The notes under the pieces are model-generated. The model saw only the letters and a program-made list of their open reading frames with translations, was not told the origin of the DNA and did no database searches. From contig CALWDZ010000005.1 in the NCBI GenBank assembly GCA_944376845.1, positions 1-64,000 of the forward strand: DNA of 64,000 nucleotides. The letters run 5' to 3'. Made by a program: the position numbers and the translations under genes. Source of the stretch: an uncultured Clostridia bacterium (GTDB taxonomy: Bacteria; Bacillota; Clostridia; Christensenellales; UBA1242). Below, one piece after another: positions 1 through 64,000 of this stretch. Numbering within the stretch: the stretch's first letter is position 1; every line of letters begins with the position of its first letter.

Positions 1-36
1 ATCTTAATTAAACGTGTAAATATTGAGAAAAAATAA
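1..36 (+). CDS. possible C-terminal tail of a truncated upstream gene
   Basis: Frame 1 reads 11 codons (ILIKRVNIEKK) and then TAA at 34-36. A rho-independent terminator follows 12 bp later, which is the spacing expected for the end of a plus-strand gene. Too short to assign, and the reading frame could be chance. Confidence 0.25.
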   Translation: MLIKRVNIEKK

Positions 37-47
37 ACCATTGTCCG

Positions 48-78
48 ACTACATTATGAAAGTAATGTAGTTTTTTTT
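48..78 (+). terminator. rho-independent terminator
   Basis: Perfect 9-bp stem ACTACATTA / TAATGTAGT (48-56 and 63-71) with a 6-nt loop, followed by a run of T at 71-78. It would end a plus-strand gene entering from the left edge. Confidence 0.75.
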
Positions 79-113
79 ACTTTTTTGTTGTTGTAAATAT
101 CAAGATTATAGGT

Positions 114-468
114 TTAATAAATAATCGGATATGCACAAGAAAGACTTATATTTATTCTTCTACAAAATTCATTATATCCAATATGTTTTGCTTTCAATAA
201 CTCTTGAAACCTTTTTATAAACTTGTCTTTATCATAAACTCTTTCATAGTCAATAAAAACATATTCATTTTTTCTGCCTAAAATGTAATCAACGGAACAA
301 TGAAAAAAAGTTTACCAATTTTAATAAATTGTTAATTCTTGCTATCTCTACATTGTTTAGATAATCACTGATGCGACCAGCGGACATATCAACTTTACGA
401 CCGAGTTCTGCATTTGAAATGTTTTCCTTTATCATAAGTGATAGCAGTCTTGAGTTAAAATTTTCCAT
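114..468 (-). pseudogene. frameshifted tandem-HTH Xre-family regulator
   Basis: Starting at ATG 468, with a GGTGAG ribosome site upstream, the frame gives a 59-residue HTH_3/Xre domain and stops at 289. Near a 7-base homopolymer (TTTTTTT on the minus strand, about 303-309) the neighbouring frame continues with exactly the residues expected next: NFFHCSVDYILGRKNEYVF, typical of the end of an Xre domain. It then enters a second HTH start and stops at 114. Read through, the product would be 117 aa and resemble the intact two-HTH protein at 785-1207, but cut short inside its second HTH. It could be a decayed gene, a sequencing error in the homopolymer, or slippage. The family role (DNA-binding repressor) is known; the target is not. 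Confidence 0.65.
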
Positions 469-483
469 ATCTCACCATTATTG

Positions 484-732
484 CTACTTCTCTTTAATTT
501 CCAATTTATCAAAATCAAAAAGTGGACTATTAAAAAACTCTGAAAAAGATAAACCTAACGCTCTTATAATAAGTGCCATATTCATAAAATTGGGTGTTTC
601 ATACTTGCAATTTAAAATATCAGTCATTGTACTATGATATAATCCTGTTTCTTGAGCAAGTTTATATTGTGTCATATGTTTTTCTTTTAATAATTCTCTA
701 ACTCTTAATGAGAATGCTTTGTTTATTTTCAT
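484..732 (-). CDS. small Xre-family HTH regulator
   Basis: 82 aa, a single HTH_3 (Cro/C1-type) domain covering about residues 9-62, with the usual pattern LLKEKHMTQYKLAQETGLYH...MTDILNCK. A short acidic tail follows. The start ATG is preceded by GGAG at good spacing. It lies 15 bp upstream of the frameshifted HTH gene and 52 bp downstream of the two-HTH gene, all on the minus strand, so the three probably form a transcription unit. Such proteins are DNA-binding repressors; no effector domain is visible and the regulon is unknown. Confidence 0.8.
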   Translation of the reverse strand: MKINKAFSLRVRELLKEKHMTQYKLAQETGLYHSTMTDILNCKYETPNFMNMALIIRALGLSFSEFFNSPLFDFDKLEIKEK

Positions 733-784
733 AATATCTCCATTGAAAACTATTTTTACTTAAAAATTAAAACTATCTTATACA

Positions 785-1207
785 TTATCCTTTCTCTAAC
801 AAATCATCTATAGGAATATTAAAATATTTGGCTATTTCGATTAGCGATTGCACACTTGGACTTGTGCCTTTTTTCCAACGCAATAAATTTACTCTTGAAT
901 AGTTTAAGTCTTTACTAAATTGCCGTTGAGATATGCCAGAGTTTTCTATTAAAGAAACAATTGTGCTATATAAATTTTTTTGTTCTAGTGAATAAGGTCT
1001 AAATCTATTTTCGTCACTTAAAGCGAACAAATAATCAACACTTACACATAAGTAATTTGCAATTTTGAGTAGCGTTGTCAAATTTGGATAGCGATGTTTG
1101 TATTTATAAAAAGTATTCTCTGAAATAACTCCATCATCAAATAAATTTTGAGTTGTCAGTCCTTTATCTTCTAAAATCTCTTTAACAAGTATTATAAAAT
1201 CGCCCAT
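785..1207 (-). CDS. tandem-HTH Xre-family regulator
   Basis: 140 aa with two Cro/C1-type HTH segments. The first spans about residues 5-65 and ends in the typical ANYLCVSVDYLFALS; the second spans about 78-138 and ends AKYFNIPIDDLLEKG. The ribosome site GGAGGG precedes the ATG. It is transcribed divergently from the unknown gene at 1334. The 126-bp gap between them carries an inverted repeat that could be its operator. Two HTH units in one chain suggest recognition of a longer or paired site. The target is inferred, not shown. Confidence 0.8.
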   Translation of the reverse strand: MGDFIILVKEILEDKGLTTQNLFDDGVISENTFYKYKHRYPNLTTLLKIANYLCVSVDYLFALSDENRFRPYSLEQKNLYSTIVSLIENSGISQRQFSKDLNYSRVNLLRWKKGTSPSVQSLIEIAKYFNIPIDDLLEKG

Positions 1208-1217
1208 TATTGCAACC

Positions 1218-1252
1218 CTCCAAAATATAAATAATTATTGCCTATTTTGGAG
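1218..1252. promoter_or_regulatory. inverted repeat, possible HTH-regulator operator
   Basis: CTCCAAAA at 1218-1225 is repeated inverted as TTTTGGAG at 1245-1252, in the divergent promoter region between the tandem-HTH gene and the gene at 1334. It overlaps the ribosome site and probable promoter of the HTH gene, which would suit autoregulation. Confidence 0.4.
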
Positions 1253-1261
1253 CCATTTTTG

Positions 1262-1291
1262 TTGCAACTGCCTAGTATGATGCCGTATAAT
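1262..1291 (+). promoter_or_regulatory. sigma-A-type promoter for the gene at 1334
   Basis: -35 TTGCAA at 1262-1267, an 18-bp spacer, and an exact -10 TATAAT at 1286-1291. Confidence 0.65.
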
Positions 1292-1333
1292 ATTTATAAC
1301 AATCTTGTTTAATTACAGGTAAAGGAGATAAAA

Positions 1334-1738
1334 ATGTATTATAATAAAACTAAAGTTAAGGAGTATTTGTATCCAACTATTGAAACTGAAAAGTTATTGA
1401 AAGAAATAAACGAAGATGTTTATAAACTTATTGATACTGAAATTTTAATCAACGAAAAGAACATAAATAAAGAGCATCGAAAAAAGAATTATAGAAAACT
1501 TTATAATTTACTAGAAGAATATTTCAATCAAAATTATAATCTTTATGATAAATTATTAAGTGTTTACAATGTAAATAATGTTTATATTGAAGAAATAATT
1601 ACAGATGTAATTTATAACCTTGTGTTTTATTATTCGCAAAGGCAAGAGCAGTTTAAAAATATGAATATATTTAAAAATAAAAAATCTATTTGTTATGACG
1701 AAAAACCTACTTTATATGATATATTATGTGCATTTTAA
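1334..1738 (+). CDS. hypothetical protein, 134 aa
   Basis: Not recognised. The protein is rich in Lys, Asn, Tyr and Glu and is predicted to be mostly helical and soluble, with no signal peptide or membrane segment. An AAAGGAG ribosome site and a good promoter precede it, and a strong hairpin terminator follows, so it is a real single-gene unit. It is divergent from a tandem-HTH regulator, which may control it. The Tyr/Asn-rich composition fits the AT-rich accessory patch at this end of the window. Confidence 0.65.
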   Translation: MYYNKTKVKEYLYPTIETEKLLKEINEDVYKLIDTEILINEKNINKEHRKKNYRKLYNLLEEYFNQNYNLYDKLLSVYNVNNVYIEEIITDVIYNLVFYYSQRQEQFKNMNIFKNKKSICYDEKPTLYDILCAF

Positions 1739-1750
1739 ACATGAAAAATA

Positions 1751-1789
1751 AAAAATCCTACTATCTTGATAAAAATAGTAGGACTTTTT
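1751..1789. terminator. bidirectional rho-independent terminator
   Basis: 8-bp stem TCCTACTA / TAGTAGGA (1756-1763 and 1776-1783) with A-run on the left and T-run on the right. It ends the gene at 1334 and also lies just beyond the minus-strand M16 gene. Confidence 0.8.
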
Positions 1790-1825
1790 AAATATTTATT
1801 AGAAAATTTGTTATATAAAAGCGGT

Positions 1826-3601
1826 TTATTTCTGTTGTTCATCTTCCTTTTGTTCGACTTTTTCTTTGTTTGACATATAAAACTCAAAATCATATCCTAT
1901 TTTTTCAGCATACTGTTTTATTAGTTTTAGTCTTTCTATTAAAGGAAGTTCTCTAAGTTTTTGTATATCTTCATCCGCTTCTATATTTTGTGTTAACTCT
2001 TTTACTATTCCTTGCTCCAAGTTTAAGTCAATATTCAAATTTTTAGCAAAGGCAACTATCAATCTTTTCTTAGCATTGTGAACTTTTAATTCTTTCTCTA
2101 AATCTTGTATTCCAACGATTTTTGCAATGCTTTCAAGAGCATTGAGTTTTTGATCTTTTGAAGACGTCATAAGCGACATAACAAATTCTGTTAAAGAAAC
2201 ATCTTGTTTAGGAGTGTCTACAATTTCTACAAATCCAGTATGCTTTGTTTCCGCCTCTTCTGCATCTACTTGTTCGCCTGTGTCTGATGAATAATAAATA
2301 TTGCCTTGTTCATCTTTTTCCATTATATATTTTAATTTTTTAGTTTTAGTTATCTCTTGTATAGATATAGGGTCATATATTTGAGATAAATCTATATCAC
2401 CAATCACCTCAAAATATACTGGTTTGTTTTTAAATGTTTTACTTAAATAATTGTTAATTTGGTCAAGTGGCAGTTCTATTGCCTTATGAACAGGGTTATT
2501 AAACCAAAGTTTTTGTCCAGTAATGTATCTATAAAATATAACTGATGGATCCAAATACTTATGGTTATTTCTTCTATCGGTTTCAATTGCCTTGAGTTTT
2601 GTCTTATAATCTTGATATTGTTTTTGTGTCAAGCCATTTCTTGCAGTTTCCAAAACTTCACCAAGTGCTTCAATTGCTTCATTTACATGCTCTTTACTTG
2701 TTGTGATATAAAAAACTCTATAAGTGTCGTTATTTGCTCCGCATGTTGTACTCATGCCAGCAGAATAAACAAGCCCTTTTTCAGTCCTAAGTTTCTTTAT
2801 GAGTAAACCTGAGAAATTATCATTGAAAACAAAATCATCAACATAACTATAAACAGATGTTGTTTCTAATGACATCTTATCCACCAAACCAAAAGTTATG
2901 CTAACTGTCTTCACATTTGGTTCAGGCTCATATACAAAATAACTTTTTTCATTGAGTTTTACATCTTTATATGGTTCATTTTTCTTTGTAATATCACTTT
3001 TGACATTTGATACAATATTTTTCTCTATTTTTTGTTTTATTGTTTCAAAATCAAGCGAACTTGTGACACAAATAACCAAATTTTCAGATACAAAATTTTC
3101 TTTTTGATACTTATATAAATCGTCAATGGTGATTTTTTTAATATCTTCTTCGCTACCGAGTAATCCTTGTTTAGTAAAAGACTTATAATACAAATCATCA
3201 ATATTGAAATGTTCATTTGTATAAATAAGTTTTTCTTGAAGGATGGCATTTCTTTCATTTTCAAATTCTTTATCATTAAACTTTGAATTGAATGTCATAT
3301 ACTGTAATAGATTAATACCATAATCTATATATTGATTTGGAATGTTTAAATCAAATGCCACATAACTATGAGTTGTACAAGCGTTGGTTATGATATTATA
3401 TTTACGAGCAAAATTTTGTCTTCTTCCAAGATTTGACATCATATGCTCCAAATAGTGTGCTGTGCCAGGAATAATATCTTTTTGTGCACCGCTAATAAAA
3501 CCACTTAAAATTTTTGTGGTGTTGTTGACATTGTGCTTAAAATATATAAGCGTTGCTCCATTTTCAAATTTATATACTCTATGATATTTTGATGACGGCA
3601 T
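1826..3601 (-). CDS. M16-family zinc metallopeptidase (insulinase/processing-peptidase type)
   Basis: 591 aa. The inverted zinc motif HxxEH is present as HYLEH (residues 49-53). The third ligand is the Glu of AILQE about 70 residues later (about residue 123), as in active M16 enzymes. The N-terminal half is the catalytic M16 domain and residues of about 185-390 match the second M16_C domain. A C-terminal extension of about 170 residues, charged and ending in a Glu/Lys/Gln-rich tail, is not part of the usual core of about 430 aa. There is no signal peptide, so it is probably cytoplasmic. It lies 14 bp downstream of a second M16 gene; paired M16 subunits (YmfF/YmfH, AlbE/AlbF, PqqL-like) usually work as heterodimers on peptides. 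The substrate is unknown. Confidence 0.88.
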   Translation of the reverse strand: MPSSKYHRVYKFENGATLIYFKHNVNNTTKILSGFISGAQKDIIPGTAHYLEHMMSNLGRRQNFARKYNIITNACTTHSYVAFDLNIPNQYIDYGINLLQYMTFNSKFNDKEFENERNAILQEKLIYTNEHFNIDDLYYKSFTKQGLLGSEEDIKKITIDDLYKYQKENFVSENLVICVTSSLDFETIKQKIEKNIVSNVKSDITKKNEPYKDVKLNEKSYFVYEPEPNVKTVSITFGLVDKMSLETTSVYSYVDDFVFNDNFSGLLIKKLRTEKGLVYSAGMSTTCGANNDTYRVFYITTSKEHVNEAIEALGEVLETARNGLTQKQYQDYKTKLKAIETDRRNNHKYLDPSVIFYRYITGQKLWFNNPVHKAIELPLDQINNYLSKTFKNKPVYFEVIGDIDLSQIYDPISIQEITKTKKLKYIMEKDEQGNIYYSSDTGEQVDAEEAETKHTGFVEIVDTPKQDVSLTEFVMSLMTSSKDQKLNALESIAKIVGIQDLEKELKVHNAKKRLIVAFAKNLNIDLNLEQGIVKELTQNIEADEDIQKLRELPLIERLKLIKQYAEKIGYDFEFYMSNKEKVEQKEDEQQK

Positions 3602-3615
3602 AATTTTCTCCTTTT

Positions 3616-5094
3616 TTATTGTTGCTTTTCATCATCCGCTAAATTTTTGAATGATTTTGGTATTGCAAAACCTTTAACTTCCCGAGCAATTTTTGGTGGT
3701 TCCATAACTAATTTCCCATGAGAGTCCCTAACCTTATAAAATGCGACAGAATTATCTTTTATTATGCTTGGGTCTACAAAATTGTTTGTCTTTGTATCAA
3801 AGAAATAATTTTTGTCACCTTTAATCAAAAGGTATCTAAAAGGTTTGGCTTGTAATGTTGACTGTACCACTGGCGGTTTTAGTAATGTATTTAAGTCTAT
3901 ATCGCCTGTTATGTTTAAAACAATGCTTTTGTCAGTATATGCTGTGTTTAGATATTGATTTAATTCATCTCTTGATAGTTTTAAAGCCATATCAATAGGA
4001 TTTTCAAACACAAAGTAACCTTTCATAGAATAGCCAACAAACATATTGTAACTTTCTTGTTCTTTCTGCTGAAATTCTTCATCTTTTTGTGCTTTAAGCG
4101 CACATTGAAAATCTTCATATTCTTGTTGTGACAAACCATTTCTTGCAATTTTTAGTGCTTCACCAAGTGCAAAAATAACTTTGTTTACACTTCTTTTGTT
4201 TGTATCAACAGCAAAAATCTTATAATTGTCATTGTTTTCACCAAAATTATTGGTTAGTTTGGCAAAATATGCATATCCATTTTCGTGACGAAGTTTTTGG
4301 TGTAAAAGTCCTGTTGAATAATTAAATATATAATCATCTATTATTTTATTTCTTGCCGCGATTTCTGAAATTTCATCATTTTTAATAGATAACTCAAGCC
4401 TTACGGTTTTCATAAATGGATTTTGTTCATAGACATAATAACTAATGTCTGGTTTCTTTTTTATTTGGTGAAAACTGTTCTTTTTTAAAGGCTTTGATGT
4501 CAAGTTGCTAACAACGTCTTCGGCATATTTTTTTATTTCATCAAAACTTAAATTGCTTGTGACTGCCATAACAAAATTTTCTGCAACAAAATTTTCATCT
4601 TTATAATTTTTTAAATCGTCACTAGTGATTTTCTTAATATTTTGTTCTCCACCAGTGCCCGAAGGTTGAATATCAAAAAAGTTAAAGTCTATAGTCTTTG
4701 GTCGCGCGCTTGATAACACATCTTCTATTAAAATTGCTTGGCGTTCTCTTTCAATCGTTTTTTGATCAAACTCATCACAGAGTACAATTTCCTTTAAAAT
4801 TTGTAATTGCTTTTCAATGTATTGCGATGATGAACTGGTTTGAAAACATATAAAGTCAAAAGCAGTAGACGCCGATATTTTTATATTGTACTTTTTTGCA
4901 AGTGCTTTTTGAACAGTGCGTGGTGTAGCCAATATATGTTCCAAAAAATGCGCTGTCCCTGGAATGACATCTTTTTTTGAACCACTTATAAATCCACTTG
5001 CTATTTTTGTTGTCTTGGTCTGAGAGTCGTGTTTGTATAAAAGCGTCGCACCATTTGGGAACTTATAAATCTCTGCATCATTTTCTCCAAACAT
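3616..5094 (-). CDS. M16-family zinc metallopeptidase, partner of the downstream M16
   Basis: 492 aa from the ATG at 5094, chosen because AGGAGAAACTTT precedes it; the open frame runs further to 5190 but without a ribosome site. It carries HFLEH plus the Glu of AILIE about 70 residues later, so the zinc site looks complete here too. It shares the layout NGATLLYKH, then SGFISGSKKDVIPGTAH, with its neighbour, so the two probably arose by duplication. In many M16 pairs one partner has lost the zinc site; here both keep it. A promoter lies just upstream, and the two genes form an operon read away from rpsT. Confidence 0.88.
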   Translation of the reverse strand: MFGENDAEIYKFPNGATLLYKHDSQTKTTKIASGFISGSKKDVIPGTAHFLEHILATPRTVQKALAKKYNIKISASTAFDFICFQTSSSSQYIEKQLQILKEIVLCDEFDQKTIERERQAILIEDVLSSARPKTIDFNFFDIQPSGTGGEQNIKKITSDDLKNYKDENFVAENFVMAVTSNLSFDEIKKYAEDVVSNLTSKPLKKNSFHQIKKKPDISYYVYEQNPFMKTVRLELSIKNDEISEIAARNKIIDDYIFNYSTGLLHQKLRHENGYAYFAKLTNNFGENNDNYKIFAVDTNKRSVNKVIFALGEALKIARNGLSQQEYEDFQCALKAQKDEEFQQKEQESYNMFVGYSMKGYFVFENPIDMALKLSRDELNQYLNTAYTDKSIVLNITGDIDLNTLLKPPVVQSTLQAKPFRYLLIKGDKNYFFDTKTNNFVDPSIIKDNSVAFYKVRDSHGKLVMEPPKIAREVKGFAIPKSFKNLADDEKQQ

Positions 5095-5125
5095 AAAGTT
5101 TCTCCTTTTATACCAAGATAAAAAG

Positions 5126-5154
5126 ATTATATCATTAAACCTTAGTTTTGTCCA
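5126..5154 (-). promoter_or_regulatory. promoter of the M16 peptidase operon
   Basis: On the minus strand: -35 TGGACA (5154-5149), 17-bp spacer, exact -10 TATAAT (5131-5126). Confidence 0.7.
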
Positions 5155-5173
5155 TACCGATATTTTGAATAAA

Positions 5174-5202
5174 TAAAAAACACGACACAATATATGCCGT
5201 GT
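5174..5202 (-). terminator. terminator after rpsT
   Basis: On the minus strand ACACG...CGTGT forms the stem, followed by TTTTTT. It sits between rpsT and the promoter of the M16 operon. Confidence 0.6.
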
Positions 5203-5241
5203 AAAATTATCAAAAAATACGCAATCAATGTAATATCTATG

Positions 5242-5505
5242 CTATTTTATTGTGTTTAACTTTACAGCCAATCTTGATTTTTTTCTTGATGCGGTGTTTT
5301 TGTGAATAACTTTTTTGCCTGCAGCACTATCGATAACAGAAACTGCTTCAGCATAAAGTTTTGTTGCCAATTCTACATCTTTGGCATTTATTGCATCTTC
5401 AAATTTTCTAACCGCAGTGTTTATCTGTGATTTTGCTATTTTGTTTTCAAGATTTTTCTTTTTGTTGACATTTACTCTTTTTATTGCTGATTTAATATTT
5501 GGCAT
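5242..5505 (-). CDS. rpsT: 30S ribosomal protein S20
   Basis: 87 aa, the standard length for S20. The N-terminus PNIKSAIKRVNVNKKKNLEN and the Lys/Arg-rich helical hairpin with AGKKVIHKNTASRKKSRL are diagnostic. S20 binds 16S rRNA in the small subunit. A GGAG site precedes the ATG. In Firmicutes rpsT follows holA and comEC; here the same order holds, with one opposite-strand gene inserted between rpsT and holA. It has its own promoter and terminator. Confidence 0.97.
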   Translation of the reverse strand: MPNIKSAIKRVNVNKKKNLENKIAKSQINTAVRKFEDAINAKDVELATKLYAEAVSVIDSAAGKKVIHKNTASRKKSRLAVKLNTIK

Positions 5506-5542
5506 TTGTTTCTCCTTTACTTATAATCGCTTAGTCTGTGGT

Positions 5543-5571
5543 ATTTTAACATAACAAAACATTCTTTGCAA
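5543..5571 (-). promoter_or_regulatory. rpsT promoter
   Basis: Minus strand: -35 TTGCAA (5571-5566), 17-bp spacer, -10 TAAAAT (5548-5543). Confidence 0.65.
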
Positions 5572-5608
5572 CTATTTTTTGTATTTTTATCAATATGTAA
5601 AAAATGTT

Positions 5609-5636
5609 TTGTTTTTTTTTCAGTTTGGTTTATACT
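5609..5636 (+). promoter_or_regulatory. promoter of the exported-protein gene at 5658
   Basis: -35 TTGTTT (5609-5614), 16-bp spacer, -10 TATACT (5631-5636), then AAGGAG and the ATG at 5658. Confidence 0.6.
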
Positions 5637-5657
5637 AAAAACAATCAAGGAGTGGTT

Positions 5658-6284
5658 ATGAAATCAAAGTATGTAAGGCTTACTCTTGTTATTGTTATGC
5701 TTGTGCTAAGTTTGGCACTGCTCACTTTTGGTGTTTATTCAATAGTTGTCGGCAACTCTGGTGTTTCCAACACCGTTTCTTTTGATAGCGGTGACGACAA
5801 TGTGTTTGTGAGAATAAACGCAGAATATACGGGTCCTGAACTTTCTAGTCAGTATACTGAAACATATTCATATGAACTCAATCGACAAAATGAAGGCGCA
5901 TATGATGAAAACCCAGTAAATATACCAGGTTGGACACTTGGTCAAACCAATTTCACCACAACAGAAACAGTAATAACATTTACTTTTAAAATAGACAACT
6001 TAAATAGTCAGCGTGCTCTCGGCGTAGAATTTAGAGAACTCGCCTATGACCCTGACCAAAAATTCACCACCGCCTATGCCCAAGCACAAAGCGAAGAAGA
6101 ACTTGCTACCGCTCAAACCAACACTCTTTCTGGTTCAAATATAAATACAGTTAATATAGACCAAATTGTAATTCCAGAAAGTGGCACACTTTATGTAAAA
6201 CTAGTTTATACTCTTGTAAACTTCAATGAGCAATTTCAATTTTTGAACAACATAGATGTCGTGTTCCAGTCAATAGAACAATAA
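5658..6284 (+). CDS. exported or membrane-anchored protein with a conserved N-terminal signal
   Basis: 208 aa from the ATG at 5658, chosen because CAAGGAG lies 8 nt upstream; the frame is open further up without a ribosome site. Residues of about 6-31 form one hydrophobic signal/anchor helix ending LTFGVYSIVVGNSG. The rest is beta-rich, Thr/Asn/Glu-rich and extracytoplasmic. The N-terminal plan (basic start, hydrophobic helix, FGVYS, then a short stretch leading to VFVRI) matches the start of the LRR protein at 14631-17468, so both may use the same export or processing route. Function unknown. It is inserted between rpsT and holA on the opposite strand. Confidence 0.75.
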   Translation: MKSKYVRLTLVIVMLVLSLALLTFGVYSIVVGNSGVSNTVSFDSGDDNVFVRINAEYTGPELSSQYTETYSYELNRQNEGAYDENPVNIPGWTLGQTNFTTTETVITFTFKIDNLNSQRALGVEFRELAYDPDQKFTTAYAQAQSEEELATAQTNTLSGSNINTVNIDQIVIPESGTLYVKLVYTLVNFNEQFQFLNNIDVVFQSIEQ

Positions 6285-6302
6285 GTTAATAAAAAACAAT
6301 TT

Positions 6303-6332
6303 AAAAACCAAAGCCTTCGCTTTGGTTTTTTT
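6303..6332. terminator. bidirectional rho-independent terminator
   Basis: 11-bp stem AAAACCAAAGC / GCTTTGGTTTT with a 4-nt loop and T-run. It separates the convergent exported-protein gene and holA. Confidence 0.85.
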
Positions 6333-6339
6333 AGGTTTA

Positions 6340-7284
6340 TCAACTACAAATGTATGTCACTAAATAATAAAGTGCATTTTCTTGTGTGAACATTGCATTT
6401 TTTAACATATACTCAACATCTTCCAGTTCATAAAGAATATCTTTTAGTTTTTTCACAGAAAAATGTTTTGCTTGAATTTTTAGCCTACTTACTGCAAATT
6501 CTTTTATTTGAAATACTTTTGCAAGTTCGGCATCGCTTTTTTTTGAGGACAATATAAAAAACATTCGACGCATTTGTGTAGACAATAGCGAAAATATTCT
6601 GCTGTTTTGTTCCACACTTCCCAAAAGAAAAGATAATATATGCAAACTTTTAGAAATATCTTTTTCTCCAAGAGCATTGGTTAAATCAAAAACGCCAATT
6701 TCTTCATCGGCATGCACAAGCATTTTTACATCACTTACACTTATGATATTCCTATCCCCTACATATGCACAAAGTTTTTGTACTTCAATACTTATCTTTG
6801 TCAAATCTTGATTTGAATATTGTATAAACGTGGAGATTGCATCTTTGTCAAAAGTTTTGGAATATTTTTTTGCTTCTTCATTTACAAATAAAACAAGTTC
6901 TGCTGGCAAAAGTTTAAGTTCCACTTTTTCTGCAAATGTAAAATCAAAAATTCCACTTCCAAAAGTGTCTACAAACAACAGTGTACATAACGGATTTATC
7001 TTTTTTATATAAGCACTAATAGCACGCTTATCTTTATCTGAAATTTTTAGTAAATCTCTGACAATAACAAGTCTTTTTTCTGCAAAAAAAGACATTTGTT
7101 CGCAAGCAGTAACAAAACTATCAATATCGAAATTTTCATCATCAAACTCAGAAATATCAAACTTTTTAACGCCTAGTTTATTACAAAAAAAATCTATACA
7201 TTTTTTTGCCAAAAATGCATCGCCTTGGAGTAAATATACATTTTTTAAACTATCTTGTTTTAAAAGTTGACTATAAATCATCAT
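6340..7284 (-). CDS. holA: DNA polymerase III delta subunit
   Basis: 314 aa from the ATG at 7284 (a TTG at 7317 is possible but lacks a ribosome site). The N-terminus MIYSQLLKQDSLKNVYLLQGD and the following DNA_pol3_delta domain match YqeN/HolA. The C-terminal helical collar includes SSKKSDAELAKVF. HolA opens the sliding clamp in the clamp-loader complex with DnaX, which is also in this window. It directly follows comEC, as in Bacillus and other Firmicutes; comEC stops 33 nt upstream, so the two are co-transcribed. Confidence 0.9.
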   Translation of the reverse strand: MMIYSQLLKQDSLKNVYLLQGDAFLAKKCIDFFCNKLGVKKFDISEFDDENFDIDSFVTACEQMSFFAEKRLVIVRDLLKISDKDKRAISAYIKKINPLCTLLFVDTFGSGIFDFTFAEKVELKLLPAELVLFVNEEAKKYSKTFDKDAISTFIQYSNQDLTKISIEVQKLCAYVGDRNIISVSDVKMLVHADEEIGVFDLTNALGEKDISKSLHILSFLLGSVEQNSRIFSLLSTQMRRMFFILSSKKSDAELAKVFQIKEFAVSRLKIQAKHFSVKKLKDILYELEDVEYMLKNAMFTQENALYYLVTYICS

Positions 7285-7317
7285 TGTTATTTTATCACCA
7301 ATAAAAATATTTTTCAA

Positions 7318-8823
7318 TTAAATTAAAAGCATAGCACCACCAAATATAATTGCAAACAAAAATATCAAACTAACAACAATGGTTTTGGTCTTAGGTGGTG
7401 CTTTGACATATCCAGATGCACAAAATATTCCAGTGTATGAAGATATAGCAAATATGTCACCAAAATTTATAAGTGGAATATACGCCCACATTATGCCACT
7501 TGCCACACTTGCTAGTTGTGACACCAAAAAGTAAATAAATTGAACAAATGTAAACAAGAACGAAAGAAATGGCAAAAGTGCACATAGTGGCACAACTACT
7601 AGTGTCAACACAAAAGCAAATTCAAATAGCGGAACACAAATCAAATTTACCAAAAATGACAAAATATTAAAATTTTCAGAAATAGTCATAAGCACAGGAA
7701 TTAGCCCAAGTTGTACAGACAATGTTAGCCCCAGTGCAGAGGAAAGTTTTCTTGCACCAATTTTTTGGAACATCTTTGTGCAAGGTTTTGTAAGCGTAAA
7801 AATACAAAATATACACAAAAAACTTAGGAGAAAGCCGTAGTCAAAAACATAAAGCGGTTTTACACATAGTATCATCATCGCACATAGTGCTATGCTATTT
7901 AGCCTGTCATACTTCTTCCCCAAAACTTCACCAAACGAAAATACCAGACTCATAATTAGTGCTCTTACTATACTTGGTGCAAAGTCGCATAGGTATGTAA
8001 AAAATGTCAACGGCAACAGTATTATCAAAAAATTTATCCATTTCTTTGTGCGAAGTTTATTTAAAAAGTAAGTTATAATTGAAACTAAAATTACAATGTG
8101 CATACCACTAACAGCAAGTAGATGCGACATTCCACTTTCAAGATAGGCACTTTCTATGTCCGGAGCCACATTTGTTTTGTCGCCAAATATGACACAAGTT
8201 ATAAAGCCCGCCATATCTTCATCGCAAACCGTTGAAAGATATTCATAAAAACTTTGTACTATGCTTTCGCCTAGTTTTATGTAACCATTTTCTATACTTG
8301 TTATATTTTCATAATTTATATAACTTTTATATGGTGCATTCAGTTTGTAATAATATGTCGAATACTCATCATCTTCATCAAATACATCCACTGCTTCTAA
8401 TCTATCCGAAAATGTTATGACGCTCCCTATATCAATGTCAGTTTCACCATACACCATAAGACTTATCGAAAAATTTTTATTTTCACCATTTATCTTTACA
8501 TCATCTAAAATATATGAATCATAATTTTGATAATAATTTGCACTTTTAATTCTACCACTTACCAAACAATTTTCTGTAATTTCTTCTTGCATAAAAATAT
8601 TGGCACCAGCAATAAAGTAAAATACACCAATTAAAAATGCCAAACTCAAAATTATTAAGCGTTTAAAAAACTTATATTTTATACAAATAAAAATTATAGT
8701 TGCAAAAACAAGTGCAACAAAAATAATGTGTAAAATTGAAATATTTACAAAATATTTTGCCATTAAAAGTCCAAATATGAACATAACGGCGAAATAAAAT
8801 ATTGGTCTATAATTTATTTTCAT
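7318..8823 (-). CDS. comEC: ComEC/Rec2-type DNA-uptake channel, short form
   Basis: 501 aa from the ATG at 8823; the frame extends to a TTG at 8868. N-terminal hydrophobic helices are followed by a DUF4131-like beta domain (about residues 75-170) and then the Competence domain with many membrane helices, including GMSHLLAVSGMHIVILVSII (the conserved HLxAVSGxH signature) and FAPSIVRALIMS. ComEC forms the inner-membrane channel for single-stranded DNA in transformation. The C-terminal metallo-beta-lactamase domain seen in B. subtilis ComEC (about 776 aa) is absent: the chain ends after the last helices. No other late competence gene is in the window. Confidence 0.9.
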   Translation of the reverse strand: MKINYRPIFYFAVMFIFGLLMAKYFVNISILHIIFVALVFATIIFICIKYKFFKRLIILSLAFLIGVFYFIAGANIFMQEEITENCLVSGRIKSANYYQNYDSYILDDVKINGENKNFSISLMVYGETDIDIGSVITFSDRLEAVDVFDEDDEYSTYYYKLNAPYKSYINYENITSIENGYIKLGESIVQSFYEYLSTVCDEDMAGFITCVIFGDKTNVAPDIESAYLESGMSHLLAVSGMHIVILVSIITYFLNKLRTKKWINFLIILLPLTFFTYLCDFAPSIVRALIMSLVFSFGEVLGKKYDRLNSIALCAMMILCVKPLYVFDYGFLLSFLCIFCIFTLTKPCTKMFQKIGARKLSSALGLTLSVQLGLIPVLMTISENFNILSFLVNLICVPLFEFAFVLTLVVVPLCALLPFLSFLFTFVQFIYFLVSQLASVASGIMWAYIPLINFGDIFAISSYTGIFCASGYVKAPPKTKTIVVSLIFLFAIIFGGAMLLI

Positions 8824-8938
8824 TTGTACAACAATATTAAAGCACAAAAATATTATTTTTTTCAACAAAAAAACAACATTATTTTATTTACTTGATTTTT
8901 TTTAAAAAATTACTTACAATAAAATAAATGAGGTTTTT

Positions 8939-9691
8939 ATGGGTAAATTTATTGAACTCAAAAATGATGATATTGTTAAATATGAAGCACTTACGGACAA
9001 ACCTTTTGAAAAGGTTTTTGCTCTTCAAAATATATTAAAGTTTTATAAATTCGCCTTTGCTGGCACAGTCAGAAGTTCGGAGATTTTTTATGACACACCA
9101 AATGATCTTTTGTATAAAGCAGGAGTTGTTTTGTCAAGAGTTCAAGAAGACGATCGCGTGTTTTTTAAAGTAGCACCTTCGGCAAGTTTAACAAATATAA
9201 ATACACAAAAAATATTTTCTCATAAAGTGGGCATAAAAGACACACTAAAAGACCACGCCTTCTATTTGGTTGATGGTATAAAAGGGCTTTTTTATACACC
9301 ATTTTCTATTGATGTTGAAAACGTTATAAAAAATGCAGTACCAAAAATTGGTGTTTTTACAAATGCAAATGTTTATAAAGTTATAAGCGGAACAGGCTTT
9401 CGTGCTTTCATGTGCCATGAAGAAACAAAATATGAAAATTATGAAACCAAGCGTAAACATCGTTCCCTTGGCATGACAATAAAAATGCTTGGTCCAGCAC
9501 AGTACACCAGCGAATTTGTTTCATTTAATGACACAATTAAAAAATATTGCAAAGAATTTATTGAAATTCACGACAACACCTACGAACATGCAAAAAAGAT
9601 TACACGCAAAATAGATGCTAAGCAAGCTAAGAAAGATAAAAAGCAAGCCAAACTAAAACTTCAAGAACTCAAATCACAAAAAGATGAATAA
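8939..9691 (+). CDS. CYTH-like domain protein
   Basis: 250 aa. Residues of about 45-80 read SSEIFYDTPNDLLYKAGV followed by LSRVQEDDRVFFKV, close to the CYTH/triphosphate-tunnel pattern (YFDTPDxxLxxAGxxLRxR, then a KxP-type strand). A basic coiled-coil tail of about 40 residues (KKDKKQAKLKLQELKSQ) closes the protein. CYTH enzymes act on triphosphates or polyphosphate (VTC, thiamine triphosphatase, adenylate cyclase class IV). The full ExExK signature is not seen at the start, so activity is uncertain. A GAGGT ribosome site precedes the start. Transcribed alone, opposite to its neighbours. Confidence 0.55.
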   Translation: MGKFIELKNDDIVKYEALTDKPFEKVFALQNILKFYKFAFAGTVRSSEIFYDTPNDLLYKAGVVLSRVQEDDRVFFKVAPSASLTNINTQKIFSHKVGIKDTLKDHAFYLVDGIKGLFYTPFSIDVENVIKNAVPKIGVFTNANVYKVISGTGFRAFMCHEETKYENYETKRKHRSLGMTIKMLGPAQYTSEFVSFNDTIKKYCKEFIEIHDNTYEHAKKITRKIDAKQAKKDKKQAKLKLQELKSQKDE

Positions 9692-9770
9692 TTAAATGAC
9701 TGTGTAGCAGGGGCATGGCAGTAAACGATGTATCGCACCGTTTTTTTAATAAAACCCAGACTGTCAAAAA
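9692..9770. repeat. fragment of the modular intergenic hairpin repeat
   Basis: Contains AAATGACTGTGT, then CAGTAAACGATGTATCGCA, then GACTGTCAAAAAAC, the same modules in the same order as the copy at 49695-49824. The left part of the element is missing. Confidence 0.55.
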
Positions 9771-9801
9771 ACAAAGCCTATGGAACAATTCCATAGGCTT
9801 T
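9765..9801 (-). terminator. terminator of the HU gene
   Basis: Perfect 11-bp stem AAAGCCTATGG / CCATAGGCTTT (9773-9783 and 9791-9801), followed on the minus strand by a T-rich run. Confidence 0.85.
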
Positions 9802-9819
9802 ATTTCAAGGAAATTTGGA

Positions 9820-10092
9820 TTAGTTAAAAAGATCTTTATAAGCTTTTCCAAATTTAAGCACTGGTGCTTTGCTTGCAGCGATTTTAACTTTCTCTTTTGT
9901 TTGAGGGTTGATACCTTCTCTAGCTGCTTTTGCACGAACTTCAAAAGTACCGAAACCAACAAGTTGAACTTTTTCGCCAGCTTTCAAAGCATCGGTTACA
10001 GCTTTAACAAATGCATCATAAGCAACATTTGCCTCTTTAAGTGTAACACCGGCATTGTCTGCCATTGCTCTGATAAAATCTCCTTTGTTCAT
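9820..10092 (-). CDS. hup: HU-family DNA-binding protein
   Basis: 90 aa, the standard HU length. MNKGDFIRAMADNAG opens the helical dimer domain, and GFGTFEVRAKAAREGINPQT is the conserved beta-arm with the intercalating Pro (NP). HU bends and compacts the chromosome and assists DnaA at the origin. The expected GGGG-type ribosome site precedes it. A strong promoter and a palindromic 5' leader lie upstream, and a perfect hairpin terminator downstream. Confidence 0.97.
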   Translation of the reverse strand: MNKGDFIRAMADNAGVTLKEANVAYDAFVKAVTDALKAGEKVQLVGFGTFEVRAKAAREGINPQTKEKVKIAASKAPVLKFGKAYKDLFN

Positions 10093-10114
10093 CTTTGTCC
10101 CCTTTAATTAAATT

Positions 10115-10132
10115 CTTAAAGCACGCTTTAAG
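10115..10132. promoter_or_regulatory. palindrome in the hup 5' leader
   Basis: CTTAAAGC and GCTTTAAG are separated by 2 nt, directly downstream of the hup transcription start. It could be an operator or a leader hairpin controlling HU level. Confidence 0.45.
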
Positions 10133-10139
10133 TATAGTA

Positions 10140-10167
10140 ATTATACCCTACTTTATATTTTTTTCAA
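10140..10167 (-). promoter_or_regulatory. hup promoter
   Basis: Minus strand: -35 TTGAAA (10167-10162), 16-bp spacer, exact -10 TATAAT (10145-10140). Confidence 0.7.
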
Positions 10168-10221
10168 ACTGATTTTGACAAAAAAATCTCTAAAACCCCA
10201 TATAAATACGCATATTCCGCC

Positions 10222-11058
10222 TTATTTGGCTATATATAATACGCCCAAAGTCTTTGGTCCGCAGTGTGTGCTTATTGTTGCACAAGCACTACTTTCCAAA
10301 ATTTCTTCAAATCCCATTGCTTTTAATCTATCTAAAATAATGGTTCTAGCGGGCTCAACTGGACTTGAATATGTTACAAAAACTCGGCGCTTATTTGGCT
10401 CAATTTCTTTTATAATATCTTCAAAATATTTAATAAGAGCATCCGAGATGTTTCCACGATATTTTTTTGTCATCTCCATTTTACCATCTACAAGACTTAT
10501 ACGTGGCTTTATCTTAAGCAAATTTGCACCAAGAAGTGCAATGCTTGAACATCTGCCACCTTTATGCAAAAATTTTAGTGTGTCCACCAAAAATGATGCT
10601 TGAACTTTGTCTGCTTCGGCCTTTAACTCATTAACAATAGTATCAATATCTTTCCCTTCTTGAATTTTATCGACACAACTCAGTGCCAAAAGTCCGCTTC
10701 CGCTAGACAAACTTTTTGTATCTATAACATAAACATTGTCAACATCGTGGCTTGCAGAAAGTGCGTTATTGCCTGTTGAAGATATTCCAAAAGACAAAGA
10801 AAAATGTATGACTGCGTCATAACTTTCCCTAAGTTTTTTAAAATATTCTAAGTATTCATATACATTGACTGCCGAAGTTCTTGCGAGTTCTCCCGACTTT
10901 TCAGCATAGTCAAACACATCTTGAGCAGTGATATCTATTCCGTCTTTCCTTTCATCACTTCCAAGAAGTATGGTGATTGGCATCAAATGTATGTCATATT
11001 TTTCAATTAAATTTTTGGGAATATCACAAGTGGAGTCACATGAAATAGCGATTTTCAT
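10222..11058 (-). CDS. DegV-family fatty-acid-binding protein
   Basis: 278 aa, full-length DegV/FakB-like. MKIAISCDSTCDIPKNLIEKYDI is the typical opening, followed by LARTSAVNVYEYLEYFKK, the HFSLSFGISSTGNNA segment with the Ser that helps hold the fatty-acid carboxylate, and FLHKGGRCSSIALLGANLLKIKP. FakB proteins present fatty acids to the kinase FakA for phosphorylation. No full FakA is in the window, but a small protein resembling a FakA C-terminal segment is at 49823-50089. GGAG precedes the ATG. Confidence 0.92.
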   Translation of the reverse strand: MKIAISCDSTCDIPKNLIEKYDIHLMPITILLGSDERKDGIDITAQDVFDYAEKSGELARTSAVNVYEYLEYFKKLRESYDAVIHFSLSFGISSTGNNALSASHDVDNVYVIDTKSLSSGSGLLALSCVDKIQEGKDIDTIVNELKAEADKVQASFLVDTLKFLHKGGRCSSIALLGANLLKIKPRISLVDGKMEMTKKYRGNISDALIKYFEDIIKEIEPNKRRVFVTYSSPVEPARTIILDRLKAMGFEEILESSACATISTHCGPKTLGVLYIAK

Positions 11059-11116
11059 AAATTATCTCCTTAAAATTAAATATAGTATCACATATATTTT
11101 TTGTGTTGTCAAACAC

Positions 11117-11145
11117 TTGCAACATTTTTAAAGGCTTGATATAAT
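11117..11145 (+). promoter_or_regulatory. radC promoter, apparently leaderless
   Basis: -35 TTGCAA (11117-11122), 17-bp spacer, exact -10 TATAAT (11140-11145). The start codon begins 8 nt after the -10, so transcription should start at or next to the A of ATG. There is no ribosome site. Confidence 0.7.
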
Positions 11146-11152
11146 TTGAAAT

Positions 11153-11854
11153 ATGAAAAACGAAAATGTACACAGCGGACATCGAAATAGACTGCGTACT
11201 TTGATAGATAAAGTAGGACTAGAAAATTTAAGTGACGTACAAATAGTTGAACAAATTTTAACAATGTCACACGCCCGCAAAGACACAAATGAAATCGCAC
11301 ATTCACTACTAAAGAAATTTGGCTCAATATCCAAAATTTTGGATACAAAATACTCCGCACTTATGGAAGTTGAGGGTGTTGGCGAAGTCACTGCAAAAAT
11401 GATTACATATTTACCTCAAATTTTTGAGGTTTATCTTAAAGACAAAAGCAAGCGCTCATATTCTTGTAAAACCATTGGCGATGTTTATAAATATTTCAGT
11501 AATATATTTAAAGGTATGACTGAGGAGGTATTTGTAGTTGCCTACATAAACAAAAATTCTTTATTTGAAAACTATGAAACTTTGGCGCACGGTGACGCCA
11601 TTGAAGTAAAATTAAATAAAATTGATGTAACACGCTCCATAGTTTACAATAAAGCCGTTTCTGTAATAACTGCACACAACCACCCATTTGGTAGTGCTCA
11701 GCCAAGTCGTGCAGATTATGATTCTTTTGTAAGCCTTTGTACATTCTTTGCTTCTCTTGGCGTTGTGTATGTGGATAATATCATAATCGGTGAAGATGGT
11801 ATGTTTTCATTTAAACAAAAGGCACTAATTGAAAAAGCCCTTTTAGAAAAATAA
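11153..11854 (+). CDS. radC: RadC-family JAB-domain protein
   Basis: 233 aa. An N-terminal helix-hairpin-helix part (GVGEVTAKM) is followed by the RadC JAB1/MPN domain with the zinc motif TAHNHPFGSAQPSRAD (HxHPxGxxxPSxxD). The N-terminal GHRNRLR is also typical. The family is common, but its role in repair or recombination is not settled; the original DNA-repair link was disputed. Monocistronic with a perfect promoter abutting the start codon. Opposite to its neighbours degV and the P-type ATPase. Confidence 0.9.
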   Translation: MKNENVHSGHRNRLRTLIDKVGLENLSDVQIVEQILTMSHARKDTNEIAHSLLKKFGSISKILDTKYSALMEVEGVGEVTAKMITYLPQIFEVYLKDKSKRSYSCKTIGDVYKYFSNIFKGMTEEVFVVAYINKNSLFENYETLAHGDAIEVKLNKIDVTRSIVYNKAVSVITAHNHPFGSAQPSRADYDSFVSLCTFFASLGVVYVDNIIIGEDGMFSFKQKALIEKALLEK

Positions 11855-11880
11855 AAAGGGCTCAGAATGACAAGAAAAAC

Positions 11881-14358
11881 TTAAAATGATATATTATCTA
11901 AATCTTCTTCTTTTATAGTTTTTGATTTTGACAAGGCTTGTAGTCTTGTCTTTTTGTTATATTTATTTTGTCTTTCTAGTTTTTCTTGTTTAGATTTTTG
12001 TATGCGTTTTTCTATTCTCTTTATCACTTTAGGAATTAGTATATGAAGCGGAATAGCAATTGCCATAAATATAGCAAGTATTAGCGCCACTTTTAAATTT
12101 ATGGTGGTCATTCCAAAGAAATCACCCATAAGCACTATTGCAAGCACTAGGCATACAAAAGATAGACTACAACAGAATATTCTAATTTTGCTAAATGGTA
12201 CACACAAGAATACAAGGTTTATATACCCCGTAAATATTAGTACAAGTGTTGAAAGTGTTGCAAATTCCTCGGCATTTACAAGTCCAAATCGTGCTAGTAT
12301 TATAGTTCCAAGTACATTTATAAATATTAAAAGTCCACTTGGAATACTCCGCTTTAAAACCACCGGAATAAACTCACCTTTAATTAGGTTTGTATTAGGT
12401 TGAAGTGCAAGTATAACAGAAGGAAGCCCTATTACAAATAGTTCCAATAAAAACATCTGCGCTGGTTGGAAAGGATATCCCGAAACAGTGACAATACTAA
12501 ACAATGACAAAAGTATAGTAAATAAGGTCTTCATTAAAAACAAAGTGCTAGACTGCTGTACATTGTTTATAACCTGCCTACCTTCTTTGACTACTGCTGG
12601 AAGACTTGAAAATTTTGAATCACGAAGCACAAGACTTGATAAACTTCTTGCAACCTCACTTCCGTCTGCCATAGCAATTGAACAATCTGCTTCTTTAAGT
12701 GCCAAAGTGTCATTGACTCCGTCACCAGTCATTGCCACAATGTTGCCTTGTTTTTTTAGCGTCTTGATTAAAGTATGTTTTTGCTCTGGACTAACACGAC
12801 CAAAAACGGTGAAAGACGAAGCGATTTTTTCCACTTCCTGCAAACTCATATTTTCAAGTGAAATGTTGTTTTCAGCATTTTCAACACCCACCCTTTTTGC
12901 AATGTTTGAAACGGTAATTGGGTTGTCACCAGAAATTATCTTTATCTGCACGCCATTTTCTTTAAACCACGCAATAGTTTCTTTTGCATCTTCACGAATT
13001 GTGTCTTCAATTACAACAAGTGCAAGTGGTGATGTTGCTCGTGGCAACTTTTCACTCTCGTCCAAAATATATCCTTCTTTGTAGGCAAGCATCAAAATAC
13101 GCTTACCTTGGTTTGAAAGATTGAAAATGGTGTTTTTAAGTTTTTTTGTAAGTGTGCATTTTACAAACTCAGGGGCTCCCAAAACAAATGTGCCTAGGTC
13201 TTCAAAACTAGTTGCCGTACATTTTCTTTGTGAAGAAAATTCTAAGTTGTATACACACTTTAAGTTGTTCTTTTTGCCAAGTTCACGAATAAGTGCATTG
13301 GAAGTGGCATTGCTGGTTTTTTGAACATACAAAATGTTTGAAATTATATCTTCATTTTTAATATTTTCCAAACTCTTTATTTCAATTATTTCATTTACCT
13401 GCATAGTGCCGTCAGTGATCGTCCCTGTTTTGTCAAGGCAAAGCACATTGCTTCTTGCAAGCATTTCAATTGAGTATGGGTCTTTGACCATTGCCTTTTT
13501 TCTGCTAAGTTTAACAACACCAACAGAAAGCGCAATCGTTACCAGCAAAAACATACCTGCTGGTATCATTCCAATAAGCGCTCCACAGGTTTTGGTAACT
13601 GCATAAGTTATACTGCGACCATAAGAATAGTAGTTGCTTATAAACATTATTCCGCCAATAGGAATAATACCAAAACCAATGTATTTTATCATGGTTTTAA
13701 GGTCTTTGTTTAAGTTACTGTTAGGATTTTTAAATTTTTTGGCTTCGTGAGCGATAGATTGAATATAACTTTGATTTCCAATCTTGTCCACCTTTGCAAT
13801 ACAACTTCCACTTATTATAAAACTACCCGAAAGTATAGAATCTCCTTCCGCCTTTTTAACGGCATCACTTTCGCCGGTAAGTAAACTTTCATTGACTTCA
13901 ATCTTTCCACTAAGAATTACACAATCGGCAGGAATGGAATTGCCTATTTCAAGTTTTATAACATCATCCAAAACAAGTTTGTCGGCACTAATTTCAATAT
14001 CTTTTCCTTGCCTTCTTGCTGTAACCTTTGGCATAGTTAAGAGCGACAATTTGTCAACCGCACTTTTCGCCTTACACTCTTGAATTATGGAAATGAGTGT
14101 GTTCAAAAATATTACAACAATAAACAAAAGGTCGTTGTAACTTTCAACAGCAACAAGTGCAACAAAAATAAGTATCCAAATTAAATTAAAAAAGGTAAAA
14201 ATGTTATCAAAAAATATGCGAAAGTAAGACTTCCCAGTCTTTTGTTTCACCTTGTTAAAAAGTTTATGTTCTTGCCTTTCCTTGATTTGCTCAGTACTAA
14301 GCCCATCATCAACTGTGGGATTATACCTTACAATATCAAAATCTTTTTTAAATTTCAT
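11881..14358 (-). CDS. P-type cation-transporting ATPase (P2-like, CtpE type)
   Basis: 825 aa with all P-type landmarks: actuator loop TGES (161-164), phosphorylation site DKTGT (309-313), hinge MTGDGVNDTLALKEADCSIAM, and about 10 membrane helices. There is no heavy-metal-binding N-terminal domain, so it is not a copper or zinc pump. The TM4 motif that is PEGL in SERCA-like pumps is IPAGM (265-269), so the ion-binding Glu is absent. This and the overall plan resemble CtpE-like or related P2 pumps; the ion (Ca2+, Mg2+ or other) cannot be told. A highly basic C-terminal tail of about 45 residues follows the last helix. Single gene. Confidence 0.88.
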   Translation of the reverse strand: MKFKKDFDIVRYNPTVDDGLSTEQIKERQEHKLFNKVKQKTGKSYFRIFFDNIFTFFNLIWILIFVALVAVESYNDLLFIVVIFLNTLISIIQECKAKSAVDKLSLLTMPKVTARRQGKDIEISADKLVLDDVIKLEIGNSIPADCVILSGKIEVNESLLTGESDAVKKAEGDSILSGSFIISGSCIAKVDKIGNQSYIQSIAHEAKKFKNPNSNLNKDLKTMIKYIGFGIIPIGGIMFISNYYSYGRSITYAVTKTCGALIGMIPAGMFLLVTIALSVGVVKLSRKKAMVKDPYSIEMLARSNVLCLDKTGTITDGTMQVNEIIEIKSLENIKNEDIISNILYVQKTSNATSNALIRELGKKNNLKCVYNLEFSSQRKCTATSFEDLGTFVLGAPEFVKCTLTKKLKNTIFNLSNQGKRILMLAYKEGYILDESEKLPRATSPLALVVIEDTIREDAKETIAWFKENGVQIKIISGDNPITVSNIAKRVGVENAENNISLENMSLQEVEKIASSFTVFGRVSPEQKHTLIKTLKKQGNIVAMTGDGVNDTLALKEADCSIAMADGSEVARSLSSLVLRDSKFSSLPAVVKEGRQVINNVQQSSTLFLMKTLFTILLSLFSIVTVSGYPFQPAQMFLLELFVIGLPSVILALQPNTNLIKGEFIPVVLKRSIPSGLLIFINVLGTIILARFGLVNAEEFATLSTLVLIFTGYINLVFLCVPFSKIRIFCCSLSFVCLVLAIVLMGDFFGMTTINLKVALILAIFMAIAIPLHILIPKVIKRIEKRIQKSKQEKLERQNKYNKKTRLQALSKSKTIKEEDLDNISF

Positions 14359-14435
14359 CAGTACTATAAAATATTACAATACTCCCCCGCCATATGTCAA
14401 CAAAAAAACATTTTGTCATTTTAAGCCTTGCCTTT

Positions 14436-14560
14436 TGTCATTCTGAAACTTTTTCTGTCATTCTGAGCGAAGCGAAGAATCTCCACTACTCGTCATTCTG
14501 AGCCGAAGGCGAAGAATCTCCACTACTCGTCATTCTGAGGAGCGAAGCGACGTGAGAATC
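14436..14560. repeat. cluster of GTCATTCTGAGC...GAAGAATCTC repeats
   Basis: Three consecutive units with the frame GTCATTCTGAGC, a GCGAAGC-like core, then GAAGAATCTC, joined by CACTACTC. A degenerate unit precedes them. Related units occur in many other gaps of this window. Units carry short internal palindromes (GAAGCGAAG / CTTCGCTTC). Confidence 0.85.
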
Positions 14561-14568
14561 TCTTCTAT

Positions 14569-14622
14569 AAAAAATAAGCACGCGGGAATAAGATGTATTC
14601 CAACATGCGTGCTTATTTTTTA
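14569..14622. terminator. long bidirectional terminator hairpin
   Basis: 15-bp perfect stem AAAAAATAAGCACGC / GCGTGCTTATTTTTT (14569-14583 and 14607-14621) with an inner GAATA/TATTC stem. It ends the LRR gene on the minus strand. Confidence 0.9.
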
Positions 14623-14630
14623 TATATTAA

Positions 14631-17468
14631 CTATGCCGACTGTTTTTTTGTCCAGGAGCTGTAACAATAATTACTTCTTAAATAGGTTGCAAGTTCTTGA
14701 GCAGTATGCTTACTTATTGCAATCTCGGTATTATTAACCATCCATATACTATCGGTATTTTCAAACTTTACTGTTTCTAAGGCAGAGCAACCAGAGAAGG
14801 CAGAATAGCCTATACTTGTCACACTGCTTGGAATCTCTATACTGGTTAAGATGGAGCAACCAGAGAAGACAGAATCTCCTATACTCTTTAGTTGAGAGTT
14901 GTCTCCAAACGTTACTGTTCCTAAGGCAGAGCAACCAGAGAAGGCATATTGATTTATTTCAGTAGTTCTACTGTCTAATGTCAAGGTTGTTAGACTATCT
15001 CGTGCTACACTTGGTGCTAATGCTATAAAATCTTCTCCATCTTTATAGTATTGAACATTACCTATTGGTTGTATCCTTGTTGCTAGTTTCTCTCCAGTTA
15101 AATCACTTGGGTTATATACCACTTTGGCATATTGTCCTAAATAACCATTTGTATTTGGACTTGAATTTCCTATTGTAACTGGTGGTATTTGTGTTGAATA
15201 GTTGTATACTTCCGCTAAGGCATAACAATAAGTGAAGGCAGCTTCTCCTATACTTATCACACCGCTTGGTATCTTTATACTGGTTAAGTTGGAACAATAA
15301 GAGAAGGCATGTCTTCCTATACTTTCTAGTTTAGAGTTCTCACAAAATGTTACTGTTTCTAATGCAGAGCATCCCTGGAAGACATAATCTCCTATACTTG
15401 TAACATTGCTTGGGATCTCTATACTGATTAAGTTGGAGCAACCCTCAAAGATCCTATCTCCTATACTCTTTAGTTGTGAGTCATCTTCAAATGTTACTGT
15501 TTCTAATACAGAGCAATCTTCGAAGGCATCTTCTCCTATACTTGTAACACTGTTTGGTATCTCTATACTCGTGAGTGAGGAGCAACTATAGAAGGTACGT
15601 TCTTCTATACTTTCTAGTTGTGAATTTGCTCCAAAGGTTACTGTTTTTAAGGCAGAGCAATTAAAGAAGGCACCAGATCCTATACTTGTCACACTGCTTG
15701 GGATCTTTATACTGGTTAAGTTGGAACAATTATAGAAGGCAGAATCTCCTATGCTCTCTAGTTGCGAGTTTGCTCCAAATGTTATTGAACTTATGGTAGT
15801 ATCACTAAATGCTTCTAAGCCAATACCTTTTACACCATTGGGTATTACTATATCGCCACTAAGTTCAGTTTGGTAAAAAGCCCTATCTCCTATAACTTGT
15901 ACATCTTGCAAAATTGTATTAACATATTCTGCCGTCAGTTGTGCACCCTGTGGAGTTTCAAGATAATACTTTGTGCTTCCATCTCTTGATGTAATTATCC
16001 CGTTATATCCTTCTTGATTACGCAATCCCTCTAACCACTGTGTTCCTTCAAATGCATGGTATTGTATATATATCAATGTATTTGGTAAACTTATGCTTTC
16101 GACTGTACTTGGGAACATTGGCATTATTTCATCTAGCGAATCAGTAGAAGAACGACCATCTGTTATACTTGTAATAGTATAACCTGTGCCACTAGTGATA
16201 TCATAATCATATACTATATCTTCAAATGAGACTGTAATTTTTTGAGTTCCGGCTCCAAAAAGTTGAACTGCTAAATTGAAATAGTCGACTAAATCCCCAG
16301 AGTTATTTTCTATGAATTGCATTACAGCATTTTTATCTATGTAAAACTCTTCATTATTTAAACGTATTGTATAAGACATACTCATTGAATCAAGTATTGT
16401 TGGATCATCTGATGATGCAACCATAACATAACCTGCTGCTGGTCCAAGCATCGTTTCCCCCATATCACTTGCCGACATTGTTAAGGTATAACTATCTTTA
16501 CATTCTATTTTTATATCAGTACAACTCGCATTAGTATCATCTTGCATCCATGAATAAATCATTTGGTTTTCAGCAACATTTTGTTCATTTCCGCTGGTAT
16601 AAGATATATCTCCAACTAAATAAGCATCTACCATTCCTGTTGAAGTACCAGTTAATGATGTCATTAACGCACTTATATCTGCATATGTCCCAAAGGTCTT
16701 GGTTGTTTGTTTAGCAGCACCTACCGTTTCTGGAATTTCTACCATAGTGTCTGTACCGGTGTAAGATGTTAATGTCGCAGTCTTATTATCTTCATTAAAA
16801 GTAAAAGTCATATCTGTTATTGGCTCTGCTGGTAATCCTTCAGGAGAGATTGTTATTGTGTAGGTAAAGTCAGCACTTGTTATGCCTGTTGTTACATCGT
16901 CTAGGGCTAAACCTAATACTATTCTCTCTGTGCCATTTGCTGTTATTTCTACATTGCCTGAGTCACGCAAAATCGTGTTCTCTAGTGATGTTGGTGCTGT
17001 TATTTGTGCGTTTATTATCTCACTGCCTAGGTTATGTATATCTATTACTATATAAAATGCATAACCTTGTGTTTCATTCCCTGTTGGTGAGCCGTATGTT
17101 AGGTCTATGTTTTTTGACTCATCTCCATCCTCTGGATATGTATAATCTTGTCCTGAACTTGTTACATTTCCATTATCATAGGTAGAAAAACTATCGCCAG
17201 CATCAATATCATCATATTTTGATGTATCTATTGTTTGTGCTGTCTTTAATTCTGTAACATTTCCACTATGGCTAGATTGTACTGGCGTTTCGGATAATGC
17301 TCTATAAACTTTTCGTGTAACACTTACAAATACATCTTTTATTTCATAACTTACACTACCACTTATGGAGTAACTTACGCTTAGTGCACTGTACACGCCA
17401 AAGCATAGTACTGCTATACTAAAACATAACGATACTAAACTAAAGAATAACTTAGACTTTCTGTTCAT
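14631..17468 (-). CDS. BspA-type leucine-rich-repeat surface protein
   Basis: 945 aa from the ATG at 17468, chosen for AAAAGGAG upstream; an in-frame ATG at 17501 has none. Residues of about 5-32 are a signal/anchor helix ending LCFGVYSALSVSYS. About 470 residues of beta-rich Thr/Ser-rich sequence follow. Then BspA-like LRR_5 units of the type LTSIKIPSSVTSIGSGAF NCSALKTVTF appear from about residue 500 to the end, in double units of 48 residues with one non-repeat insertion of about 90 residues. The C-terminal tail (WMVNNTEIA...ATYLRSNYC) is typical of BspA families. No LPXTG or C-terminal anchor. Such proteins are adhesins or host-binding surface proteins. The promoter lies between 24-bp inverted repeats, suggesting phase variation. 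Confidence 0.85.
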   Translation of the reverse strand: MNRKSKLFFSLVSLCFSIAVLCFGVYSALSVSYSISGSVSYEIKDVFVSVTRKVYRALSETPVQSSHSGNVTELKTAQTIDTSKYDDIDAGDSFSTYDNGNVTSSGQDYTYPEDGDESKNIDLTYGSPTGNETQGYAFYIVIDIHNLGSEIINAQITAPTSLENTILRDSGNVEITANGTERIVLGLALDDVTTGITSADFTYTITISPEGLPAEPITDMTFTFNEDNKTATLTSYTGTDTMVEIPETVGAAKQTTKTFGTYADISALMTSLTGTSTGMVDAYLVGDISYTSGNEQNVAENQMIYSWMQDDTNASCTDIKIECKDSYTLTMSASDMGETMLGPAAGYVMVASSDDPTILDSMSMSYTIRLNNEEFYIDKNAVMQFIENNSGDLVDYFNLAVQLFGAGTQKITVSFEDIVYDYDITSGTGYTITSITDGRSSTDSLDEIMPMFPSTVESISLPNTLIYIQYHAFEGTQWLEGLRNQEGYNGIITSRDGSTKYYLETPQGAQLTAEYVNTILQDVQVIGDRAFYQTELSGDIVIPNGVKGIGLEAFSDTTISSITFGANSQLESIGDSAFYNCSNLTSIKIPSSVTSIGSGAFFNCSALKTVTFGANSQLESIEERTFYSCSSLTSIEIPNSVTSIGEDAFEDCSVLETVTFEDDSQLKSIGDRIFEGCSNLISIEIPSNVTSIGDYVFQGCSALETVTFCENSKLESIGRHAFSYCSNLTSIKIPSGVISIGEAAFTYCYALAEVYNYSTQIPPVTIGNSSPNTNGYLGQYAKVVYNPSDLTGEKLATRIQPIGNVQYYKDGEDFIALAPSVARDSLTTLTLDSRTTEINQYAFSGCSALGTVTFGDNSQLKSIGDSVFSGCSILTSIEIPSSVTSIGYSAFSGCSALETVKFENTDSIWMVNNTEIAISKHTAQELATYLRSNYCYSSWTKKQSA
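14745..15800 (-). repeat. 144-bp tandem repeats encoding LRR units
   Basis: The LRR part of the surface-protein gene is built of near-identical 144-bp (48-residue) modules, interrupted once. Such tandem identity allows copy-number change by recombination. Confidence 0.75.
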
Positions 17469-17498
17469 ACTTTTTCTCCTTTTCCCATTTCCCCGGAC

Positions 17499-17647
17499 CA
17501 TCTAATTTATTATTAGGTGTACTTCTTCTAAAAAAAATTATTAAAATTTATTTTGAAAACGAGTCAAAAGGTGATATTCTTTTAATAGTTAGACAAAATA
17601 TATACAAAAAATGTACAAAAATGGTACACCTAATAATAAATTAGATG
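17499..17647. promoter_or_regulatory. inverted-repeat-flanked promoter segment (candidate invertible switch)
   Basis: A perfect 24-bp inverted repeat (17499-17522 and 17624-17647) flanks 101 bp. The enclosed segment has a minus-strand promoter facing the LRR gene: -35 TTGACT (17567-17562), 16-bp spacer, -10 TTTAAT (17545-17540). The layout matches invertible promoters of surface genes. No invertase gene is in the window. The right arm is itself an imperfect palindrome and acts as a terminator-like hairpin with its flanks. Confidence 0.5.
17540..17567 (-). promoter_or_regulatory. promoter of the LRR surface-protein gene
   Basis: TTGACT, 16-bp spacer, TTTAAT, reading toward the gene at 17468; the start of transcription would be near 17533. 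Confidence 0.55.
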
Positions 17648-17658
17648 TACCATTTTTT
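17620..17658. terminator. terminator-like hairpin at the outer inverted-repeat arm
   Basis: ATGGTACA / TGTACCAT pair (17621-17628 and 17645-17652), enclosing CTAAT/ATTAG, followed by TTTTTT on the plus strand and a T-rich run on the minus strand. It would insulate the LRR promoter from upstream transcription. Confidence 0.6.
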
Positions 17659-17659
17659 A

Positions 17660-18182
17660 TGTCACTCTCTCTTGTCCTGTCGAATGAAGTGAGACATCTG
17701 TGAGATTTCTCGCTTCGCTCGAAATGACAATAAATGACATCTTCTTTGTCATGCTGACCGCTCCTTACCTGACGGAGAGGAAGCATCTCCTCATCTTAAG
17801 AGATTCTTCGCCTTCGGCTCAGAATGACATTGGGCAAAAACTGCGCTTTCGGCACAATTTTGCAAAACATTGCAAAATGTAGTGCTTGTTGCTTGTTTTG
17901 TGCCCTTTCTCACGGCCAGACGAAAACCGCACTGCGTTGGCGGTTTTGCCGTGACTTTATGGAAGAAATCCGCTGGATTTCTTGAGTTAAAGAGATTCTT
18001 CGCTGACGCTCAGAATGACTAGAGAGTGGTGTCATCCTGAGAATTACCTCCTTGACGGCTGACGAAGGATCTCTTGTGCTTGAGATTCTTCGTGAGCAAA
18101 GCTCTGAAGGTCGAGACTCAGAATGACAGAAGGATTCAGCATGACAAAAAATACGCTCAGAATGACAGAAAAGGTTCAGAAT
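17660..18182. repeat. gene-free repeat region of GTCATTCTGAG-type units
   Basis: About 520 bp without a credible gene. It holds several degenerate units in both orientations: GAGATTTCTCGCTTCGCTCG, GAGATTCTTCGCCTTCGGCT, GAGATTCTTCGCTGACGCTC, and others ending CAGAATGACA. Open frames across it are only translations of the repeats. Confidence 0.8.
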
Positions 18183-18221
18183 GACTGATATTCTTATTAA
18201 AAAGCAAAATAACAAAGGTGT

Positions 18222-18264
18222 AAAAAAAAACACCTGCCTGATAAATTCTTCACAGGAAGGTGTT
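18222..18264 (-). terminator. terminator of the gene at 18279
   Basis: Stem of about 12 bp (18229-18240 with 18253-18264, one mismatch) followed on the minus strand by nine Ts. Confidence 0.8.
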
Positions 18265-18278
18265 ATTTGTTTTTTTCA

Positions 18279-18698
18279 TTATAATGATAAATCTAAATCT
18301 TTATTTTTATTTTCAAATTCAAATTTTTTATCATATTGTGCAAGTGGGAAAGTACCATCATTTACATAGATAACTGCATCTTTCTTGTTTGCTGATAAAG
18401 ATATTCTTGTGCCATCACGCAAAATTTCATCTATGCTTTTACCCAAAACATCTATTGTTATTTGGTTAAGTGTAACCGCCCATTCTTTTTCCAGTACATC
18501 AATATCTTCATAAACTGCATCTGAACTATATACAAAATAACCTCTACTTAAAATTTCGCTTGCAATAAAATCTACCAAAACATCTTCAAGTTCACCTATT
18601 TTGTAACCAAGTTGTAAATTTCTCTTATCAAGTTTTGAAATGTCTATAATTTGGCTTATAAATTGTGATATTACCCTTTCTATATATGCTGCGTCCAT
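18279..18698 (-). CDS. hypothetical protein, 139 aa
   Basis: Not recognised. Soluble, acidic, with a predicted helical first half (ERVISQFISQIIDISKLDKRN) and a beta-rich end. No signal peptide, no known motif. AAGGAG stands before the ATG and a strong terminator follows the stop, so it is a genuine single-gene unit. Divergent from glmS. Confidence 0.65.
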   Translation of the reverse strand: MDAAYIERVISQFISQIIDISKLDKRNLQLGYKIGELEDVLVDFIASEILSRGYFVYSSDAVYEDIDVLEKEWAVTLNQITIDVLGKSIDEILRDGTRISLSANKKDAVIYVNDGTFPLAQYDKKFEFENKNKDLDLSL

Positions 18699-18803
18699 AA
18701 TTTCTCCTTATGATTTAATATATCACATATATACGCTTTTTTCAAGAGGAAAGTGACCGTAAAACTCTTTTTTTCATACAATACTAAAGTTTAAGGAGTT
18801 TAT

Positions 18804-20582
18804 ATGTGTGGAATTATTGGTTACCTATCAACAGAGCCTGGCGTTTCAAAAAAAATTATACATAACCTAAAAAAACTAGAATACAGAGGCTATGACTCAA
18901 GCGGAATATGCCTACTTAAAAACACTAAATTCTTCCTAAAAAAGAGTGTTGGAGAAATACAAAATTTAGAACAAAAACTAAAATTTGACGACAATTGCAC
19001 CCTTGGTATTGCACATACAAGGTGGGCAACACATGGTAAAGTGAGTTTAAAAAATACTCATCCACATCTAAGCCAGGACAAATCTTGGGCGGTTGTACAC
19101 AATGGTATAATAGAAAATTATTTGGAACTTAAGTCATACTTAGAATCTCACGGAATTACACTTTCAAGCGAAACCGACACAGAAATCATACCTAACCTTA
19201 TGGCGACTTATGATAATGCAGACAATATTGAAAAATTAAAACAAGTGACTTGTATGCTAAGGGGAAGTTATGCAATTTGTTTGCTTCACAAAGGCGAACA
19301 GGCAATTTATGTTGCTCGAAGACACAGTCCACTTTACATTGCTCAAAACAAAACCAGTTGTATGGTGAGCAGTGACCCTGTTACATTTGGTGAAGATTTT
19401 GATAGTTACTATGCCCTGCCCGATGACTGTTTGGCAAAAGTAGATTTAAAAGATATTTTAGTTTATGACTCTAATTTAAATAAAATAAATATACGACCTT
19501 GCGAAATTGGCAGTTTTGAAAAGTCTGCAGAACTTGGAAAATATAATTACTATGCAGAAAAAGAAATAAGCGAAATACCAAAAGTTGTTGAAGAAATATT
19601 GCTAAATTATAATACTGTTGACCATTTTAAAAAGATAAACAAAGAATTTATGAAAAACATAAAAAAGATAAAACTAATCGGATGTGGCACTGCTTATCAT
19701 GCTTGTCTTATGGGAGCAAAATACATACAAAAAGACGCACAGATTGAAGCACAAGCGGAAATTGCAAGCGAGTTTAGATATTCAAATCCACTAATTGACC
19801 AAGAAACGCTATGCATATTTTTAAGTCAAAGTGGAGAAACTGCCGATACACTTTTATCTTTGGAATTAGCAAAAAATATGGGTGCAAAAACTATTGCAAT
19901 TGTCAATGTTCCTTATTCATCCATTGCTAGACAGGCAGATATTGTTCTTCCGTTGTGTGCAGGTATGGAAGTCGCCGTAATGTCAACAAAGGCATATAAT
20001 GCCATGCTTACAGTGCTGAAACTTCTTTCACAACATTTTCGTTGGCTTGACGGAAAACCCAAAAATGTAGATTTTTCTAAACTAAAAAAAGTCAATTATT
20101 TTAAAAGCATTGATCAAATCGACGAAATTAGTGATTTGGTGCTAAAACACGAAAAAATTTTCTTTATCGGTCGCGCCGAAGATTATGTCACCGCACTTGA
20201 AGCGGGACTTAAACTTAAAGAAATAACATACATAAATTGTGTAAGCATACCATCGGGAGAATTAAAACACGGTACGCTGAGCCTTGTCGACCAAAAAAGT
20301 TTGGTGTTTGTTATTGCCACAGACCCTGACCTTGTTGCCAAAAATCTTTCAAGTGCAAGCGAAATTAAAGCACGTGGTGGAAAAATAGTACTTGTCACAA
20401 ACCTTGATGTAAAATCGTGTGAAGATATTGACTACTTATATAAATTTGACGAAACAGAACAAGCACTTTCAAGCCTTTTAAGCGTTATACCTTTTCAAGT
20501 ACTTTCTTATAAAACCTGTGTAAAACTTGGTTTTAGTCCCGACAAGCCTAGAAATCTTGCAAAAAGTGTCACGGTGGAGTAA
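18804..20582 (+). CDS. glmS: glutamine-fructose-6-phosphate aminotransferase
   Basis: 592 aa. Starts MCGIIGY, so after Met removal Cys is the N-terminal nucleophile of the glutaminase domain (residues 1 to about 210, with TRWATHGKVSLKNTHPH). Two SIS isomerase domains follow (IGCGTAYHACLMGAK, FLSQSGETADT, PSGELKHGTLSL). It ends KPRNLAKSVTVE, the usual C-terminus. It makes glucosamine-6-phosphate for peptidoglycan. AAGGAG precedes the start. The 105-bp upstream gap is too short to hold a glmS ribozyme and none is seen. Confidence 0.97.
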   Translation: MCGIIGYLSTEPGVSKKIIHNLKKLEYRGYDSSGICLLKNTKFFLKKSVGEIQNLEQKLKFDDNCTLGIAHTRWATHGKVSLKNTHPHLSQDKSWAVVHNGIIENYLELKSYLESHGITLSSETDTEIIPNLMATYDNADNIEKLKQVTCMLRGSYAICLLHKGEQAIYVARRHSPLYIAQNKTSCMVSSDPVTFGEDFDSYYALPDDCLAKVDLKDILVYDSNLNKINIRPCEIGSFEKSAELGKYNYYAEKEISEIPKVVEEILLNYNTVDHFKKINKEFMKNIKKIKLIGCGTAYHACLMGAKYIQKDAQIEAQAEIASEFRYSNPLIDQETLCIFLSQSGETADTLLSLELAKNMGAKTIAIVNVPYSSIARQADIVLPLCAGMEVAVMSTKAYNAMLTVLKLLSQHFRWLDGKPKNVDFSKLKKVNYFKSIDQIDEISDLVLKHEKIFFIGRAEDYVTALEAGLKLKEITYINCVSIPSGELKHGTLSLVDQKSLVFVIATDPDLVAKNLSSASEIKARGGKIVLVTNLDVKSCEDIDYLYKFDETEQALSSLLSVIPFQVLSYKTCVKLGFSPDKPRNLAKSVTVE

Positions 20583-20596
20583 AATAACTTTTCCTT

Positions 20597-20740
20597 CTGT
20601 CATTCTGAGCCAAAGGCGAAGAATCTCAAGACCCTTCGCTTCGCTCAGGGCGACAAGGGTACTTTGACGGAGACGAAAAATCTCTAAAACAAATGAGACT
20701 CTTCATTAGCCATCAAGGAAGCCACACTCAGAGTGACTAC
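20597..20740. repeat. GTCATTCTGAG-type repeat units after glmS
   Basis: One clear unit (GTCATTCTGAGCCAAAGGCG then GAAGAATCTC) and degenerate inverted units. No gene in this gap. Confidence 0.75.
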
Positions 20741-20747
20741 ACTATAC

Positions 20748-20780
20748 AAAAAATCCACGCCTTTTTAGGTGTGGATTTTT
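20748..20780. terminator. terminator shared by glmS and tRNA-Ala
   Basis: AAAAATCCACGCCT pairs with AGGTGTGGATTTTT across a short T loop (one G-U pair). T-runs on both strands. Confidence 0.75.
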
Positions 20781-20784
20781 GTTT

Positions 20785-20861
20785 TGGTGGAGATTATCGG
20801 AATCGAACCGATGACCTCCTGCTTGCAAGGCAGGCGCTCTAGCCAGCTGAGCTAAACCCCC
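20785..20861 (-). tRNA. tRNA-Ala (anticodon TGC)
   Basis: 77 nt including encoded CCA. Acceptor GGGGGTT pairs with AATCTCC and includes the G3-T70 wobble that identifies alanine tRNA. Anticodon stem CCTGC / GCAGG encloses loop CTTGCAA. T-loop GTTCGATTC is present. Confidence 0.97.
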
Positions 20862-20926
20862 AAACGCCTTGTAATATTATCATTATTTACTTATACTTGT
20901 CAATATTTTTTTTATATTTTTTAAAT

Positions 20927-21802
20927 TTAATTTATCGCCATAGTCAACACACTACCACAATCATACTTTATAAATATTAAATCATCTGTAAGTCCGTCTT
21001 TAATCTGTTTTGCGCAAACATCGGCAAACTGTTTTGCAAATTTGCATTCATTTACTGTAGGAGTGCCTCCACGTTGGAAATATCCTATAACGCAAAATTT
21101 TACTTCTCTATTTAACTTTTGAGAAATATCATTTGCTAAATCTTCTATATTGACCAAATTTTCTTGCAAAATAACAATAGGTGCATTTTTTTGTGTGTTT
21201 TGTAAATATTTAACACAATCATTTATGTTACTTTTGTCCGTGTAAATGTAATCGGCGTCAACTTTTTCCCCCACTTTTTGTGCTATTGCGTCATAGTCGC
21301 GACCCATTACTTCATAAATGCAAAGCCTATCAAAAGAAAGCATTGTATCTTGTACATTTTTTATGTATTTTACGCACGCATCACAAGCCGTATCGAAACC
21401 AATAGCATATTTGCTAGGGCTTACATCATTGTCTATGGAGCAAGGTACAAAAATTATCTTGACTCCCTTGCTCGCAATACTTTTTGCACCTTTAAGCGAA
21501 CCATTGCCACCCATAACAACAAGTACATCAATATTATGTTTTTTTAGTGTTTCAAGTGCCTTAATTTGCCCTTGTTTTGTAGTAAATTCTGGACATCTTG
21601 ATGTTTTTATACACACTCCGCCGTCTAAACATTTAGATTTTAAATAAGGCAAATCAAAGTCACAGACCAAATCTTCAATAAGTCCTTTGTAGCCAAATTT
21701 AAACAGTGTAAAATTATGTTTTTTTAAACTTTTTACAAGCGTGTACAAAAACATATTCATTCCAGCACCATCGCCACCACTAGCAAGTACTCCAATGTTC
21801 AT
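20927..21802 (-). CDS. pfkA: 6-phosphofructokinase-like protein, divergent
   Basis: 291 aa, shorter than the usual 320. PFK landmarks: SGGDGAGMN (residues 8-15; normally GGDxPGMN), PCSIDNDV with the catalytic-base Asp124, EVMGRDYDAIA, and GYFQRGGTPT. The Mg/nucleotide loop is GGNGS (98-102) instead of GGDGS, so the Asp equivalent to E. coli D103 is Asn. The Gly after it is of the ATP type rather than the PPi type. The C-terminus is trimmed. pfkA beside dnaE is a conserved Firmicutes arrangement, which supports orthology. It could be a slow or altered-specificity sugar-phosphate kinase. Confidence 0.8.
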   Translation of the reverse strand: MNIGVLASGGDGAGMNMFLYTLVKSLKKHNFTLFKFGYKGLIEDLVCDFDLPYLKSKCLDGGVCIKTSRCPEFTTKQGQIKALETLKKHNIDVLVVMGGNGSLKGAKSIASKGVKIIFVPCSIDNDVSPSKYAIGFDTACDACVKYIKNVQDTMLSFDRLCIYEVMGRDYDAIAQKVGEKVDADYIYTDKSNINDCVKYLQNTQKNAPIVILQENLVNIEDLANDISQKLNREVKFCVIGYFQRGGTPTVNECKFAKQFADVCAKQIKDGLTDDLIFIKYDCGSVLTMAIN

Positions 21803-21811
21803 ATAAAACTC

Positions 21812-24800
21812 CTATTTTATTATAACGTTTTCTTCTCCAAGCACACCAACAAGTTCATTATACAAATAGTTACTTGCGTTTACTTTTTTATTTTGTTTGT
21901 ATGCCTTGTTATCCGCCGTCGACCTAACCATAACAGTACTTTCACCTGGATATAATGACAAAATTAAGTTTATCTTATCATAAATTTTACTATCACTTAA
22001 ATTGTATTTTAAATATACAGTTGCAACGTCGGTTACTGTATTTTCTTCTTGTTTTAACTCGGAAATTTTTTCTGCCATTATAACGGCATCTTTACCTGGT
22101 CTTTCACTAAATCTGCCGTATATTTCTATTATATCATCTTCTTTTAATAAATCTTTATATTGGTCGTAATATTTTGGTACCACCATGACAACAAAAGTTC
22201 CATATATATCTTCAACATGTACAACTGCCATAGGCTTGTTACCTACTTTTGTAATTATACGCTTGACTTCAGTGATTATTCCGCCACACTTAACTTTTGT
22301 TCCGTCTTCAATGGCACTTTTTGTGTATACTTGACCTGTTTCTTCACTATCGTCATCTTCGTCATAACCGCTTTGGTCGTCATTTTCAGTTATCATTGAC
22401 GCATTAAAATTATAATCTTTCCATCTATCCGCAAATTTTTCAAGTGGATGTCCAGACATATACACGCCAAGTATTGATTTTTCAAATTTTAGTTTTGCTT
22501 CAGGCGTAAACTCTTTAATTTTTGGTACTGGCACTTCATCTACTTTGCCAAGACTTGGCTCAAAGTTTTCAAAAAGAGAGAACTGCCCCGTCTTTTGTCT
22601 TTCAATATCTTTTTCAACTTTTTCTATTATAGTATCATACATGGCATTGAGTTGCGACCTATAAAGCCCAAAACAGTCAAGTGCACCGCTAAATATCAAA
22701 CTCTCCATACTTTTTTTATTTATTAGTGATGGCTGAATGTGCATAATTCTTGAAATGAAGTCATAAAGGTCTTTAAAATCTCCATTTTCTTTTTCTTTAA
22801 GTATTGTGCTTATTGCACTTACTCCAACTCCTTTAAGACCACTAAGTCCATATCTTATATTCCCATTTTCCACAGAGAAATATGTTTGACTTTTGTTGAT
22901 GTTTGGTGGAAGAACTTCAATATTTTCACTTCTTGCATAAGTGACATATGTCTTAATTTCATCTGCCTTTGTTATACGGTTGTTTATGATGGCTGTCAAA
23001 AATTCAACTTCATAATAGCATTTTAGGTATGCCGTTTGATAGGTTATCATTGCATATGCTGTTGCGTGAGATTTATTAAAGGCGTACTGAGCAAAACTTT
23101 CCATATCATGGAAAACTTTTTCCGCAGTTTCTCTTGGAACACCCAATTTAACCGCACCAGGAATGGAGTGTAAGCCTTTAGGGTCTTCCCAGCCATTTAT
23201 GAACTTGTCTTTTTCATACGCCATTTTGTCCACTTTCTTTTTACCCATGATACGACGTACGTTGTCGGCTTGACCTAGGCTGTAACCACCCATAATTTGA
23301 AATATCTGCATAACTTGCTCTTGGTATACAATGACGCCATAAGTAACTTTTAATACATCCTTTATACACTCGTGCGGATACTTAACCTCTTCTGGATGAA
23401 ACTTGTTTCGCACATATGTTGGAATTGAGTCCATAGGTCCTGGTCTATAAAGTGACACTCCCGCGATAATATCTTCAAGTCCGTCAGGCTGAAGTTCGCG
23501 CATAAAGTTTTGGAAGCCCGCACTTTCAAGTTGGAATATACCTATTGTATTTCCAGTGCTTATCAGTTCATAGACTTTTTTATCTTCATAGCCTATTTTA
23601 TGGAAATCTATATCCACTCCGTGAAGTTCTTTAATATACTTTTTTGCAAGGTCAATATCCACTAAGTTCACAAGCCCCAAAAAGTCCATTTTAAGAAGCC
23701 CAAGTGACTCAAGTTCTATCATGTCATATTGAGTTGTGACATCTTCACCCTTTCTTGCTTCTGGAACAAACTCGTCAACCGGCTCTGGAGCAATAAGTAC
23801 ACCACAGGCGTGCATAGATGTGTTGCGTGGAAAACCTTCAAGTTTTATTGCGATATCCACAACACGTCTTAAGTCTGTGTCGCTATCATAGATATCTTTG
23901 AGTTCTTGCATAATGTATTTATCATTTTCTTTTTTGCCCGTTTTACCAAAGTAGTAAGCAAGCACAGGTGGTTTTTTTATTCCCTCTGGCAACCTGTTTG
24001 GAATAAGTTTAGTTATTCTATCGGTATCACTATATGGAATTCTAAGCACACGACCGACATCTTTTATTGCGTTTTTTGCCTGCATTTTTCCAAATGTTAT
24101 GATGTTTGACACATTTTCAGGATGGTATTTTCTTTTAACATACTCAATGACTTCACCGCGTCTTTCACTGTCAAAGTCAACATCAAAGTCCGGCATAGAA
24201 ACCCTTTCTTTGTTTATAAACCTTTCAAAGAACAAAGAGTACTTAATTGGCTCAACATCGGTTATTCCCATAAGATATGCCACAACACTACCTGCACCAC
24301 TGCCACGTCCAGGGCCAACAGATATTCCGTTGTTTTTTGCCCAGTTGATATAGTCCCAAACAACCAAAAAGTATTCAACAAAGCCTTGCTCGTGAATTGT
24401 ATTTAGTTCATATTCAATTCTATCAAGTACTTCTTTTGAAGCATTTGGGTATTTAATGTCAAGATTTCTATAAGTCAAAAATTTCATATATTCGAAAGTA
24501 CTCATGCCATTTTCTGGAACATACTTAGGAATATAGTTTTCGTTTGCTGGCAAACAATATCTTTCATCTAAACCCATTTCGGTATGCACTTTTCGGCGAA
24601 TGACTACATCGCATTTATCTGCTATTTCAAGCGTATTTAAAAGTGCTTCTTCGTGACCCTCAAACAATGCTTTCATTTCATCGTATGTCTTGTAATAAAA
24701 CTCTTGTGTGGAAAATTTGAATCTATCTGGGTCATCAAGAGTTTTACCCATTTGCACGCACATAAGTACGTCTTGCATTTCTGCATCTTCTTTTTCAATA

Positions 24801-25417
24801 TAGTGGCAGTCGTTGGTGGCAACAAGTTTTATATTTAATTTCTGACTAAGTTTAATAATTTCTCGCCTTACTACGTCTTCTTCTGGTATGCCATGATTTT
24901 GAATTTCAAGATAAAAATCTTCGCCACCAAACATATTGTTAAGTTTAATTGCAAATTTTTCAGCATCTTCCAATCTATGCTCTAAAATTAGTTTTGGTAT
25001 TCTTCCAGCAAGGCAGGCACTAAGGCAAATAAGTCCGTCGCTATATTTTTCAAGTAGGTTATAGTCAATTCTTGGCTTATAATAAAATCCTTCCAAAAAA
25101 GCGATAGAATTTAATTTAAGTAAATTTTTATATCCAGTATTGTTTTTTGCAAGTAATATTAGGTGGTCAAAGTTTTGTTTGCCATGCTTGTTTTTATAAT
25201 CATCGGCGACATAAAATTCACAACCAATTATTGGCTTTATTCCATTTTCTAGGCACGCTGTATAAAACTGGAGTGCTCCATACATATTTCCATGATCAGT
25301 AATGGCGACTGCTTTCCATCCACGATTTTTCGTTTCTTTTACAAGTTGGGTTATCTTTGCCGCACCGTCAAGCAAACTGAACTCTGTATGATTGTGTAAA
25401 TGTACAAATTGTTCCAT
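21812..25417 (-). CDS. dnaE: DNA polymerase III alpha subunit, DnaE type
   Basis: 1201 aa. N-terminal PHP domain (HLHNHTEFSLLDG), then the C-family polymerase core with the catalytic motif MPDFDVDF and GPGRGSGAGSVVAYLMGI. A helix-hairpin-helix and OB fold follow near the C-terminus (VKCGGIITEVKRIITKVG). It is the DnaE form, not the exonuclease-containing PolC. In Firmicutes DnaE extends primers and shares replication with PolC, which is not in this window. It starts 1 bp after the stop of whiA, so the two are co-transcribed, with pfkA 9 bp downstream. Confidence 0.97.
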   Translation of the reverse strand: MEQFVHLHNHTEFSLLDGAAKITQLVKETKNRGWKAVAITDHGNMYGALQFYTACLENGIKPIIGCEFYVADDYKNKHGKQNFDHLILLAKNNTGYKNLLKLNSIAFLEGFYYKPRIDYNLLEKYSDGLICLSACLAGRIPKLILEHRLEDAEKFAIKLNNMFGGEDFYLEIQNHGIPEEDVVRREIIKLSQKLNIKLVATNDCHYIEKEDAEMQDVLMCVQMGKTLDDPDRFKFSTQEFYYKTYDEMKALFEGHEEALLNTLEIADKCDVVIRRKVHTEMGLDERYCLPANENYIPKYVPENGMSTFEYMKFLTYRNLDIKYPNASKEVLDRIEYELNTIHEQGFVEYFLVVWDYINWAKNNGISVGPGRGSGAGSVVAYLMGITDVEPIKYSLFFERFINKERVSMPDFDVDFDSERRGEVIEYVKRKYHPENVSNIITFGKMQAKNAIKDVGRVLRIPYSDTDRITKLIPNRLPEGIKKPPVLAYYFGKTGKKENDKYIMQELKDIYDSDTDLRRVVDIAIKLEGFPRNTSMHACGVLIAPEPVDEFVPEARKGEDVTTQYDMIELESLGLLKMDFLGLVNLVDIDLAKKYIKELHGVDIDFHKIGYEDKKVYELISTGNTIGIFQLESAGFQNFMRELQPDGLEDIIAGVSLYRPGPMDSIPTYVRNKFHPEEVKYPHECIKDVLKVTYGVIVYQEQVMQIFQIMGGYSLGQADNVRRIMGKKKVDKMAYEKDKFINGWEDPKGLHSIPGAVKLGVPRETAEKVFHDMESFAQYAFNKSHATAYAMITYQTAYLKCYYEVEFLTAIINNRITKADEIKTYVTYARSENIEVLPPNINKSQTYFSVENGNIRYGLSGLKGVGVSAISTILKEKENGDFKDLYDFISRIMHIQPSLINKKSMESLIFSGALDCFGLYRSQLNAMYDTIIEKVEKDIERQKTGQFSLFENFEPSLGKVDEVPVPKIKEFTPEAKLKFEKSILGVYMSGHPLEKFADRWKDYNFNASMITENDDQSGYDEDDDSEETGQVYTKSAIEDGTKVKCGGIITEVKRIITKVGNKPMAVVHVEDIYGTFVVMVVPKYYDQYKDLLKEDDIIEIYGRFSERPGKDAVIMAEKISELKQEENTVTDVATVYLKYNLSDSKIYDKINLILSLYPGESTVMVRSTADNKAYKQNKKVNASNYLYNELVGVLGEENVIIK

Positions 25418-25418
25418 A

Positions 25419-26378
25419 TTAACTTTCCTTTATCTTATTTGCAATTTTAATAAGTTTGTTAAGCCTATAATTTAGTGCACTTTTAGTTATGTCAAATGTG
25501 GCAAGTTTAACAAGTTCTTCTAGGCTTTCTTCTGGATTTGCCATTCTAAGAAGAGCAACATTTTGAAGGTCTGTAGGCAAACTTTCAAGCCCTATTTCTT
25601 GGACAATAAGTTCTATGGCATCGTTTTGCTTAATACTTGCGCTCACCGTTTTTTCAATATTCGCACTTAGGCAATTTGTTTGCCTATTGACTTTATTTCT
25701 AAGTTCTCTCGTTGCCATTTCATTTTGAAGGCTAAGTACAGCGTCATTTGCTCCCATAAGTGCAAGAGTGTTGCTAACTTGCTCTGCATCTTTAATATAT
25801 AGGACATTTAAGTTTTTTCTTTTAACCAATTTTGCCGAAACGTCAAACTGTGCTAGTATATGCCCAAGTCCACTTAAAAAGGCGTAATTTTTTGAAGCAA
25901 ACTCCAAATGATACCCTGTTGTTAGGCGTGCTGAGTTGTCTATTTTTATACTAGATGTTCCACATCCAACAAAAGCACCCGAAACAAATGCTTTTAAGTC
26001 TTTTGGTTCTTTTATTAAATATTCATCGACATCAAAGTTGCGTACAACGTTTGCTTCTTCTCTCTTTATACACCCAGTGTCAAATAATAGTCTAAAAGCA
26101 ACATCCCCTTTTAGACTTAATTTGTAATAATCTTCGCGTTTTATTTGGCTAGGAGAACATTTTTCCGCTTTGACATTAACACCATAAAACTTGTTTACAA
26201 GGCTATTTATTTTATCTACGAGTTCTTCTATTTCTGTTGTAATTGTAAGTGAAACTTCTTGCTCTAGATATACCGATGCCGAACTGTTTATTAGCCCACC
26301 CAAAAACGCTAGGCACTCGCTATCGTCGTCTAGATTTCTTTTTAATATTTCTTTTTTTATGTCCTTTGAAAAACTCAA
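25419..26378 (-). CDS. whiA: WhiA, DNA-binding regulator
   Basis: 319 aa, full length. It opens MSFSKDIKKEILKR, followed by the LAGLIDADG-like fold (LAFLGGLINSSASV; KAFVSGAFVGCGTSSI) and a C-terminal HTH (SLEELVKLA...SALNYRLNKLIKIA). WhiA influences cell division, chromosome segregation and sporulation in Gram-positives. In most Firmicutes it follows rapZ and a GAK-type gene; here it lies between a PHP hydrolase (2 bp upstream) and dnaE. Confidence 0.95.
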   Translation of the reverse strand: MSFSKDIKKEILKRNLDDDSECLAFLGGLINSSASVYLEQEVSLTITTEIEELVDKINSLVNKFYGVNVKAEKCSPSQIKREDYYKLSLKGDVAFRLLFDTGCIKREEANVVRNFDVDEYLIKEPKDLKAFVSGAFVGCGTSSIKIDNSARLTTGYHLEFASKNYAFLSGLGHILAQFDVSAKLVKRKNLNVLYIKDAEQVSNTLALMGANDAVLSLQNEMATRELRNKVNRQTNCLSANIEKTVSASIKQNDAIELIVQEIGLESLPTDLQNVALLRMANPEESLEELVKLATFDITKSALNYRLNKLIKIANKIKES

Positions 26379-26380
26379 TT

Positions 26381-27148
26381 TTAGTTCCCTTTATAGTTTT
26401 TAAACTTAGGAAATTGCTCTAAGTTTGCAATACTTTCATATGGTATATCATATTTGACAGCAAAATTTATGCCCTTATTTACTTCTCCCACCCTTTTTGC
26501 ACTATGTGCATCAGAGTTAGCCATAAATTTTACACCAAGACTTAAAAGTTTTTTTACATCTTCTTTTTTATAACATATTCTTTTGCCATTTAATTCAAGA
26601 TGTGTATTTGTTTTTACTGCGTGCTTTCCGACAGTTTCAAAATCTATTGGCATATGTGCACCAGGATGAGAAATTAAGTCAATTGGATATTTATCCATGG
26701 CTTTCATAATTGCCAAAGTGTTTCGCCTTACATCTTTTTTGCGATGCAAGTTTAGCATATTTGGCAATCTAAATTTAAAAAATTCCTTTATATTTTTCGC
26801 TCTTGCAAAATTGTGAAAGCCAACAATGATAAAATCTAATTTCTTAATATCTTCTTCTGTTAAATCAACATCGCCTTCACTTGAAATAAAGTTTGCCTCG
26901 ACCCCAAGTAATATATCAATGCCCGTCTTTTGTTTTGCTTCCTCAATTTCTTGTCGCATTTTATCTATATTTTTTCTTTTTACACCATAAAGTTTATGCG
27001 AAAAACCATGTTCTGTAATTGCTATTTGTTTAAGTCCCTTTTCTTTTGCCGACATTGCGTTTTCTAGTATTGTCCCTGTGGCATGCTTTACATTAAATGG
27101 TCCACCAGAATACAATGTGTGAGTGTGATAATCTCCAAAAATAACCAT
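26381..27148 (-). CDS. PHP-domain phosphoesterase
   Basis: 255 aa, complete PHP fold: DYHTHTLYSGG (first metal motif), AITEHGF, GVEANF, ISHPGAH and NSDAHS. All ligand positions of the trinuclear site appear intact. It resembles YcdX/HisK-type phosphatases. The substrate is unknown; PHP next to whiA and dnaE in one operon suggests a housekeeping nucleotide or phosphate role. It follows a gene-free gap of 212 bp. Confidence 0.85.
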   Translation of the reverse strand: MVIFGDYHTHTLYSGGPFNVKHATGTILENAMSAKEKGLKQIAITEHGFSHKLYGVKRKNIDKMRQEIEEAKQKTGIDILLGVEANFISSEGDVDLTEEDIKKLDFIIVGFHNFARAKNIKEFFKFRLPNMLNLHRKKDVRRNTLAIMKAMDKYPIDLISHPGAHMPIDFETVGKHAVKTNTHLELNGKRICYKKEDVKKLLSLGVKFMANSDAHSAKRVGEVNKGINFAVKYDIPYESIANLEQFPKFKNYKGN

Positions 27149-27360
27149 TTTTTTTACCTTTTAATATTTTTTATTATTACCCAAAACAAAGTTGTTGTCA
27201 ATTATTTTGTCATTCATTATCACGCCGCTAAATGCCTTTGCCACTTTGAATGTGACTTCCTTGACAATGACTGAAAAAAATCTCGCTTTCGCTCGAACAT
27301 ATTTTTACTATTCGATATTCGAAATACGAGAATTTTATTTATAATATTAAAAGTCGCTAT

Positions 27361-27981
27361 TTACTTATTTTTAAATACATCTTTGTAAAGCAATGCAAAC
27401 AATTTATTTTCATTTAGACCTTTAAAATCTCTTTGCCCTGTCTTTCTCTTCAATATTCTTTCAAGTTTTACAGATACAGGCATTTCTTCGTCTTTTTCTA
27501 ATCTATCTCTTTTAAAGACAAATTCCAAAAGTTCGTCACTTGGCTCTTTTTTGTCAAAATAATACATTTCACAAAGTACATCACTAATATAGCCTATGCG
27601 CCAATCACTATCGTTGTATGTTTTAAAATATTGACTTATTATTTCACTGCACTCTTCTCTATTTTGCTTTTTAAAAAGTGCTTTAAAAATGTCACTTTCA
27701 AAAAACTGTTTGATTGAACCAATTTTTTTGTCATTTTGGTAAACATTATCGCCCTCTAGGAGATAAACATCTTCACAAAATTTTGGACTAAGTGATTCCA
27801 AAATGTCACCATACCACTTAGCACCGTCAACAAGTATTGGACACTTTTCCATATAGTGTGAAGTTATCATAGGAATTTCTCCCATGGTAGGATAAAGTTC
27901 AATGCCACAGTTTTCTGCAACATCTTTAAGATTAGAATAATCAACTAAATTTTTCTTGGATAAATAAATACATTTATTCAT
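27361..27981 (-). CDS. hypothetical protein, 206 aa
   Basis: Not recognised. Soluble, no membrane segment or signal. The middle (LLEGDNVYQNDKKIGSIKQF) looks beta, and the end is helical and basic. Its ATG overlaps the TAA of the upstream exported-protein gene (TAATG), so the two are translationally coupled and likely act together. The pair may form a secreted/cytoplasmic two-protein unit; nothing more can be inferred. Confidence 0.7.
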   Translation of the reverse strand: MNKCIYLSKKNLVDYSNLKDVAENCGIELYPTMGEIPMITSHYMEKCPILVDGAKWYGDILESLSPKFCEDVYLLEGDNVYQNDKKIGSIKQFFESDIFKALFKKQNREECSEIISQYFKTYNDSDWRIGYISDVLCEMYYFDKKEPSDELLEFVFKRDRLEKDEEMPVSVKLERILKRKTGQRDFKGLNENKLFALLYKDVFKNK

Positions 27982-29009
27982 TATAATGACATCCCATAAT
28001 CTTGTGTTGTTGTGTTTGTGTTTTGTAAGTTGTCTAACTCTTCAGCATATTCAGCAAAGTCACCAGTGAGTTCGGTGAAATCATACTCTATTATATGTTC
28101 AGCACCTACCTGTTCTACAGCAGCTGTAAACTTAATATTTTCACTATTTACTCCGATTATACCAATACCCATATCTACTACATAATATTTGACATCATTC
28201 ACATCGTTATTGTTAGTCGCTTTTAATATTCCAGTCAAACCAACTGCGTTATTTCGATCATAAGCCTGACTAGTTACAAAACTTAATGTACTATACCCCT
28301 CATTAACTAAATTTTGAATTTGTTCACTATATTCACTTCTTTTCAAGAATGAACTTGCAGTGTCATAATTTTTGGCCAGATCTCTATCTCTTGTTGTTGT
28401 TTTATAATAAGCATCTTCAGTCTTGAGTGCAGATCTTAAACTTTGAACTTCTTCCCCGCAATCGGTATAGTCAGATAATATATAATTTTCCCCCATAAAT
28501 TCATACACGCCTGTAGTTACCAAATAATTTCCCTCTGGGTGTACGCTAATAATACGCTGTAAATCATTTTCCTGTAAACATATACTTTCTGCAAATTCAT
28601 TAACATCGGCAACAAGAGAATCTTCTTGTTGAAGAGTTATTACGAGTGGTTCTGACCATTCTGACGCAAGATATGTATTTGTTGTGTCATACGCTTGAAC
28701 TTTAAACTCTGTGGTTTGATCTGTAAGTGCAACAGTGTAGAAATTATCTTTTACCGTTTCCACCCTTTCGCCCCCATCACTAACAATACTTACATTGTAT
28801 GAGTTTGCATTTGTTACATCATCCCAAGTAAGCAAATTGTCTTCTTGATTATACTCAATATTTTGCACGGTGGCAAGTTGTGTTTGTGGTGGATTAGGAT
28901 TAGGTCCTGGTCCTTGCATATTTGAGAATGCAACAACCGCCCCAATGACTGCTCCAACAGTAACTAGTCCCCCGATTATTGAACCTATTACTTTTCCTTT
29001 TTTTGACAT
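27981..29009 (-). CDS. membrane-anchored protein with a fibronectin-III-like domain
   Basis: 342 aa. Basic start, then one hydrophobic helix (about residues 8-29), then a Pro-rich linker (GPGPNPNPPQTQ). About residues 46-127 form an FN3-like domain (VQNIEYNQEDNLLTWDDVTN and SYNVSIVSDGG). The remaining 210 residues are of unknown fold and end in an Asn/Thr-rich tail. The topology puts the body outside the cell. GAGGTGAAT precedes the ATG and a good promoter is present. Coupled to the unknown gene downstream. Confidence 0.75.
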   Translation of the reverse strand: MSKKGKVIGSIIGGLVTVGAVIGAVVAFSNMQGPGPNPNPPQTQLATVQNIEYNQEDNLLTWDDVTNANSYNVSIVSDGGERVETVKDNFYTVALTDQTTEFKVQAYDTTNTYLASEWSEPLVITLQQEDSLVADVNEFAESICLQENDLQRIISVHPEGNYLVTTGVYEFMGENYILSDYTDCGEEVQSLRSALKTEDAYYKTTTRDRDLAKNYDTASSFLKRSEYSEQIQNLVNEGYSTLSFVTSQAYDRNNAVGLTGILKATNNNDVNDVKYYVVDMGIGIIGVNSENIKFTAAVEQVGAEHIIEYDFTELTGDFAEYAEELDNLQNTNTTTQDYGMSL

Positions 29010-29027
29010 TATTCACCTCTCGCGCGT

Positions 29028-29056
29028 AGTATAACACATCGTGTATCATTTTGCAA
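29028..29056 (-). promoter_or_regulatory. promoter of the FN3-protein operon
   Basis: Minus strand: -35 TTGCAA (29056-29051), 17-bp spacer, -10 TATACT (29033-29028). Confidence 0.65.
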
Positions 29057-29142
29057 TAGTTAATTTATTTAAAAAAATTTCAAGTTAATGCTTGTCAAAT
29101 TGTTTTGTTTTTTGTCGAAACTTGTATTATTATATAATGGTT

Positions 29143-30684
29143 ATGAAAACAAAGAAATACCTTTATATACTTATAGGCGTTATTTCTATAATCGCAATAA
29201 TTGCTGGTGCAGTTATTATAAACAACCTAAAATTTCCAGTTAATCCAGAGCATTCAAATGAGTCTAACGAGTCTGGCGACAACACTCAAAGCGAAGAAAC
29301 AGATGTTAGCATTTCATGTGATGATATTACTATGTTTATAGATGACGAATTTTCTCAACTTGGCATCACAATTAATTCAAACGAAGTTTACACAACAAAT
29401 TACACCTATGATAAACAAGCCCTAAATATTGTTGACCAAAAGGTATATGCCTATAAAACAGGCACCTATTTGGTAACAATCATAGTAACTACTCCTTCTT
29501 CAACATATTCTGAGACTTTTACTGTGACGGTGCTTGACACAATAACAGATGTAAGTGCAAATATTTATAAAGATAACGAAAAAGTAGATAAATTATTTGT
29601 CGGCGAAACATATGTTTTGGAATTAGCATACAATGCTGAAATGTATACAGACTTCATATTAAATACCAGTGAAAACATTTCCAATTTTAAAAACATTGAA
29701 ACAAATATTTCCAATAAAATTCTCTTTTCATTCACTGTTTCAAGTGTCGAAGATACAGTTTTTGTATTTAATTATCGCAATTTTTCAAAATCTTTCACTT
29801 ATGAGACATATGAATATATTAGTAATTTTGATATAGACATTTTAAATGGTTTTGAAAATAATATTTTAACTTTGTATATTTTTAATACTAATTATTTACC
29901 TGATGCAAATTCTAACTATATATTTAATGAAACGCCTTTTAGTATAAATGTCGGCGACAAAAATCTTTCACTATTTGAAGTCAAAATTTTAGATGAAAAT
30001 ATCGCTTGTATTAAAGATAATAAAATAATCGCGAGTTCAGTAGGTGAAACCACACTTAATATAACTGCACTTGATGGCTCGGGCTACACTGAAAGCATAA
30101 CCATATATGTAAAGCAAGTTGAAATTAGTGAACTTACACCAACATTTTTTGAAAAAACACTATATGTTGGTGAAAGTTTTGAGATTGTTTATACATACTC
30201 TCCAAACTGTGCCATAACCGACTTTGAAATTACGGTCAATGGCGAAGTACTAACAGAAAACATATTTTATGCCAATGCCGAAGGCGAATATACTATAACC
30301 ATTTTGGACAAGATTTCAAATCTCACAGCAAATATTTTGGTAACTGTTAACGAAATTATTGAGCCAAGTGAAGTTTATTACAAAATTGAATTTAATCAAT
30401 CTTTTCTCGATGAGTATAACGGCACATTTGAAAATGATATTTTAACCATTTATGCCGAAACCCCATTTTATTTTTCATTTAGTTTTTTACTGCTTGACGA
30501 ATATGAAGGCGAAATATCTACAAACATTACTGTTTCAAGCACAATAAGATATGACATTGACCCCATTTCAAATATGGTAAATTTATATATTTACGAAAAG
30601 GGTACACTTGATATAACTTTAACACTTGTAAATGATGGCGCTCTCACCGATATTTCTTATACTTTTAAAATTGTGGTGCTTTGA
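29143..30684 (+). CDS. exported protein with Ig-like (Big_2-like) repeats
   Basis: 513 aa from the ATG at 29143. A signal/anchor helix (YLYILIGVISIIAIIAGAVI) is followed by an acidic Ser/Asn/Glu linker. Several beta-rich segments of about 90 residues each look like bacterial Ig-like domains (for example VYAYKTGTYLVTIIV; IIASSVGETTLNITA). No LPXTG. Probably a surface protein of unknown function. A TATAAT lies only a few bases before the start, so the mRNA may be leaderless. Divergent from the FN3-protein gene, suggesting a shared surface function. Confidence 0.7.
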   Translation: MKTKKYLYILIGVISIIAIIAGAVIINNLKFPVNPEHSNESNESGDNTQSEETDVSISCDDITMFIDDEFSQLGITINSNEVYTTNYTYDKQALNIVDQKVYAYKTGTYLVTIIVTTPSSTYSETFTVTVLDTITDVSANIYKDNEKVDKLFVGETYVLELAYNAEMYTDFILNTSENISNFKNIETNISNKILFSFTVSSVEDTVFVFNYRNFSKSFTYETYEYISNFDIDILNGFENNILTLYIFNTNYLPDANSNYIFNETPFSINVGDKNLSLFEVKILDENIACIKDNKIIASSVGETTLNITALDGSGYTESITIYVKQVEISELTPTFFEKTLYVGESFEIVYTYSPNCAITDFEITVNGEVLTENIFYANAEGEYTITILDKISNLTANILVTVNEIIEPSEVYYKIEFNQSFLDEYNGTFENDILTIYAETPFYFSFSFLLLDEYEGEISTNITVSSTIRYDIDPISNMVNLYIYEKGTLDITLTLVNDGALTDISYTFKIVVL

Positions 30685-30689
30685 AAGTG

Positions 30690-30718
30690 TTGACAAAGTA
30701 TGTTGTTTTTGATAACAT
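30690..30718 (+). promoter_or_regulatory. tRNA-Trp promoter
   Basis: -35 TTGACA (30690-30695), 17-bp spacer, -10 TAACAT (30713-30718), about 11 bp before the tRNA. Confidence 0.7.
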
Positions 30719-30728
30719 ATCAAGGTTT

Positions 30729-30803
30729 AGGTGGGTAGTTCAATGGTAGAGTAACGGTCTCCAAAACCGTCTGTTGCAGGTTCGAGTCCTGTCCCACCTG
30801 CCA
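30729..30803 (+). tRNA. tRNA-Trp (anticodon CCA)
   Basis: 75 nt with encoded CCA. Acceptor AGGTGGG pairs with CCCACCT. Anticodon stem ACGGT / ACCGT encloses CTCCAAA. T-arm GTTCGAGTC is present. CCA is the standard tryptophan anticodon, in line with UGA being a stop here. Confidence 0.97.
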
Positions 30804-30818
30804 AATTTATGGGGGCTT

Positions 30819-32186
30819 ATGCTATATTTAAAAGAGATAAGTGACAGATATGATATTCTTATCAAGTCATGGAAACTTGATAACTTTTCTTTTTTTTATC
30901 CAAAAATAAAAGGAAAAAACAAAAATATATATGTCAATTTTGACCTTGACAATTACACAAATTTTCAAGATTTTTTTGCAGTTTTAAGAGATATTTATAG
31001 TTGTAAAAAAGACTTATCTAATATAACTTTTTGTATAAACCTTAAAGACACTTTGTTTACACAAGAAGAGTTTGAAAATATAAAAAAATTAGAAAAAATT
31101 TTAAAAACACAAAATGCAAAACTTTATATAAAAGAATATGATGTACTTTGGGAAATTTCTGAGGTAAACAAAACATATGATTATTTAAAACAAATTATTA
31201 ATGAAATTTCTTCTAAAAACCTTTCCCCACTCGAACAATTTTTATACGCATATAAAAAGATAGCAGAAAATGTTTATAGTGACGATAAAACTTTAAAAAA
31301 TCTTGTAATAACTCACTCGATATTTAGTTTGCAAAACAACGGTCACATTGTGTGCCGAAGTTATGCAAATATGTTATATGAAATTATAAATGGTTTAAAA
31401 AATGATGATTTACATTGTTTTTTAAGCAGTGTTCAAGTTCAGGATGAAACCACTTCTGGCATTGGCTCACACGCAATGAATGTTGTCATGCTCAAAGATG
31501 ATAAGTATAATATAAATGGGATATATAGCGCTGACTGCACTTGGGATAGTTCAAATGAAAAAAATGCACCAATTTCCCTAACATATTGTTTATTGCCATT
31601 AGATGATTTAAAATTTTATAAAAATACACAAATTATACCAGCAACTAATAATACTTTCCAATATTTTTTAGTAGACGATAATTCAATGTCTTTATACAAA
31701 TATCAAAATGCCATTACATTAGATGCATTAAAACATCAACATGTTGTAGATGTTGAAAATCAACGCAGTTTGTATAAACAATATATTTTGCAAAACGAAC
31801 CTTCACTTGCAATATATACCAACTCAACACCTTTTGGCGATGAAATGTTAGAATATAGATTTATTAAAAGCATTTGCAATAAAATCAAACAAAAATCTAC
31901 CGTTATTCCATATGATGCTTTATACTCCGCGTTTTTGCAATGCTTAAAAGCACAAAATATAGATAATGCAGAAGATTATGCTGAAGAAGTTTTTTCTTCT
32001 TCAAAGCAGCGCTCACTTAATAATTTTATTTATTGCACAAAAAATTGTTTGTATGAAACAGCAAGAAAAGAATTTGATAGAGTTGAAGCCGTAAAACTAA
32101 AAAGAAAACAACTTTTACAGCGTCATAAAGAAGTCTTAGCAAGAAAAAGACAACAAAAAAAGCAAGAAGACGAAAAAACAATGTAA
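30819..32186 (+). CDS. transglutaminase-like superfamily protein
   Basis: 456 aa from the ATG at 30819, which is 16 bp after the tRNA CCA end and follows GGGGG. The Cys-His-Asp pattern of the transglutaminase/protease-like fold is visible: GHIVCRSYANML (Cys179), IGSHAMNVVML (His218), YSADCTWDSS (Asp239 or Asp243). An N-terminal 130 residues of unknown fold and a basic coiled-coil tail flank it. No signal peptide, so it is cytoplasmic. It is probably co-transcribed with tRNA-Trp. The substrate is unknown. Confidence 0.65.
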   Translation: MLYLKEISDRYDILIKSWKLDNFSFFYPKIKGKNKNIYVNFDLDNYTNFQDFFAVLRDIYSCKKDLSNITFCINLKDTLFTQEEFENIKKLEKILKTQNAKLYIKEYDVLWEISEVNKTYDYLKQIINEISSKNLSPLEQFLYAYKKIAENVYSDDKTLKNLVITHSIFSLQNNGHIVCRSYANMLYEIINGLKNDDLHCFLSSVQVQDETTSGIGSHAMNVVMLKDDKYNINGIYSADCTWDSSNEKNAPISLTYCLLPLDDLKFYKNTQIIPATNNTFQYFLVDDNSMSLYKYQNAITLDALKHQHVVDVENQRSLYKQYILQNEPSLAIYTNSTPFGDEMLEYRFIKSICNKIKQKSTVIPYDALYSAFLQCLKAQNIDNAEDYAEEVFSSSKQRSLNNFIYCTKNCLYETARKEFDRVEAVKLKRKQLLQRHKEVLARKRQQKKQEDEKTM

Positions 32187-32193
32187 ACATAAA

Positions 32194-32222
32194 AACCACA
32201 CTTTTCAAAGTGTGGTTCTTTT
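32194..32222. terminator. bidirectional terminator between convergent genes
   Basis: 11-bp stem AACCACACTTT / AAAGTGTGGTT and a T-rich run. The stop codon of recR lies inside the hairpin. Confidence 0.8.
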
Positions 32223-32792
32223 TTCCATAGCCCTAGATAATGTCACTTCGTCAGCAAACTCAATATCACTGCCCATGCTAATCCCCTGGGCAAGCCTTGT
32301 AACTTTTACACCAAGTGGAGTTAAAAGTTTTGAAATGTACATCGCAGTTGCATCACCTTCAACATCTGGGTTGAGTGCCATTATAACTTCTTTTGTGCCA
32401 TATTTTTGCACGCGTGATAAAAGTTCTTTTATTCTAATGTCATCTGGTCCACGATTTTCAAGCGGACTAATAGTTCCACCAAGCACATGGAAAACGCCGT
32501 CAAAACTTTTTACCTTTTCCATGACAGCAATGTCCTTTGGTTCTTTTACAACACAAATTATATCTGTATTTTTCTTTCTACAAATTTCACATATATCTGT
32601 TTCAGAAAAGTTTCCACATTCTTTACAAAATTTGATGTTGTTTTTTGCGTCCACAATGCTTTTTGCAAACTCTGCTGCTTCTTCTTTTGTTTTGTTTAAA
32701 ATGCTATATGCATACCTTTGTGCAGTCTTGTAGCCAACACCTGGAAGGGAGCGAAAATTGTTTATCAGTTTTTCTAAACTTTCAATATACAT
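32205..32792 (-). CDS. recR: recombination mediator protein RecR
   Basis: 195 aa, typical length. Helix-hairpin-helix LPGVGYKTAQRYAY, a four-Cys zinc finger (CKECGNFSETDICEIC) and a Toprim domain (VVKEPKDIAVMEK, NPDVEGDATAMYI). RecR acts with RecO and RecF to load RecA. It lies 1 bp downstream of ybaB in the conserved dnaX-ybaB-recR operon. Confidence 0.97.
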   Translation of the reverse strand: MYIESLEKLINNFRSLPGVGYKTAQRYAYSILNKTKEEAAEFAKSIVDAKNNIKFCKECGNFSETDICEICRKKNTDIICVVKEPKDIAVMEKVKSFDGVFHVLGGTISPLENRGPDDIRIKELLSRVQKYGTKEVIMALNPDVEGDATAMYISKLLTPLGVKVTRLAQGISMGSDIEFADEVTLSRAMEKRTTL

Positions 32793-32793
32793 T

Positions 32794-33126
32794 TTACATC
32801 CCCTGTGGAAGATTTGGCAATTTTTCTTTTTCCGCCTGTGTTATTTTGTCCACAGCATCATTTATAGCCGAAACAACTAAGTCCTCAAGCATTTCAATAT
32901 CGTCTGGGTCAACAACTTCTGGTTTAATAGTAACTTTCTTTGCTTTTTTGTCGCCAGTTAAAACAACTTCAACCATATTTCCACCGCTTGTGCCTGTAAA
33001 CTCTGTGCTTTCAAGTTCTTGTTTTGCCTTTTCCATTTCTTCTTGCATCTTTTGTGCCTGACGCATTAAGTTTTGAAGGTTTGCTCCATTAAATCCACCG
33101 CCAAAACCACCTCTAAAATTATTCAT
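32794..33126 (-). CDS. YbaB/EbfC nucleoid-associated protein
   Basis: 110 aa. Gly/Asn-rich start, then LMRQAQKMQEEMEKAKQELE and the conserved VEVVLTGDKKAKKVTIKPEVVD, followed by DLVVSAINDA. YbaB/EbfC dimers bind DNA. Position between dnaX and recR is conserved across bacteria. AGGAG precedes the ATG. Confidence 0.95.
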   Translation of the reverse strand: MNNFRGGFGGGFNGANLQNLMRQAQKMQEEMEKAKQELESTEFTGTSGGNMVEVVLTGDKKAKKVTIKPEVVDPDDIEMLEDLVVSAINDAVDKITQAEKEKLPNLPQGM

Positions 33127-33138
33127 AAAATTTCTCCT

Positions 33139-33498
33139 TTAATCTATAATTTTTGTTAAATTATCAAAAAATTTATTTAAAATTGCAATATTTTCATCAT
33201 TTGATGCCTGTTTTTGCTTTTTTTGTATTCTAAATTTATTTATGTTAAATGCCATAAGTGCTTTTTTAAGTTCTTCATAGTTGGTTTTGTCACTAAGCAT
33301 ATTGACAACATAATCTTCTTTTGATGAGATGACAAATTCTTCGCCGTCAAATTCAACATCCCTAATATCTCCGCACATAACGTGAAGAATTCTATCATTG
33401 TGTTCACGAAGATAAAGTATAACCTTACCCCAAAGTGTCTGTGCTGACATCACGGTTTTTGGGGTCTGTACACTTTCAGATGCCTGACTTTTATGCAA
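33139..33498 (-). CDS. dnaX: DnaX tau-specific C-terminal domain (reached by frameshift)
   Basis: This 119-codon frame starts 2 bp after the stop of the short dnaX frame and has no ATG or ribosome site of its own. It is homologous in layout to the DnaX C-terminal domain (LWGKVILYLREHNDRILHVM, then FVISSKEDYVVNMLSD). A -1 shift (or one extra A) in the A10 run at 33505-33514 joins it in frame to the upstream part: DEKKKLILHKSQASE. The joined product would be about 485 aa, a normal tau. Tau links the clamp loader to the polymerase. Confidence 0.8.
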   Translation of the reverse strand: MHKSQASESVQTPKTVMSAQTLWGKVILYLREHNDRILHVMCGDIRDVEFDGEEFVISSKEDYVVNMLSDKTNYEELKKALMAFNINKFRIQKKQKQASNDENIAILNKFFDNLTKIID

Positions 33499-33500
33499 AA

Positions 33501-33514
33501 TTAGTTTTTTTTTT
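33501..33514 (-). other. A10 slippery site followed by stop in dnaX
   Basis: On the minus strand GAT GAA AAA AAA AAC TAA: ten consecutive As (33514-33505), one C, then the stop TAA. A slip into the -1 frame reads AAA AAA CTA ATT TTG and enters the tau C-terminal frame. Confidence 0.75.
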
Positions 33515-34595
33515 CATCTATAGTACAATCGATTATTGCACTTTCAAGCAAAGTCTTTGGTGACAACGCAAATTTAAGTTCTGTTATCATGGAAGAAAAT
33601 ATCTTCATATATCCCAATAATTTTTCTATGTCTACTTTTTTTGAAAGTGTTTCATACTTTGTAAAGACATCTTGTGTAAAAGATAACATCTCTTTAGCAT
33701 CCCCGCAAGTTTTTGCAACAATTAGGTCCCGAGTGCACTGCGCAAGGTCTTTTGCCACAACATTCATATTTTTTCCAGTTTTTTCAACTTTGTCTAGTAT
33801 ACTTAATGCTTCTCCAATATTTTGGCTCTCTATGCTCTCAATAATCTTCAAATTTGTATCATAGTCTGTTGTGCCTAAGATTTTTGAAACATCTTCGCTT
33901 TTTATTTTTCCGTTTGAAAATGCCACGATGCCGTCAGCAATGGAAAGCATATCTCTCACACTTCCCTGCGCCGCTTTTACAATCTGAGTTATTGCATCAT
34001 CTTCATATTCAATTTTTTCAAGTGAAAAGATATGTTTTAAATGCTCACTCAGTGTTACATCTGAAAGAAGATGAAAGTCAAAACGCATACAGCGAGAAAT
34101 TATTGTTGTTGGGAGTTTTTGAACATCTGTTGTTGCCAAAATAAATACAATATGCGATGGTGGTTCTTCTAGCGTCTTTAAAAGCGCGTTAAATGCACTT
34201 TCTGTAAGCATATGCACTTCATCTATTATATAAACTTTATACTTTGCTGAAACTGGCAAAAACTTAACTTTTTCACGAATGTCACGCACTTCATCAACTC
34301 TATTGTTGGATGCCGCATCTATCTCCACAATGTCAAGGTTATTTTCCCGGCTCAGCGCCTTGCAAACTTCACACTCTCCGCAAGGTGAACCATTTTTTGG
34401 ATGCAAGCAGTTTATTGCCTTTGCAAAAATTTTCGCAGTGCTGGTTTTACCTGTTCCACGGCTTCCAGTAAAAAGATAAGCATGAGAAATACTACCACTC
34501 TCTATTTGGTGGGTAAGTGTTGTTGTTATATGTTCTTGCCCAACAACTTCATCAAAAGTTTTTGGGCGATATTTTCTATACAGTGCTTGATACAA
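33501..34595 (-). CDS. dnaX: DNA polymerase III gamma/tau subunit, short (gamma-like) frame
   Basis: 364 aa. AAA+ clamp-loader motor with Walker A GSRGTGKTS (44-52), zinc Cys 63, 72, 75 and 78, Walker B IIDEVHML, and sensor 1 LATTDVQKLPTTIISRC. Domain III follows, and the frame ends DEKKN-stop. It stops exactly after ten A residues, the classical position for slippage, as in Thermus (transcription slippage on A9) and E. coli (A AAA AAG). It gives the truncated gamma form if no shift occurs. First gene of dnaX-ybaB-recR. Confidence 0.95.
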   Translation of the reverse strand: MYQALYRKYRPKTFDEVVGQEHITTTLTHQIESGSISHAYLFTGSRGTGKTSTAKIFAKAINCLHPKNGSPCGECEVCKALSRENNLDIVEIDAASNNRVDEVRDIREKVKFLPVSAKYKVYIIDEVHMLTESAFNALLKTLEEPPSHIVFILATTDVQKLPTTIISRCMRFDFHLLSDVTLSEHLKHIFSLEKIEYEDDAITQIVKAAQGSVRDMLSIADGIVAFSNGKIKSEDVSKILGTTDYDTNLKIIESIESQNIGEALSILDKVEKTGKNMNVVAKDLAQCTRDLIVAKTCGDAKEMLSFTQDVFTKYETLSKKVDIEKLLGYMKIFSSMITELKFALSPKTLLESAIIDCTIDEKKN

Positions 34596-34615
34596 CTATT
34601 TTTCTCCGCTAACTA

Positions 34616-35803
34616 TTATACATCTTTTTTGTCTTTTGACAAATTGTTTTCTATAAGGTTAATATACTTGTCATAAACTGTTTTTGTTACCATATCCCAA
34701 TTTATATATATGTCACGATAAGTATTTTCACAAAGTTCACTATATTTATTTTCATCAGATAATATATCTATTATCCTTTGAGCAAAATCTTCTACATCAT
34801 TTTTGGTGACTATGCCATTGACACCATCGGTTATTTGATTTGCAGTTACGGCATCTTGTAAAAATACAGTTGGTGTCTTTTGACTCGCTGCTTCAATTTG
34901 AGTTAATGAACTTGTGTCATAAAGCGATGGAAATAAAAACAAATGTGCTGCACTGTAATATTTTGCGAGTTCTTGTCTATCAGAAACCCTTCCGCACATT
35001 ACACAATCTTTTTCTAGCCCACATATTTTAATATGATTTTTTAATTTGTCTTCATCTTGACCAGCACCAACAAAAAGCATTTTGAACTTTAAACCTTTTT
35101 GTTTCATTATTTTTAATGAATCAACTAAGAACAATAAATTTTTAATTAAATTTATTCTTCCAATAAAAACGAAAATAAATTCATCATCTTTAATATCATA
35201 ATTTTTTCTAATTTCAGCACGAATTTCATCTTTGTTTGTTAAATATTGTAAATCTGTTGCATTCTGAATGTCTTTAACAGGAATATTTATTCCATAATCT
35301 TCAATAAATAAACGCTTATTATCTTCATTCATAGCCCACGCTTCTGTACATGAATTTATCGTCTTCATAAGTTTTTTTAATACTAAATTTGTAAGCCAAT
35401 TAAAATGTGCCATTTTTTTAATATCTTGTTTATACTGACTATGTAATGTTACAACACAAGGAATGTTATGTTTTTTGGCATATTTGGTTGCCAACTTTGC
35501 AACACCCATAGGAGAATGGATGTGAATTATATCTAAGTCTGAATTTTTTAATGCTTTTTTGAATTTACAATCAAACTGTGGAATTGGAAGTGTGTAATCG
35601 TAATGTGGTACTTTTAAACTTTTGCATCTAACCACTTTATATTCAAAATTATCTACATATTTTTTATCCTTACCTTTTGGACAAAAAACTGTGACATCTG
35701 CAATTTTGTTTAATCTTTTGGCATAGTTCTCAACTACCATAGTAACACCATCAATCATAGGAAGATAGGTATCTATAAATATTCCAATTTTTATTTTTTC
35801 CAT
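34616..35803 (-). CDS. GT4-family glycosyltransferase (glycolipid-type)
   Basis: 395 aa from the ATG at 35803 (GGAG upstream; the frame also opens at a TTG at 35815). N-terminal Rossmann domain opens IKIGIFIDTYLPMIDGVTM with the GGV-like acceptor loop. HIHSPMGVAKLA and the C-terminal GT4 domain (FVFIGRINLIKNLLFLVDSL; LYDTSSLTQIEAASQ) follow. The pattern is closest to 1,2-diacylglycerol glucosyltransferases. The first Glu of the EX7E motif is Asp. Likely acts at the membrane on glycolipid; the sugar and lipid are inferred. Confidence 0.83.
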   Translation of the reverse strand: MEKIKIGIFIDTYLPMIDGVTMVVENYAKRLNKIADVTVFCPKGKDKKYVDNFEYKVVRCKSLKVPHYDYTLPIPQFDCKFKKALKNSDLDIIHIHSPMGVAKLATKYAKKHNIPCVVTLHSQYKQDIKKMAHFNWLTNLVLKKLMKTINSCTEAWAMNEDNKRLFIEDYGINIPVKDIQNATDLQYLTNKDEIRAEIRKNYDIKDDEFIFVFIGRINLIKNLLFLVDSLKIMKQKGLKFKMLFVGAGQDEDKLKNHIKICGLEKDCVMCGRVSDRQELAKYYSAAHLFLFPSLYDTSSLTQIEAASQKTPTVFLQDAVTANQITDGVNGIVTKNDVEDFAQRIIDILSDENKYSELCENTYRDIYINWDMVTKTVYDKYINLIENNLSKDKKDV

Positions 35804-35924
35804 AAATTTCTCCAAAACAATGATAACATATAACTATTATAAAAATCTAGTATTTTTTATGGTAATTTTAAAGCATAAGTCAAAGTAATTGCCGATTTTT
35901 GCCACGAATAAATTCCTCTCCGTT

Positions 35925-35985
35925 AAAGCGGCCAGCGGTCAGGATGAAATAAGGTTGAGATTCTTTGCTTCGCTCAAAATTACAA
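35925..35985. repeat. GTCATTCTGAG-type repeat fragment
   Basis: GCGGCCAGCGGTCAGGATGA and GAGATTCTTTGCTTCGCTCA. The rest of the 248-bp gap before rplL is AT-rich with no gene. Confidence 0.6.
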
Positions 35986-36051
35986 AAAAATAGCCAAAAC
36001 TTACATTTTGACTATTTTAACATACAAATCTTTTCTAATTTAATTAAACAA

Positions 36052-36420
36052 TTACTGAAGTTCAACAACAGCGCCCGCTTCTTTAAGTTTTGCTTCCATT
36101 GCTTTTGCTTCTTCTGCTGGAACATTTTCTTTAACTGCTTTTGGAGCACCGTCAACAACTGCTTTTGCTTCGCCAAGTCCAAGACCTGTGATTTCTCTAA
36201 CTGCTTTGATAACTGCAATTTTGTTTGCGCCCGCTTCTTTAAGAATGACATTGAATTCTGTCTTCTCTTCTGCTGCTGCAGCGCCACCTGCTGCTGGAGC
36301 GGCTGCAACCATAGCGGCTGCACTTACGCCAAATTCCTCTTCAATTTTCTTTACAAGGTCATTGAGTTCAACAACTGTAAGACCTTTTATTTCTTCTACA
36401 AATTTATTTAAATCTGCCAT
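36052..36420 (-). CDS. rplL: 50S ribosomal protein L7/L12
   Basis: 122 aa. An N-terminal dimer helix ([20 protein letters not shown]), an Ala/Gly-rich hinge ([19 protein letters not shown]) and the C-terminal domain with [16 protein letters not shown] and VKENVP. Forms the ribosomal stalk with L10. AGGAG precedes the ATG, 20 bp after rplJ. Confidence 0.97.
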
Positions 36421-36440
36421 TTTTTTAATCTCCTTTTTAA

Positions 36441-36926
36441 TTATTGTTTATCCGCAATAGCCTTGATTGCGATTGCAAGACTACGCATTGGTGATGAAAG
36501 TAAGCCAACAAGTTGACCAAGAAGTGTTTCTCTTGATGGAATGCTTGCAAGACTTTTAATAACTTTTTCATCAACTATTTGATTGTTGTATATACCGAAC
36601 TTAACTGCCATTGCGCAATTTTCACTTGATGCGTTTTTGACAATTTTTGCTGGTGCAAGTTCATCATCATAACCAAAAGCAACAGCACTTGTGCCTTCAA
36701 GATATTTTTCAACATCTGTGTAGCCAAGTTCATTTAACGCTCTTGCCATAAGTCTATTTTTGTAAACTTTGTACTCTGAACCGCTTTTTCTAAACTCAGC
36801 ACGCATTTTGGTATCTTGTTCAACGGTAATTCCACGATAGTCGACAAATACAACAGTTTTTGCACGAGAGAGTTTATCTTTTATTTCCTCAACTTGTGCT
36901 TTTTTTGCTTCTAAATTTGCACTCAT
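36441..36926 (-). CDS. rplJ: 50S ribosomal protein L10
   Basis: 161 aa. [16 protein letters not shown] and [13 protein letters not shown] are the L10 rRNA-binding signatures; the C-terminal helix binds L7/L12. GGAGG precedes the start. The gene is preceded by a structured L10 leader; L10(L7/L12)4 represses its own translation by binding it. Confidence 0.97.
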
Positions 36927-36934
36927 TTATTTGC

Positions 36935-37097
36935 CTCCTTTTTTTAGATTTGTATGTGGTAAAATTAAAAATTCCTTTCGGCAAAGACCGAAAGGAAATA
37001 ATATCCTATGTTTCGCTTTGCCTCGGCAAGCACCTTTTGTTTTAGGTTTTACGATAAAAATCACTTGCTGTCTTTGGAAAAGAAATATTTAATTTAC
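36935..37097 (-). ncRNA. ribosomal protein L10 leader
   Basis: The 5' leader of rplJ on the minus strand contains AAAGACAGCAAGTG, then AGGTGCTTGCCGAGGCAAAGC, and ends in a strong hairpin TTCCTTTCGG / CCGAAAGGAA followed by TTTTT. Position, promoter distance and sequence fit the L10-leader family, in which L10 binding controls the operon. Confidence 0.75.
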
Positions 37098-37103
37098 GAA
37101 ATG

Positions 37104-37132
37104 AATATATCATTTTAAAATTTAGTTGTCAA
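37104..37132 (-). promoter_or_regulatory. rplJ-rplL promoter
   Basis: Minus strand: exact -35 TTGACA (37132-37127), 17-bp spacer, -10 TATATT (37109-37104). Confidence 0.8.
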
Positions 37133-37154
37133 CACTTTTTACATATTTTTAAAT

Positions 37155-37197
37155 TCTTCGAAGGTCGACGCGTTGTATTAATGCTCAGAATAACATT
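37155..37197. repeat. degenerate GTCATTCTGAG-type repeat
   Basis: TTCTTCGAAGGTCGACGCG and TGCTCAGAATAACA, a decayed inverted unit. Confidence 0.45.
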
Positions 37198-37203
37198 TTT
37201 CTG

Positions 37204-38193
37204 TTATTTTTCTATGCTTTTCTGTGGCATAGATGTATTTTGTAGTGCTTTGTTTTTTAGCAAACTCACAGATATTTTTTCAACTTTTCTTTCTAGACTA
37301 TTATTACAAACATCATTTATAAACTCTTTTGTTTTTTCAATGGCGAACCTTCCCTCTTTTCCGTCTGGGTAAACTATTGTAAAGTCGTGACCAACATTTT
37401 TTCCTGTTATAAAATGATAATTATGTATACTAAGTCCTAGATTTTTTGCTTTGTTTAATAGTATTGTAGTGTGTATATTTAAAACGTCAGCAATTGCACT
37501 AAATATTATACATGGTGGAAAATCGTGTTTTAAAAGTTCCAAGTTATTACATACATTTTTAATACTATCTCTATTGTATTCATTGTAAACAACTTCTTCT
37601 AGTTTGTTTCTTAAAAATCTAAGTTTTCCAAATTTAAAAACTCCAAAGACTGGACTATTCAATATAAGACCTTTTACCTTTATATCGCTTTCTACACCAA
37701 ATCTCTTTTTAAGGTCATCACTTTTTAAGATATTAGCAACAAGTGTTGCTATATGCCCACCTGCACTATCTCCGCTTAGAAATAGTTTATCATAGTTTAT
37801 ATGTTTTGAAATTTCGTCATTCGACTTTAAATATTCAAAAAGTTCAAAAGTTTCATACACAGGAGTTGGAAACCCTTTTGTCTCCGATTTCGTATACTCC
37901 ATATTTATTACAAAAAATCCTTTTTGTGCAAGTAGTTGACAATATCTTGAGCAATTTTCTTTTACTCCAGCCACATATCCTCCACCATGGATGTTTATGA
38001 TTGTCGGGAGTTTTCCATTTTGCATATTCTTTGGATAATAAACATCAAATATATTATTAACTTCGTCTTGCCCATACAAAATGTCTAATTGCCCCACTAA
38101 ATCACTTGGCGTTTCTGAATGTTCTTTTAGTCTTTGTTTTAAATGTTTTTTATCAAACATTTTAAAAACTTTAGAGTATATTTTTTTTAACAT
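37204..38193 (-). CDS. alpha/beta-hydrolase, hormone-sensitive-lipase-type esterase
   Basis: 329 aa. Oxyanion motif HGGGYVAG (69-76), nucleophile elbow GDSAGGH with Ser143, and a probable His in GKNVGHDFTIV; the Asp is likely in SAIADVLN. This is the GDSAG group of the HSL family, which hydrolyses short-chain esters. No signal peptide. AGGAG before the ATG. Between rplJ and leuS; single gene. Confidence 0.87.
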   Translation of the reverse strand: MLKKIYSKVFKMFDKKHLKQRLKEHSETPSDLVGQLDILYGQDEVNNIFDVYYPKNMQNGKLPTIINIHGGGYVAGVKENCSRYCQLLAQKGFFVINMEYTKSETKGFPTPVYETFELFEYLKSNDEISKHINYDKLFLSGDSAGGHIATLVANILKSDDLKKRFGVESDIKVKGLILNSPVFGVFKFGKLRFLRNKLEEVVYNEYNRDSIKNVCNNLELLKHDFPPCIIFSAIADVLNIHTTILLNKAKNLGLSIHNYHFITGKNVGHDFTIVYPDGKEGRFAIEKTKEFINDVCNNSLERKVEKISVSLLKNKALQNTSMPQKSIEK

Positions 38194-38219
38194 TTTTTCT
38201 CCTTTTTAATGTAGTTTAG

Positions 38220-38330
38220 GTTTTTATGAGATTCTTCGCTAATGCTCAGAACGACACAGAATGTGCGTCGTCGCACCCGCACATAACACCATGTCATGTC
38301 GGATCGCGTGAGCGATGAGACAACTTTGAT
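38220..38330. repeat. degenerate repeat region after leuS
   Basis: GAGATTCTTCGCTAATGCTC and CAGAACGACACAGAATG, then further CG-rich decayed units. No gene. Confidence 0.45.
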
Positions 38331-38334
38331 AAAT

Positions 38335-40764
38335 TTATATCACAATATTTACAAGCCTATTCTTTATACAAATTATTTTTCTGATAGTTTTGCCGTCAAT
38401 ATATTTTTGCACTGTTTCAGTTTCAAGGGCAAACTTTTTCATATCGTCTTCACCGCTGTCGGCTGGAATGTTTATTCTTGCCCTTATTTGTCCATTGACT
38501 TGTATAGCGATTTCAACATTTTTTGTCAGTGTTTTTGCTTCATCATATGTTGGCCAAGACTCATCAAATATAGAAGCACTATGCCCTAACTTTTGCCACA
38601 CATCTTCCATATAATGTGGCATAAGCGGTGCCAAAAGTTTTGCATACGCCTCAACTGTATATTTCTCTTGGCTATAGTTTATTTGGTTGTTTTGCTGATA
38701 TTTTGCTATCGCAGATGTTAACTCCATGAGTCTTGCAATGGATGTGTTGAATTGGAAATTCTCCATATCCGCCGTCACACTCTTGATTGTTTTATTAAGC
38801 CAAACTTCTAGTTCTTCGTCTATATTTTTGTTATCGTTTTCTTTTAGATTATAAAAATTTTCAAACACCTTTGCTATTTTTTGGAAAAATTTATTTATTG
38901 CAAGAATTCCGTCATCACTCCAAGGTCCGCCTTCGGTATATGAAAAGCCAAAACCAAGATATGTTCTAAACACATCACTTCCAAATTTTGCTACATATTC
39001 ATCCGCACTCACAGTATTACCAAGACTTTTACTCATCTTTTGCCCGTCAGCACCAAGTATTGTACCTTGGTGAATTAAACTCTTAAATGGCTCTTGTCCG
39101 CTGACATAACCCATATCTGAAAGTGCCTTATAAACAAAACGTGAATACAAAAGGTGCATTGCGGCATGTTCAACTCCGCCAACATACTTATCCACTGGCA
39201 TAAACTTGTCTGTTACTTTTTTATCAAAAGGCATTTTGCTATTATGTGGGTCTAAGTATCTTAAATAATACCAACTAGAACATACAAATGTGTCAAGTGT
39301 GTCCGTTTCACGCTTTGCTTTGCCGTGACATTTTGGACAAGTTGTATTTACAAATTCGTCACAGTAGTATAGTGGGCTCTTGCCTGTTGGTTTAAAGTCT
39401 ACATTGTATGGAAGGCGCACTGGAAGTTCACTTTCTGGCACTGGGACAATTCCGCAGTGTTCACAGTATACAACAGGAATTGGTGCTCCCCAATATCTTT
39501 GACGGCTTACAAGCCAATCTCTAAGTCTATATGTTGTCGTCTTTTCGCCCGCGCCTTTGCTTTCAAGTTTTTTTACTATCTTTTCCTTTGCGTCTTGTGA
39601 AGACAGTCCGTCAAACTCACCACTATTTACAAGCACTCCTGCATCTGTAAATGGTAATGTTTCATCACCATTTGGATTTTTAATAACTCTTTTTATTTCT
39701 AAACCAAACTTATTTGCAAAAGCATAGTCACGCTCATCGTGTGCAGGCACTGCCATAACCGCACCTGTTCCATAACTTTCAAGCACATAATCACTTATAT
39801 AAACTGGTACATGCGTTTTTGTTAGAGGATGAATTGCATACGCACCTGTAAATGCCCCCGTCTTTTCCCTAACTGTACTGGTTCTGTCTATTTCGCTCAA
39901 ATGAAGCACATCTTGCCTATATTTTTCTACCACCTCTTTTTGCTGTGGTGTGGTGATTATATCAACAAGTTTATTTTCTGGTGCCAAAACAACATAGGTC
40001 ACACCCATTAAAGTATCTACACGAGTTGTAAAAACTTCTATTTTTTCATCGTGTCCTTCAATATCAAAGACAACCTTTGCACCAGTGTTTTTACCTATCC
40101 AATTTGTTTGAATACGCTTTGTTTTTTCTGGCCAATCAATATCTTTTAGTCCGTCAAGCAATCTTTCGGCATAATCTGTAATTTTGAAAAACCATTGAGT
40201 GAGATGCTTATGCTCAACTTTTGTATGACACCTTTCACACTCTCCGCCACTTGCTTGCTCGTTTGCAAGCACCGTTTGGCAATGTGGACAATAGTTTACT
40301 GGTGCATCTTTTCTATACGCCAAACCTTTTTCATAAAGTTTCAAAAACACCCATTGTGTCCACTTATAGTACTCTTCTTCATTGGTCTTTATCTCATAGT
40401 CCCAGTCATATGTTGCACCAAGTTGTTTTAACTGTTCTTCCATTGTTTCAATATTTTTTTGCGTGCTGTCCTTTGGATGTATGCCCGTCTTTATTGCATA
40501 GTTCTCTGCAGGTAGTCCAAAAGCATCAAAACCAACTGGTTGAAAGACATTGTAGCCTTGCATACGCTTCATCCTACCAAAGGAGTCCGGAAGGCTATAG
40601 TTCCACCAATGCCCCATATGAAGTTTACTTCCCGATGGATATGAAAACATCTCTAAGAGATAATACTTTGGCTTGTCTGAATTTTTATCAAACTTATATG
40701 TTTTTTTCTCTTCCCAAAGTTTTCTCCACTTGTCGTCAATACTTTTATCATAATTAAAGTCCAT
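38335..40764 (-). CDS. leuS: leucyl-tRNA synthetase
   Basis: 809 aa. HIGH box as HMGHW, KMSKS box as [13 protein letters not shown], a zinc-binding set ([12 protein letters not shown]...CERCHTK), the editing domain ([19 protein letters not shown]), and the [14 protein letters not shown] signature. Full length for a bacterial LeuRS. The 5' leader is short and has no T-box. Its promoter faces away from the mrnC promoter across the candidate origin. Confidence 0.97.
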
Positions 40765-40785
40765 AATATACTCTCCGATGTATTT

Positions 40786-40814
40786 AATATAAATATATTT
40801 GCCTTTTCTGTCAA
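40786..40814 (-). promoter_or_regulatory. leuS promoter
   Basis: Minus strand: exact -35 TTGACA (40814-40809), 17-bp spacer, -10 TATATT (40791-40786). Confidence 0.75.
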
Positions 40815-41110
40815 TCTTTTATTTGACAAAAAAAGCGCAGATTGCTATACATATAAACAAGATATTCACACTACAATAAAATAAAGCACCAAGAGTAATC
40901 GCTTAAAAAGTTATTGTGTTATAACAAATTGTGGAAATGTGGATAACTTGCCTTAAATTATCCACTTTTAACCAAAATTTGTCAAAAATTTATAATTAAA
41001 AACGAAAATGAATAAATATGCAATTGTGGAAATGTGGATAACTTATTCACATTTTTGTGTATTTGCTAAGTTTTTCAAGGCTGGGATAGATTTGACAATT
41101 TTGTGGATAA
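40815..41110. other. candidate replication origin (oriC): DnaA-box cluster at the strand-switch point
   Basis: Gene-free and AT-rich. Exact DnaA boxes: TGTGGATAA at 40938-40946, 41033-41041 and 41102-41110, and TTATTCACA at 41043-41051. One-mismatch boxes at 40862-40870 and 40958-40966. A 23-bp direct repeat, starting AATTGTGGAAATG, occurs at 40927-40949 and 41022-41044, with an AT-rich stretch (41 kb side) between. Gene direction flips here. The dnaA-dnaN gap has only one exact and one near box. Confidence 0.6.
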
Positions 41111-41120
41111 TGGTTATACT
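41092..41120 (+). promoter_or_regulatory. mrnC-rlmB-sigH promoter
   Basis: Exact -35 TTGACA (41092-41097), 17-bp spacer, -10 TATACT (41115-41120). A DnaA box (41102-41110) lies in the spacer, so DnaA may control this operon. Confidence 0.75.
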
Positions 41121-41148
41121 TGTCAAAAAATGAGAGAGTAATTATTCA

Positions 41149-41520
41149 ATGGAAATAAAAAATTTAAGTCCGCTTGAACTTGCTTTTATAGGCGATGCGG
41201 TGCACACTCTTTTTGTGCGAGAACAAATATTAAATGGTGACAAGAAAAAAATAAATGACTACCATAAACTTGCAAGTTTGTATTGCCGTGCAACAAGGCA
41301 AAGTAAAGTGCTAGATAAAATACTTAGTATCTTAAGTGACGAAGAAAAAGACATTGTAAGACGCACACGCAACGCAAAAATTCACCATAGTGCAAAAAAC
41401 AGTTCATCGGCAGATTACAAAAAAGCAACTTGCTTTGAGGCACTGATTGGATATTTATATCTTAAAAAAGAGAATATTAAACTTGAAGAGTTTTTAAAAC
41501 TCTCAATGGAGGAAACGTGA
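41149..41520 (+). CDS. mrnC: Mini-ribonuclease III
   Basis: 123 aa. RNase III catalytic fold without a dsRNA-binding domain: LSPLELAFIGDAVHTLFVR (signature with catalytic Asp), RTRNAK and YKKATCFEALIGYLYL. Matures 23S rRNA ends. Its stop overlaps the GTG start of rlmB (GTGA). mrnC-rlmB-sigH is a conserved Firmicutes block. Confidence 0.95.
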   Translation: MEIKNLSPLELAFIGDAVHTLFVREQILNGDKKKINDYHKLASLYCRATRQSKVLDKILSILSDEEKDIVRRTRNAKIHHSAKNSSSADYKKATCFEALIGYLYLKKENIKLEEFLKLSMEET

Positions 41521-42227
41521 TAGTACAAGGAAAAAATGTTATCCGAGAACTTTTAAATAGCGGAAAGACAATAAACAAACTATATGTTCAAAACAACCTA
41601 AATGACAAAGTTAGCAATGACCTAATCTCACTTGCAAAGCAAAAAGGCGTAAAAATTGACTTTGTTCCAAAAGTTGTGCTTGACAGAAAATCAAATCACC
41701 ACCAAGGTTTTGTGTGCGAAACCACAGATTTTGAATACTCCACCATGGAAGAAATACTAGATAGCGAACAAGTTGGCAAAAGGTTTTTAGTGATTTTAGA
41801 TGGCATTGAAGACCCGCACAACCTAGGTGCAATTATAAGGACATGCGAATGTGCTGGTGTTACTGGTGTTATTATTCCCGATAGACGTGCTTGCCAAGTT
41901 AATGACACCGTAATAAAAACAAGTGCCGGGGCTACCACTAATATAAAAATTGCACGCGTGAACAATTTAAATAATTTGGTTTTAGATTTAAAAAAACAAG
42001 ATATATGGGTTTACGCTTTGGAACTTGGCGGAAAAAATATTTACGACACTAATTTAACGGGAGATATTGCCATAGTTGTTGGCAGTGAAGGCTATGGCGT
42101 TTCAAGGCTATTAAAACAAAATTGTGATGATGTGATGTCTTTAATGCAAAAAGGAAAAGTGAATAGTCTAAACGCAAGTGTTGCAGCAGGCATTGCAATT
42201 TATGAGGCACTAAGACAAAGATGCTAA
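41517..42227 (+). CDS. rlmB: 23S rRNA (guanosine-2'-O-)-methyltransferase, TrmH/SpoU family
   Basis: 236 aa from a GTG start overlapping mrnC by 4 bp. The N-terminal substrate-binding domain is followed by the SPOUT knot: LDGIEDPHNLGAIIRTCECAGVTGVI, IVVGSEGYGVSRLL and SLNASVAAGIAIYEALR. Modifies the ribosomal peptidyl-transferase region. The last codons overlap the start of the sigma-factor gene by 7 bp. Confidence 0.93.
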   Translation: MIVQGKNVIRELLNSGKTINKLYVQNNLNDKVSNDLISLAKQKGVKIDFVPKVVLDRKSNHHQGFVCETTDFEYSTMEEILDSEQVGKRFLVILDGIEDPHNLGAIIRTCECAGVTGVIIPDRRACQVNDTVIKTSAGATTNIKIARVNNLNNLVLDLKKQDIWVYALELGGKNIYDTNLTGDIAIVVGSEGYGVSRLLKQNCDDVMSLMQKGKVNSLNASVAAGIAIYEALRQRC

Positions 42228-42817
42228 CAGATAACGAACTAATAAAAAAAGCAAGGTCTGGTGACAGCCTTGCACTTGATGCACTTATGGCACGATATAA
42301 AAAACTTGCAAGCAAAATTGCAAGAAGTTATTTTTTAATTGGTGCAGAGTATGACGACTTACTCCAAGAAGCAATGATTGGACTTTACAAGGCATACACA
42401 AACTATGACCCATCTTCTTCAACATCTTTTTCTACTTTTGCCCATATGTGTATCACCCGCAATGTGCAAAGCGCCATTAAACTAGCCAACCGAAAGAAAA
42501 ACTCTTTTTTAAACCAAAGCCTAACATTAACAAGCCAAGGCGAAGTTACAAATGATGATGAAGAAATAACCTTGATGTTGGCTTCTAAAAACCTGTCCCC
42601 TGACGAAAAACTTATTCAAAATGAAAATCTAAGCGACATAAAAACAAAGATATTAGCCACCTTGTCAGCATTTGAACAAAAAGTGTTATCACTATACCTA
42701 AAAGGTTATTCTTATAAGGACATCTCCACACGCCTAAATGTCACAAGCAAAAGCATTGACAACGCTTTAAGTAGAATAAGAAAGAAGTTGGCATTTTTAA
42801 ATAACTATTTCAAATAA
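42221..42817 (+). CDS. sigH: RNA polymerase sigma factor, SigH type
   Basis: 198 aa. Region 2 (DDLLQEAMIGLYKAYTNYDPS, SFSTFAHMCITRNVQSAI) and region 4 (LSAFEQKVLSLYLKGYSYKDI...SIDNALSRIRKKL) match sigma-70 family group III/SigH. In Bacillus, SigH drives competence and early sporulation genes, including spo0A. Here the next gene downstream encodes a Spo0A-type domain. Overlaps rlmB and ends in a terminator shared with that gene. Confidence 0.88.
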   Translation: MLTDNELIKKARSGDSLALDALMARYKKLASKIARSYFLIGAEYDDLLQEAMIGLYKAYTNYDPSSSTSFSTFAHMCITRNVQSAIKLANRKKNSFLNQSLTLTSQGEVTNDDEEITLMLASKNLSPDEKLIQNENLSDIKTKILATLSAFEQKVLSLYLKGYSYKDISTRLNVTSKSIDNALSRIRKKLAFLNNYFK

Positions 42818-42862
42818 AAAAGACTACCAAAAAAATTAGATAGCCCGGGCAGTCTTTTTTTT
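42816..42862. terminator. bidirectional terminator after sigH
   Basis: AAAAAAGACTACC pairs with GGCAGTCTTTTTT (one mismatch). The stem resembles the ends of the hairpin repeat at 49695-49824. It overlaps the stop codons of both convergent genes. Confidence 0.75.
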
Positions 42863-43553
42863 ATTCAAAGTGTTTTCTATCGCTATATATAACTTTATTT
42901 AATAGATAAGCAATCATCTCTTTAACTGTCGGAGACTTGCGACATTTTGAAATATTATAAAACAATTGCTTGTCCTCACAACTTTCAAACGCACGCTTAA
43001 TTGCAAACCTTATCGCTCTTTCAACACTTGCTGGTTCTGTGTTATATTTTGTTGCTATAATTGGATATGTTTCAACACACTTTTTGTTTTTAACTTTTGT
43101 TCTATAATGTTCATAAACAATATCTGTAAGATATTTTGTACCTATATGTTTTGGTCTAAAGAATAAACTATCGAGTTCATCATTGACGATAACATAGCAA
43201 TACATCTTTTTACCTTCAAGTTCTTCATCTGACAAAAGATTATCTCTTCTTATTCTATTTATTGCTTTATCCATACTATCAAACATAATTATGTTTTTCT
43301 TAAGACCGTTATATGTAGTGTCCAAATAATAAAACTTTTTGACATCAGCAAGGTCTTCAAGTTGTTGATATGTTGCATTAACATCTTTGTCCACCACAAT
43401 AAAAGAAGATTCACTTCCAAGCAAGATGTACATAAGTTCGTCAAGAGTGGTGCAATCAAAAAAATACATATGCATTTTTGTACAAAAGTCTTTTAATTTG
43501 TTAAAATTTTCGCCCTTATCTTTATAAAAGTATATGACGGAGTTATCTTTCAT
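42861..43553 (-). CDS. Spo0A C-terminal-domain transcription factor
   Basis: 230 aa from the ATG at 43553 (AAAGGAG upstream). The C-terminal 100 residues match the Spo0A DNA-binding domain: GTKYLTDIVYEHYRTKV, then YPIIATKYNTEPASVERAIR (helix-turn-helix with the RAIR signature) and SPTVKEMIAYLL. The first 120 residues do not clearly show a receiver domain with the phospho-Asp pocket, so it may not be phosphorelay-controlled. A 0A box (TGTCGAA) covers its own transcription start, and an array of them lies further upstream. Likely an autoregulated regulator rather than classical Spo0A. Confidence 0.75.
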   Translation of the reverse strand: MKDNSVIYFYKDKGENFNKLKDFCTKMHMYFFDCTTLDELMYILLGSESSFIVVDKDVNATYQQLEDLADVKKFYYLDTTYNGLKKNIIMFDSMDKAINRIRRDNLLSDEELEGKKMYCYVIVNDELDSLFFRPKHIGTKYLTDIVYEHYRTKVKNKKCVETYPIIATKYNTEPASVERAIRFAIKRAFESCEDKQLFYNISKCRKSPTVKEMIAYLLNKVIYSDRKHFE

Positions 43554-43569
43554 TATATTTTCTCCTTTT

Positions 43570-43576
43570 TTCGACA
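43570..43576 (-). promoter_or_regulatory. 0A box at the transcription start of the Spo0A-domain gene
   Basis: Exact TGTCGAA on the minus strand, just downstream of the -10, where binding would block transcription. Confidence 0.6.
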
Positions 43577-43578
43577 AA

Positions 43579-43607
43579 ATTTTATCATAAATAATTTAAT
43601 AGGTCAA
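43579..43607 (-). promoter_or_regulatory. promoter of the Spo0A-domain gene
   Basis: Minus strand: -35 TTGACC (43607-43602), 17-bp spacer, -10 TAAAAT (43584-43579). Confidence 0.7.
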
Positions 43608-43671
43608 TAGAATTTTTAAAATTTTTATTTTTTTACAAAATTTTTGTGTTTTGTAAAAAATGTTTTTACTA

Positions 43672-43700
43672 TTGTTTTTCGTATGTTGGGGTTGTATAAT
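43672..43700 (+). promoter_or_regulatory. promoter entering the 0A-box array
   Basis: -35 TTGTTT (43672-43677), 17-bp spacer, exact -10 TATAAT (43695-43700), reading toward the small HTH gene. The 0A-box array begins directly after it. Confidence 0.55.
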
Positions 43701-43746
43701 ATGACATCTTTCGACATCGTTCGACACCGTTCTACATATTTCGACA
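43700..43746 (-). promoter_or_regulatory. 10-bp-phased array of 0A boxes
   Basis: TGTCGAA (minus strand) at 43740-43746, 43720-43726 and 43710-43716, and the variant TGTAGAA at 43730-43736; a degenerate fifth copy is at 43700-43706. Spacing is exactly one helical turn, so bound molecules would line one DNA face. TGTCGAA is the core of the Spo0A site. Confidence 0.75.
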
Positions 43747-43807
43747 CAAAAATATGTAGTAATTATATTTTTAGTCATAAAAATCGTTAAGTTTATACTC
43801 GGGGCGT

Positions 43808-44005
43808 ATGGAATTTGGCCACAATTTCAAATACTATAGGACTGTTTGTAATTTGACCCAAAGACAAGTGGCCAAACTTTTAGGTATTGCTCAAACCAAC
43901 ATCTCTAACTGGGAAAATAATCACACTCGCCCAGAATATGAGCATCTTGTTAAACTTTCCACCATATATGGTGTTTCTATTGATAAACTTCTTGGAATAC
44001 AATAA
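43808..44005 (+). CDS. small Xre-family HTH protein
   Basis: 65 aa, one complete HTH_3 domain: LTQRQVAKLLGIAQTNISNWENNHTRP and VSIDKLLG. No second domain. TATACT (43794-43799) ends 8 nt before the ATG; no ordinary ribosome site, so the mRNA is probably leaderless from that promoter, or longer from the promoter at 43672. Divergent from the Spo0A-domain gene and likely part of the same switch. Confidence 0.8.
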   Translation: MEFGHNFKYYRTVCNLTQRQVAKLLGIAQTNISNWENNHTRPEYEHLVKLSTIYGVSIDKLLGIQ

Positions 44006-44006
44006 T

Positions 44007-44321
44007 TTATTTTTTTTGTTGTTTCATATATTTAATTTCATCTTTAAGTTTATTTAGTTTTTTATCTATAATACTATCTATATTATAATCTTTAAAAAAG
44101 TACATCATTTGCTCTAGGCATAAACTTACATCTGCAATTTCTTCTACTACGCTTTCGGCTACATCTTTACCTTTATATTCGCCGTACAAAACTTTTCTTT
44201 TATACTTGTTTATTGCAACAGTAAGTTCCGCCATTTCTTCTATGCACTGGTCATATTGCGCAACAAGTCCCCATAAAGTTGTTGCTTCATCGTAGACTTT
44301 TAATCTTTCCTCTTTTGTCAT
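44007..44321 (-). CDS. MazG-like nucleotide pyrophosphohydrolase
   Basis: 104 aa. The all-alpha NTP-PPase pattern is visible: EEMAELTVAINK with the EExxE metal site, and VEEIADVSLCLEQM with the ExxD part. Members remove non-canonical or excess (d)NTPs. AGGAGG is present before the ATG. It faces nrdD, which makes dNTPs, across a 271-bp AT-rich gap; the functional link is only suggestive. Confidence 0.8.
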   Translation of the reverse strand: MTKEERLKVYDEATTLWGLVAQYDQCIEEMAELTVAINKYKRKVLYGEYKGKDVAESVVEEIADVSLCLEQMMYFFKDYNIDSIIDKKLNKLKDEIKYMKQQKK

Positions 44322-44523
44322 ACTCCTCCTTTTGTATACACTAACATATCAAATAATTTTTGTTTTTACAATCTTTTTTTATTAAAACATTTTTTTTGTT
44401 GTTGTTTTATAACAACTTTTTTTTATTAAATTTAAAGATGCATAAAAACTCAAAAAAATTCATATTTATTTTTCAAAAAAACGCTTGCTTTAAGTCATTT
44501 TGCGTGCTATCATTTTGTTATAT

Positions 44524-44570
44524 TTTCAATATATAGTGTAAAAAATTTTCAAAACCACAATATATTGTAA
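44524..44570. promoter_or_regulatory. tandem NrdR boxes upstream of nrdD
   Basis: Two copies of the NrdR core: CAATATATAG (44527-44536, then TGT) and CAATATATTG (44558-44567, after CCA). They are 31 bp apart, three helical turns, as is usual for NrdR operators (consensus ACACWATATATWGTGT). NrdR represses ribonucleotide reductase operons when dATP is high. Confidence 0.75.
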
Positions 44571-44592
44571 AAATATTTAAAGGAGTCTACAT

Positions 44593-46713
44593 ATGGTACA
44601 AGTAATAAAAAAAGATGGAAGTTTGGAAGATTACGACATCAATAAGGTCGTAAAAGCGGTTTCAAAGTCGGCTGAAAGAGTTCTTGTTAAATTTACAGAC
44701 GAGGACATAAAGAAATTATGCGATCGTGTAAATAGTAATGTAGAAAAACTTGGACAAGACAATGTTCCAATTCTCACTATGCACAGCATTGTTGAAGAAG
44801 CACTTGAAACTTATTTCCCAAAAGTTGCAAAAAGTTATAAGGACTATCGTGACTATAAGCAAGATTTTGTTGCAATGCTTGATGATGTATATCAAAAAAG
44901 TCAATCTATAATGTACATTGGCGACAAGGAAAACGCAAATTGCGACTCTACGCTTGTATCTACAAAAAGGAGTTTGATATTCAATCAACTAAACAAAGAG
45001 TTATACAAAAAGTTCTTCTTGAATAAAGATGAAATTCAAGCAATAAACGACGGCTACATTTACATTCACGATATGTCGGCTCGCCGTGACACAATGAATT
45101 GTTGTTTGTTCAATGTGGAAGAGGTTTTGTCTGGTGGTTTTGAAATGGGAAATGTTTGGTATAACGAACCAAAGACACTAGATGTTGCTTTTGACGTAAT
45201 TGGAGATATCGTTCTTTCTGCTGCAAGTCAGCAATATGGCGGATTTACAATACCAGAGTGCGATAAACTCCTTGTAAAGTATGCAAAAAAATCATATGAA
45301 AAATGGTATAACAAATATAAAAACTTGGGGCTTAGTGACGATGTTTGCCACTCTGAAGCCATGAAAGATGTACAGTATGAAATGAAACAAGGCTTCCAAG
45401 GTTGGGAGTATAAATTCAATACAGTTGCATCCTCGCGTGGTGATTATCCATTTATTGCAACAACATGCGGGCTTGCTACCGATGAATTTGGTAAAATGGC
45501 AGCAAAAACACTTCTTGAAGTCAGAAAAAATGGTCAAGGTAAAGCGGAATGCAAAAAACCAGTACTCTTCCCTAAGATTATATTCTTATATGATAAAAAT
45601 CTTCATGCAGAAGGCAAACCATGCCACGACGTTTTCCTTGCCGGAATTGAATGCTCCTCAAAAACCATGTATCCTGATTGGCTAAGTCTTACAGGAGAAG
45701 GGTATGTTGCAAGTATGTACAAAAAATATGGTCTTGCAATTAGCCCTATGGGTTGTCGTGCGTTTTTGTCACCTTGGTATGAACGTGGCGGAATGAAACC
45801 AGCCGACGAAAATGATAAACCTGTATTTGTTGGAAGATTTAATGTCGGCGCTGTGAGTTTGCATCTACCTATGATACTTGCCAAAGCAAGAAAAGAAAAT
45901 CGTGATTTCTATGAAGTGCTTGATTACTACCTTGAAATGATAAGAAATCTACACAAACGTACATATGAATATCTTGGAGAGATGCGTGCGTCTGTAAATC
46001 CACTCGCCTACTGCGAAGGAGGTTTCTATGGCGGGCACTTAAAATATAACGAAAAAATTAAACCATTGCTTAAAACCGCAACTGCATCTTTTGGAATTAC
46101 TGCACTAAATGAACTTCAAATGCTTTATAACCACAAATCTTTAAAAGAAGACGGCGAATTTGCACTTGAAGTTATGAAATATATAAACGACAAAGTGGCG
46201 CAGTTTAAAGAAGAAGACGGAAATCTTTATGCAATATACGGCACTCCCGCTGAAAATCTATGCGGACTTCAAATACAACAATTTAGAAGATTTTATGGCA
46301 TAGTTGAAGGCGTTTCAGACAAGCCATATGTTTCAAATAGTTTCCACTGCCACGTGACCGAAGATATTTCACCTATTGAAAAACAAGATAAGGAAAATAG
46401 ATTTTGGAATTTATTTAATGGTGGAAAAATTCAATATGTAAGATATCCTATTGACTATAATAAACAAGCATTTGTAACACTTGTAGAGCGGGCTATGGAT
46501 ATGGGATTTTATGAAGGTGTAAACCTTTCGCTTTCATATTGTGATGATTGTGGGCACTCAGAACTAGATATGGATGTTTGTCCAAAGTGCGGAAGCAAAA
46601 ACTTAACTAAAATTGACAGAATGAATGGCTATCTTGCCTACTCACGCGTTAAAGGAGATTCAAGACTAAACGATGCCAAAATGGCTGAAATTAAAGATAG
46701 ACGGAGTATGTAA
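44593..46713 (+). CDS. nrdD: anaerobic ribonucleoside-triphosphate reductase
   Basis: 706 aa. N-terminal ATP cone (MVQVIKKDGSLEDYDINKVVKAV), the class III core (DGYIYIHDMSARRDTMNCCLFN), a C-terminal zinc site (CDDCGHSELDMDVCPKC) and the glycyl-radical motif RMNGYLA with Gly679. Makes dNTPs without oxygen, so the cell can live anaerobically. AGGAG precedes the ATG; two NrdR boxes control it. nrdG starts directly after the stop. Confidence 0.97.
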   Translation: MVQVIKKDGSLEDYDINKVVKAVSKSAERVLVKFTDEDIKKLCDRVNSNVEKLGQDNVPILTMHSIVEEALETYFPKVAKSYKDYRDYKQDFVAMLDDVYQKSQSIMYIGDKENANCDSTLVSTKRSLIFNQLNKELYKKFFLNKDEIQAINDGYIYIHDMSARRDTMNCCLFNVEEVLSGGFEMGNVWYNEPKTLDVAFDVIGDIVLSAASQQYGGFTIPECDKLLVKYAKKSYEKWYNKYKNLGLSDDVCHSEAMKDVQYEMKQGFQGWEYKFNTVASSRGDYPFIATTCGLATDEFGKMAAKTLLEVRKNGQGKAECKKPVLFPKIIFLYDKNLHAEGKPCHDVFLAGIECSSKTMYPDWLSLTGEGYVASMYKKYGLAISPMGCRAFLSPWYERGGMKPADENDKPVFVGRFNVGAVSLHLPMILAKARKENRDFYEVLDYYLEMIRNLHKRTYEYLGEMRASVNPLAYCEGGFYGGHLKYNEKIKPLLKTATASFGITALNELQMLYNHKSLKEDGEFALEVMKYINDKVAQFKEEDGNLYAIYGTPAENLCGLQIQQFRRFYGIVEGVSDKPYVSNSFHCHVTEDISPIEKQDKENRFWNLFNGGKIQYVRYPIDYNKQAFVTLVERAMDMGFYEGVNLSLSYCDDCGHSELDMDVCPKCGSKNLTKIDRMNGYLAYSRVKGDSRLNDAKMAEIKDRRSM

Positions 46714-47202
46714 ATGAATTATCATAATATTACAAAAGACGATATGTTAAATGGTGACGGATTAAGAGTGGTACTATGGGTTGCCGGCTGTTCACATCAC
46801 TGCAAAGGTTGCCATAACCCTGAAACTTGGGCTCCTGATAGTGGAATAACTTTTGATGCTGATGCAAAACAAGAAATTTTTACAGAATTAGACAAAAACT
46901 ATGTTAGTGGAATAACTTTTTCTGGTGGTGACCCCTTGTTTAAAGGAAATATAGATACAGTAACCGCCCTTGCAAAAGAAATTAAGCAAAAATATCCAAA
47001 GAAAACAGTTTGGCTTTACACAGGTTATAATTTTGAAGATATAAAAAATCTTGAAATACTAAAATATGTAGATGTCTTGTGTGACGGCAGATTTGTATTA
47101 GAAAAACGTGACACACAGGCTCACTGGGTAGGCTCAACCAACCAAAGAGTGATAGATGTGCAAAAGTCACTGCAGTCTGACAAAGTAGTGTTACACGAAT
47201 AA
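46714..47202 (+). CDS. nrdG: anaerobic ribonucleotide reductase activase (radical SAM)
   Basis: 162 aa. Radical-SAM cluster motif CSHHCKGC (CxxxCxxC), GITFSGGDPLF for SAM binding, and NPETW. Generates the glycyl radical on NrdD. No gap from nrdD, so both are made from one mRNA. Followed by a repeat element and a terminator. Confidence 0.96.
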   Translation: MNYHNITKDDMLNGDGLRVVLWVAGCSHHCKGCHNPETWAPDSGITFDADAKQEIFTELDKNYVSGITFSGGDPLFKGNIDTVTALAKEIKQKYPKKTVWLYTGYNFEDIKNLEILKYVDVLCDGRFVLEKRDTQAHWVGSTNQRVIDVQKSLQSDKVVLHE

Positions 47203-47218
47203 GAATAACCTTTTTAAA

Positions 47219-47346
47219 GTTTTTCAGAGTGTAGGACAAATAAATCAGATTGCCGAAAAACAAGTGAGGCGAGACTCGCAGTAAACGAAGCAAGAAAAAA
47301 TTTCTTAATTTTTTCGGTCACGCAGTTTTTCGACAGTCTGAAAAAC
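47219..47346. repeat. short (internally deleted) copy of the hairpin repeat element
   Basis: Ends are inverted repeats GTTTTTCAGAGTGT and ACAGTCTGAAAAAC (one mismatch). The two halves match the two ends of the long copy at 51268-51579 in inverted orientation; the about 170-bp middle of that copy is missing. No coding capacity. Confidence 0.8.
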
Positions 47347-47367
47347 CTTCTTTTTTGAAGGTTTTTT
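47341..47367 (+). terminator. terminator of nrdDG
   Basis: AAAAACCTTC / GAAGGTTTTTT hairpin with T-run, directly after the repeat element, whose end it shares. Confidence 0.8.
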
Positions 47368-47424
47368 AATTACTTTAACTCAAATATTATTGAACATTTT
47401 GGTGTTTTTTGATAATATCGAGAT

Positions 47425-49413
47425 ATGGATGAAAAAGTTTTAGAAACTGAACAAAAAAATCTTGTTTTTGTGCAAGGTTTAATAAATAATGATATTACTA
47501 CTTTAACTTCGTCTATTCAAAAAAGAAGAGATGAAATTAAAAGTATGCTTGAATATATAAGTTCAAACAACCTCGATGCCGGAGAACTTAAACAAGCATA
47601 CAGTTACATAAACAAAAACGACAAGTCGGCTTCGGAATTAGAAAAGGAAAAATCTTTTTTCCAAAAAGTATTGCCAAAGCCATTTTTTGCACGAATTTGT
47701 TTTTCTCAAGACTCTATTAAACGCGATTTTTATGTTGGACTTAAAGGCGTTAAAAAAGACAACTTTCCCTATGTCATTGACTGGCGCACTCCCGTTGCTT
47801 CGCTACTTTACTTCTCATCACTTGGCAAGACAAGTTACCTTGCTCCAATGGGTGAAATATTTGTTGATTTGACTCTTAAAAGACAATTTAGATTAAAGCC
47901 AAACCAAATTGTTTACTATGTCGACACTGATACAAAAATAGATGACAATTTTTTGCAAGAGATGTTGAGTCAAAATACATCATCTTATATGCACAATATT
48001 GTCCAAACAATCCAAAGTGAACAAAATGAAATTATTAGAAAATCTCCTTCACAAACTGTCATAATTGACGGTATCGCTGGTTCTGGAAAAACATCTATTG
48101 CAATGCACAGAATTTCATATATATTGTTTAGTAACCGCGGTGAAATAACCAGTCAAAACATAATGGTTATTTCTCCAAATAGACTTTTTTCTAAGTATAT
48201 AGGCGAACTTTTGCCAGAACTTGGCGAAGAAAATGTTTTGGCTTGTCCAATCACTTGGGTTTTTGGAGAGATTGGCTTAACTCCAAAAGAGTTTGCTAGC
48301 AAACTTGATATGATTGAGCAACAATTTTCAAGCGAAAAAAGAAGAAAAGAAATTGACATCAAATATTCAATCAAATTTTTTGATGAAGTAAATGATTTTT
48401 TGGAGAAGTTTGATATTACCCCTTACATAACTATGGCACTAGAAAAATGTAATATCTCTATACCAAAAGAAATTTTTGCAAGTTTGAACTTAAAGCCTTC
48501 GTCTGACATAAAGACAAGAATTGAAAACACTCTTCATATGGCACTTGTTAAAAACTTCCCAAAAATTTTAGATAAAGACCTTCAAAAAATTCAAAACAAA
48601 GTGCTAGGCTATTTAAAAAGTCTTGATACAAACACTCTTATATCTAAGCTGTACGAACAAAAAGATTTTCACTATAACGAAAAAATGCCAGCATATGAAG
48701 ATGTATCTATTTATTGTTATTTAAACTACAAACTTAACGGAGTTAAGAAAAATTACTACATAAAACACATTTTTGTTGACGAAATGCAAGATTATGATTG
48801 CTTTTCTATATATCTTTTAAGAGAGATTTACCCTAATGCAGTAATGACCCTTGCTGGTGACTTTAATCAAAATCTTTTGTCATGCCAATCAAATCTTGAA
48901 ATGCTTACACGAATTTTTCCAACAACAAAAGTTGACCATTTGGATATAAGTTACCGTTCAACACAAGAAATAATTGAATTTTCTCAAAAAATTATTGATG
49001 GAAATCATAATTCTCACCTTGTAAGACATGGTGAAAAACCACAAGTTTTGAATTTTAAAGACGATGATGAATTTGTAAACTTTGTAAATAACTTGTGTGA
49101 AAAATATAAAAATGACAAGATTGCAATAATAACAAAAACCCTAAGCCAAGCCAAACAAACAAAAAAATTGTTTAGTGATTTTACTTTGATTGAAGATGAA
49201 AAAAATGATTCGCTTTTGACATCTAACAAAATAATAACAACGACATTTTTAAGTAAAGGTCTTGAATATGACCGTGTTATTATTAAAGATGCAAGCCAAT
49301 CAAATTATAACACAAAACTAGATAAACAAAACTTGTATGTTGCTTGTACCCGTGCTCTTCACGGACTTTATGTAACATATAGTGGTAAACTTACAAATTT
49401 TATTCCAATATAA
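47425..49413 (+). CDS. HelD-like superfamily I helicase/RNAP recycling factor
   Basis: 662 aa. N-terminal coiled coil (EQKNLVFVQGLINNDI...KRRDEIKSML), then the UvrD-like motor with Walker A DGIAGSGKTSIAMHR and HIFVDEMQDYDCFS (Walker B), and a C-terminal motif (STQEIIEFSQ, TLSQAKQTKKLF, LYVACTRALHGLYV). HelD rescues stalled RNA polymerase. GATAAT ends 8 nt before the ATG and there is no ribosome site, so it is probably leaderless. A repeat region follows. Confidence 0.85.
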   Translation: MDEKVLETEQKNLVFVQGLINNDITTLTSSIQKRRDEIKSMLEYISSNNLDAGELKQAYSYINKNDKSASELEKEKSFFQKVLPKPFFARICFSQDSIKRDFYVGLKGVKKDNFPYVIDWRTPVASLLYFSSLGKTSYLAPMGEIFVDLTLKRQFRLKPNQIVYYVDTDTKIDDNFLQEMLSQNTSSYMHNIVQTIQSEQNEIIRKSPSQTVIIDGIAGSGKTSIAMHRISYILFSNRGEITSQNIMVISPNRLFSKYIGELLPELGEENVLACPITWVFGEIGLTPKEFASKLDMIEQQFSSEKRRKEIDIKYSIKFFDEVNDFLEKFDITPYITMALEKCNISIPKEIFASLNLKPSSDIKTRIENTLHMALVKNFPKILDKDLQKIQNKVLGYLKSLDTNTLISKLYEQKDFHYNEKMPAYEDVSIYCYLNYKLNGVKKNYYIKHIFVDEMQDYDCFSIYLLREIYPNAVMTLAGDFNQNLLSCQSNLEMLTRIFPTTKVDHLDISYRSTQEIIEFSQKIIDGNHNSHLVRHGEKPQVLNFKDDDEFVNFVNNLCEKYKNDKIAIITKTLSQAKQTKKLFSDFTLIEDEKNDSLLTSNKIITTTFLSKGLEYDRVIIKDASQSNYNTKLDKQNLYVACTRALHGLYVTYSGKLTNFIPI

Positions 49414-49433
49414 AATTCCGTTTAAACTTATTA

Positions 49434-49608
49434 TGTCATGCTGACAACAGCTTCCCTGACGGAGAGGAAGCATCTTAACTTTATGAGATTCTTCGTCAAC
49501 CGTCAAGTAAGCCACACTCAGAATGACGCGAGGCGTGGTGTCTTTTCTAGCATACGCGAGAAATCTAAAAGATTCTTCGCTCTGCTCAGAACGACAGAAA
49601 GTAAAAAA
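49434..49608. repeat. GTCATTCTGAG-type repeat region after helD
   Basis: Several decayed units: GACGGAGAGGAAGCATC, GAGATTCTTCGTCAACCGTC, CACTCAGAATGACG, AGATTCTTCGCTCTGCTCAG. No gene from 49414 to 49822. Confidence 0.75.
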
Positions 49609-49620
49609 AAAGACTTTCTA

Positions 49621-49684
49621 AAAACAAGCGAGACGAGGCTCGCTATTTCAGCCTAGGCAGGAGTTTAATCTACCTAATGACTTC
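49621..49684. repeat. fragment of the hairpin repeat element
   Basis: AAAACAAGCGAGACGAGGCT, then GGCAGGAGTTTAATC and CCTAATGACTTC: two modules of the element without its ends. Confidence 0.6.
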
Positions 49685-49694
49685 TTTACATAAA

Positions 49695-49824
49695 AAAAGA
49701 CTGCCAAAAAGCAAGCAAGACAAGGCTCGACAAGTGGGTTCACGCAGGAGTTTAGTTCCCTAAATGACTGTGTGAACCCGCTTGACAGTAAACGAAGTAT
49801 TGCGATGCTTTTTGGCAGTCTTTT
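49695..49824. repeat. hairpin repeat element with 19-bp terminal inverted repeat
   Basis: AAAAGACTGCCAAAAAGCA (49695-49713) and its exact complement (49806-49824) bracket about 92 bp. Inside, GTGGGTTCAC pairs with GTGAACCCGC (near-perfect) and TTTAG / CTAAA forms a third, nested stem. It also carries CAGTAAACGAAG. It overlaps the stop codon of the gene at 49823 and may serve as its terminator. Confidence 0.8.
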
Positions 49825-50089
49825 AGCCTTGAAGACCCTTAGCCTGACGAAACATATCCTCTACCACTATGTCGTATATCTCTCCAAGCGTTGAACAGTA
49901 CTCAAGTACTTTCCAAGGTTCATTGGTATGATAATGTATTTTTATAAGTTCACTATCTCCAACAACAAGTAAGCAATCTCCAACAAACTTTGTGTTAAAA
50001 TAGTCCTTGATTTTATCTTCGTCCAAATCTTTTCCGTCAATTAGTAGTTGTGTGTCATACCTATAATTTAATTCTTCTTCCTCGTCCAT
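49823..50089 (-). CDS. small protein resembling the C-terminal domain of FakA/DAK-type kinases
   Basis: 88 aa. The stretch YDTQLLIDGKDLDEDKIKDY, then DCLLVVGDSELIKIHYHTNE and PWKVLEYCSTLGEIYDIVVE, follows the pattern seen near the C-terminus of fatty-acid kinase FakA (VVVGDxxLVKVHVHTxxPGxVLEYAxxxGELxxIxIxNM). The kinase domain itself is absent. A GGAG precedes the ATG. A FakB-like DegV is in the same window at 10222. Could regulate the FakA-FakB system or bind fatty acid alone; the function is inferred. Confidence 0.65.
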   Translation of the reverse strand: MDEEEELNYRYDTQLLIDGKDLDEDKIKDYFNTKFVGDCLLVVGDSELIKIHYHTNEPWKVLEYCSTLGEIYDIVVEDMFRQAKGLQG

Positions 50090-50217
50090 ATACTCTCCTT
50101 AAAAATTTATATTGCACAAATACTTTACATTATTCTATTTATATTTGTCAAATAATCTTAAAAAGAAACCTTACCTTTTGTGCACTTTTGGTGCACTTTT
50201 GAATAACTATATTTTTT

Positions 50218-50246
50218 TTGACAAAAATTACACACGATATTAAAAT
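50218..50246 (+). promoter_or_regulatory. mscS promoter
   Basis: Exact -35 TTGACA (50218-50223), 17-bp spacer, -10 TAAAAT (50241-50246). Confidence 0.75.
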
Positions 50247-50270
50247 AGTAGATGTACAAAAGGAGAAATT

Positions 50271-51254
50271 ATGAATTTATTACTTATTGACTGGAATGCT
50301 ATTGGACAAGAAGCACTCAATATTTTAAAAACAGTGGGTATAAATATTCTTCAATGTCTAGGAGTTTTTATTCTTGGCTACATTGTTATAAAACTAGTTA
50401 TAAAAGTTTTAAGAAAGATATTTTCAAAAACAAGGATGCCCTCTGTTACAGCAAAATTTTTGCTAACTATTATTAAATTTTCGCTATATTTATTACTACT
50501 AATTGCAATATGCCAAATTATTGGAATACCTATTACAGGTTTTGTCGCCGTTATATCTGCTGCAGGACTTGCACTTTCACTTGCTATGCAAGATAGCCTT
50601 TCAAATTTGGCAAATGGTGTTGTTATCATTAGTACCAGGCCTTTTAATGAAGGTGACTACATCAAAATTGACGATGTGGAAGGAACTGTTAAAGAAATTA
50701 AAATGCTCCACACCATTATTGACACATCGGACAACAAAACCATAAGTATACCAAATAGTATTGTTGTGGGAAGTGAACTTATTAACTATAGCCATAACAA
50801 AACAAGAAAAGTGACTTTTAGTTTTTCTGTTGACTATGCTACTGATGTGGAAAAAGCAAAACAAATTATTAAAAATGTTATGACAAGTTGTAACAAAGTT
50901 TTACTTGACCCTGCTCCATTTTCAGCACTTGATAAACTTGATGAAAGTTGCATAACAATAGCGGCAAACTGCTGGTGCTATAGCAATGACTACTGGGATG
51001 TATATTACTATGTAATGGAAAATGTTTTCAACGAGTTTAAGCGTGAAAATGTTGCTATGCCATATAACCAACTTGAAGTTAGACTTAGAAATGACAAAGT
51101 CACCTTACCTGTAAACGAACAACCACTTCCACAGCGTGACGAAAATTTGGCTGTAAAGCCACTTGAAAAAGATGATGAAAGCGATGCTTTTGAAAAATTT
51201 GTAAAAACTTATAAGAAGAAGAAAAAGGATAAAAAAGCAAAACAAAAAAAGTAA
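50271..51254 (+). CDS. mscS: small-conductance mechanosensitive channel
   Basis: 327 aa. Three membrane helices in the first 110 residues, the TM3 pore helix GLALSLAMQDSLSNLANGVV, then the beta domain (STRPFNEGDYIKIDDVEGTVKEI and ISIPNSIVVG) and a long basic C-terminal tail (KKKKKDKKAKQKK). Opens on membrane tension to release solutes. GGAG precedes the ATG; single gene. Confidence 0.93.
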   Translation: MNLLLIDWNAIGQEALNILKTVGINILQCLGVFILGYIVIKLVIKVLRKIFSKTRMPSVTAKFLLTIIKFSLYLLLLIAICQIIGIPITGFVAVISAAGLALSLAMQDSLSNLANGVVIISTRPFNEGDYIKIDDVEGTVKEIKMLHTIIDTSDNKTISIPNSIVVGSELINYSHNKTRKVTFSFSVDYATDVEKAKQIIKNVMTSCNKVLLDPAPFSALDKLDESCITIAANCWCYSNDYWDVYYYVMENVFNEFKRENVAMPYNQLEVRLRNDKVTLPVNEQPLPQRDENLAVKPLEKDDESDAFEKFVKTYKKKKKDKKAKQKK

Positions 51255-51267
51255 AAAAATAAACAAT

Positions 51268-51579
51268 CATAACATTGCTCAGACTGTCGAAAAACTGCGT
51301 GACCGAAAAAATTAAGAAAATTTTTCTTGCTTCGTTTACTGCAAAACGCTATTCAGGGGTGCCCCAAAAAGTATCTATGGAAACTTTTTGGGGAGAGGAG
51401 AAACCGAGTGCAAAGGCAATAAAAATTGCCAATTTGGCAATTTTAAGCCATAAAGCGAGAGTTTCGACGAAGTCATTTAGGTCACTAAACTCCTGCTTTT
51501 ATGCATTTTGCGAGCCTCGCCTCACTTGTTTTTCGTCAATCTGATTTATTTGTCTATACTCTGAGCAAGCATAACATTG
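51268..51579. mobile_element. long copy of the hairpin repeat element (MITE-like)
   Basis: Inverted ends TTGCTCAGA (51275-51283) and TCTGAGCAA (51560-51568), with the direct repeat CATAACATTG at 51268-51277 and 51570-51579 flanking it, as from target duplication. Internal hairpins: CCCCAAAAAGT / ACTTTTTGGGG and AAAATTGCC / GGCAATTTT. An open frame of 89 codons inside has no ribosome site and is not judged a gene. The ends are nearly the same as those of 47219-47346. Confidence 0.7.
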
Positions 51580-51607
51580 ATATGTATAATAATAACAAAC
51601 CAAAAGT

Positions 51608-51636
51608 TTGACAATATTGACATTACGATATATAAT
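51608..51636 (+). promoter_or_regulatory. dnaA promoter
   Basis: Exact -35 TTGACA (51608-51613), 17-bp spacer, exact -10 TATAAT (51631-51636). It lies just after the mobile-like repeat. Confidence 0.85.
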
Positions 51637-51652
51637 TACAATGGAGAAATAA

Positions 51653-53011
51653 ATGCAAGACTTAAAACAGATGTGGGACAATGTTCTTTCAAAACTTGAA
51701 AGTATGGTTAGTTTTGTTTCCTACGAACTTTGGATAGAAACTTTAGAGGTTTTGGACTACACTGACAAACTTATACTTGTTGCAACTTCACCAAGTGCAA
51801 AAAGGCAACTTATTAAAAACCACTCAAAAGAACTAACTGAGGCTATTGAAAGTGTTTTTGGTGAAGACACAAAATATGAAGTACTTGACCCAGAAGAGAA
51901 AGAAGAATATCTCAAAAAAAATAAACCACAAGAAAAAGTTATTGAACCTGACGACTCAAAACGCATGATGTTTAACCCAAAATACACTTTTGATAACTTT
52001 ATTGTAGGAAAAAGCAACCAGTTTTGCTATGCCGCCGCTCGTGCAGTAGCAGAAAACCCTGGACATAAATTTAACCCACTATTTATATACGGTGGAGTTG
52101 GACTTGGAAAAACTCACCTGCTCCACGCTATTGGAAATTACTTAAAACAATCAAATCCAAAACTTAAAATTGAATATGTAACGTGCGACCAATTTACAAA
52201 TGACTATATTGAATCACTTGGAACAAACAAAGAAAAAGGCTCAGTAAAAGGCACGGCACAGTTTAGAGAAAAGTATAGAAATCTTGATGTTTTGATGGTT
52301 GACGATATTCAATTCATTGCAGGCAGGACAAGTACTCAGGAAGAATTTTTCCACACATTTAATGACCTTTATCAACAAAACAAGCAAATCATCATTTCGT
52401 CAGACCGTCCACCAAAAGAAATTGAAACGCTTGCCGACAGGCTTGTAAGTAGGCTCACCAGTGGACTTATTCAAGACATTCAAATGCCAGACTTTGAAAC
52501 AAGAGTTGCAATCTTAAGGAAAAAAGCACAACTTGAGCGATACTTTATAGATGATGACGTAATTGAATTTATTGCCGAAAAAGTTGACACCAACATTCGT
52601 GAAATGGAAGGGCTTTTAAGCAAAGTGTATTTCTTTGCAACATTACTTGGCAAAAAGAGTGCATCCATTGAAGAGGCAAAAGAAGCATTTAAAGAACAAA
52701 TTGATGTAAAAAAAGAAAAACTAACACCTGAGGTTATCATTCAAACAGTTTGTGATTATTACTCAATAGGTTATAATGAAATTACTGGAAAGAAAAAGTC
52801 AAAAGAAATAGTTGAGCCAAGAATGATGGCGATTTACCTTATTAGTGATATGCTAGACATTCCCCTTGTCACCATTGGAAAACTATTCGGCGGACGTGAC
52901 CATACAACAATAATTCATTCACGCGATAAAATTACTGAACTTATGAAAAAAGACCACAAAACGAGAACAATCGTAAGCGACTTAAAGTCACAAATAAGTG
53001 AAAAATGTTGA
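51653..53011 (+). CDS. dnaA: chromosomal replication initiator protein DnaA
   Basis: 452 aa, all four domains: N-terminal domain I, a Glu/Lys-rich linker, AAA+ (GGVGLGKTHLLHA, VDDIQFIAG, sensor 2 region) and C-terminal domain IV with FGGRDHTTIIHSRDKI, which contacts the DnaA box. GGAG before the ATG. It initiates replication; candidate boxes are at 41 kb and in the dnaA-dnaN gap. Confidence 0.98.
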   Translation: MQDLKQMWDNVLSKLESMVSFVSYELWIETLEVLDYTDKLILVATSPSAKRQLIKNHSKELTEAIESVFGEDTKYEVLDPEEKEEYLKKNKPQEKVIEPDDSKRMMFNPKYTFDNFIVGKSNQFCYAAARAVAENPGHKFNPLFIYGGVGLGKTHLLHAIGNYLKQSNPKLKIEYVTCDQFTNDYIESLGTNKEKGSVKGTAQFREKYRNLDVLMVDDIQFIAGRTSTQEEFFHTFNDLYQQNKQIIISSDRPPKEIETLADRLVSRLTSGLIQDIQMPDFETRVAILRKKAQLERYFIDDDVIEFIAEKVDTNIREMEGLLSKVYFFATLLGKKSASIEEAKEAFKEQIDVKKEKLTPEVIIQTVCDYYSIGYNEITGKKKSKEIVEPRMMAIYLISDMLDIPLVTIGKLFGGRDHTTIIHSRDKITELMKKDHKTRTIVSDLKSQISEKC

Positions 53012-53205
53012 AATGTGTACAAAAAAAATTTTTTATCAACAAGTTATTCACATTTTAAAATCACAACATATGGAAATTTTGTGAAAGTATAAATTGTTTA
53101 AACACAATTTGTTGTGTGACAAAAATTTAGTAAACATATCCACAATGCCTATAAATAATACAACAATTTAAAAATAAAAAATAAAATTAAAAGGAAAAAA
53201 GAAAA
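53012..53205. other. dnaA-dnaN intergenic region, minor DnaA boxes
   Basis: One exact TTATTCACA (53044-53052) and one near box ATATCCACA (53136-53144), with AT-rich flanks. This is the usual oriC spot in Firmicutes, but it has fewer boxes than the 41-kb region. It may be a secondary site, or the bipartite partner of an origin. Confidence 0.4.
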
Positions 53206-54318
53206 ATGCAAATTTTATGTGAAGGATTGGATCTTGCTGATGCAGTGCTTAAAGTTAGTAAAGCAATTGCTGTAAAAACAACTAATCCAGTACTTGAAGG
53301 TATTAAACTTGTAGCAGAGGATGATACACTTACACTCTTTTCAACAGACCTTGAACTTTCTATTGAAAAGAAGATAAAAGCCGAAGTCAAAGAAGAAGGT
53401 TCTTGTGTTGTCCCTGGAAAGTTTTTCTCAGAGTATGTTAAAAAACTAACAAATGACAAAATTGAACTTACACTAGAAGAAAACAACGGACTAAAAATAA
53501 AATATCTTGACAGTGAAGGTTATATTCAGTGCTTTATGGAAAGCGAGTATCCAGATATAAACCTTATGGACTCACAAGAATATTTTGCAATTACAAAAAC
53601 AAATTTAAAAGAACTAATAAATAATGTTATATTCTCTGTTGCAATAGACGACTCTCGTCCAATACTTAGAGGTTGTTTACTTGAAATAGGCAAAGATGTT
53701 ATAAAAGCAGTTACAAGTGATGGTTACAGACTTAGCCTTGCAAGAAAAGTACTCACCTATTCCAATACCGAAACATCTTGCATTGTTCCAGATAAAAGTT
53801 TAAGAGAAATTTCAAAAATCTTAGATGACTCTGATGAACAAATAAATGTCTATGTCAACAAAAATTTCTTGATGGTTGACCAGGGCGACACCAAGATTAT
53901 AACAAGACTTTTAGAAGGTGAATTTTTAAATTATAAACAAATAATAATGGCATCAGCAAAGGATACAGTGATTACTGTAAATAAAGCACAAATTGTTGAT
54001 GCACTTGAAAGAGCATCACTACTTTCAAAAATAGGTCAAAACAATTTAGTCAAGTTTGACATAAAAGAAGATGTGATGCTACTTACATCAAACTCAGAGA
54101 TTGGTAATGTCAAAGAGAAGATAAGCATTGTACTTGAAGGAAAAGATTTACTCATTGCATTCAATGCTAGATACTTTTTGGAAGCATTTAGGACAATTGA
54201 TGACGAATTTGTAAAAATCAACTTCCAAGGTCCAACAAATCCTTGCACAATAACACCTGTAGACGGCGAAAAAGAAGAGTACCTGTACCTTATTTTACCT
54301 GTTCGAATGATAAATTGA
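53206..54318 (+). CDS. dnaN: DNA polymerase III beta sliding clamp
   Basis: 370 aa. Three clamp folds; ends YLILPVRMIN, matching the usual YLxLPVRx C-terminus. PTNPCTITPV is the hydrophobic pocket loop. Follows dnaA as in most bacteria. AAAGGAAAAAAG precedes the ATG. Confidence 0.97.
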   Translation: MQILCEGLDLADAVLKVSKAIAVKTTNPVLEGIKLVAEDDTLTLFSTDLELSIEKKIKAEVKEEGSCVVPGKFFSEYVKKLTNDKIELTLEENNGLKIKYLDSEGYIQCFMESEYPDINLMDSQEYFAITKTNLKELINNVIFSVAIDDSRPILRGCLLEIGKDVIKAVTSDGYRLSLARKVLTYSNTETSCIVPDKSLREISKILDDSDEQINVYVNKNFLMVDQGDTKIITRLLEGEFLNYKQIIMASAKDTVITVNKAQIVDALERASLLSKIGQNNLVKFDIKEDVMLLTSNSEIGNVKEKISIVLEGKDLLIAFNARYFLEAFRTIDDEFVKINFQGPTNPCTITPVDGEKEEYLYLILPVRMIN

Positions 54319-54347
54319 TTGACAAACTTAGTTTTGTACTTTATACT
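54319..54347 (+). promoter_or_regulatory. rpmH-rnpA promoter
   Basis: Exact -35 TTGACA (54319-54324), which starts right after the dnaN stop, 17-bp spacer, -10 TATACT (54342-54347). Confidence 0.75.
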
Positions 54348-54382
54348 AGAATAGTTTTGCAAAAGACTATTCTTGTTTTTTT
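54348..54382 (+). terminator. terminator after dnaN
   Basis: Stem AGAATAGT / ACTATTCT, then a T-run. It overlaps the start of transcription from the rpmH promoter, so it can stop dnaN read-through, while transcripts started at about 54354 would lack the left stem. Confidence 0.65.
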
Positions 54383-54432
54383 ATCCCTAACGTCTACTTG
54401 TGAAACAAAAAAGAATAGGAGGATTTTTTATT

Positions 54433-54573
54433 ATGGCTATGAAGAGAACTTACCAACCAAAAAAGAGAAGAAGACAAAAAGTCCACGGTTTTAGACAAAG
54501 AATGCGTACTCAAGGTGGAAGAAATGTTCTCAAGAGAAGAAGAAACAGAGGCAGAAAAGTTTTGGCGGCATAA
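54433..54573 (+). CDS. rpmH: 50S ribosomal protein L34
   Basis: 46 aa: [20 protein letters not shown]...[15 protein letters not shown]. All L34 signatures present; an internal ATG two codons in gives the more usual MKRTYQP start. AGGAGG lies 10 nt upstream of the first ATG. Encodes the smallest of the large-subunit proteins and begins the rpmH-rnpA-yidD-yidC-jag cluster. Confidence 0.97.
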
Positions 54574-54577
54574 CTAA

Positions 54578-54925
54578 ATGATAAAGAGTGAAAATAGGCT
54601 TAGAAAAAATAAACACTTTAGGTACATTTACAAGCATGGAGAAACCAAAACATATAAAGTTTTAACAGTTACCTTTGTTGAAACAAAATTTAAAACCATA
54701 AAAGTTGGGTTTTCGGTTTCAAAAAAAATTGGAAAAAGCGTTGTTAGAAACAAAGTAAAAAGAAGACTTAGAGAAAGTTTTGTATCACTTCAAAAAAATA
54801 TAAAACCAAACAGAAATTATATTTTTACAGCAAAACAAGGTATTGAAAATTTAGACTTTCACGAAATACGACAAAATATGATGGAAATTTTAAAGAAGAA
54901 TGGACTTTATATCGAAAATAATTAA
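54578..54925 (+). CDS. rnpA: ribonuclease P protein component
   Basis: 115 aa. FSVSKKIGKSVVRNKVKRRLRE is the RNR signature; the N-terminal RLRKNKHFRYIYKHG is standard. Binds RNase P RNA and processes tRNA 5' ends. 4 bp after rpmH; its 3' end overlaps yidD by 26 bp. Confidence 0.97.
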   Translation: MIKSENRLRKNKHFRYIYKHGETKTYKVLTVTFVETKFKTIKVGFSVSKKIGKSVVRNKVKRRLRESFVSLQKNIKPNRNYIFTAKQGIENLDFHEIRQNMMEILKKNGLYIENN

Positions 54926-55184
54926 AGTTATATCCTACCCTTTTAAAATGATTTGTATATTTTTTATCAATCTATACAAGTGGTGTATATCTCCACTGCT
55001 TCCGCACACTTGTCGATATATTCCGTCTTGTTCAAAATATATGTGTATGGCAATAAAAGAGTTTGGAGTAATAAAAGGTACTTCTCTTGGAATAAAGAGA
55101 ATTTTAAGGTGTGGTCCAAAACATGAGGGTGGATATGATTTTTTGCCTCATAACATCAAGGGAGATTTTAAATGGCTAATATAA
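54900..55184 (+). CDS. yidD: membrane protein insertion efficiency factor
   Basis: 94 aa. The YidD pattern is complete: YKWCISPLLPHTCRYIPSCS and LRCGPKHEGGYDFLP. Amphipathic, sits at the inner face of the membrane and helps YidC. Overlaps rnpA (26 bp) and yidC (13 bp). Confidence 0.95.
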   Translation: MDFISKIIKVISYPFKMICIFFINLYKWCISPLLPHTCRYIPSCSKYMCMAIKEFGVIKGTSLGIKRILRCGPKHEGGYDFLPHNIKGDFKWLI

Positions 55185-56254
55185 TTTCATCGCTACTAGC
55201 GACTCAGCCAAACGGCATGTGGGAAACTATAATTACATTTTTTGAAAGCGGTATTGGAAACTTTGCAATATCTATTATTTTGCTTACACTAATTATAAAA
55301 ATAATTATGTCGCCAATAGATTTTTTCAATCGTAGAACATCTAAAAATATGGCGAAGATGCAAGCAAAAATCCAACCACAAATGGAAGCGATTAACAAAA
55401 AATACGCCAATGACCCAAACCTTAAAAATCAAAAACTTTCAGAACTTTATAAGCGCGAAAAAATAAACCCTATGGGTTCGTGCTGGGTTATGCTTTTAAA
55501 TCTTGGCTTGACACTTGCAATTTTCATCACCTTACTTAATGGTATGAATGCAATGGCAAGTTACAAAATTCAGGATCAATATGAACAACTTATGGTGGCA
55601 TACGTACAGGACTATGCTGGAGAAGAACTTAACCTTGACCAAGAAGGGCTTTCTGTTTATGAAATATGCTCACCTTTCGTGATTGAAATGAACTCTCTTG
55701 AAGATGGAGAAGAGAAAACACAAATTTTAAATAACGCAAACCAAAATGTTGTTGAAACATATGAGCAAACAAAGGAAAGTTTTTTGTGGATAGATAATAT
55801 TTGGATGGCTGATAGCCCTTTCAACAATTCTGTTCCTTCGTATAGTGAGTATGCAAATGTTGCTAGACTTTCAAATGATGAAAGAAATAATGAAGAATTT
55901 GAAAGTGTTTATGACTATATCATGAACCCACTTAGAGAAACCAGAGGAAGAACAAACGGTTACTTTATACTACTTGTAATATGTGCGGGCGTGACATTTT
56001 TAAATCAGTGGCTAGTTATTAGAAAAAATAAACAAAATAATGCTGCACAAAAAGCAGGCTGGGGTACAGCAATATTTATGACTGTGTTTATGGCTTTCTT
56101 TACCCTATTTTACACAACAATGTTTTCACTTTATATGATTACAGGTCAAATTGTCGGACTTGTAATGACTCCAATATTCGATGCAATAAATAATGCCATT
56201 GACAAGCATCAAGAGAAAAAGAGTGAGCCAAAAGATAGGTTGAAAAGAATTTAA
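55172..56254 (+). CDS. yidC: YidC/Oxa1-family membrane insertase, with a large extracellular insert
   Basis: 360 aa. TM1 (FAISIILLTLIIKIIMSPI), then the conserved cytoplasmic hairpin (MQAKIQPQMEAINKKY...PMGSCWVMLLN). TM2, then about 130 residues of acidic, soluble sequence up to ETRGRTNGYFILLVI, far longer than usual in Gram-positive YidC. The last helices and a basic tail follow. There is no lipobox Cys at the N-terminus, unlike SpoIIIJ/YidC1 of Bacillus. Inserts membrane proteins. Confidence 0.93.
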   Translation: MANIISSLLATQPNGMWETIITFFESGIGNFAISIILLTLIIKIIMSPIDFFNRRTSKNMAKMQAKIQPQMEAINKKYANDPNLKNQKLSELYKREKINPMGSCWVMLLNLGLTLAIFITLLNGMNAMASYKIQDQYEQLMVAYVQDYAGEELNLDQEGLSVYEICSPFVIEMNSLEDGEEKTQILNNANQNVVETYEQTKESFLWIDNIWMADSPFNNSVPSYSEYANVARLSNDERNNEEFESVYDYIMNPLRETRGRTNGYFILLVICAGVTFLNQWLVIRKNKQNNAAQKAGWGTAIFMTVFMAFFTLFYTTMFSLYMITGQIVGLVMTPIFDAINNAIDKHQEKKSEPKDRLKRI

Positions 56255-56283
56255 TATTTTTTAATATTTAAGGAGGAAAGTTT

Positions 56284-57135
56284 ATGCTAGAAGTAGAAGC
56301 CACAGGAAAGAACTTGGAGCAAGCCATTGCAAACGCACTTTTTGAACTTAAAGCCCCAAGAGAAGATGTAGATATAAAAATACTTGACGAAGGCGGATTT
56401 TTTAGAAAAGCAAAAGTTAGAGTTTCTATCTCCCCTGACGAAGTAGAAAAATATCAAAATCGTGAAAAGAAACGCGAAGAAATTGAAAAACTCGATGATA
56501 CCGCGCTAGAAAATAATAAAGAAGAAATATCTAGCGAAACAGGCACCGAAGATGCCGTAGAAGAAAAAATAGAACAAACAACAAGTACTAAAGAAAAAGA
56601 AGAAGAAGTTAGTACAGAAACTGTAGAAAAGGTTGAAGAAAAAGTAGAAAAACCTAAAAAAATAAAAAAAGAAGATACACGCTCTGAACTAGAACGCGCA
56701 AAACAATTTCTTGAAGGACTTTTAAATAAGTTAAGCCTAACTGCAAAAGTTGAATTTAAGGAAGAAGAAGATGCAATTTATGCAGAGATTAAAGATTATA
56801 GCGACATAATTGGTTATCGCGGAGAGGGGCTTAATGCACTGCAATATCTTTGTACAGTTTATGTAAGCAAAAATGATAGACACGCAAAGCCAATAAGGAT
56901 TGATTGCGAAGGTTATAGAAAACGCAGAGAAAGTTCACTTATTGCCCTTGCTCATCGTATGGCTAGAAAAGTGCAAAGGACACATTCAAGCGTAAAACTT
57001 GAACCAATGACTCCTCAAGAGCGAAGAATTATCCATATGGCACTTGCAGATAATGAAGAAATAGAAACTTTTTCAAAAGGCGAAGAGCCACATAGATATT
57101 TAATAATAAGAGAAAGAAAAGAACAGGCAGAATAA
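56284..57135 (+). CDS. jag: Jag/KhpB RNA-binding protein
   Basis: 283 aa. Jag_N domain (residues 1-50), a highly charged Glu/Lys linker (about 50-135), a KH domain (IIGYRGEGLNALQYL) and an R3H domain (LEPMTPQERRIIHMALADNE). With KhpA it binds RNA and affects cell division. AGGAGG before the ATG. The last gene of the yidC cluster. Confidence 0.94.
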   Translation: MLEVEATGKNLEQAIANALFELKAPREDVDIKILDEGGFFRKAKVRVSISPDEVEKYQNREKKREEIEKLDDTALENNKEEISSETGTEDAVEEKIEQTTSTKEKEEEVSTETVEKVEEKVEKPKKIKKEDTRSELERAKQFLEGLLNKLSLTAKVEFKEEEDAIYAEIKDYSDIIGYRGEGLNALQYLCTVYVSKNDRHAKPIRIDCEGYRKRRESSLIALAHRMARKVQRTHSSVKLEPMTPQERRIIHMALADNEEIETFSKGEEPHRYLIIRERKEQAE

Positions 57136-57147
57136 CCTGTTCTTTTT
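57117..57147 (+). terminator. terminator of the rpmH-jag cluster
   Basis: AAAAGAACAGG / CCTGTTCTTTTT; the left stem is the last codons of jag. Confidence 0.8.
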
Positions 57148-57181
57148 ACTCTCCCCTTGCCTATTTTAATTAAAAGATATA

Positions 57182-57210
57182 TTGGAAAAGACATAAATGC
57201 GTGGTATAAT
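57182..57210 (+). promoter_or_regulatory. promoter of the HipA-like gene, apparently leaderless
   Basis: -35 TTGGAA (57182-57187), 17-bp spacer, exact -10 TATAAT (57205-57210). The ATG at 57217 is 6 nt after the -10. Confidence 0.7.
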
Positions 57211-57216
57211 AAAAAT

Positions 57217-58173
57217 ATGTTAAAGAATGTAGGTAAATATAATAGGTTAAAACCCATAGACCTTGATAAATTCAAAACTTCAAATAAAAATATGTCAAAT
57301 ACAGGAATTTCAACAGAGTCTTATGGTAATGTATGGTTTTTATTACCAAAAGGGAGAGCAATTTTTAAGACTTTTGATGATAATATATATCCAGCAATAA
57401 GGAAAATAAGATATATAAATGAACTTGTTTGCTGTGAACTTGCTAAAATGATAAATTTACCATGTGCTGAATATGAGCCCGCCATAAAAAAAAGAGATGG
57501 AGAAATGAAGAAAGGACTTGTTAGTTACAAAGTAAACAAACCAGGGCAAAAGTTAGAAACATTATATGATGTATCTGAATATATATGTTCTTTAAATTTT
57601 AATGAAATATATCTTGGAATAAATGAACAAACAGAAGAAGAGGGTATGATTTTAGATAAAAATTTCAAATTTGACCTTTTTAAAATGATTACTTTTGATT
57701 TGTTGACAATGCAGCAAGATAGGCATTTTTGCAATATTCATGTAATTGATGATAAGAAAAATAATTTTAGAAGTTTTGCACCACTAATTGACAATGAAAT
57801 GGCATTTGGTGCTCTTACAATAAATGAATATTTAAAAAATGATATGCCTTTGGTTATACCAAATATTATAGAGGACATGGATTATACTCCATCAGTTAAA
57901 TATGTAAAAATGAACGAGGCTCATAAATACTGTCAAAATATAAGAGATTTGGTAGTATATGCAAAAGGTAGAACAAAATATTTTGAATTTTTACAGAACA
58001 CAATAAAGAATTTTGATATTAAAAAAGCGATAAAAAATGTGGAAGAAGAAGGAACAACCATTCCTGAACAATATAAAAAATATATGATTAGATTGACTGA
58101 CGAGATTAAAAGAGTTGTTGTAAATAAAATGAGAGAAATATATGCAGATAACGAAGAAGAACAATATTTATAA
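57217..58173 (+). CDS. HipA-like kinase-fold protein
   Basis: 318 aa from the ATG at 57217. AIFKTF (Lys51) could be the ATP-binding lysine. The catalytic loop QQDRHFCNIHVI (Asp168, Asn173) and the metal loop PLIDNEMAFG (Asp192) match HipA-type and PI-kinase-like folds. There is no HipA N-terminal Couple_hipA domain and no HipB-type antitoxin adjacent. It may phosphorylate protein or small molecules. It lies between jag and mnmE, where other genomes usually have nothing, so it is an insertion in a conserved block. Confidence 0.6.
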   Translation: MLKNVGKYNRLKPIDLDKFKTSNKNMSNTGISTESYGNVWFLLPKGRAIFKTFDDNIYPAIRKIRYINELVCCELAKMINLPCAEYEPAIKKRDGEMKKGLVSYKVNKPGQKLETLYDVSEYICSLNFNEIYLGINEQTEEEGMILDKNFKFDLFKMITFDLLTMQQDRHFCNIHVIDDKKNNFRSFAPLIDNEMAFGALTINEYLKNDMPLVIPNIIEDMDYTPSVKYVKMNEAHKYCQNIRDLVVYAKGRTKYFEFLQNTIKNFDIKKAIKNVEEEGTTIPEQYKKYMIRLTDEIKRVVVNKMREIYADNEEEQYL

Positions 58174-58196
58174 TTTAATAAAATATAACTAAATTA

Positions 58197-58224
58197 TTGT
58201 TATTTTTATACTTTGTGCTATAAT
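58197..58224 (+). promoter_or_regulatory. mnmE promoter, apparently leaderless
   Basis: -35 TTGTTA (58197-58202), 16-bp spacer, exact -10 TATAAT (58219-58224). The ATG at 58231 follows 6 nt later with no ribosome site. Confidence 0.7.
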
Positions 58225-58230
58225 TAAAAT

Positions 58231-59559
58231 ATGAGTACAATAGCACAGATATCAACACCACTTGGAAGTGGTGGAATTGCGATAGTAAGAATAAGTGGAG
58301 ATGACGCTCTAAGTATTGGGCGTAGTCTTTTTTATTGTAAAAAGTTGGTATATAATGACATAACCCCTAGACTTTTGTATCTTGGTGATTTTAAACTTGA
58401 TGACGCAACAGAAAAATGTATGATGGTTTATTTTAAATCCCCCTACTCTTATACTGGCGAAGATGTCGTTGAATTTCAAATACACGGCGGAGAATATTTG
58501 GCTACAAAAGTTTTGGATAAAATATTAGAAAAAGGCGCAGTCTTGGCGAAGAACGGCGAGTTTTCAAAGCGAGCATTTTTGAATGGGAAGATGTCACTTG
58601 ACGAAGCAGAAGCAACTATTGATATGATAAACGCAACAAGCGATGCCGAGTTAAAAGCATCATCAAGGCTTGCACATGGAAAACTTTTTGACGAGATAAA
58701 AAAAATTCAAGACGAGTTAAAAGATAGTCTTGCAAATTTGGAAGTCGCCCTTGATTACCCAGAACATGATGATGAAACAAAGTCGGAAGAAATTGTTAAA
58801 AATATTTTAAAAAATGCACTTAATAGACTAAAAAAATTAGATGAAACGCATGAAAGCGGAGAAAAAATAAAGTTTGGTATAGATGTTGCAATAGTTGGTA
58901 AACCAAATGTTGGGAAAAGTAGTATTTTAAATGCCTTGCTTAATGAAGACCGTGCAATTGTCACTGATATAAAAGGAACAACACGTGATACATTAAAAGA
59001 AACAGTAAATTATAAAGGACTAAAAATAAATTTCATTGATACGGCAGGAATTCGCGAAAGTGACGATGTTGTGGAAAAGATAGGAGTAGAAAAAAGTAAA
59101 AAAAGCATTGAAGAAAGCGACATTGTACTTTTTGTTCTAGATAGTAGCGAAGAAATGGACAAAGAAGATAAACAACTTGAAAATTTTATCGACCCCAAAA
59201 AGATAATTTATGTATTGAACAAAAGTGATAAAAATCAAAAACTTTATATTGATGGTGCAATATATGTAAGTGCAAAAGAAAATATAAACATAAATTCAAT
59301 ATTTGATGAAATTTTAAAAAAGACTAAACTTGACAAAATAAATTATAGTGAGTTACAAATTACGAACAGAAGGCATCACAATGCATTAAAAGAAGCCATT
59401 AAAGAAATAGAAGCAATTTTAAAAGAAAATGTTATGACACTAGACATTTTTGATATACAAATTAAAAAAATATGGAAAAAATTAGGTGAAATTACAGGAG
59501 AAACAGCAAATGAAGCGATAATTGACGAAATTTTCAGCAAATTTTGCTTAGGAAAATAG
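58231..59559 (+). CDS. mnmE: tRNA modification GTPase MnmE
   Basis: 442 aa. N-terminal TrmE domain (IAQISTPLGSGGIAIVRISG), the GTPase (GKPNVGKSS, DTAGIRE, NKSD) and the C-terminal CxGK (FCLGK). With MnmG it makes the cmnm5 modification at U34 of tRNA. Stops 1 bp before mnmG. Confidence 0.98.
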   Translation: MSTIAQISTPLGSGGIAIVRISGDDALSIGRSLFYCKKLVYNDITPRLLYLGDFKLDDATEKCMMVYFKSPYSYTGEDVVEFQIHGGEYLATKVLDKILEKGAVLAKNGEFSKRAFLNGKMSLDEAEATIDMINATSDAELKASSRLAHGKLFDEIKKIQDELKDSLANLEVALDYPEHDDETKSEEIVKNILKNALNRLKKLDETHESGEKIKFGIDVAIVGKPNVGKSSILNALLNEDRAIVTDIKGTTRDTLKETVNYKGLKINFIDTAGIRESDDVVEKIGVEKSKKSIEESDIVLFVLDSSEEMDKEDKQLENFIDPKKIIYVLNKSDKNQKLYIDGAIYVSAKENININSIFDEILKKTKLDKINYSELQITNRRHHNALKEAIKEIEAILKENVMTLDIFDIQIKKIWKKLGEITGETANEAIIDEIFSKFCLGK

Positions 59560-59560
59560 T

Positions 59561-61411
59561 ATGGAAAATTATGATGCGATAGTAATAGGCGGTGGACACG
59601 CAGGAACAGAAAGCACACTAGCACTTGCAAGACTTGGAAAAAAAACACTTATGCTAACCATTAGTTTGGATGCCATAGGTTTTTTACCATGCAATCCAAG
59701 CATTGGAGGAACAGCCAAAGGTCACCTTGTATGCGAAATAGATGCGCTTGGTGGAGAGATGGGAGTTTGTGCAGACAAGAGTGCAATTCAAATAAGGATG
59801 TTAAATCGCGGGAAAGGTCCAGCGGTGTATTCGCTTAGAGCACAGGTAGATAAACAACTTTATCATAACAATATGAAAAAAACGCTTGAAGAAAACGAGA
59901 ATATAAGAATAAAACAGGCGGAAGTTGATGAAATTTTGTGTGACGGCGACAAAGTAACGGGAGTAAAAACGGCACAGGGAGAAACTTACTTTGCCAAAAC
60001 AATAGTTATTTGTAGTGGCGTTTATTTGAAAAGTAGAATAATTATTGGCGAATACACTAAAAACAGTGGGCCAAATGGGTACTTAAGGTCAGAAAATTTA
60101 AGTGATAGTTTGAAAAAACTTGGCATTGAACTTAGACGATTTAAAACAGGAACTCCCGCAAGAATGAATGGTAGAACCATTGACTATTCAAAACTTGTTG
60201 TACAGCATGGAGAGGATGATATTCAAACATTTAGTTTTATTACAAAAATTCCACCAAAAAATATTAGAGATTGTTATTTGACATATACAAATGAAAAGAC
60301 ACACAATGTTATACGACAAAATCTTTCCAAGGCTCCAATGTATAGCGGAGTTATTAAAGGCGTTGGTCCCAGGTATTGTCCATCCATTGAAGACAAGATT
60401 GTAAGGTTTGCGGATAAAACCCGCCATCAAATTTTCTTGGAACCAGAAGGATTATATACAAATGAAGTGTATATTCAAGGTGTTTCCACATCACTCCCTG
60501 TGGATGTTCAAAAAGATATGTATAAAACAATAGAAGGTTTGGAAAATGCCGAAATTATGCGTGATGCTTATGCCATTGAATATGACCTTATAGATAGCAC
60601 CACTCTTTACCCTAGCCTTATGCATAAAAAAATAAAAGGTTTGTTTTTTGCCGGTCAAATAAATGGAACAAGCGGATACGAGGAAGCAGCGGCACAAGGA
60701 ATTATTGCAGGCATAAATGCAAGCAGATACATTGACAAAAAAGAACCACTTGTTTTAAAAAGAAATGAGGCATATATCGGAGTACTTATTGACGACCTTG
60801 TCACAAAAGGAACAAATGAGCCTTATAGAATGATGACATCGAGAGCAGAATACAGATTGCATCTAAGGCAAGACAATGCCGACACAAGGCTTACACCTAT
60901 TGGTAGAAGTATTGGGCTAGTTAATGATGAAAGATGGGAAATATTTGAAGAAAAACAACGACAAACATCTCAAATTTTTGAACTTTTAAATAAAAAATAT
61001 AAAGTAGAAGAAATAAAAGATTTATACATCGAAAAAAATGAAAGCGTTCCGGAAACTTCTCAGACAATAAAGAAGATGATAAAAAGGTCAAATATAGATA
61101 TATTTGATGTCAATTCAAGATTTCATTTATTTGATAACTTTTCAAAGCGTGCACTTGAATATGTCAATACACAGGTAAAATTTGAGGGATATTTACAACA
61201 AGAAGAAGAAGACATAGAAAATTTTAAAAAACAAGAGAATATGATTATTCCACTCGATATAAACTATAAAAAGTTAAAAGGACTTAGAATTGAAGCACAG
61301 CAAAAACTTGACAAAATTAGACCGTCTTCAATAGGACAGGCTTCTAGGATTTCAGGGGTCTCACCTGCTGATGTTACAATTTTAATTATGTATATAAAAT
61401 CAATGAGGTAA
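59561..61411 (+). CDS. mnmG: tRNA modification enzyme MnmG
   Basis: 616 aa. FAD site (IGGGHAGTE), CNPSIGGTAKGHL, and GIDA signatures GPRYCPSIEDK and RAEYRLHLRQDNAD. Complements MnmE in the cmnm5U34 pathway. Full length. Confidence 0.98.
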   Translation: MENYDAIVIGGGHAGTESTLALARLGKKTLMLTISLDAIGFLPCNPSIGGTAKGHLVCEIDALGGEMGVCADKSAIQIRMLNRGKGPAVYSLRAQVDKQLYHNNMKKTLEENENIRIKQAEVDEILCDGDKVTGVKTAQGETYFAKTIVICSGVYLKSRIIIGEYTKNSGPNGYLRSENLSDSLKKLGIELRRFKTGTPARMNGRTIDYSKLVVQHGEDDIQTFSFITKIPPKNIRDCYLTYTNEKTHNVIRQNLSKAPMYSGVIKGVGPRYCPSIEDKIVRFADKTRHQIFLEPEGLYTNEVYIQGVSTSLPVDVQKDMYKTIEGLENAEIMRDAYAIEYDLIDSTTLYPSLMHKKIKGLFFAGQINGTSGYEEAAAQGIIAGINASRYIDKKEPLVLKRNEAYIGVLIDDLVTKGTNEPYRMMTSRAEYRLHLRQDNADTRLTPIGRSIGLVNDERWEIFEEKQRQTSQIFELLNKKYKVEEIKDLYIEKNESVPETSQTIKKMIKRSNIDIFDVNSRFHLFDNFSKRALEYVNTQVKFEGYLQQEEEDIENFKKQENMIIPLDINYKKLKGLRIEAQQKLDKIRPSSIGQASRISGVSPADVTILIMYIKSMR

Positions 61412-61413
61412 AA

Positions 61414-62115
61414 ATGAAACAAATTTTAAAAACTCTTTTTGATAAATATCAAATAGAATATACAGAAGAAATGCTAGAAAAACTTAACAAATATTATAAT
61501 ATTGTGTTAGAGCAAAATCAGACAATGAATTTGACGAGAATTGTATCAAAAGAAGATTTTGCTATAAAAAATATACTGGACAGTGTTTTACCAATAAAAA
61601 TTATACCAAATGGTGCCACTGTTGTGGATGTTGGAACGGGTGCAGGACTTCCGGGTATACCTATTAAAATACTTCGTCCTGATATAAAATTGACACTTAT
61701 TGATAGTTTACAAAAAAGAGTAAACTTTTTAAAAAAAGTTGTTGAAATTTTTGAATTTAAAGATGTAAAATGTGAACATTCGCGAGCAGAAGATTTTGCT
61801 AAAGATAACAGAGAATGTTTTGATGTTTGTGTTTCCCGTGCCGTTGCAAGATTAAATACACTTTGTGAATATTGTCTACCCCTTGTAAAAATAAACGGAA
61901 TAATGATAGCATACAAAAGTTTAAAAGCCAAAGAAGAATTAAAAGAAGCAAAAAAAGCAATAAATATTCTCGGCGGAAAAATTGAGAATTTACAAAATGT
62001 AATAATTAAAGAAGAAAATAGTATTAGAACAAATATAATAATAACAAAAATTAAGCAAACTCCACTCACCTATCCAAGACCAAAAAATTTACCAAAAACA
62101 AAGCCAATAATTTAA
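61414..62115 (+). CDS. rsmG: 16S rRNA m7G527 methyltransferase
   Basis: 233 aa. SAM motif VDVGTGAGLPGIPI, MNLTRI and the catalytic-region SRAVARLNTLCEY. Starts 2 bp after mnmG. Methylates G527 of 16S rRNA. Ends before a strong terminator. Confidence 0.97.
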   Translation: MKQILKTLFDKYQIEYTEEMLEKLNKYYNIVLEQNQTMNLTRIVSKEDFAIKNILDSVLPIKIIPNGATVVDVGTGAGLPGIPIKILRPDIKLTLIDSLQKRVNFLKKVVEIFEFKDVKCEHSRAEDFAKDNRECFDVCVSRAVARLNTLCEYCLPLVKINGIMIAYKSLKAKEELKEAKKAINILGGKIENLQNVIIKEENSIRTNIIITKIKQTPLTYPRPKNLPKTKPII

Positions 62116-62122
62116 AAAATAC

Positions 62123-62151
62123 AAAAAACTCGCAAAATTAGCGAGTTTTTT
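62123..62151. terminator. bidirectional terminator after rsmG
   Basis: AAAAAACTCGC / GCGAGTTTTTT with A7 loop. It overlaps the 3' end of the convergent gene at 62138. Confidence 0.85.
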
Positions 62152-63229
62152 CATCAAAATTTGCAATTTTTTGTGTATTTTCTTGTTTTTTTAGATATTT
62201 TTCAAGTTCATTATTATAATCATATAAGATTTTCTTAATATCTAAATCATCATATTCATATAAATATTCTTCTTTTAATTGTTCATAAGATAAAGGTTTT
62301 TTATCAGTAATAAAAGCAAGACATTTTATAATATCTTTTTCAGATAAGTTTGTGTTTTCGTGATTCATTAAAAATATTAAAGTAGATATATCTTTTAATT
62401 TAATGCTATTGTCTATTATTTGTTGGCATATTTCATCATCACAGTAATAAGTTAAAAGAATATCATATGCTTTTCCATAAGAACCAGATAATTTCTTTAT
62501 GTATTTTAAATAATTTTCAATTAAATTATCAGGCATAACAACATTAGAATTTAATGAATATGCTAAAAGACATTTTGTATAATGTTTTGCAAAATTTTGG
62601 ATTCTTTTTTTTGTAAGATTTAATTTTTGCAAATGGTTGTTATATTTTTGCAATTCAAATTTTTTATATTCATCATTTTTTATTAGCATTGTGTTTGCCC
62701 ATGCGGTTGCAAATGCCGAATTTTGTAATTTGATATCATTAAGAAATTTGTCTAAAATTTGACTTGCGTATGTGCGTGCATCATGTTCCATTTCTGAAGT
62801 GTAATAAACATTAAAGAATAAACCTTCTTCATCATAAAAAATTCTATAGGTTTCTGCATCAAAGTTATTGACAGGAAATTTAACTTCGTTGCGCACATTT
62901 ATTTTTTTTGGATGATTTATATTATGCATTTGGTATTGATGTCTTAGTTCGTGTGCAATTGTGTCTAAAACAACATGCAAATTCGAACCTAAATATTTTT
63001 TATTTATGGATATTAACCCTAGAAAATTTGAGCCATATAAATCATTTTTAGTTTTAACAAAATCTAATATAATTTCATCATCGTCTGGTATGGCAAGGTC
63101 ATTCATGCAATACTGAGCAAACAAATAGCAAAGTTCCATTTTGTTTTCTTTACTTCTAAGTGAATTATTTTCTAAAAAATAAACGAAATTTTTTACTACT
63201 TCTTTTTTATCTTGATTTTTAATTTCCAT
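62138..63229 (-). CDS. hypothetical zincin-like protein with HELRH motif
   Basis: 363 aa. TIAHELRHQYQ has the HExxH zinc motif (His93-Glu94-x-x-His97). YTSEMEHDARTYA about 50 residues later supplies a possible third ligand (Glu148 or a neighbour), as in many small metallopeptidases. The C-terminal 200 residues are helical and Asn/Lys-rich. No signal peptide; cytoplasmic. Promoter -10 abuts the ATG (leaderless). Interrupts the rsmG-parA neighbourhood, and is on the opposite strand. Confidence 0.6.
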   Translation of the reverse strand: MEIKNQDKKEVVKNFVYFLENNSLRSKENKMELCYLFAQYCMNDLAIPDDDEIILDFVKTKNDLYGSNFLGLISINKKYLGSNLHVVLDTIAHELRHQYQMHNINHPKKINVRNEVKFPVNNFDAETYRIFYDEEGLFFNVYYTSEMEHDARTYASQILDKFLNDIKLQNSAFATAWANTMLIKNDEYKKFELQKYNNHLQKLNLTKKRIQNFAKHYTKCLLAYSLNSNVVMPDNLIENYLKYIKKLSGSYGKAYDILLTYYCDDEICQQIIDNSIKLKDISTLIFLMNHENTNLSEKDIIKCLAFITDKKPLSYEQLKEEYLYEYDDLDIKKILYDYNNELEKYLKKQENTQKIANFDEKTR

Positions 63230-63235
63230 AAGTTC

Positions 63236-63264
63236 ATTTTATTCTCATTTTCAGTAAAAGTCAA
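63236..63264 (-). promoter_or_regulatory. promoter of the HELRH gene, apparently leaderless
   Basis: Minus strand: -35 TTGACT (63264-63259), 17-bp spacer, -10 TAAAAT (63241-63236). The ATG at 63229 is 6 nt downstream. Confidence 0.65.
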
Positions 63265-63297
63265 TAACCATATTATTTTAAAGTAAGTCAATTTTTA

Positions 63298-63325
63298 TTG
63301 ATTTTTTGACAATTTATGATATAAT
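63298..63325 (+). promoter_or_regulatory. parA promoter
   Basis: -35 TTGATT (63298-63303), 16-bp spacer, exact -10 TATAAT (63320-63325). Confidence 0.55.
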
Positions 63326-63364
63326 TAAAGCATAGTAATATAATTTATTTATTTTGGAGAAAAT

Positions 63365-64000
63365 ATGGGTAAAACAATTGCTTTTGCTAATCAAAAAGGC
63401 GGAGTTGGAAAAACTACAACCTGTATAAATGTTGCTGCGTATATGGCGGCTATGGGTCAAAAAGTTTTAATAATTGATATGGACCCACAAGGCAACGCAA
63501 CAAGCGGTGTGGGTATCGAAAAGAACAACGATTTAAAAACTCTTTATAATGTAATAGATAAAGAAGTGATTATTGATGAAGTTATCTTACCTACCACTTT
63601 GCTTAATTTGGATGTTATTCCGTCAACGGTTGACTTGGCTGGAGCGGAAATTGACTTGGTTCAAATGCAAGCAAGAGAACATGTTGTAAAAAAAGCATTG
63701 GACAGAATAAAAGATAGATATGACTTTATTCTTATTGACTGTCCGCCATCGCTTGGATTACTTACTGTAAATGCATTGACCGCTGCTGATTCTGTTATAA
63801 TTCCTATTCAATGTGAATTTTTTGCACTTGAAGGACTAACGCAACTTATGAACACAATACGGCTTATAATACATCATTTAAACCCTTCACTTAAAATAGA
63901 GGGAGTTGTTCTCACTATGAAAGATAATCGCTCTAATCTTGTGGCTCAGGTAAGCGAAGAAGTTCGAAAGTTCTTTAGCACAAAAGTTTATGATACATAT
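63365..64000 (+). CDS. parA: chromosome partitioning ATPase ParA/Soj (partial)
   Basis: 212 codons to the window edge. Deviant Walker A KGGVGKTT, MDPQGNATSGVG, and DCPPSLGLLTVNAL (Walker B), all ParA/Soj hallmarks. Segregates origins with ParB and modulates DnaA in Bacillus. TTGGAG precedes the ATG. ParB is expected to follow beyond the edge. Confidence 0.95.
   Translation, partial: MGKTIAFANQKGGVGKTTTCINVAAYMAAMGQKVLIIDMDPQGNATSGVGIEKNNDLKTLYNVIDKEVIIDEVILPTTLLNLDVIPSTVDLAGAEIDLVQMQAREHVVKKALDRIKDRYDFILIDCPPSLGLLTVNALTAADSVIIPIQCEFFALEGLTQLMNTIRLIIHHLNPSLKIEGVVLTMKDNRSNLVAQVSEEVRKFFSTKVYDTY

Follow-up and report, generated by a model that had tools for sequence, protein, structure and literature searches.

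A helically phased array of Spo0A-type boxes beside a gene for a Spo0A paralog with a degenerate receiver in an uncultured Clostridia bacterium

The window analysed here, a stretch of 64,000 nucleotides from the genome of an uncultured Clostridia bacterium (G000), carries five 0A-type boxes arranged at 10-bp steps on the reverse strand (43700..43746), between the genes for a Spo0A paralog and for a small XRE-type regulator. As both the spacing of the boxes and their distance to a promoter are kept in relatives, the array looks like a genuine control element. The explanation that we somewhat favour is that it is an operator for a DNA-binding domain of the Spo0A family, with the paralog as its main reader, which would negatively regulate its own gene and control the XRE gene.

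Array of 0A-type boxes

Spo0A boxes with the sequence TGTCGAA are known, for example, from the abrB and spo0A promoters of B. subtilis, and the reverse complement of this heptamer is TTCGACA, in which form the array is written on the forward strand. Positions 43700-43749 of this strand consist of the successive units TATGACAtct, TTCGACAtcg, TTCGACAccg, TTCTACAtat and TTCGACAcaa, all five sharing one orientation and starting exactly 10 bp apart. The heptamer is exact in the units starting at 43710, 43720 and 43740, matches at six of seven positions in that at 43730 (TTCTACA) and at five of seven in that at 43700 (TATGACA); the preliminary description, which spoke of four copies plus a degenerate one at 10-bp steps, was right if TTCTACA is counted as a copy. 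The heptamers stand as direct repeats, as in a 0A-box operator, and the exact units retain G2, C4 and G5, the bases contacted in the 0A box (PMC3485338).

Across the window the enrichment of TGTCGAA is weak, with 10 occurrences against 5.6 expected, four of the 10 lying at the present site. The five-step score of the array, 32 out of 35, lies far beyond chance; in 200 Markov-simulated 64-kb sequences, each represented by its best five-step score, the mean was 21.4 and the maximum 24, and among steps of 7-24 bp the 10-bp step alone stands out. Exact adjacent box pairs occur at only two places in the 1.02-Mb genome, in this array and in a second one (contig C10, 23675-23711), the latter being the one further TGTCGAA array found in the genome search that had been proposed earlier. 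Inverted repeats situated just after the array (e.g. CTACATATTT...AAATATGTAG) are AT-rich and lacking in relatives, and a search of 42800-44650 for known RNA families found none.

Spo0A paralog and its promoter

The gene on one side of the array (42861..43553, reverse strand) encodes a protein of 230 aa with a pseudo-receiver at approximately residues 1-105 and a Spo0A_C DNA-binding domain at residues 124-220. The latter is recognised by Pfam (PF08769, 53.9 bits with a cut-off of 25, E 2e-14), and in Foldseek the model of the DNA-binding half aligns with 1lq1, a complex of Spo0A with DNA (TM 0.81 to target). The N-terminus has no receiver-domain match in Pfam and a weak structural match to receiver domains in Foldseek, and in the AlphaFold model, which was built from 13 sequences and has a mean pLDDT of 87, it is receiver-like without helix 4. 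The combination of acidic pair, phospho-Asp and Lys expected in a functional receiver is not found: Y10 and K11 stand where the acidic pair would be, and the phospho-Asp position, 55, is occupied by D, S, N or E among the paralog orthologs. It is because of the lost acidic pair and the variable phospho-Asp position that the domain is called a pseudo-receiver here. Residues E178 and R182 are invariant in the paralog and belong to the helix that corresponds to VERAIRH in canonical Spo0A; this helix has VER or IER in the close paralogs of the genus (group A, see below) and IEK in most of the distant ones (group B), with VER in canonical Spo0A.

A separate canonical Spo0A is encoded on another contig of the same genome (C8, 41984). 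Judged by its sequence and predicted structure, the neighbour of the array is a paralog of Spo0A, specific to this lineage and degenerate in its receiver, so that the "Spo0A-domain gene" of the preliminary description does possess the domain and is not the genome's Spo0A. Convergent with the paralog gene lies a gene for a sigma-70-type factor (42221..42817, forward strand), which we take to be SigH-like from the gene order mini-III RNase, rlmB, sigH.

The predicted sigma-A-type promoter of the paralog (43579..43607, reverse strand) reads TTGACC-17-TAAAAT, and TTGACC or a similar -35 element is seen in the upstream regions of group-A paralogs. A single exact 0A box (43570..43576, reverse strand; TGTCGAA on the coding strand) covers the predicted transcription start, being situated between the predicted -10 element (TAAAAT, 43584-43579, reverse strand) and the Shine-Dalgarno sequence, and had already been noticed at this place. 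Occupied by the paralog, it would hold the paralog's own gene down. Of the strong cooperative autoregulation suggested in the preliminary description, the box at the paralog start is confirmed, and two points have to be amended: the box predicts negative feedback, and the array is tied to the promoter of the XRE gene too.

XRE regulator gene and its promoters

On the other side of the array, a small XRE-type HTH regulator of 65 aa (HTH_3, E 6e-15) is encoded at 43808..44005 on the forward strand. The protein possesses the XRE HTH domain of a SinR-like switch and consists of HTH only, the SinR-like C-terminal oligomerisation domain being absent, and no ORF for a SinI-type partner was found beside the gene. 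Two candidate promoters are present on the forward strand, of which P1 (43672..43700, TTGTTT-17-TATAAT) would start transcription inside the array and is absent from the aligned sequence of G012. The other, P2 (43772..43799, TAGTCA-16-TATACT), belongs to the HTH gene: each of the five HTH genes of group A has TATACT 6-8 bp 5' of its ATG, and their group-B orthologs have it a short way 5' of the start codon too, a proximity that suggests a leaderless HTH mRNA. The distance from the last box to TATACT as the -10 element is 47 bp in four of the five species and 49 bp in G006, and it is kept in G004 though the intervening sequence has diverged. Nothing else speaks as strongly as this constant spacing for an action of the array on the HTH promoter.

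Conservation within the genus

Seventeen genomes of the genus, including G000, were compared, the named relatives being uncultured Clostridia and Christensenella-like metagenome genomes. Eight of them, G000 among these, have a close paralog and form group A, the other seven paralogs being 56-76% identical to that of G000; seven more (group B) have a distant paralog with 32-40% identity, and in two genomes no paralog was detected. The box at the paralog start is present in 8/8 group-A species and absent in group B. Phased boxes adjoin either the paralog or the HTH gene in all eight group-A genomes, and 43 of the 45 box-to-box spacings of no more than 50 bp in these regions are exactly divisible by 10; the alignment of related genomes called for earlier thus shows the 10-bp spacing to be kept in eight species. 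In G005, G008 and G016 the third array unit has decayed and units 4 and 5 are still in register. Fixed-phase looping between the single box and the array was considered and dropped, as the distance from that box to the first exact array box varies between species from 139 to 171 bp.

The HTH gene is missing from its position at the paralog side in four of the eight group-A species (G005, G008, G016 and G012). G012 carries the HTH gene together with the array at another locus, away from the paralog; in the other three no close HTH ortholog was found though the array persists, and the HTH gene is therefore not the sole use of the array. Binding of the array by the XRE HTH protein, with regulation of its own gene, is suggested by the adjacency of gene and array and by their joint location in G012, and is nevertheless scarcely credible: arrays outlast the close HTH ortholog in three species, also follow ftsY and precede unrelated genes in other genera, and the group-B orthologs keep the QTNISxWEN helix and have no array. 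Only marginally better stands the proposal of a bistable switch formed by the paralog and the HTH protein through positive autoregulation, which the preliminary description had put forward and which finds no support here. The array does lie between the two genes, and tandem sites could give steep responses, yet the box over the paralog start predicts repression, the HTH gene is gone from this position in half of the species, and no HTH operator has been established at the paralog promoter, all of which makes such a switch improbable.

Group A is a single clade (support 0.999). All of its eight species have box pairs or arrays; in the scanned group-B and paralog-free species of the genus no triple array was found, and near-exact box pairs are almost missing. 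In group B the paralog gene is divergent from a gene for a secreted or membrane-anchored protein (L073 5358-7069 and relatives), and the latter is followed by a gene for a 211-aa protein which has no Pfam match and the start of which resembles the pseudo-receiver of the paralog.

Arrays elsewhere in the genus and in other Clostridia

Arrays of three or four boxes are located downstream of ftsY in G000, G008, G012 and G016, with a gene for a secreted protein after them in the first three genomes and none in G016. The secreted protein of G000 is of the BspA leucine-rich-repeat type according to Pfam, and those of G008 and G012 have a visibly similar N-terminus. The intergenic DNA that separates the ftsY-side array from the surface-protein gene contains repeats of the type GTCATTCTGAGCCGAAGGCGAAGAATCTC (L063 8180-8670, L120 3880-4100). 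In G012 a run of 15 G is found between -35-like and -10-like elements before the array-linked surface-protein gene (L109 3695-3709) and looks like a phase-variable promoter. Box pairs in the coding regions of mutS and of surface proteins (L117, L123, L124, L113, L115) were dismissed as coding.

Triple boxes, defined by 10-bp steps and no more than one mismatch, were detected in 11 of 391 genomes of the class Clostridia and in 11 of 309 genomes of the family, with zero matches to the reversed pattern used as a control in either scan. Phased 0A arrays are uncommon (about 3% of the other Clostridia sampled), recurrent and not new, so a density described at first as unusual is indeed uncommon and is not unique. 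In one genome (L242; G382, contig C73, 3026) the triple array immediately precedes the spoIIAA-spoIIAB-sigF operon, a classical target of Spo0A. In three species it lies by an alanine racemase gene next to a ribbon-helix-helix gene, and another context is a penicillin-binding protein gene; gene names at these arrays were assigned by reading the sequences. One series comprises approximately 15 Spo0A-type boxes, one every 10 bp, has a super-repeat of 40 bp and is situated just 3' of an RNase III gene (L247; G253, contig C41, 14758-14905).

No Spo0A_C gene was found beside the triple arrays of other Clostridia. Five array-bearing genomes outside the family (G161, G172, G186, G253 and G312) possess a divergent Spo0A_C protein only and none that scores as canonical, a state seen in none of 12 non-family control genomes; with the pattern noticed post hoc and the controls self-chosen, this is a lead rather than a test. 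In G172 a receiver-less Spo0A DNA-binding domain of 116 aa is encoded directly after recN (L315 2096-2446), which is the classical location of spo0A, and a penicillin-binding protein gene of the same genome is preceded by an array.

Canonical Spo0A

The DNA-binding domain of canonical Spo0A is nearly identical in groups A and B, with the VERAIRH helix unchanged, and across the genus a single near-box is conserved upstream of the canonical spo0A gene. Because this domain and the recognition helix of the HTH protein are unchanged in species without arrays and it is the paralog that differs, the neighbouring paralog appears to be the likeliest reader in the group-A clade; in evolutionary terms the contrast is nevertheless a single one, all group-A species belonging to one clade, and array and paralog may have become linked in one event.

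A less probable view is that canonical Spo0A reads the array as a strong site, which would place the XRE and paralog genes in the Spo0A regulon and make the paralog a mere target. With its intact helix canonical Spo0A probably reads the single box at its own promoter, and from the array before the spoIIA-sigF operon it follows that it can probably use such arrays; the triple arrays of other Clostridia without an adjacent Spo0A_C gene point the same way. Repression of sinR by Spo0A in C. difficile makes use of boxes scattered 230-274 bp upstream, one of which is TTCTACA, the same as the unit at 43730 (PMC7643835). What makes this view doubtful is that group-B species with the same Spo0A domain have neither arrays nor the box at the paralog start, and that the conserved sporulation promoters of the genus carry single boxes rather than arrays. 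Box-like pairs (TTCGACA-nnn-TTCAACA) before sigK had the look of a target and were assigned to the sigK promoter itself, the whole promoter block being kept in array-less species too.

In every readable species of the genus, Glu replaces the phosphoacceptor Asp of canonical Spo0A (MECVLP/LECxLP; L064 3508-4320, L148-L159) and D-N replaces the acidic pair; the phosphoacceptor Asp is retained in most other genera of the family examined. The 1.02-Mb genome of G000 is 99% complete and has spoIVA, spoIIGA, a sigG-like gene, sigK and spo0A, which makes the organism a candidate very small spore former.

Discussion

The binding protein, the cooperativity, the sign of regulation and the targets are what we infer from the features described. 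On tandem 0A boxes successive protomers of the Spo0A domain bind head to tail, and the Spo0A-family protomers would do so here, one per 10-bp box. Since the receiver of the paralog has no phosphorylation site, occupancy would follow the concentration of the paralog itself, or a ligand or partner, and not a kinase. With negative autoregulation exerted at the single box, the array, lying 47 bp from the -10 element of P2 and over the start of P1, would set the transcription of the XRE regulator, for which contact-dependent activation of P2 together with blockage of P1 is favoured because the distance between box and -10 element is fixed; repression is also possible. Similar arrays elsewhere may recruit the paralog as well, chiefly those downstream of ftsY before genes for secreted surface proteins.

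Canonical Spo0A can probably also bind the array boxes, and the two proteins may share the operator, competing or mixing there, so that the paralog would buffer or antagonise Spo0A at a few promoters. This view overlaps with both the paralog and canonical Spo0A as readers and is about as probable as the latter. The key E and R residues of Spo0A_C are present in both proteins, and both sets of sites are of the TGTCGAA type; on the other hand, no site clearly serving both proteins was found, and the single boxes of spo0A differ from the arrays in unit number.

Reading by the paralog, which we prefer, has parallels in known systems. Response regulators of the PhoP/OmpR type place tandem protomers on direct repeats of about 10-11 bp, and the present array resembles their sites in its helically phased direct repeats and differs in the DNA-binding fold and sequence. 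With classical Spo0A and its 0A boxes it shares the heptamer, the direct repeats and the family of the DNA-binding domain (complex 1lq1), the differences being the four to five consecutive units and the adjacent paralog without a working receiver. Control of a small XRE regulator by a Spo0A-family protein from upstream is established by C. difficile sinR, which also shows that repression is possible; Spo0A-type boxes including TTCTACA lie 5' of such a regulator in both cases, whereas here they form a phased array whose distance to a promoter, probably a leaderless one, is fixed, and are probably read by another member of the Spo0A family.

A wider and more speculative idea, which we hold with little confidence, is that the genus, with Glu in its canonical Spo0A, has abandoned phosphorelay input, and that the duplicate with the decayed receiver serves as a phosphorylation-independent reader of phased 0A arrays, through which it controls the XRE gene and genes for surface proteins; across Clostridia, regulons unrelated to sporulation may have arisen on arrays of this kind, served by Spo0A domains that are decayed or have no receiver. 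Should reading by the paralog hold true, a sporulation master regulator would have been duplicated, freed from phosphorylation and given operators of its own, and the sites with one to five boxes would form a natural series for measuring cooperative binding of the Spo0A domain. Arrays of 0A boxes at 10-bp steps may serve as a DNA signature for finding regulons of the Spo0A family in uncultured Clostridia.
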